In this document: positions 1 to 41,491 of the stretch, piece after piece
Layout: every line of letters starts with the position of its first letter
Numbering within the stretch: position 1 is the stretch's first letter
Source of the DNA: Candidatus Berkelbacteria bacterium
GTDB lineage: Bacteria; Patescibacteriota; UBA1384; DTJR01
Length of the DNA: 41,491 bases
Assembly (NCBI GenBank): GCA_029865605.1
Contig: JAOUGE010000008.1
Coordinates: 1 to 41,491 of the forward strand
Direction of reading: 5' to 3'
Translations under genes and position numbers: made by a program
The notes under the pieces: generated by a model
What the model was told of the DNA's origin: nothing
The model's database searches: none
What the model saw: only the letters and a program-made list of their open reading frames with translations

Positions 1-122
1 GAATCCTTTTAGCCGACCAAGTCGAGTCCTCATTATTCCCTCCTTATTATTCTTAAATTTAGCCCTTTTTTGGCTTTCTTTAATTATTATATGACAGCAA
101 ACTCTTAAATGCAAGGGGGTCC

Positions 123-287
123 GACCCCATCTCACAATCATTCCTGATAATTAGAATCGAGCCTATTTTACCTGCAAAACGCAAATTGTTCGTCAAGGTA
201 ATGCAGGGACTACCTTTCCTCGCACTTTGCGTTTTTCGCTCAAAATATTTCTCAATTCATTTCAAGGAACAATTATGAGATGGGGCC
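123..287. repeat. Long imperfect palindrome downstream of the pilin operon
   Basis: GACCCCATCTCACAATCATTCCT (123-145) pairs with AGGAACAATTATGAGATGGGGCC (265-287); differences are transitions, so G-U compatible. Inner arms AAAACGCAAA / TTTGCGTTTT. Confidence 0.7.
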
Positions 288-673
288 TAGAAATCGGCTA
301 CTTCTTGCCAGTTGCCTATTGTAATTTGCGGGGTGACATGTGTCAAGGTAATTTGCGCTTTTCGGACGGCTGAATTAAAATTACCCTCTACCTGAACGGT
401 GGGAGTTTCACTTCTGGCTCCAACGACAGGGCGGATTGTGCACGTTCCGCCACCCAGTTCAACAGTTTCGTTACCCTGATAGTTAATATCGAGTCTAATC
501 GAATCGAGTGCCTGCTCGGCGCAGGTATCGGTTAGGGCTTTGGCTTTGTAAAATTCCTCGACGCTGGCCGTGGTTCGGTAAGCATCCGTTCCTATTAAAA
601 TTAAAGATACTGCGATTGCGGCCCCGACCGATCCAACGATTATGACACTGGTTAGTGTGGCAAAACTTTTCAT
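287..673 (-). CDS. Pilus-assembly (PilX-like) protein with N-terminal hydrophobic helix
   Basis: 128 aa, MKSFATLTSVIIVGSVGAAIAVSLILIG N-terminus, overlaps next pilin gene by 4 bp. Confidence 0.55.
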   Translation of the reverse strand: MKSFATLTSVIIVGSVGAAIAVSLILIGTDAYRTTASVEEFYKAKALTDTCAEQALDSIRLDINYQGNETVELGGGTCTIRPVVGARSETPTVQVEGNFNSAVRKAQITLTHVTPQITIGNWQEVADF

Positions 674-1182
674 GGTGAATTCCTCAAAACGACTGTTGTT
701 TGATAGGTTTTTTGATAAATATGTTCTCGCCTATTGTCTTGGGCGTTGTAAGAAACGGTAAAGATGATTCTTATTGCATCAGGCAAGACCGCCTCAATGG
801 CTGAATTTTCGAAATTTAAATCCGTTATCCTTACGTTCGAGGAGGTTAAGTCGACCGGGTCGGCGGCACCTTCTTTAATATTTGCTTTATCTTCCAACAG
901 ACTAAAAATGGTCGGGTTGGTAGCTGGATTGTCCGTGGCTAGACTCAGAGAGCTGGTGCTTGTTCCCGGGTCTGGCGCGTTGACTGATCGAGCGTTTCTG
1001 ACAGATTGCGAGATCTCATCCATCAGTCTTGTCCCCTGGTATTCTACCTCGTAAATGACCTTGTTCTTTTCCTTGACTTGAATGATAGTGACCAAAAGCG
1101 ATGAGATTCCAATCACGATTGCCCCGGCTAAGGCCAAATAAAGTATGAGTTCGATTAAAGTAAATGATTTTAACTTTTTCAT
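670..1182 (-). CDS. Prepilin-type N-terminal cleavage/methylation domain protein
   Basis: KSFTLIELILYLALAGAIVIGISSLL prepilin motif. Confidence 0.85.
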   Translation of the reverse strand: MKKLKSFTLIELILYLALAGAIVIGISSLLVTIIQVKEKNKVIYEVEYQGTRLMDEISQSVRNARSVNAPDPGTSTSSLSLATDNPATNPTIFSLLEDKANIKEGAADPVDLTSSNVRITDLNFENSAIEAVLPDAIRIIFTVSYNAQDNRREHIYQKTYQTTVVLRNSP

Positions 1183-2705
1183 TTTGGACTGATTACGACA
1201 AATTGTCCCTGATCCTGATTGCCGACGGCAAAAACCCTATCCTTGCTTGAGCTGTAGGAAATGCCGTTTAGGATGCCCGCCAAATCCGAACTCCCAACAA
1301 GGCTGGGTGAGGATGGATTGGAAACATCAATTAGCTGAAATTCCTTGTCTGCCGCCTCTGTGGCAAGATAGGTATAATTGCTGTTTGGGCCGAAGCAAAG
1401 ATCGTTGACTTTTCCGGAGGCATTATATATTGCTCTTTGGATGAGATTTAAGGGGTTGGCAATGTCAAATATATAGACATTGTTGGCTGGGTTATCTTGC
1501 CCGACTGCGATTGTGTTGTCATACCCCGCTATTGCAATCGCGTATCCAAGATTAGATATTGCCGGGTCGAAAAGGGGATAGGTTGCCTTGACGACCGGCT
1601 GGGGGTTGGTAACATCAATCACTTGAAGATACGGCTTATAGGTTGTCTCATTCTCCTTATAACCTCCGGCAACAAAAGCGTAATTGCCGGAAACATAAAC
1701 ATCAAAGGCCGAGAGAGCATAGCCGTTTACCGGGTCTTTCAATCTGATATAGCCGAGCTCTTTCGGGCTGGTCGGAGTTGTGACGTCAATTGCATAGAAG
1801 GTGGGGGAAACGGAAATCTCTTTGAACTCGCGGGTTAGATAAACTCTGTTGCCGCTTAGAGCCATGCTGGTCGCCGGCTCGTTTCCGATGCCTCTGAATG
1901 TCCAAGCGGAGTCAAATCGAGGATTATTGGGGTCGGTGATGTCTACAACCTGAAGATTTTGATTTTTATCTTTATTGGAAATGAAGGCATAGTTGCCGGA
2001 GATGGCAATATTTGTCGGCCCTCCCGGCAAGTCTAGGGTAGCTATAATTTGGGGCGAAGCAGGGTTAGTTACATTAATTATGATAAAGTTAGCGGTTTGA
2101 TTTCCTCTTATAAGATAAGCGTAATTTCCCTGGGTTTGGATTTTTAAAGCGGCAATATTGTCGGGCAGAGGCTCCGGGTCGGGAATTGGGTCGGTCCAGT
2201 CTCCTTGCTGGGGCTGGGCCCAGTTTGAAAGGTAGGACTCGAAGCTTAAACTTCCGATCCTGACGCTTGTTTGGGGCCAGCTGATCGTAACCCTTATCCT
2301 TTTTAGGCTTTCGGAGATCGTTGAAATATTGACCGTCCTGGTAAATCCGTCTTGGGTGTCTTGGGTTCCGGACAGGGTCCACCTGCTGCCGACGAACGCC
2401 AGACCATAATCGCCATCAACTAACCCTTCAAAATTTTCGTTTTTTATGCTTCTCGTTGCTTCTATCCCTTCTTCGGCATATTGAACTGCCCGAAGGCGGC
2501 TACCAGTAAGGGTGGCATTTTCCTGGCTTTGGAGAAGGGCCATAACCAGCATCATAACAAAGATTGAGAAAAGGGAGATTGAAAGTAAGACTTCGATTAG
2601 CGAAAAGGCGGCTAGTTTAATCCGCCTTCGCCACGCGTTTAACGGGGCTTCGGCGAGATTCTCGCTCCTCGGAGGAGCTTTAATAGTTAATTGTACCTTT
2701 GGCAT
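1179..2705 (-). CDS. Prepilin-like protein fused to LVIVD-type beta-propeller repeats
   Basis: AAFSLIEVLLSISLFSIFVMMLVMALLQSQE pilin helix; repeated INVTNPASPQ, VVDITDPNNPR, AIDVTTPTSPK, VIDVTNPQP, IFDIANPLN, LIDVSNPSSPS. Confidence 0.85.
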   Translation of the reverse strand: MPKVQLTIKAPPRSENLAEAPLNAWRRRIKLAAFSLIEVLLSISLFSIFVMMLVMALLQSQENATLTGSRLRAVQYAEEGIEATRSIKNENFEGLVDGDYGLAFVGSRWTLSGTQDTQDGFTRTVNISTISESLKRIRVTISWPQTSVRIGSLSFESYLSNWAQPQQGDWTDPIPDPEPLPDNIAALKIQTQGNYAYLIRGNQTANFIIINVTNPASPQIIATLDLPGGPTNIAISGNYAFISNKDKNQNLQVVDITDPNNPRFDSAWTFRGIGNEPATSMALSGNRVYLTREFKEISVSPTFYAIDVTTPTSPKELGYIRLKDPVNGYALSAFDVYVSGNYAFVAGGYKENETTYKPYLQVIDVTNPQPVVKATYPLFDPAISNLGYAIAIAGYDNTIAVGQDNPANNVYIFDIANPLNLIQRAIYNASGKVNDLCFGPNSNYTYLATEAADKEFQLIDVSNPSSPSLVGSSDLAGILNGISYSSSKDRVFAVGNQDQGQFVVISPK

Positions 2706-3138
2706 TGATATTGATCGTTTTTGTTTCTACCTCGTCGGTTGTTAAAGTAATTGCCCCGGTTTGGTTTGGCGACCCTGAAAACTTAGAAAAATTCACCTCA
2801 TCTAAACCTGTTATTGAGGTGAGGGGTGCTATTGGGGTTCTTTCGTCAAATTGGACGTTTCTGGAAGAAAAGTTTGCCCCTTGGTAGGTAGTTATCGCCC
2901 CGGGTTCGATTTTGACTCCCCAGTTAGAATCACCCTTACTTGACTTAGCAAGTATTTGAGCTCGCCTTAGACTCTGAATGGCTTGGCTCGATGCCATTTC
3001 TACATTGCTTTTTCTCTGGAGCGATCCGTAAACCGGGGCAGATACGCCCATAATTATGGCCAATACCGCGATGGCTAGCATTACTTCAACCAGGGTAATC
3101 GATTTTAATTTAAGCATCCTATTCATTGAATCCACCAA
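2680..3138 (-). CDS. GspH/PilE-like prepilin
   Basis: KLKSITLVEVMLAIAVLAIIMGVSAPVYGSLQRKSNVEMASSQ; start probably internal (MNRMLKLK). Confidence 0.8.
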   Translation of the reverse strand: MVDSMNRMLKLKSITLVEVMLAIAVLAIIMGVSAPVYGSLQRKSNVEMASSQAIQSLRRAQILAKSSKGDSNWGVKIEPGAITTYQGANFSSRNVQFDERTPIAPLTSITGLDEVNFSKFSGSPNQTGAITLTTDEVETKTININAKGTINY

Positions 3139-4516
3139 TCAGGTTATAGATTGGCATAATCACTGACAGAGCAACAAAAAGGACGACCAGCCAAATAGCA
3201 AACAGCATAACCGGCTCTAAAATCGTGGCAAGATTTTTGGTTGAGATATCGGTTTTTTCCTCAAACATCTCTCCAATTGAGATAAGCGTTTCTTTTAAGC
3301 TGCCGGATTGCTCGGAGGTGACTATCATTTGTTGGACCGGGAAGGGGATAAGTTTATGGATTCCTTTATACATAGAGAAACATTTTTGGAAGGAATAACC
3401 TTCTTCAATATTATCTCTTAGGAAAACATAAAGTCCTTGGTATTTGGTAAAGGATGAGACTTCCTTAAGCGAGGCCAGGGCATCAACCAATGGCATCCCG
3501 GCATCAAGCAGGTTTCCGAGAATAAAGCCAAATCTTGCCAGCTCGATTTGTTGAATTAAGACTTTTATCCCGGGTAAAATAAAGATTATCTTTTGCCCGA
3601 GGCTGCGGGTTCTCTTATAAACAAAGACGATATAGAAAGCCAGCAGGAAAAGGAGAATAAAAGCGGGAACCACAAACTTGCCGTAACTGCCGAGAAAGTT
3701 GCCAACGGTGATTAATATTTTTGTTGTGATCGGCAGTTCCATCCTAAGAGAATCAAAAACCTTAGCTAGCTTAGGCAGAATAAACCAGGCTATTCCAACC
3801 CCGATTACAAGAGTTAGAAAGAGTACAGCTACAGGATAGAGTAAAGCTGAAACAATCTTGGAGCGGAAAATCCTTTCTTTTTGGTTTTGGATGGAAATTA
3901 CTTTTAGGTTTGCTGGCAATCTTCCCGATTCTTCGCCGATTCGAATTAGAGAAACTGAGTGTTCCGATAGTATGCCGGTTTTATCGATTGCCTTCCAGAC
4001 GGGAGAGCCGTCATCGATATCCTGTTTGACGACTTCGATGATATTTTTCATTGAGCGGGATTTGACCCCGGCTTTAACTGCCTCAAGGGCGGCGATGATA
4101 TTCATCCCCGAGGCAAGCAACATCGAGAGATTTTCGATGAAGTATTCTTTTTCTTGGCCGAGGCCGAGGTTTGAGAGCCAAGAGCGTTTTTTAACTTTTT
4201 CTTTTGGAGCTTCCGGGGCCGGCTCTTGTTCCTTAGGAGCTTTCTCATCGGCAGGCGTTTCTTTTTCGCTACCCTTGCTCTGGACTTCTTCTTTAGCCGG
4301 CTCTTTTTTTTCTTCTGCTTTTTGAGTCGGGCTCTTCTCGACATTCGTCGGGACCTCAATCGTCGGAGGATTTTTATCTTTACCCTGGTCGCTCTCGGTC
4401 TTTTTGACTTCCGGGGATGGTTTTTCGGTGTTGGGCTCTTTTTTGGTTTCTAAATCTGCCGGTTTAGCTTTGGCTGCGGCTTCTTTGTTTTGCACATCCG
4501 CTCTTTTTTCGTTCAT
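3119..4516 (-). CDS. pilC: Type IV pilus inner-membrane platform protein PilC/GspF with a K/E/P-rich N-terminal extension
   Basis: Two T2SSF-like domains (ENLSMLLASGMNIIAALEAVK; ARFGFILGNLLDAGMPLVDALASLK); about 110 aa charged N-terminus. Confidence 0.9.
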   Translation of the reverse strand: MNEKRADVQNKEAAAKAKPADLETKKEPNTEKPSPEVKKTESDQGKDKNPPTIEVPTNVEKSPTQKAEEKKEPAKEEVQSKGSEKETPADEKAPKEQEPAPEAPKEKVKKRSWLSNLGLGQEKEYFIENLSMLLASGMNIIAALEAVKAGVKSRSMKNIIEVVKQDIDDGSPVWKAIDKTGILSEHSVSLIRIGEESGRLPANLKVISIQNQKERIFRSKIVSALLYPVAVLFLTLVIGVGIAWFILPKLAKVFDSLRMELPITTKILITVGNFLGSYGKFVVPAFILLFLLAFYIVFVYKRTRSLGQKIIFILPGIKVLIQQIELARFGFILGNLLDAGMPLVDALASLKEVSSFTKYQGLYVFLRDNIEEGYSFQKCFSMYKGIHKLIPFPVQQMIVTSEQSGSLKETLISIGEMFEEKTDISTKNLATILEPVMLFAIWLVVLFVALSVIMPIYNLIGGFNE

Positions 4517-6177
4517 TTTTTGACTTTGAGTCCATCGGGCGGCGAAGCAACTCTTAAGAGTTCTTCTAGCGAGGTTTCGCCTTTTTTAACTTTATCTATA
4601 CCGTCTTCAAACAATGCTCTTGAGCCTTGTGATTTGGCTAGCTCCCATACTTCTTGGGACGAAGGATTTTTAAGGATCAGCTCTTGCATTTGGGGGGAAG
4701 TGGCGATGAATTCGAAAATTGCCGTTCTCCCCTCAAAGCCCTTATTCCCGCAGGCTTTGCACCCCTTACCTTTATAGAGGGTTATTTTTTCTTCAGGAAA
4801 ATAGGTTCTTGCGCTTGGCAGGATTTTTTCAATATCGGTAATTGATACCTCGCCGCTAACCCGGCATTTTTCACAGATTTTTCTGACTAATCTTTGGGCA
4901 ATGATCAGATGGAGTGTGGAAGATAGAAGAAATGGTTCGATTGCCATATCAAGCAGTCTTGGGATTCCAGTTGCAGCATCATTGGCATGAAATGTGGAAA
5001 AGAGGAGGTGGCCGGTTAAAGCGGCATTAACCGCTATTTCTGCGGTTTCGTTGTCGCGGATTTCGCCTACGAGAATGATGTCCGGGTCCTGTCTGACAAT
5101 TGAGCGCAGTCCCTTGGCAAAGGTCAGGTTGGTTTGGGGGTTTACCTGGATTTGATTGGCTTTGGCCATTTTATATTCTACCGGATCCTCGATTGTGGTT
5201 AAGTTTACTTCAGTGTTGTTAAAAGTTTTAAGAAGGGCGTAAAGAGTAGTCGTTTTGCCTGAGCCAGTCGGGCCGACTGCCAGGATCATACCGAAGGGCT
5301 GTCTGGCTGCTCGCATTACAAGCTCTTGGTCATTAGGTGAAATTCCCAGATCGCCAAGCGTAAGGTTGGGGACGTAAACGGCCAGCAGTCTCATCACTAT
5401 GTTTTCTCCTTCGATTGTCGGAACGATGGAAACCCTTAGGTCAATCGAACCATCTTCGCGGTGGTAACGCATTGAGCCATCTTGAGCTGAAAAATGCTCG
5501 TCAACTCTTAGATGGGCCTGGACTTTGATTCTGTTTAAGATATTTTCATAGGTTACTTTGGGAATTGTTCCGACTTCGTGTAAAACGCCGTCGATTCTAA
5601 ATCTTACGACAACCTCTTTCTCTTGTGGCTCGATGTGAACATCTGAAGCGCGATTGGCTAAAGCATCTTCTATAATTTCCTTGACCATCTCTGGGGCGAC
5701 TCTGACTTGGGAAGCAATAATCTTACTAAATCTCGTTTCTAGGGGTTTTTTAGATTGAATAATTCCGAGCTCCATGTCTTCGGGGAAAGCAAAGGCGATC
5801 TCTATCTGCTTACCCTGGTAGACTGGTTCGAGGGCGGTGATTATCTCTTTTTTGGTCGGATCATCGGTGGCAATAATGACATGCTTATCGGTTTCCAAGA
5901 AGACTGAGATTCGATACTTTTCGGCCAGTTCCTCCGGAATTTTTCTTTCTTCTTCGTGTGACGTTTCTCGCGAGCTTAAGTCGGCGTATTTAACTCCGAA
6001 ATATTCAGCGATTGCCTGGCCCATGAGGTCCTTAGTTAAAATATGTTCAGCGAGGAGATAGTCAACAATAGAAGCTTCTTTCTTTTTAGCTTCTTCTTGA
6101 GCTTTTTTTAGATCCTCCGGCTTGACATAACCGAGCTTGGTTAGAATTTCAGCTAACTTTGCGTCATCGATTTGCAT
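4513..6177 (-). CDS. pilB: Type IV pilus assembly ATPase PilB/GspE
   Basis: Walker A GPTGSGKTTTLYALL, DPDIILVGEIRDNETAEIA, CxxC pair (CEKCR / CKACG). Confidence 0.95.
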   Translation of the reverse strand: MQIDDAKLAEILTKLGYVKPEDLKKAQEEAKKKEASIVDYLLAEHILTKDLMGQAIAEYFGVKYADLSSRETSHEEERKIPEELAEKYRISVFLETDKHVIIATDDPTKKEIITALEPVYQGKQIEIAFAFPEDMELGIIQSKKPLETRFSKIIASQVRVAPEMVKEIIEDALANRASDVHIEPQEKEVVVRFRIDGVLHEVGTIPKVTYENILNRIKVQAHLRVDEHFSAQDGSMRYHREDGSIDLRVSIVPTIEGENIVMRLLAVYVPNLTLGDLGISPNDQELVMRAARQPFGMILAVGPTGSGKTTTLYALLKTFNNTEVNLTTIEDPVEYKMAKANQIQVNPQTNLTFAKGLRSIVRQDPDIILVGEIRDNETAEIAVNAALTGHLLFSTFHANDAATGIPRLLDMAIEPFLLSSTLHLIIAQRLVRKICEKCRVSGEVSITDIEKILPSARTYFPEEKITLYKGKGCKACGNKGFEGRTAIFEFIATSPQMQELILKNPSSQEVWELAKSQGSRALFEDGIDKVKKGETSLEELLRVASPPDGLKVKK

Positions 6178-6180
6178 AGT

Positions 6181-6555
6181 TTATCTCGTTAGATAATTTT
6201 TTACGTAATCGGCTATTCCGGTTAGTGACATCTCAAATTTTGGCAAAAGTTCGACTGCCCCCAACCCTTTAACTTTCCCAATGTCTTCCTCCTGCTCTAA
6301 ATTGCTCATGACGATTTTTGGCGTGGTGCTGTGGAGCTCGTGTAAGTTTTTTAAGAGCTCGAAACCGTTTACCTTTGGCATGATCAGATCAAGAAGGATC
6401 AGATCGTATTTTTTATTTTTCAAGTTTTCCAGAGCTATCTCCCCGTTTTCGGCCACTTCCACCTCGAACCCGTCACGGGATAGCTTGAGCTGCATCACCT
6501 GAGAAACAGCCTTATCATCCTCGACGACAAGGATTTTCTTTTTTTGCTCTGGCAT
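6181..6555 (-). CDS. CheY-like response regulator receiver protein
   Basis: ILVVEDDKAVSQVMQLKL, DLILLDLIMPKVNGFELL. Confidence 0.9.
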   Translation of the reverse strand: MPEQKKKILVVEDDKAVSQVMQLKLSRDGFEVEVAENGEIALENLKNKKYDLILLDLIMPKVNGFELLKNLHELHSTTPKIVMSNLEQEEDIGKVKGLGAVELLPKFEMSLTGIADYVKNYLTR

Positions 6556-6584
6556 TTATCTCAATTATAACAAAGATAGATTTG

Positions 6585-6793
6585 TTAAGCGAGCGGGCCG
6601 CTCACCACTTGACACGAAGACGCGCGGTTAAATTAGTCGCGGGTTCCACCCCCGCGACTCCCAGCGGAAAAAGCCCGCTCTTGAGAGAATTCTCGCGTTC
6701 CACCCGCTCGAAGCGGCTTGCTCGTCCCGCTGCAGGCGGGACACCGGCTCGCTTCGCCTGCGAACGGTCTTCGTCGCCAAGTGGTTCGCTTAA
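6585..6793. repeat. GC-rich palindromic intergenic element
   Basis: TTAAGCGA..CCACTTG..CGAAGAC (6585-6621) inverted as GTCTTCG..CAAGTGG..TCGCTTAA (6767-6793); internal hairpins GAGCGG-G-CCGCTC, GTCGCGGG..CCCGCGAC, GTCCCGC-TGCAG-GCGGGAC. Confidence 0.7.
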
Positions 6794-6850
6794 AATTGAG
6801 AACAGGCGAATAAATTTCCGTAAGAAGGGAGGTCTGCTAGAATACTGGTG

Positions 6851-7603
6851 ATGAAAATATTGAGTTGGAATATCAATGGCATTCGCTCGGGCTGGGGTCA
6901 GGTTATTAAGCTAATTAGCGAAGAAAACCCGGATATCCTATGTTTGCAAGAAACCAAGATAGGCAAGAAAGATATTGTCGGAGGTTTTCTAAATCCCCTC
7001 GGGTACTATACTTATTGGTTTCCCGCAGAGAAGCCTGGCTATTCCGGAGTGGCGATTTTTTCTAAATGTGAACTTGGCTCGATTAAAATGGGGGTTGGAA
7101 AAAGCGCCTATGATAGAGAGGGGAGGTTTATCCACGCCCGCCGGAAGGAATTTAGCATCGCTAACTTTTATTTTCCCCATTCTGGCCGTGAACTGCAGCG
7201 GCTAGACTTCAAGATCGGTTTTAATAGGGCTTTCTTGAGCTTTGCGAGAAACTTAACTGGCCCGGTAGTTTTCTGCGGTGATTTTAATGTCGCCTATCAG
7301 GAAATTGATCTGGCTAGGCCAAAAGACAACTGGAAAAACGCCGGATTTACTGAAACGGAGCGGGAATGGATGGGGAGGTTTCTTGGTTTAGGTCTAATTG
7401 ACGTTTACCGGCATCTGTATCCAAGCAAACAGGAGTTTACATGGTGGTCTCAAAGGGCGGGGGTGAGGGAGAGAAATATTGGTTGGCGGATTGATTATTT
7501 TTTAATTCCCGGGGAACTTGCTAGTGTTGTTAAAGATTGTAGAATCTTGACTAGGGTTTATGGTTCTGATCATTGTCCGGTAGTATTAGAGTTAAAGATT
7601 TAA
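6851..7603 (+). CDS. xth: Exodeoxyribonuclease III family protein
   Basis: ILSWNINGIRSGW, CLQETKIGKKD, CGDFNVAYQEIDLARPKDN, WRIDYFLIP, GSDHCPVVLEL. Confidence 0.92.
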   Translation: MKILSWNINGIRSGWGQVIKLISEENPDILCLQETKIGKKDIVGGFLNPLGYYTYWFPAEKPGYSGVAIFSKCELGSIKMGVGKSAYDREGRFIHARRKEFSIANFYFPHSGRELQRLDFKIGFNRAFLSFARNLTGPVVFCGDFNVAYQEIDLARPKDNWKNAGFTETEREWMGRFLGLGLIDVYRHLYPSKQEFTWWSQRAGVRERNIGWRIDYFLIPGELASVVKDCRILTRVYGSDHCPVVLELKI

Positions 7604-7635
7604 ATAAAAAGTATAAAATTGGCGGGGAGGTTATT

Positions 7636-7854
7636 ATGGATAGCGAGTTTTGGGCTTATAGCGCGGGGGTAACGGCGCTGATCATTGTGTTGGTGGTTTG
7701 GTCTGCCGTTTGGAAAGCGATTGCTCTGTGGAAAGCGGCGCGAAACAGTCATTTGGCTTGGTATATAGTGATGCTTATCTTTAATACGGCTGGGATTTTG
7801 GAAATAATCTATATTTTCGCTTTTAGCAAGGCTGCTGGTAGGGCTGAGAAATAG
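7636..7854 (+). CDS. Small membrane protein, DUF5652-like
   Basis: MDSEFWAYSAGVTALIIVLVVWSAVWKAIALWKAARNSHLAWYIVMLIFNTAGILEIIYI; family name from memory. Confidence 0.6.
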   Translation: MDSEFWAYSAGVTALIIVLVVWSAVWKAIALWKAARNSHLAWYIVMLIFNTAGILEIIYIFAFSKAAGRAEK

Positions 7855-7906
7855 AGCTAGAATGGGACGAGGCCGGTATTTGCGTTGAGCAAAGCCGGCC
7901 TGGGAG

Positions 7907-7981
7907 TGGTGCGCCCGGAGGGACTTGAACCCTCAACACAAGACTTAACAGGACTTTGCTCTACCATTGAGCTACGGGCGC
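7907..7981 (-). tRNA. tRNA-Asn(GTT)
   Basis: Acceptor GCGCCCG/CGGGCGC, anticodon loop CTGTTAA, T-arm GAGGGTTCAAGTCCCTC, encoded CCA. Confidence 0.92.
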
Positions 7982-8046
7982 ACAAAAAATCATTTTAGAT
8001 CTATGACCTTGAAATGTCAAGCTTTTTGTCATAGAATTTATAGATT

Positions 8047-9162
8047 ATGAGAGAAAGGGCGATAAAGGTAGTTGTTGGGATGTCCGGCGGGGTGGATTCC
8101 TCGGTGGCTTTGTATTTGCTTAAAGAGCAAGGCTATGAGCCGGTCGGAGTATCTTTAAAATATGATGTTTGGAAAGACCCACGAAACGAATGTCGGGAGA
8201 ACGTTTGTTGCACAAAAGAATCGTTTACCATCGCCAAAAAAATTTGTAAGCAGCTCGGTATTAAGCATTACATAGTTGATATTTCAAAAGAATTTAGATG
8301 TCAGGTAATTGATTATTTTATTCGCGAGTATAAAAACAGTCGCACGCCGAGCCCCTGTGTTCTCTGTAATCTTAATGTAAAGTTTAAGGCCTTGATTGGT
8401 TTTGCGGACGAGATTGGGGCAAAATATATTGCTACCGGGCACTATGCGCGCATTCGCGCAGTTAAGAGTTCAAAGTTAAAAGCCGAGAGTTTTGAACTTC
8501 TAAGAGCGAAAGACAAAAATAAAGATCAAACATATTCACTCTGTTTTCTTAACCAAGCCATTTTATCGAGAGCAATTTTTCCGTTAGGAGAGTTAACCAA
8601 GGAGGAGGTTTATAAAATCGCTAGAGGGCGGGAAGGATTCGAAGTTTTCGGAAAACGAAAGCAAAGCCAGGATTTTTGTTTTGTTTCCGGCAAAAGTTTG
8701 AATTTAATGCTTGAGAAAGAGATCGGTGCCAAGCGTGGAGAAATTGTTAACGAGGGGGGTAAGGTTTTGGGCGAGCATAAAGGGCTTCACTTTTATACCA
8801 TTGGTCAAAGAAAGGGAATTGATTTAGCGGGCGGCCCCTATTTTGTGATTGAGAAGAATAAAAATACAAACGAGCTCGTGGTATCAGCGGATGCAAAATT
8901 TAACGCCAGGAAAAAAGCCAGCATTTTCCCGGTTCGATTTATTTCTGGTTCCGGACCATCAGAACCGATCAAAGTTGTGGCAAAACTGCGGTCAACGGCG
9001 AAACCTGCTAGCGCTAAGCTCGTACAAGCTAAACACGGTTATATCTTGGAGTTTGATAAGCCGCAAATGGCAGTTACCCCGGGGCAGATAGCGGTTTTTT
9101 ATGATGCCTCTGGCGGGGCAGGTTTTAGTGAGATTTGCCTTGGTGGGGGAGTAATTAATTAG
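8047..9162 (+). CDS. mnmA: tRNA-specific 2-thiouridylase MnmA
   Basis: VVGMSGGVDSSVALYLLKEQGYEPVGVSLK, ATGHYARI, DKNKDQTYSLCFL, YTIGQRKGI. Confidence 0.95.
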   Translation: MRERAIKVVVGMSGGVDSSVALYLLKEQGYEPVGVSLKYDVWKDPRNECRENVCCTKESFTIAKKICKQLGIKHYIVDISKEFRCQVIDYFIREYKNSRTPSPCVLCNLNVKFKALIGFADEIGAKYIATGHYARIRAVKSSKLKAESFELLRAKDKNKDQTYSLCFLNQAILSRAIFPLGELTKEEVYKIARGREGFEVFGKRKQSQDFCFVSGKSLNLMLEKEIGAKRGEIVNEGGKVLGEHKGLHFYTIGQRKGIDLAGGPYFVIEKNKNTNELVVSADAKFNARKKASIFPVRFISGSGPSEPIKVVAKLRSTAKPASAKLVQAKHGYILEFDKPQMAVTPGQIAVFYDASGGAGFSEICLGGGVIN

Positions 9163-9166
9163 ATCT

Positions 9167-9299
9167 CCAGGTAGTGAAAATTTGATATTTTTTGCAAAAT
9201 TGGTTTAACGTTTTTACTCTAACTAACAAATTATCTGGAAACTGCTTTAGCCCGGGCGAAATAAAGCAAAGCGTTAGCGATCGAATTTCTACTACCTGG
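9167..9299. mobile_element. MITE-like palindromic element, copy 1
   Basis: Ends CCAGGTAGTGAAAATTTGAT ... GATCGAATTTCTACTACCTGG; the same ends occur at 18092-18227. Confidence 0.7.
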
Positions 9300-9303
9300 T
9301 TCT

Positions 9304-10347
9304 CTATTTTTTCTTGACGTAGATTTTGATGCCCTTTGCCTGGCCGCTCTTTGTCATTTCGAATTCTTTCTTGATAGCCATGTACTTTGGGTGTAAGACC
9401 TGAAATCTATATCTGCCGGGTACAAGGACAGGGTAAAATCGTCCGAATTGGTCTGTAATATAAGTTCGAAGAATTCTGTTGTGATTATCTACTAATCTTA
9501 CTATTGCCTGATAAATAGGTTTTTTGGTTGTTGCATCAAACGTCTCGCACCAACTCGATTTTTTTCTGGTGATAATGAATTCCCAGACCCAAATCAGAGC
9601 ATAAGCAAAAACGAAAATCGTGTTGAGCGTGCTCGGCTGCCTATAAAATGTATAAAGCGCGGAAAGAGTACCTATTATCATAAGCGGGATTCTGACTCTT
9701 TCCAAAAAACGGTTAAGTCTGACGATAAGGGGAGTTTTAGTCGAAAACTGGGGATCAAGGGGGATATTGGCCGAAACTACTTCTGCACCCTTGCTTCCTA
9801 TAATTTCTCCGTGATAGATGCGATCAAATGGCGGGTCTTCTTTTCCGGGGATTAATTTTGAAGGGAAAGCAAAGCTATTTTTTCTGGCCTTAATGTAGAA
9901 TTCTCCTTCATTGACAATAAAGCCAAACTGTCCCGATTTGTTGGTTACTTGTCTTTCCCTAACCTTATTAGTTCTTTTATCGAATATCTCAACAATAGCT
10001 CCAATGACTGGTTCTTTGTTGACTGAATTGTAAACCGTTCCGAAGAACCTCTTTTTCCTTTTAGCAAAAAGGAAAGGGAAGAGATTCGAGGTGCTTGCGG
10101 TACCAGAGAGAATATAGCTGACAGCAGGAATGGCAGTTTGGCCGATGATGCTCGCGACTGCTAGCGGAGGAGCTGATTTCGAAACAACCGACAGAGTATC
10201 GGGGATAATTTTATCAACAAGGATATCGCTGGGAACGTCTGGAATTACGGTATAAGCCTTTGTCTGAGCAAAAACTTTTGCTGCTTTGACTAAAACCAAA
10301 GCAATAAGTGTTAATATATAGGCAATCAGAGAATAATTTTTTTTCAT
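9304..10347 (-). CDS. Membrane protein with two carboxypeptidase-regulatory-like (Ig-fold) segments
   Basis: FGTVYNSVNKEPVIGAIVEIFDKRTNKVRERQVTNKSGQFGFIV and CETFDATTKKPIYQAIVRLVDNHNRILRTYITDQFGRF. Confidence 0.6.
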   Translation of the reverse strand: MKKNYSLIAYILTLIALVLVKAAKVFAQTKAYTVIPDVPSDILVDKIIPDTLSVVSKSAPPLAVASIIGQTAIPAVSYILSGTASTSNLFPFLFAKRKKRFFGTVYNSVNKEPVIGAIVEIFDKRTNKVRERQVTNKSGQFGFIVNEGEFYIKARKNSFAFPSKLIPGKEDPPFDRIYHGEIIGSKGAEVVSANIPLDPQFSTKTPLIVRLNRFLERVRIPLMIIGTLSALYTFYRQPSTLNTIFVFAYALIWVWEFIITRKKSSWCETFDATTKKPIYQAIVRLVDNHNRILRTYITDQFGRFYPVLVPGRYRFQVLHPKYMAIKKEFEMTKSGQAKGIKIYVKKK

Positions 10348-10369
10348 GGTCTTTATACTATTTTAGACG

Positions 10370-11713
10370 ATGAACGCTCCAAATAAAAGACGGCTAATCT
10401 ATCTTGCGGTTCTTTTAGCCATTATTTCTCTTTCTGCCACCTTGAGAATTGAGAATTGGTCGGACTTTTTGATTTATCCCGATTCCTATCGCTATTTGCT
10501 GGCGGCCAAGGATCAATTAGTGGTTTTCGACAAGCCTCTTTTCGTTTATTTAATTAAATTGGTCGGACTAGCGACGGGAAACCTCGAACTTAGCGGGCAT
10601 CTTATTGTCATTTGCGTTTCATTAGCTTCGATCCCTCTGCTTTATTTTGCGTTAAGTAAGTATTTCGGGCGAAGAATCGCTCTTATTTCTTGTTTCCTCT
10701 TTGGTATTTCATTCTCCCATATTGTTTGGTCGGGATATATTATGCCTGACGCCTTAGCGGTATTTTTGTATATTATCTCACTCTTCTTTTTGCTTGAATA
10801 TCCTCTAATCTGCGGTTTTTTTCTTCTTTTAGCCGTGTTAGTACGGCCGGAATATATCCTCCTTTTTGTTCCGGCAGCGTTTTTTTATCTTCTTAAAAAG
10901 AAGGGGAGAAGAATTCTTGGCCTTTTGCCCGGTATATCTTTATCGGTTTTGTTCATGGTTTTGAGCAAACCGGATTTATCTACAGTCTTCATTCTAAAAC
11001 CAGGCTCTGCCGAGTTTATTTATAATTTTTTAAGCGGAGATTTTTTGATCATTTTTTTGGGGCTCTTGGGTATGTTTTATCTTTATAAAAAAGAGAAGGA
11101 TTGGTTGTTGTATTTTTTGTCGAGCTTAATCCTGCTTGTTTTGATCTATCAGATAACCTCGCCTTCTAATTGGCGCTACGGAACCCATCTTTTAGTTGGA
11201 CTTTCTGTGCCAGCGGCTTTTTTTATTAACAGGTTGGTAGAAGGATTTCCCCAAAAGGGAATTTTCCGCTTGGGGATGATATTGATTTTAGTGGCTGTGG
11301 TAGGGCAGATAGTTTTTAGTTTTCGGGGCATAAGATCGAATCACCCCGAATTAAGTTACGAAACCGTTTCTGCTTCAAAAATAAAAACTCTTGTTCAGTT
11401 GCCGGATCTTCTGATACTATCTTACTATAATGAGGCCTATGCCTGGCATCTGGATAAAAAAGCCATAAGTTTTGACGAGGTTTCTTGCCAAGAAGAAATA
11501 ATTCTAATTGAGGATCAGCCGACACGGGATTTTTCCTCTTTGGAGCTCCAAGAATTAAAGGATGGCTATGAGTTAACCGAGCTGGGGAGTTTTTGGGTTA
11601 ATCAGGGTTACTTTTATAAAAATAAGATATACCTTGAAAAAGCACCAGTCGTCCTGTATCTTGCTAAAAGAGAAGATGGGGAGAAAACTAGTTGTAATAA
11701 TTCCGGCTTATGA
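10370..11713 (+). CDS. Multi-pass glycosyltransferase (GT39/ArnT-like)
   Basis: Multiple TM segments, early acidic motif YPDSYRYLLAAK. Confidence 0.65.
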   Translation: MNAPNKRRLIYLAVLLAIISLSATLRIENWSDFLIYPDSYRYLLAAKDQLVVFDKPLFVYLIKLVGLATGNLELSGHLIVICVSLASIPLLYFALSKYFGRRIALISCFLFGISFSHIVWSGYIMPDALAVFLYIISLFFLLEYPLICGFFLLLAVLVRPEYILLFVPAAFFYLLKKKGRRILGLLPGISLSVLFMVLSKPDLSTVFILKPGSAEFIYNFLSGDFLIIFLGLLGMFYLYKKEKDWLLYFLSSLILLVLIYQITSPSNWRYGTHLLVGLSVPAAFFINRLVEGFPQKGIFRLGMILILVAVVGQIVFSFRGIRSNHPELSYETVSASKIKTLVQLPDLLILSYYNEAYAWHLDKKAISFDEVSCQEEIILIEDQPTRDFSSLELQELKDGYELTELGSFWVNQGYFYKNKIYLEKAPVVLYLAKREDGEKTSCNNSGL

Positions 11714-12647
11714 TGAAGAGGGTACGGTTGCCCGGGTGGTTTCTGGTGTACCAAAAAAATTGTCCGGAATAGCAAAAATCGAGAACTATGTAATTGATGA
11801 CGGCTCAAAAGACAAAACTGCTCTGTTTGCTGCGGGGGCAGGCGCTAAGGTGATAAGTCACCTTAAGAACAAAGGTCTCGGAATGACTTTTGCCGAAGGA
11901 ATTAATTTGGCTTTAGCAAGGGGCGCGGACATTGTCGTTAACGTTGACGCCGACAACCAATGGCCGCCAGCTCAGATGGAAAAAATCATCTCACCAATTA
12001 TTAAAGGTGATGCCGAAGTAGTGTTAGGTTCTCGGTTTATGGGAAGAAAAATGAGCTTTTATTTGCCTTGGGCCAAAAGGTTCGGCAACAAGGTCTTGGC
12101 AATTCTGGTTAGTTTTTTGATTGGCCAAAGACTGTATGACGTAACTTGCGGCTTCAGAGCTTTTTCGAGAGAAGCAGCCCTAAATCTGAACTTGATGGAG
12201 AATTTTACTTATACTCAAGAGTCAATTCTCACTCTTGCCCAAAAGGGCTATAAAATTATGGAGGTGCCGATTTTCGGGCAGGAGAGAAAATGGGGTAAGA
12301 CAAAGATTGCTGAGAGTCTTTTTCACTACGGAGTGAGAGCTTCTCTGGTTTTTATACGGGGCCTGCGAGATCGAAGTTCCTTGAAATTTTTTGGCTTCCC
12401 AGGATTGGTGCTCTTATGTCTTGGGTTTATCGGCCTTTTGTTTATTCTTATTTATTATCTTGTGCTAGGCCACGTTGTGCCATTTCGTTCAGTTTTGACG
12501 GCTTCAGTAGTCTTGTTTATTACAGGTTCTATAGTTGTCATTTTTGCTTTGCTTGCAGATCTTCAATCGCAAATCAGGAGAAACCAGGAAAGGATAATCT
12601 TTCTTTTAAAAAAAGAAATTTACGGTAAGGGAAAGCTTGAGATATGA
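11676..12647 (+). CDS. GT2 family glycosyltransferase with C-terminal TM segments
   Basis: VVIIPAYDEEGTVARVV, VIDDGSKDKT, VNVDADNQWPP. Confidence 0.85.
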   Translation: MGRKLVVIIPAYDEEGTVARVVSGVPKKLSGIAKIENYVIDDGSKDKTALFAAGAGAKVISHLKNKGLGMTFAEGINLALARGADIVVNVDADNQWPPAQMEKIISPIIKGDAEVVLGSRFMGRKMSFYLPWAKRFGNKVLAILVSFLIGQRLYDVTCGFRAFSREAALNLNLMENFTYTQESILTLAQKGYKIMEVPIFGQERKWGKTKIAESLFHYGVRASLVFIRGLRDRSSLKFFGFPGLVLLCLGFIGLLFILIYYLVLGHVVPFRSVLTASVVLFITGSIVVIFALLADLQSQIRRNQERIIFLLKKEIYGKGKLEI

Positions 12648-13219
12648 CTGTGAAACGACCAACGGTTTTTAATTTTGCCTCAAGGGCCACCACCTGTAGA
12701 ATTCTTCCATCGATTAAAGACGGTGACAGGGTGCTTGACTTGGGTGCGGGCAAGTGTTTGAAGGGGTGGTATCTCAAGAAGAGTAAAAAGATTAAGTTAA
12801 CAAACCTTGATATTTATAGGGACAAGAACGCACTTCTGCCGGTTATTCTATACGACGGTCAAAAAGTTCCATTTTTGGCCGATAGCTTTGACGTGGTTTT
12901 GCTTTTGGGGGTTCTCCATCATGAGGAGGAAAGATCCCGGGAGGAAACCGTGAGAGAGGCCCGGCGAGTTAGCAGGAGAGCGATTTTGATTTTGGAAGAC
13001 ACGCCAAAGAACGGTTGGGAGAGACGCTGGAATAGGGTATGGGACAGGGTTTTAAACTGGCATAACAAAGATGCTGAATTCTATTCTTATTTCAGCCAAA
13101 AAAAATGGGAAGCTTGTTTTAGAAAATTGGGAATGAAGGTTAAACAAAAGAGGGAAGTCAGAAGTCCAGCTTCTTGGCTTAGTTTTTATACACGGACCCT
13201 TTATGTCTTGGAAAAATAA
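12644..13219 (+). CDS. Class I SAM-dependent methyltransferase
   Basis: DGDRVLDLGAGKCLKGWYL, DSFDVVLLLGVLHHEE. Confidence 0.8.
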   Translation: MTVKRPTVFNFASRATTCRILPSIKDGDRVLDLGAGKCLKGWYLKKSKKIKLTNLDIYRDKNALLPVILYDGQKVPFLADSFDVVLLLGVLHHEEERSREETVREARRVSRRAILILEDTPKNGWERRWNRVWDRVLNWHNKDAEFYSYFSQKKWEACFRKLGMKVKQKREVRSPASWLSFYTRTLYVLEK

Positions 13220-15152
13220 GATAGGCCCGAAGATACCTGTGACAATGGTCGGGACTCTACCGCCTTCTAGGGCGATCTCGACTTACTGCTATCCCCTTGC
13301 AAACTCGCTTTGCGAGACGGTTGATCTGGACTTTGTTGATTTTAAAAGAATCTACCCGGGTTTTTTACATCGGGGAAAACAACTTGAGGATAAAACTTTC
13401 GCCTTAAGCTATAGCTGCCTCTTTCAACAGAGAAAAATCCTGACTTATTATAATCCTTTTTCCTGGGTTAGTGCGGTCTACAGGGCAAAACCGTTAGTTC
13501 ATATCCAGTTCTGGAGCTGGCCGATTCTCCCTGTCTTATTGAGCATTGCTATATTGACAAAACTAACCAGAAGAAAGCTCCTAGTCACTGTCCATAATGT
13601 CTTGCCTCACGAAAAAGATTTTTTTAGATTCAGGATCTTTCATCCCCTCTGCCGCCCACTCCTCAATCTCTCCGACGGCTTAGTTTGCCACTCCGAGGCA
13701 AACAAAAAAGAACTTTTAAGATTATATAGATTTAAGCCGAGCAAAATTTCAGTTATTCCGCTAGGTACATTGGATTATTATAAGAAGTGGCATGGGACTG
13801 GGGCGATAAAGAAAGAGAGAGGGAAAAAGTACATTCTTTATTTTGGTTATATCAGGGATTATAAGGGCCTTGATGTTCTAATCGAAGCGATGGGGGAGAT
13901 TTGTAAGCTAAGGAGTGATCTAGTTTTAATTATCGCCGGGCAGCCTTGGGTAAGGTGGAAGCCTTTTCAGAATATCATCGATGAGTATAAGATGAATGCC
14001 AATATAAAACTTTTAACTAAATACATTCCGACCGACAAAGTCGCGACTGTGTTTTCTTCGGCTGATCTAGTAGTAATGCCTCACAAGCTTTTTGATGGTC
14101 AAAGCGGGGCAGCAACTTTGGCAGTGACTTTTGAAAAGCCGCTTGTTGTGACTGACGCCGGGGGGTTGCCCGACCTGGTTGTTGATAAGAGGGCTGTTGC
14201 CAAAGCTGGTTCGGTTGAGAGTCTTAAAAAATCCATCCTTTGGGCGATAGAAAATCTGGATCGTCTCAGGAAGGACTCAAGTCGGATAAAGGCCAAAAAT
14301 TCCTGGATCGAGGTCGGAAAACAAACATCTTTGCTATATCAAAATCTTCTCTGGGAAAACTTAAAAAATAGCCAGAAGCCGTGGAAGAGGAATTTACTCT
14401 CCCGTCTGAGATTTTTTTTGATTTGTTTTTGGCACTTTTCAAATTGGTGGGAGTTTATTTTTTCAAGACGGAAGCTCTACCCTAAGAATTTGAAATTACG
14501 GTCGGGCGTTAAATTATTGCTTCGCAACCGCATTGACTACGAGGTTGTCTGCGAGCTAATTATAAAAAGAGTATATTTCAAAAGTAATTTTAAACTCGGA
14601 AAAGGTAGTATTGTCGTTGATATTGGCGCTCACGAAGGGGTTTTTTCCTTATTTTGCGCCCAGTACTCAAATCGAGTTTATGCCTTCGAGCCAGATCCGG
14701 AAAACTACGCAACGTTCGAAAAAAATCTAGCCCTGAATTCTTCTCTCAAGGTTAAATTATATAATCTAGCAGTAGCATCGTCCTCGGGGAAGAAAAAATT
14801 TTATTCGAGGCTGGATAGGGTAAGTGGTGGGTTGGTCAGTTGGTTTAATCCTTTGAACTCAAGCACTAAAGTAATAGAAATAGATTCAATCAGCCTTGAA
14901 AATATTTTTAGAATTCTTGGGAATAGGAATATAGAAATTTTAAAGGTTGACTGTGAAGGGGCAGAATTCGAGATTTTTAGGAGTTTGCCCCCGAAATATT
15001 TGAAAAAAATAAATTCTATTGCCATTGAGATTCATGAAACAGCTGGCTCGGCCTTGCAGTTAGAAAAAAAACTGGTTGAAAGTGGATTTAAGATTGTTAA
15101 ATTTTTTCGCCCTACGATTTCGGAAAAAATTATTGTTGCCGAAAGAAAATGA
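13203..15152 (+). CDS. GT4-like glycosyltransferase fused to FkbM-family methyltransferase
   Basis: N-terminal glycosyltransferase (YILYFGYIRDYKGLDVLIEAM, VVMPHKLFDGQSGAATLAV); C-terminal IVVDIGAHEGVFSLF, VYAFEPDPENYATFEKNL, ILKVDCEGAEFEIF. Confidence 0.85.
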   Translation: MSWKNKIGPKIPVTMVGTLPPSRAISTYCYPLANSLCETVDLDFVDFKRIYPGFLHRGKQLEDKTFALSYSCLFQQRKILTYYNPFSWVSAVYRAKPLVHIQFWSWPILPVLLSIAILTKLTRRKLLVTVHNVLPHEKDFFRFRIFHPLCRPLLNLSDGLVCHSEANKKELLRLYRFKPSKISVIPLGTLDYYKKWHGTGAIKKERGKKYILYFGYIRDYKGLDVLIEAMGEICKLRSDLVLIIAGQPWVRWKPFQNIIDEYKMNANIKLLTKYIPTDKVATVFSSADLVVMPHKLFDGQSGAATLAVTFEKPLVVTDAGGLPDLVVDKRAVAKAGSVESLKKSILWAIENLDRLRKDSSRIKAKNSWIEVGKQTSLLYQNLLWENLKNSQKPWKRNLLSRLRFFLICFWHFSNWWEFIFSRRKLYPKNLKLRSGVKLLLRNRIDYEVVCELIIKRVYFKSNFKLGKGSIVVDIGAHEGVFSLFCAQYSNRVYAFEPDPENYATFEKNLALNSSLKVKLYNLAVASSSGKKKFYSRLDRVSGGLVSWFNPLNSSTKVIEIDSISLENIFRILGNRNIEILKVDCEGAEFEIFRSLPPKYLKKINSIAIEIHETAGSALQLEKKLVESGFKIVKFFRPTISEKIIVAERK

Positions 15153-15155
15153 GCT

Positions 15156-17147
15156 ATGAGGATAAAAACTACAGTAGTAATCCCGACTTATAAAAGGCCG
15201 AAAGAACTCAAGGGCTGTCTGAGGTCGGTTCTGGATCAAACCTTAAAACCCGACGAGGTGATCGTTGTTGATGATAATCCCCAGAGCGATCTTGAAAAAG
15301 TAATTTCTAAATATAAAGGGGTTAAATATCTAAAGAATCCGGCTAATCTCGGTCTTGTTTTAAATAAGAACAGAGCCGCACTTGAAGCTTCGGGAGAGTT
15401 TATTGCCAACGTTGACGATGATATGGTTCTCGAAAGTGACTATTTGGAAAAAACCGTTGCTGTTTTTAGTGATAAATCAGTCGGTGCAGCCTCGGGACAA
15501 TTAATCGAAAAACCTCAATATAAAAAATTTAACTTTTATTTTTTTCTGTTGAGGCTCCCGTTTTTTTTCTTCAAGAAGAATAGAATTGGTAAGATTTGGG
15601 GAGTAGGCGAGGTATCGTCTGGTTTTGAGGGCAATAAGAAGATAGATTGCGATTGGCTGGGTGGCGGCGCTCTTTTAGTAAGAAAAGATATTTTTATTCA
15701 GGTTGGGGGGAGAGACCCAGCTTTTGTCGGCAGCGGTGAATTTGAAGAAACCGACCTGACTCATAGGATAAAGAAAGAGGGTTTTAAGCTGGTCTATGAG
15801 CCGGCAGCAGTTGCCCATCACCCAAGATCTTCAAAAAGAAAAAATCAATATCATTTTAATTTTTCTTCAAACGAGGTTTATTTTTACCTTAAAAATTTAA
15901 TACCCAAGGCGGTATTAGAAAAAACTGGCTTTGTCTTCTACCACTTTTTTTGGCAAATCCTAGTTAATCTAGTTTTTTCAATTTTTAATCCGAGACATTT
16001 TTTGCAAATTATAGGAAAGTTCTCGGGATTGATTAGGGCAGGAAGACGGCGTAAGCCAAAGAATTTAAAAAGTGGGGTTAGTATTTTAACTGGCAGCGAG
16101 GGCTATATTGCTCAAAGCATTGAAAAGATTAATCGCTATTATGTAAATGGATTGGTAGAAAAAGGGATTAGAGTGAAAAAATTAAGCCAAGGCAAGTTGA
16201 GATTTCCTTTCTATAATGCCCAAATTGCCAGATATTTTTTTTATCCGCGGAAGGCAAAAAGATCAAAAACACTCTTTAACCACATCTCCGGAGAGGGCGA
16301 TGCTCACCTTCTGTGTTATTTGCCCGAAAGTTCGATAAAGCTGATAAACTGCTATGACCTATACTCCAAAGAGACAAGGCCCTGGGAATTGATAAATCTT
16401 GCCCTTGAGGGTTTCTCAAAGCGCGTTCTCAAGAGAGCTGATTTTGTTTTTACATCCTCACAAGAGACGAAAAAATCATTGATTAGGTTCGGTATTAACG
16501 GGGAGAAAGTTATTGTAAACTGGCTTGGATACGATAATAAAGTTTTTAGGCCTTTGCCCAAAAAGATTTCAAGAAATATTTTGGGTCTACCTCAAAGCAA
16601 AAAAATACTTCTTCATGTTGGGACAGAGCACCAGAGAAAGAACATCAAGGTGCTATTTGAGTCGTTGAGAGAAATAAATAAGAGCGGGGAATATCTTCTG
16701 GTGCGAGTTGGAGAGTCAAAAAATGGAGATCTAATTGAGAAGCTGGGTATGGGCGGCTCGGTTAAGTATTTTAATAATGTTCAAGAGGAAATCTTGGGCT
16801 ATCTCTACTCGGCAGCAGATCTGCTTGTCTTCCCGTCGCTTTGCGAGGGCTTCGGGATGCCGATCATAGAAGCTTTTGCTTCTGGTCTTCCTGTGGCCTG
16901 TTCGGATATCCCGGTCTTTAGAGAAATTGCCGGCGGGGCAGCTTTGTTTTTTAAACCCACGACCCAAGGACTAAAGCGCTCATTAGCGGTTTTTTTTAAA
17001 AGCGGCAGAGTGGCGAGTAGGCTGAGAAGACAGGGTCTTAAAAGAGCAGGGAATTTTAGCTGGGACAAGTTCGTTTATCGTTATGTAGATTTTTTTAGAA
17101 TTCTGTCTCGCTCATCCGGTCTTTCAAAGTTGGACGATTCTCGATAA
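15156..17147 (+). CDS. GT2-GT4 two-domain glycosyltransferase
   Basis: VVIPTYKRPKELKGCLRSVLDQTLKPDEVIVVDDN; C-terminal LLHVGTEHQRKNIKVLFESL, SAADLLVFPSLCEGFGMPIIEAFASGLPVACSD. Confidence 0.88.
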   Translation: MRIKTTVVIPTYKRPKELKGCLRSVLDQTLKPDEVIVVDDNPQSDLEKVISKYKGVKYLKNPANLGLVLNKNRAALEASGEFIANVDDDMVLESDYLEKTVAVFSDKSVGAASGQLIEKPQYKKFNFYFFLLRLPFFFFKKNRIGKIWGVGEVSSGFEGNKKIDCDWLGGGALLVRKDIFIQVGGRDPAFVGSGEFEETDLTHRIKKEGFKLVYEPAAVAHHPRSSKRKNQYHFNFSSNEVYFYLKNLIPKAVLEKTGFVFYHFFWQILVNLVFSIFNPRHFLQIIGKFSGLIRAGRRRKPKNLKSGVSILTGSEGYIAQSIEKINRYYVNGLVEKGIRVKKLSQGKLRFPFYNAQIARYFFYPRKAKRSKTLFNHISGEGDAHLLCYLPESSIKLINCYDLYSKETRPWELINLALEGFSKRVLKRADFVFTSSQETKKSLIRFGINGEKVIVNWLGYDNKVFRPLPKKISRNILGLPQSKKILLHVGTEHQRKNIKVLFESLREINKSGEYLLVRVGESKNGDLIEKLGMGGSVKYFNNVQEEILGYLYSAADLLVFPSLCEGFGMPIIEAFASGLPVACSDIPVFREIAGGAALFFKPTTQGLKRSLAVFFKSGRVASRLRRQGLKRAGNFSWDKFVYRYVDFFRILSRSSGLSKLDDSR

Positions 17148-17182
17148 AATAAATATGGATTAAGTTAAATAAGAGCCAGCCT

Positions 17183-18172
17183 ATGAAGACTCTCTCTTTG
17201 AGTGTATTAATTCCAACCCGGAACCGTAAAAAGACGCTTAAGAAGTGCCTGGAAAGTGTTTTTGTTCAAAGTTTAAAACCCCTTGAGATAATAGTTTCGG
17301 ATGATGCTTCCGGAGATGGGACGGTTCAATATTTAAAGAAACTGGCCAAACAAAATAAAATCAAGCCGATTTTTTTGAAAGAGAACGTTGGAATGGTTTC
17401 TAATAAGGATTCGCTTGCCAGCAGAGCAAGGGGAGATATCCTCTGCTTTATTGATGATGATATTGTTCTTGATAGAAATTATCTTGAGACAGTTAGGAAT
17501 GCATTTAGGCTTGACCCGAAAATCGCGATTGTTGGGGGGAGAGTGATAGAAGAGAAAAGATTTGAATTCTGGGAAAAAAGGTTGCTTTATCTTCCATCTG
17601 TGGCTGCCGATCACTTTAGAAATATTTGCCAGAGAATTTTTGGCAAAAGGCCGCCAGTATTTTTTGTTGACCAGGCCTGCGGTCTTGAGCCGGGTAGGGT
17701 TGGAGTTTACGGTAATAATCTGGCAATAAAAAGGGACGTTTTTAACAGTCTTGGCGGTCGTGATCAAATTGTTGGAAGTGCCTATGAAGACATTGAGCTA
17801 TGTCTTAGAGCTTACCGCTCTGGTTATAAAATCTATCGCGACTCCAACGCTATTGCCCATGAGCTGGAAAGCGGCAAATGCAATGATGCTGATATAAAGT
17901 ATTATTTAGAGCTTAGGAATAGAGTTTATGTCTATTTAAAGCACGATGTCTTAAAAAATTTTTTCCAGAAGTTTGTCTTTGGGATTCAGCTTATTTGGGG
18001 AGCTTTCTTAGCTATTATCTTTTCTTTTAAGAACCCGAGGTTTATAAGGGCGGTTTGGGGGATCTTTGAGGGCTTTAAGCTGTCAAGGAGGCCAGGTAGT
18101 AGAAATTTGATAAATGCCAAAATACAGCATTTGAACAGCAATTTAAATGGACGTCTAACCAGCACAAAATAA
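17183..18172 (+). CDS. GT2 family glycosyltransferase; C-terminus runs into the MITE-like element
   Basis: VLIPTRNRKKTLKKCLESVFVQSLKPLEIIVSDDASGDGT; codons after about 18092 lie in the repeat. Confidence 0.88.
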   Translation: MKTLSLSVLIPTRNRKKTLKKCLESVFVQSLKPLEIIVSDDASGDGTVQYLKKLAKQNKIKPIFLKENVGMVSNKDSLASRARGDILCFIDDDIVLDRNYLETVRNAFRLDPKIAIVGGRVIEEKRFEFWEKRLLYLPSVAADHFRNICQRIFGKRPPVFFVDQACGLEPGRVGVYGNNLAIKRDVFNSLGGRDQIVGSAYEDIELCLRAYRSGYKIYRDSNAIAHELESGKCNDADIKYYLELRNRVYVYLKHDVLKNFFQKFVFGIQLIWGAFLAIIFSFKNPRFIRAVWGIFEGFKLSRRPGSRNLINAKIQHLNSNLNGRLTSTK

Positions 18173-18227
18173 AGTTATGCAAGATAGTGTTTTTCGAAGA
18201 AAAAATAATCAAATTTTCACTACCTGG
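18092..18227. mobile_element. MITE-like palindromic element, copy 2 (inverted relative to copy 1)
   Basis: Ends CCAGGTAGTAGAAATTTGATA ... AATCAAATTTTCACTACCTGG; flanked by GAGG direct repeat (18088-18091 and 18228-18231). Confidence 0.75.
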
Positions 18228-18235
18228 GAGGGGAT

Positions 18236-20023
18236 TTGTCGTCAAGAAACTATGAGATAGAAGATCTTTTTGTCATCATCTTTACGGGCCTTGCGATTTT
18301 GGTTTTGTTTGCTGTCTCTCTTGCCTCGTTTTCGATTTTTTCTCCTTGGTTAATCTGGTTGCTCGGCTCATTTCTTCTTCTCTGGATTTTGTATTTGGCT
18401 TTCAAATCAAAACTGAAGATACAAAAAACAGACTTGCTAGCGGTTTTTATTGCTGTGGTTATTTGCATTTTTATCGGACTTTTTGCTCATGATAATTTTT
18501 TTGGTCGGTCAGACGAGGGGATATATTCTAACTGCGCTGTTTATTTGTCTAACCATGGCACGCTTAAAATCCCGGGCGATATTTCAATGGATGGTTTTAT
18601 TAGAGCAGGAAACCACAGTATCCCTCAGTTTCATTTCGGTTATATCTCTTATTTGGCTGTACTTTATAGCGTTTTCGGAGTGGTTGGGATCAAGGTTTCT
18701 GGAAGTATTGCTCTCTTTTTCGGACTCTGCAGTCTATATTTTATCGGCAAGAGGGTTGCTAACCAGAATGTGGGGATTTGGACTATTTTGTTGCTCGGTT
18801 CCTTTTATCCGGTAATTTGGTTTTCCAGGACTACTCTAAGCGAACCTTTTTCCCTTGCTCTGTTTTGGTTTACTATTTTTTGCCTCACTAAGCTGTATCA
18901 CACTGACGAGAAGATTTTTTTGGTACCGGCAATAATTTCGGCTTGGCTTCTGGCTCTTATTCGTCCCGAGGGAATTATAATCTTAGCTTTATTCTATGGC
19001 ATAGTATTTGTAAGAAGGCTAATTACTAAGAAACCAGTTTTTAATTATCTTTCTATTTTAATCAGTTTTGTTTTTCTGTCTTTTTATGTCTACTATAGTT
19101 ATTTTGTGCAGAAGAATTATCTGGGAATGCTGGAGGAGGCTATTTTTGGATCGACCATAAATTTGGGAGAAAGTAATTTTGGTGTTCTCCCCGCCGATGC
19201 GATATCTTTGAGATTGACGAATTTTGTTCTCTGGGTTTTTGCTCAATATCATTTTATTGTTTATATGATCTTGGGTACTCTCGGCGTTGTTGCGTCGATA
19301 AAAAGAAAGGAAAGACGCTGGCAATTTATTGTGATTATTGTTTTAGCTCTTACTTCCTTTGTTTTGGTAATAAATCCGGGGATATTACTAGCACAGCCTT
19401 GGATGCTTAGAAGGTATATTATCGCCCTTTTCCCGTTTTTTATCCTTGGGACGGTGATATTTCTGGATAGTTTTTTTCACGAAGGCAAAAGGATAAAAAA
19501 AGCAGTGGTTCTAGCGTCTTTTCTCGTATTAAACCTGATCGTTTCAAGACCTATCTTGGCCGTAGCGGAATTTGACGGGATGAGAGGGGAGATTACAAAG
19601 GTTGCTAAGCTCCTCCCCCGAGATAGAAGAATTTATGTTAGAAATTATTCTTTAAAAGAATACGACCCCTCCCTGACGCTCCTTTTGGTTGACGGCCTCG
19701 ACGTTAAGCTCTCGGACAATACTACTGCGATGTTTGCCGATTTTTCCCAAAGCGCCCAAAAAACAGCTTATTATTTAATAGAAGAGAGATATGTAAGTGA
19801 ACTCGATCTTTTTGCCCGAAATTACAAAATCGAGCGAACAGAAAGTCTGGACATAGAGTATAATAGTATCGAGAGGTCCGGTCTGATTTATAAGGCGATG
19901 CTTCCCAGGGGTTCGTGGTGGAATCAGGCAAGTTATTATTATGCTAAAAAAATGACATTCGTTCCGAGCAGATTATCTCACCAGCAATTTAATCTTTTTA
20001 TTTATAAAATATCTAAAATCTAA
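18236..20023 (+). CDS. Multi-pass membrane glycosyltransferase (GT39/PMT-like)
   Basis: DNFFGRSDEGIYSNCAVYLSNHG after first TM segments, about 10 hydrophobic segments. Confidence 0.65.
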   Translation: MSSRNYEIEDLFVIIFTGLAILVLFAVSLASFSIFSPWLIWLLGSFLLLWILYLAFKSKLKIQKTDLLAVFIAVVICIFIGLFAHDNFFGRSDEGIYSNCAVYLSNHGTLKIPGDISMDGFIRAGNHSIPQFHFGYISYLAVLYSVFGVVGIKVSGSIALFFGLCSLYFIGKRVANQNVGIWTILLLGSFYPVIWFSRTTLSEPFSLALFWFTIFCLTKLYHTDEKIFLVPAIISAWLLALIRPEGIIILALFYGIVFVRRLITKKPVFNYLSILISFVFLSFYVYYSYFVQKNYLGMLEEAIFGSTINLGESNFGVLPADAISLRLTNFVLWVFAQYHFIVYMILGTLGVVASIKRKERRWQFIVIIVLALTSFVLVINPGILLAQPWMLRRYIIALFPFFILGTVIFLDSFFHEGKRIKKAVVLASFLVLNLIVSRPILAVAEFDGMRGEITKVAKLLPRDRRIYVRNYSLKEYDPSLTLLLVDGLDVKLSDNTTAMFADFSQSAQKTAYYLIEERYVSELDLFARNYKIERTESLDIEYNSIERSGLIYKAMLPRGSWWNQASYYYAKKMTFVPSRLSHQQFNLFIYKISKI

Positions 20024-21429
20024 TGACGCAAGATAAGATAATTAAAATAACCTTGACCTGTATCTTGATTGCCTTTTTTGCTCTGCTTGTTTTTAATGGA
20101 TTCGCTCCTTACGGCAGAAAAGTAAGTTACCGCTATAGCTTGCAAAGAGATCCTGACATAATATCGGAGCTTACTGGCCTGAAGCCTTTTTCGGAGATTG
20201 GGCAGGGTGAGGGCGCTCAATACCGAGTCAGTTATGCTCGAGTAGAGAACGACGAAACAGTTTTTAAACTTAAGGTTCCAGCTTCGCATTATAAGAAAGC
20301 TCAGGTAAAAATGAATTTTTCATCTGACGAAGAAATAAAACTCGGCGTCAGGAACTTTTCCGATACGACTTATAATTTTTTACCTGTTTTTAATCCAATT
20401 CTTGAGTTGCTCAAATGGACTAAGACAACAGATGAAAAGGGAAGTCTTTATCAAAAGGAAGCCGATTATTCGGCGGTTGATGAGTTCTATGCTTCACCCC
20501 CGGAAAGCTCGAGACTTGAGCCTAAGATCGCGACTTACGAGCGAAGTTTCCAACCCTCTGTCGATTATGGCGATGACGCCGGGACTACGGAAATTAAAAA
20601 TTCTCTGCGCGGAACTCATAACTTTTATGTTTATGTAAAGGATGGGAATCTGGGCGTGAGCCTGGAGAAGCAAGACTTGGATTGGATTGAGGGCGAAGAT
20701 GTTTTAAAGATATCGGTTTATAAAAACGAGAAGAAGGTATATCAAGATTCAATTGGTGACGGTAAACAACTGAGCGATGATTCGGCTGAGATTCAATCAA
20801 GGTCTTTCGAGTTGACTGGTCTGGAGCCGGGGGTTTATAAAGTTGAGCTAAGCTGTGATAACGATGTCCTGATCAGAAAAATCGTAGTTAATAAAAGGTT
20901 AGTTGTATTTAAATCTTTGTTTTTAGTAGATAATAAGCTAATTTATCCGGCGGCAGAACAGCTGGGACAGACTGTATTTACTAATTCAATAAAGGTTAGC
21001 CTCTCAACCTGGCACGAGCCTTCGCTTCAGGAAATAAAGGTTAATGACTACCTTGTTAAACTGGATCGACTTGTTGCGGAGAAGAAAATAACCCTAAACC
21101 GAGAATTATCGGAGATTTATACAGAGAAGAGCGACCTTTTGATAAGCGGTGACAGCTATTTCTCAACGTCCAAGGAAAGTTTTTTTGATCCCGAGAGATA
21201 TTCGACTGTCTTGTTTGATGGCACTAATTTCCCGCCTAATGCAGAGTATTTAATTACCTCTTACAAAAGCCCTCAGAAACTAGGTGAAAATTACGAATCA
21301 AATTTAGAATTTGAAATTTCTGCAGCTAATTACAAGGATGGAATAGTTGAGTTTAAGATAGCCGCCCCGGGGCTTTATAAGAAACAAAAATTTATAATAA
21401 TAAATTCCATTGAGGTGAGTCTGGAGTGA
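20023..21429 (+). CDS. Hypothetical protein with N-terminal TM helix
   Basis: 468 aa, start overlaps the upstream stop; no family recognised. Confidence 0.75.
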   Translation: MTQDKIIKITLTCILIAFFALLVFNGFAPYGRKVSYRYSLQRDPDIISELTGLKPFSEIGQGEGAQYRVSYARVENDETVFKLKVPASHYKKAQVKMNFSSDEEIKLGVRNFSDTTYNFLPVFNPILELLKWTKTTDEKGSLYQKEADYSAVDEFYASPPESSRLEPKIATYERSFQPSVDYGDDAGTTEIKNSLRGTHNFYVYVKDGNLGVSLEKQDLDWIEGEDVLKISVYKNEKKVYQDSIGDGKQLSDDSAEIQSRSFELTGLEPGVYKVELSCDNDVLIRKIVVNKRLVVFKSLFLVDNKLIYPAAEQLGQTVFTNSIKVSLSTWHEPSLQEIKVNDYLVKLDRLVAEKKITLNRELSEIYTEKSDLLISGDSYFSTSKESFFDPERYSTVLFDGTNFPPNAEYLITSYKSPQKLGENYESNLEFEISAANYKDGIVEFKIAAPGLYKKQKFIIINSIEVSLE

Positions 21430-21656
21430 TAAGTAAGCCCAAAAAAATAAAAGAATACCTCTCCAGCTTGAATTCCACCGTTAAGCAAATTTTGTTTGTT
21501 ACTCTTGTTCTTTATCTTGCGCTTTCAGTCCTCGACCAGTTAAAACCTAGATGGCTTGATTTTCACTATAATCCGAATTACCTCATAATCGCGATGATTT
21601 TGTTCGGCTTTCTTTATGCAGTTTTAGATTTTGCGCTAAGTAAGATTGAGGATTAG
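21426..21656 (+). CDS. Small two-TM hypothetical protein
   Basis: 76 aa, 4-bp overlap with upstream ORF. Confidence 0.65.
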   Translation: MISKPKKIKEYLSSLNSTVKQILFVTLVLYLALSVLDQLKPRWLDFHYNPNYLIIAMILFGFLYAVLDFALSKIED

Positions 21657-21662
21657 AACTTT

Positions 21663-22385
21663 TTATTTGCTCAAGGGATTTACCCAATTCGCCGTGGAGA
21701 GTTTTCCGATTTCATCTTTGATCTTATCTTGCAGGCTGACCCAATCATTTAAAGATTTGGTAACGGCTGTCTTTAGTTCGTCAATTGTTTTATCAAGTCC
21801 GGCTGCGTTAAGTTGAATTGCCGGGCTTTCGTAGTTCATTCCCTCGGCTACTTTAGCGGTTTCACTTAGGAAAGAATCTGCTTCTTGTTGCAGTTCTTTC
21901 ATTAATAAATCGAATTCTGGTCCCAGGGAAAGGTTGCTTTGATTAATTTGATTTTGTATTTCCCTAAGTTCATTAAGAATAGTTTCTATCTGTCCTTTTG
22001 ACTTTTTATTTTCCGTTTTAGCTTGAAGGTCTAATTTTCTCTGACCATCAAGTAGAATTTGGAGGTACTGAGCCTCTTTGTATTTACCTTGGGATTTATC
22101 GGAATAGAATTGAGAAAGATTACTTTCCAGACCACTTGGTATGTTTGATATTTTTGACATTTCATTTCTTATGGAAGAAGAATTTTCCGATAAATTCTTC
22201 CACTCCTCAAGTGAAACCTCGACGTCGTTTGGTTCGATACTCTTTAGACTTAACGTGTCTGATGTGATTTGCCTGAGGTCTTCGCCCTGTTTTTTAATAT
22301 TCTGGGCTTTTAGATAACCCCAGACCCCAAAACCCGCACCCGCAAGCAGGACAATAACTATAATGCTAATTAATGCTTTTTTCAT
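21663..22385 (-). CDS. Hypothetical membrane-anchored coiled-coil protein
   Basis: N-terminal TM helix then E/Q/L-rich heptads; AGGAGG just upstream of ATG. Confidence 0.75.
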   Translation of the reverse strand: MKKALISIIVIVLLAGAGFGVWGYLKAQNIKKQGEDLRQITSDTLSLKSIEPNDVEVSLEEWKNLSENSSSIRNEMSKISNIPSGLESNLSQFYSDKSQGKYKEAQYLQILLDGQRKLDLQAKTENKKSKGQIETILNELREIQNQINQSNLSLGPEFDLLMKELQQEADSFLSETAKVAEGMNYESPAIQLNAAGLDKTIDELKTAVTKSLNDWVSLQDKIKDEIGKLSTANWVNPLSK

Positions 22386-22409
22386 TTTTCCTCCTGTGTT
22401 TTTTATGTC

Positions 22410-22560
22410 TGGTCAGGGTGGCGAGACTCGGTCACAGATAATTTTTTGCTAAAAATTTCCGCGACCCCGCCTCGCTCGCCTTTGCTCGCTGCGGCCTTCG
22501 AGTCTGTAGCACCCTCTCAAATATGGCTGATCACCGGCCTGCGGCCGCTGACTAACCATC
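22410..22560 (-). repeat. tRNA-3'-end-capturing structured element, copy A (behind tRNA-Pro)
   Basis: Core GACTCGAAGGCCG..GAGGCGGGGTCGCGGAAATTTTTAGCAAAAAATTATCTGTGACCGAGTC shared with copy B; terminates in a 21-bp copy (1 mismatch) of the tRNA-Pro 3' end. Confidence 0.85.
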
Positions 22561-22637
22561 TGGTCGGGGTGGCGAGACTCGAACTCGCGACCTCTGGACC
22601 CCCAGCCCAGCGCACTAACCAACTGTGCTACACCCCG
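22561..22637 (-). tRNA. tRNA-Pro(GGG)
   Basis: Acceptor CGGGGTG/CACCCCG, anticodon loop CTGGGGG, T-arm GCGAGTTCGAGTCTCGC, encoded CCA. Confidence 0.93.
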
Positions 22638-22698
22638 TCTAATGAAACGAATTTGTCAGGTTAAATTATATCTTTTTTGGGTATTTTATCAATTAAAA

Positions 22699-22834
22699 GA
22701 TGCTCTTGGTGATGGCGGAAATGTCCTAGATGAACGCTGGTGGGTGAACGCAACCCCGCACCACGATGCGGGGCGATATAGTTCTCCCTCGTTTGATTTG
22801 TTAAGACACAATCTCACCATCAGTCAAGAGCACC
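22699..22834. repeat. Palindromic intergenic segment
   Basis: GATGCTCTTGGTGATGG (22699-22715) versus CCATCAGTCAAGAGCACC (22817-22834); inner CCCCGCA-CCACGA-TGCGGGG. Confidence 0.5.
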
Positions 22835-22851
22835 CTCATTATAACAAATAT

Positions 22852-23457
22852 TTAGACGATTATGTTGACTAAAAAGTTTGCAACTGCCCAGATAAAATTG
22901 AAGAATGAGTTGCCGGTCATATAGGAGAAAAATAAAATTACCAGTAAAATGTACGGTCCCATGCGCTCCAAGGTAAAATATGCTTCATCAGACAGTATAA
23001 AATGCCAGACCTTGCTTCCATCAAGAGGCGGGATGGGAATTAGGTTAAATACTGCCAACAAGACATTAATATTAACTAAAATTGCCAAGAACTCGAAAGA
23101 AGCTGATGTGTCGGGTATAAATTTCAAGATTATTGCTGCAAGCATGGCAAAGACTAAGTTAGAAAGCGGTCCGGCGATCGCGGTTATGAAATTATCTCTC
23201 ACCGGCGATCTGAAGTTTCTCGGATCGACCATAACTGGCTTAGCCCAACCAAATGCTGGTATTCCACTGAAAATTAAAAATATTGGGACGAGGACGGTTC
23301 CGATTATGTCAATGTGAGCTAGAGGATTAAGGGTCATCCTCCCCTCTATTTTTGAAGTTGGATCGCCTAATCTAAAAGCGATAAAAGCATGGGAAGCCTC
23401 ATGGACCGATAGGCTGATATAGAAACCGATCAGGGAAAGAATAAATACTAATAGCAT
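22852..23457 (-). CDS. Site-2 protease family (M50) metalloprotease
   Basis: SVHEASHAFIAFRLGDPTSKIEGRMTLNPLAHID and LLAVFNLIPIPPLDGSKV. Confidence 0.92.
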   Translation of the reverse strand: MLLVFILSLIGFYISLSVHEASHAFIAFRLGDPTSKIEGRMTLNPLAHIDIIGTVLVPIFLIFSGIPAFGWAKPVMVDPRNFRSPVRDNFITAIAGPLSNLVFAMLAAIILKFIPDTSASFEFLAILVNINVLLAVFNLIPIPPLDGSKVWHFILSDEAYFTLERMGPYILLVILFFSYMTGNSFFNFIWAVANFLVNIIV

Positions 23458-23524
23458 ATTGAATATTTTACCTTAATTTGGTATCTTAAGAAAGCTTTTA
23501 GATCAATTTTAACCAAAAAATATT

Positions 23525-23749
23525 ATGGCAGAAGTAGAGTTAAGGCATAAATCGGCTAAAATCTGTCCGATGTGCGGGAAAAAAGACTCGATGTCCTTGA
23601 ATCGTCCCCATTCCCTCCATAAGACAAAGAGAGTTGTTAAGCCTAACTTCCAGAAGAAGTGGGGTTATGAATTTTGTCAAAACTGTTTTAGAGTGCTAAA
23701 AAAGCGGGGAATAAAACTTGAAGACCTTAAGCTGCAGAAAGATTCTTAG
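23525..23749 (+). CDS. rpmB: 50S ribosomal protein bL28 with zinc-ribbon cysteines
   Basis: KICPMCGKKDSMSLNRPHSLHKTKRVVKPNFQKKWGYEFCQNCFRVLKKRG. Confidence 0.8.
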   Translation: MAEVELRHKSAKICPMCGKKDSMSLNRPHSLHKTKRVVKPNFQKKWGYEFCQNCFRVLKKRGIKLEDLKLQKDS

Positions 23750-24053
23750 AAAGTTTTAAAAAACAATTTTCGCATATTGCCACTCTGTCTTTGGGTGGGG
23801 GGGCGAGCATTACTCCATCGGCGTCGCAGAGCCCGCAATGAATATAGAACATTGAATTGTCTCTGAGCTTGTTTGCTTTCTCTCGGCAAGAATTGCATTT
23901 TTGAGGCTTTTTCTTGAAGCCTTTTTTTTGGTAATATTTCTGTTCCTGGGCCGACCAGAGGAATTCTTTTTGGCAAGTTTTACAAACTATAACCTTGTCT
24001 TCAGCTTTTTCTGCTGGCTTGATATCGGTAGTATCTTCTTTCATTTTGCTCAT
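23727..24053 (-). CDS. Zinc-ribbon domain protein
   Basis: VCKTCQKEFLWSAQEQKYYQKKGFKKKPQKCNSCREK plus CGLCDADG / CENCF. Confidence 0.75.
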   Translation of the reverse strand: MSKMKEDTTDIKPAEKAEDKVIVCKTCQKEFLWSAQEQKYYQKKGFKKKPQKCNSCREKANKLRDNSMFYIHCGLCDADGVMLAPPPKDRVAICENCFLKLSKNLSAA

Positions 24054-24081
24054 AAGTTGATTCTAGTGCTACAATATCAGC

Positions 24082-24744
24082 ATGTCAAATGATTTCTACG
24101 ACATCAAAAAGCATTCTCAACCAGTAATCTTTGTTTCTAGCAGTGCCGAACTACAAGAACGGTTTTTATCTGATTCTGTAAAGGCCTTAAATGTGAGCTG
24201 GGTGGACATTCTTGAGTTTGACCCGTCTATTTCAGGAGTTAAGGAGCTAAGACCGCTCATTTCAGGGCTGGAAATGAAACCTCATAGCAGTAAGTGGAGG
24301 CTTTTGGTTATTAAAAACGCCGATAATATGAATGACGAGCAAGCTAACACGTTATTAAAAACACTTGAAGAGCCGCCTCATTATGGGAGGATTATTATCT
24401 TTGCAAAGAATTTATCGAAGCTTTTGCCAACCATTAGATCGAGGTGCCACAGGGTTTTTTTTGAAAGCGGTAAGGATGCGCCTGAAACGGGGGGCATTAA
24501 TTTTGATCTGAATTTCAGCCAGTTTTTAAAGGAGCTGAACTTGATTGAAAACAAGGGTGTTCCTGATACTTTAGAGTTGATTTTTATGCGTGAAAGAGGT
24601 AAGTTGGCGGAAGGGAAATTGGAATATTTCCAATTTTACAAGAGAGTTGCAGAGTCTTATGTCAGCTCTAAAAACACGAACGTGAATCGAAAGCTTCTTT
24701 TGGAGAACTTATGGGTTATGCATAAAAAGCTAGGTAAAAAATGA
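24082..24744 (+). CDS. DNA polymerase III delta-prime-like protein
   Basis: WRLLVIKNADNMNDEQANTLLKTLEEPPHYGRIIIFAKNLSKLLPTIRSRCHRV. Confidence 0.82.
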   Translation: MSNDFYDIKKHSQPVIFVSSSAELQERFLSDSVKALNVSWVDILEFDPSISGVKELRPLISGLEMKPHSSKWRLLVIKNADNMNDEQANTLLKTLEEPPHYGRIIIFAKNLSKLLPTIRSRCHRVFFESGKDAPETGGINFDLNFSQFLKELNLIENKGVPDTLELIFMRERGKLAEGKLEYFQFYKRVAESYVSSKNTNVNRKLLLENLWVMHKKLGKK

Positions 24745-25289
24745 TAATTTACCCCGTAATAATCTTAACTCTCTTGATTGTCGGCTTTGTTATCATATGG
24801 AGGAGGGCATATATTCTGGAAAGGGAGGGTAAAATCGAGGTTGAAGACGAGTCTAAGAAAATAAAAGATGAAAAAAGAAGTTGGTTTAGTTTCGCGAAAA
24901 AGTCTCATGAACCGGAAGCAGAAGTTGATAAGGAAAAAGACGAAGACTTTATTAAAGCAGAGGAGCTCTTTTCAAAAAAACAGTATATAAGTGCCGAAAA
25001 ATGGTATTTGGAAGTAATCAAGAAAGATCCAAAAAATTCTAAGGTTTACTCGAGGCTAGGAACGATTTATCTTGAACAAAGGAATTTTCAGGATGCCAAA
25101 GAGGCTTTTGAGGAAGCGATTAGGCTGGATGATAGGGTGGCAAGCAGGTTTTTTAATCTCTCATATGTCTATAATGCCCTCGGCGACTTAAGGGGGGCAA
25201 GCAATTATGCCAAGCGGGCGATAAGACTTGACCCGGACAACGCTAAGTATCGCCGCTGGCTCGATGAACTTAGAAGGGGTAGGGTTTAG
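24741..25289 (+). CDS. Membrane-anchored TPR protein
   Basis: N-terminal TM; repeats KVYSRLGTIYLEQRNFQDAKEAFEEAIRLDD, RFFNLSYVYNALGDLRGASNYAKRAIRLDPDN. Confidence 0.85.
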   Translation: MIIYPVIILTLLIVGFVIIWRRAYILEREGKIEVEDESKKIKDEKRSWFSFAKKSHEPEAEVDKEKDEDFIKAEELFSKKQYISAEKWYLEVIKKDPKNSKVYSRLGTIYLEQRNFQDAKEAFEEAIRLDDRVASRFFNLSYVYNALGDLRGASNYAKRAIRLDPDNAKYRRWLDELRRGRV

Positions 25290-25302
25290 TTGACCTATAC
25301 AT

Positions 25303-25331
25303 TTGAGTTTAGAGCGTGTTCTTGGTATAAT
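25303..25331 (+). promoter_or_regulatory. Putative sigma70-type promoter for the tRNA-Thr/tRNA-Tyr pair
   Basis: TTGAGT - 17 bp - TATAAT, about 35 bp upstream of tRNA-Thr. Confidence 0.6.
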
Positions 25332-25366
25332 TTTTTTGCTTTTAGCAGGAAATTTGTCTGTTGAAC

Positions 25367-25441
25367 GCCGATATAGCTCAGCGGTAGAGCAACTGTTTTG
25401 TAAACAGTAGGTCGTCAGTTCGAATCTGACTATCGGCTCCA
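25367..25441 (+). tRNA. tRNA-Thr(TGT)
   Basis: Acceptor GCCGATA/TATCGGC, anticodon loop TTTGTAA, encoded CCA. Confidence 0.94.
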
Positions 25442-25446
25442 GAGTT

Positions 25447-25533
25447 GCCGGGTTGGCAGAGCGGTCAATTGCACTTGACTGTAAATCAAGCGCCCTCGTG
25501 GCTTCGGAGGTTCGAATCCTTCACCCGGCACCA
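25447..25533 (+). tRNA. tRNA-Tyr(GTA)
   Basis: Acceptor GCCGGGT/ACCCGGC, anticodon loop CTGTAAA, long variable arm, encoded CCA. Confidence 0.95.
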
Positions 25534-25679
25534 AGAGCCCTCGCATCAGGCATCTGTTTGATGCGAGGGCTATTTGGGAGGGAGGGATTCGAAGGCCGGA
25601 CTAGCCTTGGGCTGGGAGGCGGGGTCGCGAGATTTGCCAGCAGGCAAATACTTGTGACCGAATCCTTCACCCGGCACCA
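25534..25679 (+). repeat. tRNA-3'-end-capturing structured element, copy B (behind tRNA-Tyr)
   Basis: 13-bp perfect hairpin 25536-25571, core GGATTCGAAGGCCG..GAGGCGGGGTCGCGAGATTTGCCAGCAGGCAAATACTTGTGAC, then an exact 21-bp copy (25659-25679) of the tRNA-Tyr 3' end CGAATCCTTCACCCGGCACCA (25513-25533). Confidence 0.88.
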
Positions 25680-25686
25680 GAATCTT

Positions 25687-26385
25687 TTAGACAAAAGGGT
25701 TCGCTCGTGTAGAGCAAAAAACATGCCCTATTTTGAATTCAGAAACGCGTTTTTTTTGATGGGTCCAATATAATTTATATTTAAGCTCCTTCAATAAATC
25801 TAAGGACTGATTTATATTTTTTCTTTGCTCGGGATCTTTTAGGGATGTATGATGAATCTCAAGAAGGAGATCGGGTTTATGCCTTTTGATTAATTTTTTG
25901 GCTCCGAGAATTACCTCGAATTCCATACCCTCAACATCAACCTTAATCAAATTAGGAATGGGTGATGCTTTTAAGTTATCGAGCTTCCTGACCCTGCATT
26001 CAAACGTCAATAATTTTCTTATCCTAACCGGCTGGACTCGGCTAGGATCATATTTGCTGGTTAATGCTTCAAGGCCATTGCTGTAAAAAAAGCGTCCTTT
26101 TTTATCTCGCTTGCCAAGAGCGGTTTTCAAGATTTTTATTCTTGGGTTTTTCTTAAACCTATTTTTAATTAATTGATAAGTACTTGGATTTGGTTCAAAG
26201 CAGATTACAGTGCCATTTTTGCCGGTTTTTTTTAAGAATAATTTCGTTAAATTCCCTTTATATGCACCGATATCATAAATCACACTTCCTTTGAGTCGAA
26301 GTTTCTTTAGGAGAAGTCTTTCATCGACATCAAACCTATGCCAAATTAGCTTTAGTCTTAGATGATTTAAGATTTCTTTAATCAT
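25687..26385 (-). CDS. FkbM family methyltransferase
   Basis: SVIYDIGAYKGNLTKLFLKK, VICFEPNPSTYQLIKNRF, LIKVDVEGMEFEVILGAKK. Confidence 0.88.
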   Translation of the reverse strand: MIKEILNHLRLKLIWHRFDVDERLLLKKLRLKGSVIYDIGAYKGNLTKLFLKKTGKNGTVICFEPNPSTYQLIKNRFKKNPRIKILKTALGKRDKKGRFFYSNGLEALTSKYDPSRVQPVRIRKLLTFECRVRKLDNLKASPIPNLIKVDVEGMEFEVILGAKKLIKRHKPDLLLEIHHTSLKDPEQRKNINQSLDLLKELKYKLYWTHQKKRVSEFKIGHVFCSTRANPFV

Positions 26386-26501
26386 TTCTGTAAGTTATCT
26401 GGAAATTTAACCAGTTTTTGATATTATATGCTTGCAAGCCATATTATTAAATAGCTTGTTTTGAGGTTTAGCGCCGATGTACCCGCCTGCCGGTCGCCTA
26501 T

Positions 26502-26577
26502 GCCGATGTAGCTCAGTTGGTAGAGCAACTCCATGGTAAGGAGTAGGTCAGCGGTTCAAGTCCGCTCATCGGCTCCA
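26502..26577 (+). tRNA. tRNA-Thr(GGT)
   Basis: Acceptor GCCGATG/CATCGGC, anticodon loop ATGGTAA, encoded CCA. Confidence 0.94.
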
Positions 26578-26627
26578 TCTCGCAGGCTCGGTGTAAACTA
26601 GCTTGCATTGAGAAGCGAAGCGACAAA

Positions 26628-26846
26628 ATGAAAAAAATACTTACATCCTACATTATCAGCTTCCCGCTGATTGTTTTGGGCCTAGTCCTTCTAGTCCAGG
26701 CAGCTAACCCATATTTTTTGATATCGGCCGACGAAGCAGCAATTAGAGAGATTGCAGTCGCTCCATTTCAGTTTGTATCCGGTATAATCCTTGTAATTCT
26801 TGGCCTTTCGTCTATCATTGCTAGGTATCTAATAAGGGAGAGGTAA
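26628..26846 (+). CDS. Small two-TM hypothetical protein
   Basis: 72 aa with two hydrophobic segments, upstream of rpmG. Confidence 0.6.
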   Translation: MKKILTSYIISFPLIVLGLVLLVQAANPYFLISADEAAIREIAVAPFQFVSGIILVILGLSSIIARYLIRER

Positions 26847-26852
26847 GAAACC

Positions 26853-27020
26853 ATGGCTAAAAAGGGCAAGAGACCCCGAGATATCGTTTTAGAGTGTTCT
26901 GTTTGCGGCAATAGAAATTATGTAACTGGTCGTTCTGCTCAGCAACCGATCAAGAAGCTATCGCTTCAGAAACACTGTCGCAAGTGCCGCAAGCACACAG
27001 CGCACAAAGAGAGTAAGTAA
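26853..27020 (+). CDS. rpmG: 50S ribosomal protein bL33
   Basis: MAKKGKRPRDIVLECSVCGNRNYVTGRSAQQPIKKLSLQKHCRKCRKHTAHKESK (55 aa); absent from the ORF track, probably by length. Confidence 0.9.
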   Translation: MAKKGKRPRDIVLECSVCGNRNYVTGRSAQQPIKKLSLQKHCRKCRKHTAHKESK

Positions 27021-27042
27021 CTCCTCGGGAAATAAGTTTTAC

Positions 27043-27117
27043 AGGGGCGTAGCTTAGCGGTAGAGCGTCGGTCTCCAAAACCGAAGGTCGCGGGTTCGAA
27101 TCCTGCCGCCCCTGCCA
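27043..27117 (+). tRNA. tRNA-Trp(CCA)
   Basis: Acceptor AGGGGCG/CGCCCCT, anticodon loop CTCCAAA, encoded CCA. Confidence 0.94.
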
Positions 27118-27143
27118 CACCTTAAAATTTATTATAATTTATT

Positions 27144-30116
27144 GTGAAGTCCGAATTTGCCAAAAAAGAAGAAGAGATACTTGAGTTTTGGAAGAAAAAC
27201 AATCTTTTTATTCGTTCCATAGAAGACCGCCCTGAAGACCGCCCTTACGTTTTTTATGATGGCCCGCCTTTTGCAACGGGTCTGCCTCATTATGGTCATA
27301 TCCTTTCGTCGGTTATTAAGGATTTAGTCCCGAGATACTGGACAATGAAAGGGTTTAGAGTCGCTCGTCGCTGGGGATGGGACTGTCATGGATTGCCGAT
27401 TGAAACAGTTGCCGAGAAAGAACTAAAGATCTCGGGTAAAAAGCAGATCGAAGGAAAAGGAGTCGAACTTTTCAATAAAACTGCCAGAAACTTGGTTTCG
27501 TCCTTTGTCGATCAATGGGAGAAAACAATTGAGCGAATAGGCCGCTGGGTTAATTTTGATAATTCCTACAAAACAATGGATTCCACTTATATGGAGTCAG
27601 TTTGGTGGGCGCTTAAAACTCTCTGGGATAAAGGACTGATTTATGAAGGCTTGAGGGTTTTGATGTACTGTCCGAGGTGTGAAACGCCGGTGTCGAACGC
27701 CGAGATTGCAATGGACTCAAGCTATAGGGATACCACGGAAGATTCGGTTGTTGTCAAATTCCATCTTTTGCCAAGTCAAAAATTTGCCAAAAACTATGAG
27801 ACTCGAGATAGTGCTTACATTTTAGCCTGGACAACAACCCCGTGGACTCTACCTGGAAATGTCGCCTTAGCAGTCGGGGAGAGTATTGATTACACAGCCC
27901 TTAGGGTTAAAGACATGCCGGAACTTCTTATTATTGCTTCAGATCTTGTGCCCAAAATATTTAAAAACAAGAAGATTGAGATAGTTCACGATCGTATAAA
28001 GGGTAAGGATATGGTCGGCTTGGAGTATGAACCCCTGTTTGAGGTTGAAAAAGTGAAAAATTCGGGTAAAAGGGCGTGGTATATCACAAGTGCTGATTTT
28101 GTTAAAACTGAAGAAGGGACCGGAGTTGTTCATACGGCGGTGATATATGGTGAAGAAGATTTTGAGCTGGGAAAGAAGGTTGACCTACCGCAAGTGCCGC
28201 TCCTTGACTCATCGGGGCATTATAATGATGACGCTCCGGAGTTTATCCGCGGCAAATTTTATAAAGAGGCAGAAGAATCTATTGTCGATGATCTTAAAAA
28301 GAGGAATCTAATTTATCGGATTGAAAGGCACACCCATTCATATCCTTTCTGTTGGAGGTGCGAAGCGCCCTTGATTTATAACGCAATCTCTTCTTGGTTT
28401 ATTAATATCCAAAAGGATAAGCAGAGGATAATTGAGCTTAATGAAAAGATAAATTGGCATCCAGAATTTCTGAAACACGGGCGGTTTTTGAATATTGTAA
28501 AAGAAGCTCCTGATTGGAACATCTCAAGGAATCGCTATTGGGCTACGCCGCTGCCTTTTTTTAAATGCTCTAAATGTAAAGAGGCAGTATGTATTGGCTC
28601 TGTTGCCGAGCTGAAAGAAAAAGCATTAAATTTTGAAGAAGTTTATAAGTCGGAGAAGGTCGAGGAGATAGATCTGCATCGGCCTTATATCGATCAAGTT
28701 AAGCTCAAGTGCAGCAAATGTGAAGGCGAAATGATAAGAATCCCAGAAGTAGTTGACTGCTGGGTAGAAAGCTCTTCGATGCCCTTTGCCGAATGGCACT
28801 ATCCTTTTGAAAACAAAGAGATTTTTGAAAAAAGGTTCCCGGGTCAATTCATAGGTGAATATGTTGCTCAAACACGAACGTGGTTTTACTATATGCATGT
28901 TTTGGCGGTTCTTCTGTTTGATAACATTGCTTACGAAAATGTGGTTTCAACAGGAACGATTTTGGCTGAAGACGGGAGTAAAATGTCAAAATCAAAAGGC
29001 AATTTTCCCGACCCGGAAGAGGTAATTGAGAATTTTGGTGCCGATTCCTTAAGATTTTACCTGATGTCCTCGGTAGTAATGCGCTCTGATAATTTGTTTT
29101 TTAACGCAAGGGACTTAAGAGATGTTTTCAATAAGACCACAAATATTCTCTATAATGTCTTAAGATTTTACGAGGTTTATTCTGGAGATAATGCCAATGG
29201 GAGCAAGACGGCTACGGAAGAACTCGGTCTTATTGACCGCTGGATTTTCTCTAGGGCCGAAAACCTAGTCCTAAAAGCGGGAAATTACCTTGAGCAGTAT
29301 AATACGGTTGATTATTGTCGTGAAATTAGAGTCTTTATCGATGATCTTTCGACCTGGTGGGTGAGAAGAAGCAGGGAAAGGATGAAACAGGGCGGAGAGA
29401 GAGAAGCTCGAGCATTAAAAACCCTGAGTAGAACCCTTAAAAAGCTCGCCACAGTCATTGCTCCGGTGATGCCCTTCGCGGCGGAAGGTATTTGGCAGAA
29501 AGTCAGAGAAGGAAAAGATCCGATCAGTGTTCATCTCTATTTGTGGGCTGAGGCCGATCAAAATGCGGTTGATTCTAAAATTGAGACCGATATGGAAAAA
29601 GCTAGAAAAATTTGCGAGCTTGGCCACTCGTTAAGGTCGAGCAAAGGATTCAGGGTGCGTCAGCCTCTTTCCAAAATCCATTTCAACTATAAGTTTGAGA
29701 CTGATCAGGATGAATTTGAACAGTTGATTTTATCCGAATTAAATGTTGAGAAAATAGCGACTAAGGGGGATCTGACAGATGCGCAACTAGCGAAAGAGGG
29801 GGAACTCGAAGTATCTATGGACTTTGCGATTGACAAAAGACTCGAGGAGCTGGGGGCGGTTAGGGACTTATCAAGAGGTATCCAGCAGCTTAGAAAAAGT
29901 AAGGGGCTTAAGCAGGGACAACTGGTTGGAGCTAGTTATTATTGTAGCGACGAGCTGAAGGAAATGGTAGAAAAGAACAAAACCAAACTAATGGCCTCGG
30001 CGGCGTTGAGAAGTCTTAATTTTAAAAAGGAGCTAGGCTCTTCTGAAGGCACTCTGGAAATCCCCTTACTTAAATGCTTTATTGACATTGATGAAGATTC
30101 CAAAGATAAGAGTTGA
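27144..30116 (+). CDS. ileS: Isoleucyl-tRNA synthetase
   Basis: DGPPFATGLPHYGHILSSVIKD, RRWGWDCHGLPIE, DGSKMSKSKGNFPDP. Confidence 0.97.
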   Translation: MKSEFAKKEEEILEFWKKNNLFIRSIEDRPEDRPYVFYDGPPFATGLPHYGHILSSVIKDLVPRYWTMKGFRVARRWGWDCHGLPIETVAEKELKISGKKQIEGKGVELFNKTARNLVSSFVDQWEKTIERIGRWVNFDNSYKTMDSTYMESVWWALKTLWDKGLIYEGLRVLMYCPRCETPVSNAEIAMDSSYRDTTEDSVVVKFHLLPSQKFAKNYETRDSAYILAWTTTPWTLPGNVALAVGESIDYTALRVKDMPELLIIASDLVPKIFKNKKIEIVHDRIKGKDMVGLEYEPLFEVEKVKNSGKRAWYITSADFVKTEEGTGVVHTAVIYGEEDFELGKKVDLPQVPLLDSSGHYNDDAPEFIRGKFYKEAEESIVDDLKKRNLIYRIERHTHSYPFCWRCEAPLIYNAISSWFINIQKDKQRIIELNEKINWHPEFLKHGRFLNIVKEAPDWNISRNRYWATPLPFFKCSKCKEAVCIGSVAELKEKALNFEEVYKSEKVEEIDLHRPYIDQVKLKCSKCEGEMIRIPEVVDCWVESSSMPFAEWHYPFENKEIFEKRFPGQFIGEYVAQTRTWFYYMHVLAVLLFDNIAYENVVSTGTILAEDGSKMSKSKGNFPDPEEVIENFGADSLRFYLMSSVVMRSDNLFFNARDLRDVFNKTTNILYNVLRFYEVYSGDNANGSKTATEELGLIDRWIFSRAENLVLKAGNYLEQYNTVDYCREIRVFIDDLSTWWVRRSRERMKQGGEREARALKTLSRTLKKLATVIAPVMPFAAEGIWQKVREGKDPISVHLYLWAEADQNAVDSKIETDMEKARKICELGHSLRSSKGFRVRQPLSKIHFNYKFETDQDEFEQLILSELNVEKIATKGDLTDAQLAKEGELEVSMDFAIDKRLEELGAVRDLSRGIQQLRKSKGLKQGQLVGASYYCSDELKEMVEKNKTKLMASAALRSLNFKKELGSSEGTLEIPLLKCFIDIDEDSKDKS

Positions 30117-31182
30117 TTTAGACTGGTCGCTTGTAGTCATACCTGTATTGTTGATTGTAGGAAGCATTGCCACGCTCTATAGTATTGCTTCGTTTTCTGG
30201 CAAAGGCCACCTCGCCTTAAACCAGATTATTTTTTTCGGGATTGGGATCGCTGTCTATCTCTTTTTTACTTTTTTTGACTACAGAGAGCTTAAAAAATAT
30301 TCGTGGTATCTCTATGTAATGGCTATTTTTTTACTTTTGATAGTAGGTGTTTGGGGTGAAACTATTTTTGGTTCAAAAAGATGGATCGACCTAGGTTTTT
30401 TCCAGTTTCAGCCCTCTGAACTTTCAAAACTAATTATTCTTATATTTGGGGGTTATTTTTTTAGCTCGTTGCAGGAATTTTCTTATCGAAAACTGATTTT
30501 TTTTATTTTGCTTTGCGCTTTGCCGATAACGCTTATTTTACTGGAGCCCGACCTTGGAACAGCACTGTCAATTTGCGTTCTGATTATTGCTGTTTTGATT
30601 GGAGCTCGTGTTCCGAGATTAGTTTTTATTGTGGCTGCAGCGATTGCGCTTATTTCTCTCCCGGTAGCTTGGTCATCACTCAAGGATTATCAGAGGGCGA
30701 GGGTGTATTCGTTCATCAGTCCCGCCTCTGATCCACTTAAGTCTGGGTATAACGTTAATCAGTCTAAGATTGCTGTGGGTTCGGGGGGGCTCTGGGGCAA
30801 GGGATTCGGCGGGGCGACCCAGAGCCAGCTTCAGTTTCTTCCCATTTCTCATATCGACTTTATTTTTGCTAGCTGGGGGGAAGCAACAGGGTTTGCCGGT
30901 TCGGTAGCTCTCATTGCGGTTTACGCAATATTGATATGGAGAGTATTTTATATTGCCTCCCTCTCAAGAGATGAGATAGGTAGTCTTTTTTGTACCGGTA
31001 TAGGCGCAGTTTTTCTGTTTCAATCTTTTGTTAATATTGGTATGAATATCGGGCTGGCTCCCGTTACTGGGATACCTTTGCCCTATTTCTCTTATGGGGG
31101 AACCTCAATTATTATAAGCTCGGCGCTATTGGGCATTGTTCAGAGTGTTTATCTTAGGCGTAAATCGCTTAAGTTTGATTGA
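30091..31182 (+). CDS. FtsW/RodA/SpoVE family cell-cycle protein
   Basis: FQPSELSKLIILIFGGYF, LLEPDLGTALSICVL, VTGIPLPYFSYGGTSIIISSALLGIVQSVY. Confidence 0.92.
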   Translation: MKIPKIRVDLDWSLVVIPVLLIVGSIATLYSIASFSGKGHLALNQIIFFGIGIAVYLFFTFFDYRELKKYSWYLYVMAIFLLLIVGVWGETIFGSKRWIDLGFFQFQPSELSKLIILIFGGYFFSSLQEFSYRKLIFFILLCALPITLILLEPDLGTALSICVLIIAVLIGARVPRLVFIVAAAIALISLPVAWSSLKDYQRARVYSFISPASDPLKSGYNVNQSKIAVGSGGLWGKGFGGATQSQLQFLPISHIDFIFASWGEATGFAGSVALIAVYAILIWRVFYIASLSRDEIGSLFCTGIGAVFLFQSFVNIGMNIGLAPVTGIPLPYFSYGGTSIIISSALLGIVQSVYLRRKSLKFD

Positions 31183-31256
31183 CTTATTCGGCTTCGCTCA
31201 GAGTCAATCCCTTCGAGCCTGAGCGCTCTGATCCTCGGCTGTGGGAGTCGAATGGA

Positions 31257-31284
31257 TTGACAATTTCTGGTTGTATGGTAATAT
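31257..31284 (+). promoter_or_regulatory. Putative promoter for secE-nusG-rplK
   Basis: TTGACA - 16 bp - TAATAT, 37 bp upstream of secE. Confidence 0.55.
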
Positions 31285-31320
31285 TTTTTTTGAGGCAGAT
31301 ACAGTGTCTATCTTTGGATT

Positions 31321-31521
31321 ATGATTGAAAAAATAAAAGGATATTTTAGGGGCGTGGTGACGGAAATTAAAGCGATTACTTGGCCGTCAAAGAAAAAGGT
31401 CTATTATGATTCCCTGGTTGTTTTAGCGGCCTTGATTGTGGGTGGAATAATAATAGCGTTGCTTGATTATGGATTTGCTTCGGCCTTTAAGGCAGCCATA
31501 ACTCGGATGGAGCAGATTTAA
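31321..31521 (+). CDS. secE: Preprotein translocase subunit SecE
   Basis: YFRGVVTEIKAITWPSKKKVYYDSLVVLAALIVGGIIIALLDYGF. Confidence 0.92.
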   Translation: MIEKIKGYFRGVVTEIKAITWPSKKKVYYDSLVVLAALIVGGIIIALLDYGFASAFKAAITRMEQI

Positions 31522-31530
31522 AATAAAGTA

Positions 31531-32091
31531 ATGGTAAAAGAAGCTAAAAGAAGTATCAAACAGGAAGGAAAGCGGGGTTGGTATGTCATTCATACCTATT
31601 CTGGGTATGAGGAGCAAGTAGCAGAGAGTCTGAAACAGAGGATTGAGTCAATGGGGATGGGCGATTACGTTTTTAGTGTTATTGTTCCCAAAGAAAAACA
31701 GATTGAAATTAAGAACGGGAAAAGGCAAGTGGTGGAAAAGAAGATTTTCCCGGGCTATGTCCTAATCGAGATGAATGTTACCGATGAATCTTGGTATGTG
31801 GTTAGAAATACTCCTAATGTAACGGGCTTTGTCGGATTCGGGGTTCGGCCAACGCCCATGAGCGAAGAGGAAATTAACCGGATTATGAAGAGGATGAGCG
31901 TCAAGGAGCCTAAGCACAAAATCGACTTTGTTGCCGGTGATCTGGTTAGGATAACTGATGGTCCCCTTAAGGGCTTCGAGGGTAAAATCGCCGAGATTGA
32001 TGAAGAAAAAGGGAAGATGAAGGTTTCTGTTAATATGTTTGGCCGTGAGACTCCGGCTAATATTGACTTTTTACAAGCGAAGAAAATATAA
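31531..32091 (+). CDS. nusG: Transcription termination/antitermination protein NusG
   Basis: [66 protein letters not shown]. Confidence 0.96.
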
Positions 32092-32161
32092 AATCAGGCG
32101 TAGGGCGTCAGGTATCGGGATAATGCTGGGACCTGGAGCCCGATGTCTAGAAACTAGCAAC

Positions 32162-32587
32162 ATGGCTAAAAAAGTAAAAATCAAAATCAAAGTTCAGGCA
32201 CCGGCAGGGAGGGCTAATCCGGCACCGCCAATCGGCCCGGCTCTCGGTCAGCACGGCGTGAATATTATGGATTTTGTAAATAAATTTAATGAGCAAACTC
32301 ATGATATGGGCGATGTTACCGTTCCAGCCGAGATTACGATTTATGAGGATAGAACCTTTAGTTTCATCCTTAAAACTCCTCCTGCGGCGGTGCTCTTGAA
32401 AAAAGCGGCTAAACTAGAGAAGGGTTCTGGTGTTCCTAATCGAGAGAAAGTCGGTAAGGTAACTAAGGAACAGGTAAAGGAGATTGCTAAAGCCAAGATG
32501 AAAGATTTAAACGCGACCGATATTGAGCAAGCAGCAAAGATTATTGAAGGTACGGCTAGATCGATGGGAATTGAAGTAGTTAGATAG
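32162..32587 (+). CDS. rplK: 50S ribosomal protein uL11
   Basis: [39 protein letters not shown]. Confidence 0.96.
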
Positions 32588-32606
32588 GTATTTAAAGATT
32601 AAGATA

Positions 32607-32640
32607 CGAAAATCCCGCCTTGCGGCGGGATTTTCGTTTT
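32607..32640 (+). terminator. Rho-independent terminator after rplK
   Basis: CGAAAATCCCGCC-TTGC-GGCGGGATTTTCG then TTTT. Confidence 0.88.
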
Positions 32641-32735
32641 GCCCCTCTATCTATTGACCTGACCCCCTTTGCTCCTTGCGGAGCTTGCAGGTTTTACAGG
32701 CACCTTGATTTTTTTAATATGTGCCTGTGTCGGGT

Positions 32736-32825
32736 GTAGTAGAAGGTGTCCTCACAACGAGATGTTTGGGTGCAAGGAGGGGAAATCACCCAACCAGAGC
32801 TCGAAGTGAGGGCACCTGCCACTAC
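32736..32825 (+). ncRNA. Candidate structured RNA (nested stems) in rplK-dprA interval
   Basis: GTAGT/ACTAC, AGGTGTCCTCAC/GTGAGGGCACCT (12 pairs, one wobble), CGAG/CTCG, TTGGGTG/CACCCAA with loop CAAGGAGGGGAAAT. Confidence 0.5.
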
Positions 32826-33411
32826 CTTTTAAAATTACTCCTTATTATCTGAAGGCTTCATTATAGCAAATTCACGTTCGTTTGTCAACCCCAACACTTT
32901 CAGACGAGAGCCGTATTGCTGCCGATGGTGCTTGTTATCACTGGCTCTGTTTGGGATTTATTTAGAGCCACTTGTTTATAAGTAGTAACGGCCTAAATAT
33001 TATTTGTCGTCTAAAAATGTGAGGGGCAAGGTGTTTACAAGCTTCGGAGGCGGCCCGTTGACAGGAGAACTATTTCTCCCTTCCTTTCTTTGCGTGATGC
33101 TGTAGAAGATTATTAATTACCATTTTTACGGTTGTTTGTCAATTCCGCTAACAAAAAAACCTCCTCAATCGGGAAGTTTTTTTGCTGCCTTCGCTTTGGC
33201 GAAAGCGAGTTCGGGTGATTTCCCCTCGCCAAACATCTACTTCACAGAACCAGCTCGAAAATACTTTGTCAAGCCCCCGCAATTTTGGTGTTTTATGTTG
33301 CATCTCAATTGATTATAGGGTTTATTGTCATTGTGGAAAAACAAAAACCCTATCAGTTATTAACCGAGAGTGGTGGGAGCAAGCCCCCACATTTTCTGCT
33401 TTAATCAACTT

Positions 33412-34464
33412 ATGAAAACCAAGGATACTATTATTGCCCTTTCTTCTAATCCCGATATTTCATCAAGAGAAATAATTGATTTTATCAGGAAAAATAAGTC
33501 CAATAGGGGTTATCTCAAAGAAAACTGCCAGTATAAACCTGGTAGATCGGAGGTCTTTAGAAAAAGTCTAGAAGGGGCGGTCTTTTCTAAGATAAAGGAA
33601 AGGTGCAAAAGAGGCAGGATAGAAATAGTTACTTATCTTGATAAAAATTATCCTCGACTTCTTGCTGAGACTGCTGACCTTCCGGCGGTTTTATACTGCC
33701 GGGGCAACCTGAACCTGCTGAAACCGGATTTTCCGGTGGCGATTGTCGGAAGCCGCCGGCCGACCTCTTACGGCTTAAAGTACACCCATAAATTCGCCTT
33801 TGAGCTGGCCTCAAGGGGGGCCGAGATCGTTTCTGGGCTGGCTTTGGGGATTGACGGAGAGGCCCATCGAGGAGCCCTTGATGCCTCGGGCAAGACAGTT
33901 GCGGTTCTGGGAACGGCAATTGATGAAGTTTACCCCTCATATCATCAATCATTAGCCAGAACGATTCTCGGGAAAAGCGGTCTGATTATTTCCGAATATC
34001 CTCCCAGCTATCCGACTTACAGGATGAATTTTCCGAGAAGGAACAGAATCATTGCTGGTCTTTCAAAGGCGGTCATTATCACCGAAGCGGCCAAGGGTTC
34101 GGGTTCGCTCATTACGGCAGAGCTCGCCGCAGATTATGACAGGGACATCTATGCTCTGCCCGGCAGCGTCGACTCGATATTTTCCTATGGGGCTAATTAT
34201 CTTTTAAGGTCAGGCGCGATCCCCATTACTTCAACGGGCGATCTGCTTAGCGATTACGGATTTTTACCCGAAAGGGCAAAGGAGATGGAGCTGGAAGGTA
34301 ATGAAGAAAAAGTTTATGATTTAATATCGAAGGGGGTTGAAAATTTTGATAATATACAGAAGGCTCTTAAATTGGAGGCGACTGAGCTTAACCAGCTTCT
34401 TTTAAAGCTTGAAATCAGAGGTTTGGTCAAGGAAAATAAGTTGGGTGGTTATAAAATAATTTGA
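33412..34464 (+). CDS. dprA: DNA-processing protein DprA
   Basis: VAIVGSRRPTSYGLKYTHKFAFELASRGAEIVSGLALGIDGEAHRGAL, FPRRNRIIAGLSKAVIITEAAKGSGSLITAELAADYDRDIYALPG. Confidence 0.95.
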   Translation: MKTKDTIIALSSNPDISSREIIDFIRKNKSNRGYLKENCQYKPGRSEVFRKSLEGAVFSKIKERCKRGRIEIVTYLDKNYPRLLAETADLPAVLYCRGNLNLLKPDFPVAIVGSRRPTSYGLKYTHKFAFELASRGAEIVSGLALGIDGEAHRGALDASGKTVAVLGTAIDEVYPSYHQSLARTILGKSGLIISEYPPSYPTYRMNFPRRNRIIAGLSKAVIITEAAKGSGSLITAELAADYDRDIYALPGSVDSIFSYGANYLLRSGAIPITSTGDLLSDYGFLPERAKEMELEGNEEKVYDLISKGVENFDNIQKALKLEATELNQLLLKLEIRGLVKENKLGGYKII

Positions 34465-34497
34465 CAGCGAGTAGATTTTAAGCAATATATTTTACTT

Positions 34498-36531
34498 ATG
34501 AGTTCATCTGCGGCAGCTAAAAAATTGATGATTGTTGAATCTCCGGCTAAGGCCAAGACGATCGACAAGTATTTAGGAGGGGAGTTCAATGTTTTGGCTT
34601 CATTTGGCCACGTTAGAGACTTACCCTCCTCAACTCTTGGGGTTGACGAAAAGGCGGATTTCGAACCGAAATATGTTGTTGTGCCTAAAGTCAAGAAAAA
34701 TCTCGCTTTGATTAAGAGATCGGCCAAAGAAGCCCCGGAAGTTTATCTTGCTACCGACCTTGATCGAGAGGGCGAGGCGATTGCTTGGCATATTGCCGAA
34801 GCGGTTGGCTTAAAGGATCCTAAGGCAAAAAGGATTGTTTTTGACGAGATATCTCGCGAGGCAATTAAGGAAGCTTTGAAACATCCCCGCGGCATCGATA
34901 TGCATCTGGTCGATGCTCAGCAGGCACGTCGGGTAATCGACAGACTGGTTGGATATAAATTAAGCCCGCTTTTGTGGGAGAAGGTTTATAAAGGACTTTC
35001 GGCAGGGAGGGTTCAGTCGGTTGCTCTGAGGCTTGTTGTCGAGCGCGAGCGTGAAATCGAAGGTTTTAAGCCTCAAGAATACTGGAGTGTTATCGCCGTG
35101 CTTGAGAAAGAAAAGATATCCTTCGAGGCTCGGCTGGTTGAGGAGAATGGCAAGAAAATTGATAAGCTTGATATTCCCTCACAAAAGGAAGCGGATAGGA
35201 TCGTTGCCCAGCTTGAGAAGGGAAAATACGAGGTGCTTGATATTAGCTTCAAGGTCGAGAAAAAGCACCCCTCTGCTCCATATACAACCTCTACTTTACA
35301 GCAAGATGCGCATCATCAACTGGGCTTCTCGGCCAAGCAAACAATGATGCTTGCCCAGTCACTTTATGAGTCGGGCTATATTACCTACATGCGCACTGAT
35401 TCGGTGAATATCTCATCTACCGCTGTGGGGAAGATTAGAAATTATATCGCTAAGCGTTACGGTGATAAGTTTTTATCAACCGAACCGAGGGTTTATAAAA
35501 CAAAGTCAAGGTTAGCCCAAGAAGCGCACGAAGCCATCAGACCTGTTGATGTTTTTAAAAGCCCGGACAAAGCATCTGGTGAATTTGAACCTAAAGCGGC
35601 CAGGCTTTATGAGTTGATCTGGAGAAGAGCGGTCGCTTCACAGATGAAAGAGGCAGAGCTGGATATCGTAGAAGTAAAAATTGCCAACCAGAAATATCTT
35701 TTTTCTGCTCGGGGCCAGATGATTAAATTTAAGGGTTTTTTGGAAATTTATCCTCAAAAAATAACCGAAATTACCCTACCGAGTTTAAGCAAGGGCGACA
35801 CCCTGGCTTTGATTGAGCTTAAAAAGGAACAGCACTTTACCGAGCCTCCGCCTAGATATTCCGAGGCGACTCTGATTAAAGCGTTGGAGGAGCGGGGAAT
35901 TGGTCGTCCTTCAACTTATGCTCCGACTGTGGCTACGATTCAGGACAGAGAATACGTTATTAAAAAGGAAGGAAAATTGCACCCGGAGAAGGTGGGTTTT
36001 GTCGTATCCGACCTTTTGGTGAAAAATTTTTCTGACGTGGTTGATTATGGTTTTACCGCCCAGGTTGAAGATGAGCTTGACCAAATTGCCGAAGGTAAAA
36101 TCCCGTGGAAAAAGGTGGTCGGTAATTTTTATGGTCCTTTCAGTAAGAATCTTGAAAAAAAGGCCGACTCAATCGAGAAGCAAAAAGTCGATGAAGACCT
36201 CGGAGAAAACTGTCCCGAGTGCGGCAAAAAACTGGTTGTGCGGCATTCTAAAACTGGTAAGTTTATTGGTTGCAGCGGTTTCCCCGACTGCAAGTTTACA
36301 AAGGATCTTATTAGTCCGGAGCATCAGGAGATGATGGATAGAGGTGAGCAGGCTATAGACGGTAAAAAGTGCCCGAAGTGCGGAAGTGACCTTAAGGTCG
36401 TGAAGGGCCGATACAGCCCTTTTATTGGTTGCTCTGGTTATCCGAAGTGTAATTATATGGAGAAGATAGCCAATAAGGAATCAGTGCAGAGCAATCAGCA
36501 ACCCGATCAGAAACCACCGGTTAAAGGCTAA
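34498..36531 (+). CDS. topA: DNA topoisomerase I
   Basis: LMIVESPAKAKTIDKYLG, YLATDLDREGEAIAWHI, YITYMRTDSVNIS, C-terminal C4 zinc fingers CPECGKKLVVRHSKTGKFIGCSGFPDC. Confidence 0.97.
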   Translation: MSSSAAAKKLMIVESPAKAKTIDKYLGGEFNVLASFGHVRDLPSSTLGVDEKADFEPKYVVVPKVKKNLALIKRSAKEAPEVYLATDLDREGEAIAWHIAEAVGLKDPKAKRIVFDEISREAIKEALKHPRGIDMHLVDAQQARRVIDRLVGYKLSPLLWEKVYKGLSAGRVQSVALRLVVEREREIEGFKPQEYWSVIAVLEKEKISFEARLVEENGKKIDKLDIPSQKEADRIVAQLEKGKYEVLDISFKVEKKHPSAPYTTSTLQQDAHHQLGFSAKQTMMLAQSLYESGYITYMRTDSVNISSTAVGKIRNYIAKRYGDKFLSTEPRVYKTKSRLAQEAHEAIRPVDVFKSPDKASGEFEPKAARLYELIWRRAVASQMKEAELDIVEVKIANQKYLFSARGQMIKFKGFLEIYPQKITEITLPSLSKGDTLALIELKKEQHFTEPPPRYSEATLIKALEERGIGRPSTYAPTVATIQDREYVIKKEGKLHPEKVGFVVSDLLVKNFSDVVDYGFTAQVEDELDQIAEGKIPWKKVVGNFYGPFSKNLEKKADSIEKQKVDEDLGENCPECGKKLVVRHSKTGKFIGCSGFPDCKFTKDLISPEHQEMMDRGEQAIDGKKCPKCGSDLKVVKGRYSPFIGCSGYPKCNYMEKIANKESVQSNQQPDQKPPVKG

Positions 36532-36537
36532 TTTATT

Positions 36538-37140
36538 ATGGTTCATCTTCCAAAGTCAATCCAAAACTTAATTGATGAACTGGCAAAGCTGCCCGGAATC
36601 GGACCGAAATCTGCCGCCAGAATTTGTTTCTATTTGCTTTCACAGGATTCTCATGAATCCGCTAATTTGGCCCAGGCGGCGGCGGACCTTAAAAAAAATC
36701 TCAAAAAATGCTCGGTTTGCTATAATTATGGCCAAACCGAGCCCTGTGAGATTTGCTCGGATGAGGAGCGGGAGAAAGAGACTATCTGCGTAGTTGAAGA
36801 GCCTCTTGACGTAATTGCTATCGAGAAAACTGGTTACAGAGGGCTATATCATGTTTTAGGGGGGGCGATTTCCCCAATTTCCGGTATTTCTCCTGAAGAT
36901 TTGACGGTTTCAGAGTTGGTTAGCAGGGTTAAAAACGGGGGGCGGAAGATTAAAGAGGTGATTTTTGCAACTAACCCGACTCTTGAAGGAGAGGCGACAG
37001 CAGTTTATATTTCGGATAGACTTAAAGCGACAAACGTTAAGATAACCCGCCTGGCCAGAGGCTTGCCTGTTGGGGGCGATCTTGAATACGCCGACGAGAT
37101 GACACTGGCGAGATCACTTGAGGGAAGGAAGGAGTTATAA
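36538..37140 (+). CDS. recR: Recombination protein RecR
   Basis: LPGIGPKSAARICFYLL, CSVCYNYGQTEPCEICSDEERE, YHVLGGAISPISGISPEDL, ARGLPVGGDLEYADEMTLARSLEGRK. Confidence 0.97.
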   Translation: MVHLPKSIQNLIDELAKLPGIGPKSAARICFYLLSQDSHESANLAQAAADLKKNLKKCSVCYNYGQTEPCEICSDEEREKETICVVEEPLDVIAIEKTGYRGLYHVLGGAISPISGISPEDLTVSELVSRVKNGGRKIKEVIFATNPTLEGEATAVYISDRLKATNVKITRLARGLPVGGDLEYADEMTLARSLEGRKEL

Positions 37141-37141
37141 G

Positions 37142-37393
37142 ATGAAAAAAGAGGACATTTCCACCCTTGAGGCAGAGATTAAATTCTGTCCGTCCTGCGG
37201 ACATGAGGGAAACGATTTAATTTGTCCGGTTTGCAGCGAGAAAATGGAATTGCTCTCTGATGCAGTGGATAAAATTTCAGAGAAAGAAAATAAGAAAAGC
37301 GATATTTTTGATGATGAAGTGAGTCTTGAAGAAGCCCAGGAAAAAGAGGTTCAAGAGCAAGGGACGGTGCATGAAGAAGATAGCGATCTATAA
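37142..37393 (+). CDS. Small acidic zinc-ribbon protein
   Basis: KFCPSCGHEGNDLICPVCSEKMELLSD then acidic tail; overlaps the cysS start. Confidence 0.65.
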   Translation: MKKEDISTLEAEIKFCPSCGHEGNDLICPVCSEKMELLSDAVDKISEKENKKSDIFDDEVSLEEAQEKEVQEQGTVHEEDSDL

Positions 37394-38774
37394 TACTCTG
37401 ACTAGGAGTCGTGAGGAAATCGTTCCCGAATCTGACCAGCTGGTCAGAATCTATTCTTGCGGCCTGACCGTTTATGATTTTGCTCATATTGGGAACTTGA
37501 GAAAATACGTTTTTGATGATCTTCTAAGGCGAACCCTTTTATACTTTGGCTATAAGGTAAAACAGGTAATGAATATAACTGATGTGGGGCATCTGACCTC
37601 TGACGCCGACGAGGGGGAAGATAAGGTTGAAGCGGGGGCAAAAAGGGAGAAAAAGTCGGCTTCTGAGCTGGCCGAATATTACGAAAAAGAATTCGTTAAG
37701 GACCTAAAAAGCCTTAATGTTTTAATGCCCGACCTTATGCCGCGAGCGACTGATCATATCAAAGAGCAGATTGAGCTCGTTAAAACCCTAGAGAAGAAGG
37801 ATTTTACTTACAAAACCAGTGACGGGGTTTATTTCGATACTTCAAGGCTTCCCGATTATGGCAAACTGGCTAAGTTAAAAACCGAGGGGCAAGAGGAAGG
37901 GAAAAGGGTTGAGAAAAATCCCGAGAAGAAAAACCCGACCGATTTCGCCTTGTGGAAGTTTTCTCCCAGCGGGGCGAAAAGGCAAATGGAGTGGGAGTCT
38001 CCCTGGGGGGTAGGATTCCCTGGCTGGCACCTTGAATGTTCAGCAATGAGTACCAAATATCTGGGTCAGCCGTTTGAAATCCACACCGGCGGGGTTGATC
38101 ACATTTCCGTCCATCATACCAATGAAATTGCCCAGTCGGAGGCAGCCGCAGGGAAACCTTTGGCTAAGTATTGGCTTCACAGTGATTTTTTGCTTCAAGG
38201 GGGGAAGAAAATGGCCAAGTCGGAAGGGCATTTTATCAGGTTACAGGATATTGAAAAGAGGGGATTCGAGCCGCTTGATTTCAGGATGTTGTGTCTTGGA
38301 GCTCACTATCGCTCGAAATTGGATTTTAGCTGGGAGGCGCTCAGAGCGGCGAGGATGAGATTGGTTGATTTAAGGAGAGAATTCACTTTATTTCTTGATA
38401 AAGACAAGGAGGGTGGGGAAGAATTTTATAGAGGGAAGCTGGAAAAGTTTGAAAATGCTCTTACTGATGACTTAAATACCCCCAAAGCTTTGGCTGTGTT
38501 GTCAGAAGCGATCGCTTCTCGAGAGGAGTTTGGAGGGAAAGCAAAAGAGGATTTTGCTAAAAAAGTTGATAAGATACTTGGACTTAATTTACTACAGCGG
38601 GAGACTCCGCCCAAGGATATCATTGAGCTTGTTAAGAAGAGGAAAGCCGCCCGTCTCGAGCGTAATTTTAAGGAGTCTGACAGGTTAAGGATTGAAATTA
38701 ATAAAAAAGGGTGGGAGATCGATGATTTGCCTAGTGGTGGGTACGCATTGGGTAAGGGGTTGACAAAAAGGTAG
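37371..38774 (+). CDS. cysS: Cysteinyl-tRNA synthetase
   Basis: YSCGLTVYDFAHIGNLRKYVFDDLLRR, WHLECSAMSTKYLG, HTGGVDHISVHHTNEIAQSEAA, KKMAKSEGHF. Confidence 0.97.
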   Translation: MKKIAIYNTLTRSREEIVPESDQLVRIYSCGLTVYDFAHIGNLRKYVFDDLLRRTLLYFGYKVKQVMNITDVGHLTSDADEGEDKVEAGAKREKKSASELAEYYEKEFVKDLKSLNVLMPDLMPRATDHIKEQIELVKTLEKKDFTYKTSDGVYFDTSRLPDYGKLAKLKTEGQEEGKRVEKNPEKKNPTDFALWKFSPSGAKRQMEWESPWGVGFPGWHLECSAMSTKYLGQPFEIHTGGVDHISVHHTNEIAQSEAAAGKPLAKYWLHSDFLLQGGKKMAKSEGHFIRLQDIEKRGFEPLDFRMLCLGAHYRSKLDFSWEALRAARMRLVDLRREFTLFLDKDKEGGEEFYRGKLEKFENALTDDLNTPKALAVLSEAIASREEFGGKAKEDFAKKVDKILGLNLLQRETPPKDIIELVKKRKAARLERNFKESDRLRIEINKKGWEIDDLPSGGYALGKGLTKR

Positions 38775-38820
38775 AAATAAGGTATAGTTTTGCGATAATC
38801 CAAAATAGCACATTTAGAAG

Positions 38821-38847
38821 AAAAAGGAGGGAAGAACCCTCCTTTTT
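38821..38847 (+). terminator. Rho-independent terminator after cysS
   Basis: AAAAAGGAGGG-AAGAA-CCCTCCTTTTT, 11-bp perfect stem. Confidence 0.9.
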
Positions 38848-38895
38848 GAGTTTCGGGGGTTGAGGGGCACTGCCTTTTTGTGGCGCAATGCTTTG

Positions 38896-39026
38896 TGGGC
38901 AGGCTCGCCTGCCGAAGGGTAGGGTTCTAGCTGGGAACAGGGAGAGTTGTCCCGACATGTTCGGGGCAGAGCCCCTCCTTCTCTTTCCTGGCTAGAACCT
39001 TGCCTTTCGACAGATAAGCCTGCCCA
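38896..39026. repeat. Long imperfect palindrome at the low/high GC junction
   Basis: TGGGCAGGCTCGCCTGCCGAAGGGTAGGGTTCTAGC versus reverse complement TGGGCAGGCTTATCTGTCGAAAGGCAAGGTTCTAGC; all differences are transitions. Confidence 0.75.
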
Positions 39027-39128
39027 TTCGCGTTTTAGGGCCAAGTAGGCTCGACGCGTTGGGCGGTACATTGAAAAGTATAATAACCGCACCTGAGTAT
39101 GTCTGTATGGACTATCTTGGGGCGGTCA

Positions 39129-39177
39129 GCCACGCGGATTCGTGGCGCACGTTGGCCACGGAAACGTGGCAAGGAGG
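39129..39177 (+). promoter_or_regulatory. Tandem identical-stem hairpins abutting a Shine-Dalgarno
   Basis: GCCACG-CGGATT-CGTGGC (39129-39146) and GCCACG-GAAA-CGTGGC (39155-39170) followed by AAGGAGG. Confidence 0.5.
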
Positions 39178-39185
39178 TCGCAGGT

Positions 39186-40520
39186 ATGAGACGGAACTTG
39201 GCGGCCCTGGCCGCCCTGATGTTGGCGTTCGCCGTTCTGATGCCCGGCATCGCCTCGGCCCAGCTGGGATTTGGGGAGGCGCTGCTGGGCTCACTGTTGT
39301 TCAACCAACTCGACCAGTTCGCTCGCGCTCCCACGGAGCGGGGCGTGGTGGTCGCCGGCCTTTCGATCAACCTCTTGTACAGAGGGGGTCGGGTAGGCAC
39401 GGCCACGGATCCGACTCAACTCAGAGTTGGGTTGCCCAGCTGGCGCGACTGGGGGATTGAGGTGACCCCGCTGGTGATGGGGAAGCCGAACCTCCTGACG
39501 CCCAAGGCGTGGGCGCTTTACTTTCTCGGTCACGAGGAACATCGGATGTTCAAGGTGCTCAAGCCGAGGGAAAGGGCGCCAAACGGCATGGCGATGGGCC
39601 GGCTCGACTTCGGGTCGATTCGGCTCGACACGAGCGACATTCTCGACCGCGGCGACGCGGTTGGGGAGGCCGTTGGTGTTGTCGAGATGTACTTTGGCAA
39701 CGGCAAGAAGCAATTGCCGCTGTTCTTTGGCATCTTCAAGAGCGGGTACAGGGACTCGGCGGCGGTTCCATTCAAGTTGGTGTTGACGGACCCCGACGAG
39801 TTCTTGCGAACGCTTAACGATCCGGACTACCATCGGGGAGCCGAGTTCGTAACTGGCTTCTATCCGATGGTCCCGGTCGTGGGGGCTTCGCAGTACCCCA
39901 TCGACCCACGTCTTGCTGAGGAGCGCGGCTTGGCGGCGCAAGCTCAAGCGGCCGGCATTCCGCCCGAAGGTTCGGTTGAGGTGAGCGAAAGCTCGCCCTA
40001 TGCCGAGTCATTCGGACCAGCGGATCCACCGCCGCAACAGCCGCCCGCTCAGTTCTTCAACCCTGTGGCAGATGACGGGGGGAACACCTGCTCCTGCATG
40101 GGCGACCGCAAGATCATCCACCGCAGGGCGCGGATCGTTGGCCATCTCCCCGTCTGCGACCAGGTTCTGGCTCCTTGTGTCTTTGAGGTCAAGCAGAATC
40201 CCGACCTTGAAGAGAACAAGGTCAACCCGTTCGTCTTCTTTCTCTGGAAGGATGGGCGGATTATCCGCCCTCGCTCGTTTGTACTTGAGCGGGGGACGGG
40301 GGAGGTCCAGACCTGGGGTTTGAACCCCGACGGGATGTTGCAGTTGGATGCCCCGGGCGGGCAACACATGGACGATAGGACGGGGACCCATCCGGGGGAG
40401 AAAGTGAAGTTCGGCTACATCCTCCGCGAAGGGGACGGCGCTGTCTTCATCGGCGAGGCCACTTTCCCAGCGAAAGGAAAGGGACTGTGGCTGCCATACG
40501 ATCTGAACCACGGACAGTAG
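39186..40520 (+). CDS. Hypothetical secreted protein in GC-rich segment
   Basis: MRRNLAALAALMLAFAVLMPGIASAQ signal peptide; SD AAGGAGG; no family recognised. Confidence 0.8.
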   Translation: MRRNLAALAALMLAFAVLMPGIASAQLGFGEALLGSLLFNQLDQFARAPTERGVVVAGLSINLLYRGGRVGTATDPTQLRVGLPSWRDWGIEVTPLVMGKPNLLTPKAWALYFLGHEEHRMFKVLKPRERAPNGMAMGRLDFGSIRLDTSDILDRGDAVGEAVGVVEMYFGNGKKQLPLFFGIFKSGYRDSAAVPFKLVLTDPDEFLRTLNDPDYHRGAEFVTGFYPMVPVVGASQYPIDPRLAEERGLAAQAQAAGIPPEGSVEVSESSPYAESFGPADPPPQQPPAQFFNPVADDGGNTCSCMGDRKIIHRRARIVGHLPVCDQVLAPCVFEVKQNPDLEENKVNPFVFFLWKDGRIIRPRSFVLERGTGEVQTWGLNPDGMLQLDAPGGQHMDDRTGTHPGEKVKFGYILREGDGAVFIGEATFPAKGKGLWLPYDLNHGQ

Positions 40521-40551
40521 CCCGGAAGGGCAGAAAGCGAGAGTGTCGAAG

Positions 40552-41491
40552 ATGCGTACGATCACAGCCGTTGTGTTGTTCCTGCTCCTTCTAGGTGTAG
40601 TTCAGGCCCAGGAGAGCAGCATTCAGTTCTACGGGGAGGAGAGGTCATCGGCCAGCTCGGCGCAGTCTGCACCACAAAGCGTCGAGGCGACGGTCAGTGT
40701 GACTGGCACAACGCAGTTGCGCTTCGACTGGAACCGTGCGCTTACGGCGGCCGAGGCGGCTTTCCTGGCCTCTGTCCCGGACAAGCGTGACTCGTCCGGG
40801 CAGAACTATCGAAAGCTGATCGAAGCCTGCTTCCGGACGATTCCACCTGTTGCCCACCCGCCTGTTCGCATTCAGGCGAGTTGCGGCAACGTCACGTTCC
40901 TGAACTACGGGCAGTCCGACGGGAACGTGACCTACAACTATGGCTACTACTGCCGGCTTTTGCAGCCGGCGGATGCTAGCCATGAGTTCGAGGGTGTGGC
41001 CAGGGTCAAGGTCCCGGTCATTCAGGGGCCTCCTGGAACTCCCGGCCAACCCGGAGGACGAGGCCCGCAGGGTTACCCTGGTGAGCAAGGGCTTCCTGGC
41101 CCGCCTGGCGGACAGGGTCCGCAAGGCCCTCCGGGTGTGACGACGGTGGTGACACGGCAAGAGGTCGTGCACCACGTCAGCTACTCTCTCACTCTGAACG
41201 CCTCCCCGACCGGAATGTGGGGGGCGGTACCGTTCGGCTGCGGCCAGCAGTCAAACGGCACTAACGTTTTCTACGGCAACTCTGGGTTCGGCGGCGGGTT
41301 CTCGTACGCCGGCCCGACGAACTTCAACTTTAGCCAGTCGTCTAGCCTCCGTGGCGGGAACAACTGGGCGTCTGGCGGCCGTGCCACGGGCGGCAATGCT
41401 GCCGGTGGCGCAGGTTACGGTGGTGCCGGTTATGGCGGCTCTGGCTACGGCTATGGTGGCCAGGGCGGTTCTGGATACGGCTTCGGCGGCC
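40552..41491 (+). CDS. Secreted collagen-like protein with Gly/Tyr-rich C-terminal region, truncated by window end
   Basis: Manual translation: MRTITAVVLFLLLLGVVQAQES..., GPPGTPGQPGGRGPQGYPGEQGLPGPPGGQGPQGPPG, ...GGAGYGGAGYGGSGYGYGGQGGSGYGFGG; no in-frame stop to the end. Confidence 0.85.
   Translation, partial: MRTITAVVLFLLLLGVVQAQESSIQFYGEERSSASSAQSAPQSVEATVSVTGTTQLRFDWNRALTAAEAAFLASVPDKRDSSGQNYRKLIEACFRTIPPVAHPPVRIQASCGNVTFLNYGQSDGNVTYNYGYYCRLLQPADASHEFEGVARVKVPVIQGPPGTPGQPGGRGPQGYPGEQGLPGPPGGQGPQGPPGVTTVVTRQEVVHHVSYSLTLNASPTGMWGAVPFGCGQQSNGTNVFYGNSGFGGGFSYAGPTNFNFSQSSSLRGGNNWASGGRATGGNAAGGAGYGGAGYGGSGYGYGGQGGSGYGFGG

Follow-up and report, generated by a model that had tools for sequence, protein, structure and literature searches.

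A putative family of gene-less mobile elements with tRNA-matched arms behind tRNA genes of Patescibacteria

Patescibacteria have tiny genomes with few known mobile elements. Downstream of the E. coli gene tyrT lie the RtT repeats (Rfam RF00391), in which each repeat unit finishes in a duplicate of the tRNA 3' end; a group II intron needs a reverse transcriptase in order to be mobile. Among the other described systems that come closest to the one reported here, tyrosine integrases usually cross over in the T loop and leave displaced tRNA fragments (PMC4383910), the integron integrase recombines folded single-stranded sites (PMC8946536), and insertions of Rickettsia palindromic elements and miniature inverted-repeat elements (MITEs) have been reported in RNA genes (PMC2229807).

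By what means does a single element suit a variety of tRNA genes while matching each of them? The question is raised by two short units, copies A and B, in the window, by which we mean the whole stretch of DNA analysed: 41,491 nucleotides of Candidatus Berkelbacteria bacterium (assembly GCA_029865605.1, contig JAOUGE010000008.1). Both are members of a family of structured, gene-less units of about 100–180 bp. Each unit has a tRNA or tmRNA gene immediately 5' of it, in the same orientation, and the tRNA remains intact. Read 5' to 3', the unit opens with a hairpin (H1) and a 5' arm; these are followed by a conserved core of two helices, and the unit closes with a duplicated tRNA 3' end from C56 onwards. 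We call the end of the tRNA itself tail 1 and the duplicate tail 2.

Two copies in the window and their family

Copy B follows tRNA-Tyr on the forward strand. Its tail 1, tRNA-Tyr C56–A76 (CGAATCCTTCACCCGGCACCA, 25513–25533), is identical to tail 2 (25659–25679), which stops at the tRNA 3' end as the repeat does throughout the family. Directly after the tRNA 3' end stands H1, a predicted 16-bp hairpin (25536–25571). Sequence, folding and the family tests given below all identify GGATTCG (25585–25591) as the arm, complementary to positions 56–62 of tRNA-Tyr; the pairing can be extended 5' to about 25580. The core (25592–25658), arranged as AAGGCCGG..P2..GAGGCGGGGTCGCG..P3..GTGAC, is supported by covariation and by a score of 85 bits against our covariance model R1. 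Its two helices, closed by arm and tail, form a three-way junction.

Copy A follows tRNA-Pro on the reverse strand and has the same build; in both copies a core of the form TCGAAGGCCG..GAGGCGGGGTCGCG..GTGACC leads into the tRNA 3'-end copy from C56. Here tail 1 is tRNA-Pro C56–A76 (CGAGTCTCGCCACCCCGACCA, 22561–22581), followed by H1, recognised by sequence and fold (22523–22559), and by the arm AGACTCG (22499–22505), complementary to tRNA-Pro 56–62 by sequence and by the family tests. The conserved core (22431–22498) scores 88.1 bits, and tail 2 (22410–22430) duplicates tRNA-Pro C56–A76 with one C-to-T change. An outer arm, AGGGTG (22510–22515), is complementary to CACCCT of tail 2, but pairing at this distance does not characterise the family.

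A sequence-only reading of this DNA had called attention to these complementarities, and the motifs are all present as it described them: GGATTCG in copy B at 25585–25591, its complement CGAATCC twice, starting at 25513 within tRNA-Tyr and at 25659 within the terminal repeat, and AGGGTG (22515–22510) and AGACTCG (22505–22499) on the minus strand of copy A. That reading also drew an argument from the C-to-T change, which stands in part. The repeat does read CACCCT where the tRNA reads CACCCC, with the T facing an A of the arm, but family-wide the pairing past position 64 is at chance. The seven-nucleotide match of copy B alone is little proof; the family supplies the proof.

How widespread is the family? 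Of the 287 genomes of the phylum that were sampled, 37 contain matches to R1, which was built from 22 copies; 169 copies were examined across the carriers. In the window genome (G000; 794,328 bases in 22 contigs) the model finds at least 13 copies; there are four exact core matches, one of them behind tmRNA and one behind tRNA-Ile. The host genes of the family comprise 18 tRNA types and tmRNA; within a genome only a minority of tRNA genes bear the element. The nearest tRNA is on the same strand in every one of the 169 copies whose locus contains a tRNA, and in 116 copies the distance downstream of it is at most 150 nt. For about 20 copies no tRNA was found in the locus, in some cases owing to a contig end, and several copies lacking an adjoining tRNA still terminate in a tRNA-like 3' end with CCA.

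A genome-wide pattern scan gave, among the matches listed, many chance matches in GC-rich genomes, true copies being marked by a downstream GACCGA. The confirmed ones among the listed matches belong, by their record titles, to Nomurabacteria, Yonathbacteria, Kaiserbacteria and Paceibacterota, some being titled only ‘bacterium’. R1 gave no match in 40 genomes reached via chance pattern matches, all non-Patescibacteria by record title, and a search of viral contigs yielded a single match that we judged to be chance. When the window was searched against Rfam, with gathering cut-offs and E-values, only tRNAs rose above the cut-off; the remainder was chance, and no Rfam RNA family was matched. The open-licence literature yielded no description of the element, and the family thus appears to be undescribed in Rfam and in the open-licence literature searched.

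Some loci depart from the single-unit arrangement. A single tRNA is followed by tandem units of uniform orientation at L160, L192, L198, L023 and L158 (9480–9754). At L003, the tmRNA copy of the window genome, a second small hairpin, GGAATCGAAAGCGTGACCGATTCC, stands just 3' of tail 2; in it arm and tail recur on either side of a very short loop, and it resembles a miniature unit that lacks the core. At L382, tRNA-Ala(ggc) of genome G151, the T arm is altered and a second copy of the altered 3' end lies about 130 nt downstream with no recognisable core; a decayed or different insertion is the reading we offer.

Arm complementarity, fold and empty sites

Does the arm follow the tRNA next to which it lies? 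To answer this we took the 115 copies with a tRNA at most 160 nt upstream and scored tRNA position 59. It is Watson-Crick complementary to the arm in 109 of them, as against a mean of 33.5 and a maximum of 54 in 20,000 permutations. Permuted within genomes only, the count is 82 of 86 (mean 37.0, maximum 56). Positions 57 and 62–64 likewise track their own tRNA beyond every within-genome permutation; positions 65–66 do not. The complementarity is limited to about 54–64, centred on the insertion point. The sequence-only reading had held that the variable part of the unit tracks the host tRNA, and had named co-variation of the arm with the adjoining tRNA as the check; both permutation tests bear it out decisively.

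Tail 2 is 81–95% identical to the tRNA over positions 57–68. Among the cells where the two disagree, 63 have an arm that suits the tRNA and 7 an arm that suits the tail. This preference needs no continuing function, since arm and tail may decay independently after insertion while selection holds the tRNA; over 57–62 arm and tail mismatch the tRNA at similar rates. A recurrent arm variant has GAGAA instead of TCGAA, in copies from G159, G096, G151, G050 and G245 (for example L198 and L221), and would set tandem G-A mismatches opposite tRNA G57-A58.

As a single strand the core forms a fold with strong covariation: across 118 aligned copies pairing is kept in 91.9% of cells, with 589 double changes as against 157 in shuffles and slid controls nowhere near. 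This alignment was fitted to the model and so favours the structure, but the first alignment of 22 copies was not so fitted and also covaries. One G-U pair is conserved in 110 of 115 copies. The tRNA-sense strand out-folds its complement in the copies tested, with DNA parameters too, although in one copy only slightly. Folding and covariation together speak for a functional single strand, whether RNA or DNA, rather than for a double-stranded protein site alone.

H1 starts 0–3 nt past the tRNA in most copies and is unusually stable (mean z −4.4, 86% below −2), whereas element-free tRNA flanks have a mean z of −0.9. H1 is part of the insertion. We also considered it as an old tRNA terminator; this was ruled out, the empty flanks having no such hairpin and H1 being T-rich in only 23%.

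What does a tRNA locus look like without the element? We compared three species of one genus (G159, G096 and G151). At tRNA-Arg(gcg) the element is present in G159 and the orthologous locus of G096 is empty; at tRNA-Leu(gag) it is present in G159 and absent from the orthologous locus of G151. The flank downstream of the empty locus resumes after tail 2 of the filled one, and the duplicate itself, 19–21 nt long, runs from C56 and stops at the tRNA 3' end. The comparison that the sequence-only reading had called for, a search for empty sites at orthologous tRNAs, thus showed, in place of a bare tandem duplication, a precise insertion that left a 21-nt repeat. From these clean empty sites in sister species we conclude that a site-specific mobile element is at work.

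Core similarity is 0.577 within a genome on different tRNAs; cores behind one tRNA type but in different genomes are less alike (0.412). In G159, tRNA-Arg, tRNA-Gly and tmRNA are followed by cores that are about 97% identical, with different H1, arm and tail. Either the element is re-tailored on arrival, or resident copies exchange their cores. Direct comparison of sequences in G151 favours some exchange: two versions of P2 and two of P3 occur in all four combinations, behind Lys(ctt), Lys(ttt), Arg(cct) and Ser(gga), and this mosaic suggests core exchange by recombination, so that short-tract exchange does appear to occur. Two loci conflict, their linkage running in opposite directions: at tRNA-Lys(ctt) of G151 the arm agrees with an altered tRNA tail while tail 2 has the sequence of the sister-species orthologue, and at tRNA-Gln(ctg) of G096 the arm agrees with tail 2.

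Of 26 genes without CCA, five are followed by a tail that has it. As proof of an RNA intermediate this was rejected, being undermined by G094, whose tRNA genes mostly encode only C74 of the CCA but in 8 cases out of 39 encode it in full.

A mechanism and its competitors

Which enzyme might move such a unit? The families searched were Y1 transposase, RVT_1 and Phage_integrase. Y1_Tnp (PF01797) is absent from the window genome and from the copy-rich genomes G159, G151, G094 and G050, and is not enriched in carriers (17 of 37, as against 137 of all 287). RVT_1 is absent from the same five genomes and is likewise not enriched (15 of 37 and 103 of 287, respectively). Here the analogies of the sequence-only reading prove weak: it had loosely likened the arm to the guides of IS200/IS605 elements and to intron pairing, and neither the transposase of the one nor the reverse transcriptase of the other is found in G000 or the other copy-rich genomes, nor does the window contain an Rfam intron match. 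G000 and G094 have exactly one Phage_integrase gene each, Xer-like in sequence by eye.

An autonomous copy was sought in the neighbourhood of the copies; none was found, nor was a recurrent integrase or any enzyme linked to the element. The neighbours that recur most are housekeeping genes and, next to a few copies, genes for LAGLIDADG-like or HNH proteins. A LAGLIDADG-like motif marks proteins near copies in six genomes (for example L227, 988–1572; L252, 2258–2950; L204, 2280–2867); HNH proteins lie near copies in three (L059, 4245–4736; L264, 3605–4015). For the former Pfam gives only a helix-turn-helix, in two of them. Possibly both are mere residents of tRNA neighbourhoods.

We rate the family as a variant of tRNA-targeted non-autonomous mobile DNA. 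In its specific form, our reading is that the two copies in the window belong to a family of non-autonomous, site-specific mobile elements, widespread in Patescibacteria, whose members are moved in trans and insert at the end where a tRNA or tmRNA gene has its T arm; we put its chances at about even. Pairing of the arm with the 3' segment of the tRNA, on the tRNA-sense strand, would close a three-way-junction recombination site. A recombinase supplied in trans, most probably an Xer- or integrase-type tyrosine recombinase, would then exchange strands near T55/C56, leaving one tRNA tail that restores the gene and another displaced downstream. The arm would serve as the closing strand of the folded site and would limit which tRNA genes fit. 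If the unit were circular, its closing helix would have the arm for one strand and the tRNA tail for the other, and a tRNA-matched arm would then be expected even with no guide function. Action of a tyrosine recombinase in trans on a folded single-stranded site is the model we favour, by analogy with the T-loop crossovers of tyrosine recombinases and with the integron integrase, which acts on folded single strands.

Several observations sit uneasily with this model. A tail-swapping integrase would damage the tRNA of another species. Near-identical cores with different arms, H1 and tails imply, if an integrase is responsible, that tail and arm are re-made or that the core is exchanged by recombination. 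The conserved G-U pairs would fit an RNA equally well, and the roughly 20 copies with no tRNA found alongside count against a mobile element of this kind. A new class of mobile element, in which a folded single strand of DNA or RNA targets the T arm of tRNA genes by a rewritable arm and is re-tailored for each new tRNA, seems to us a minority prospect.

Could the unit instead work as RNA? A structured RNA co-transcribed with the tRNA, whose arm would control the folding, 3' processing or turnover of the tRNA by pairing with the T arm of its precursor or with tail 2, would account for the promoter-like sites upstream of the tRNAs, the conserved G-U pairs and strong covariation, and the arm that fits the tRNA over tail 2 (63 as against 7); in the window the stretch from tRNA to core showed no terminator on the sense strand. 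Such an RNA is harder to reconcile with a patchy presence (37 of 287 genomes), with presence and absence at orthologous tRNAs of sister species, with the mere minority of tRNA genes per genome that carry the element and the orphan copies that have no tRNA, and with mismatch rates at 57–62 that are similar for arm and tail 2, as in neutral decay. We regard it as unlikely. The pairing data would also suit an arm that is a true guide, the programmable part by which an RNA- or DNA-guided machinery picks tRNA genes: complementarity is confined to about 54–64 around the insertion point, and the arm tracks R57, N59 and 62–64 of each tRNA. But near-identical cores in one genome bear different arms, so that the guide would need rewriting at or after insertion, unlike a fixed one, and no guide-using enzyme was identified; a true guide is rather doubtful. 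The sequence-only reading as a whole survives in part, in the tracking arm and the precise empty sites; the arm may guide insertion, while the analogues it named are weak.

The remaining accounts fare worse. Single-strand transposition of the IS200/IS605 or REP type by a Y1 HUH transposase, in which the arm would serve as the guide, lying 5' of the hairpin foot, and the right cleavage site would be the tail, recalls the layout of a right end as guide, hairpin and end sequence (PMC6006769). Yet Y1_Tnp is no commoner in carriers than overall and is missing from five copy-rich genomes, and that mechanism does not yield a tail that copies the local tRNA end at length; this very improbable account is already largely refuted. 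Equally hard to credit is RNA-mediated copying, the reverse transcription of a tRNA–element transcript with template switching. It would explain the stop of the repeat at the tRNA 3' end, the five CCA tails behind the 26 CCA-less genes and the mosaic modules; against it stand the distribution of RVT_1 and the weakness of the CCA hint, given the tRNA genes of G094 that encode CCA. Least probable of all is simple duplication of the tRNA 3' end with no mobility, as in the RtT repeats, the arm matching by chance or drift. Tandem copies do occur (L160, L192 and L198 among them), but one core type stands behind 18 tRNA types and tmRNA, the empty sites are clean and the arm matches beyond chance. As a full account simple duplication is refuted.

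If the mobile-element reading is true, a gene-less, phylum-wide element behind a sizeable share of a genome's tRNA genes adds a strategy of tRNA targeting, and an arm matched to each host tRNA is perhaps a programmable insertion site. The element may also confuse the annotation of tRNA and tmRNA 3' ends in Patescibacteria genomes.

Comparison with described systems

The family is like Islander-type islands, which tyrosine integrases insert into tRNA and tmRNA genes, in its target, its T-loop crossover region, its intact tRNA with a displaced 3' fragment and its clean empty sites. It differs in that its units of about 100–180 bp are too short for a gene and hold no integrase, and in having many copies on different tRNAs per genome, a tRNA-matched arm and a conserved folded core. 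With integron cassettes and their attC sites it shares a folded single strand, paired outer boxes, stems of variable length, a strand preference and tandem arrays in one orientation. However, attC is one imperfect hairpin rather than a three-way junction, and the family has no cassette genes; its outer boxes are the tRNA-derived CGANTCC, whereas attC has R''/R' boxes with a GTT cleavage triplet and is served by IntI. No integron integrase was identified; the single Phage_integrase genes of G000 and G094 look Xer-like by eye.

The ends of IS200/IS605 elements and REP sequences resemble the family in a guide-like stretch 5' of a hairpin and in non-autonomous copies moved in trans. Their guide is a tetranucleotide, in contrast to a tRNA-matched arm of about 9–11 nt, and the family has a 19–21 bp tRNA repeat and copy-rich genomes with no Y1 transposase. 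Group II introns have ribozyme domains and an intron reverse transcriptase; the window has no Rfam intron match and G000 no RVT_1. Bacterial MITEs and Rickettsia palindromic elements (PMC2229807) are also under 200 bp, non-coding, palindromic and present in many copies; the family, unlike them, lies strictly 3' of tRNAs, has a target-matched arm and apparently no terminal inverted repeats of the MITE type, and its duplication is the tRNA 3' end, 19–21 nt long. The RtT repeats, finally, also lie downstream of a tRNA and end in a copy of its 3' end, but their sequence is unrelated to that of the family, which matched no Rfam family, and they are found behind one tRNA only.
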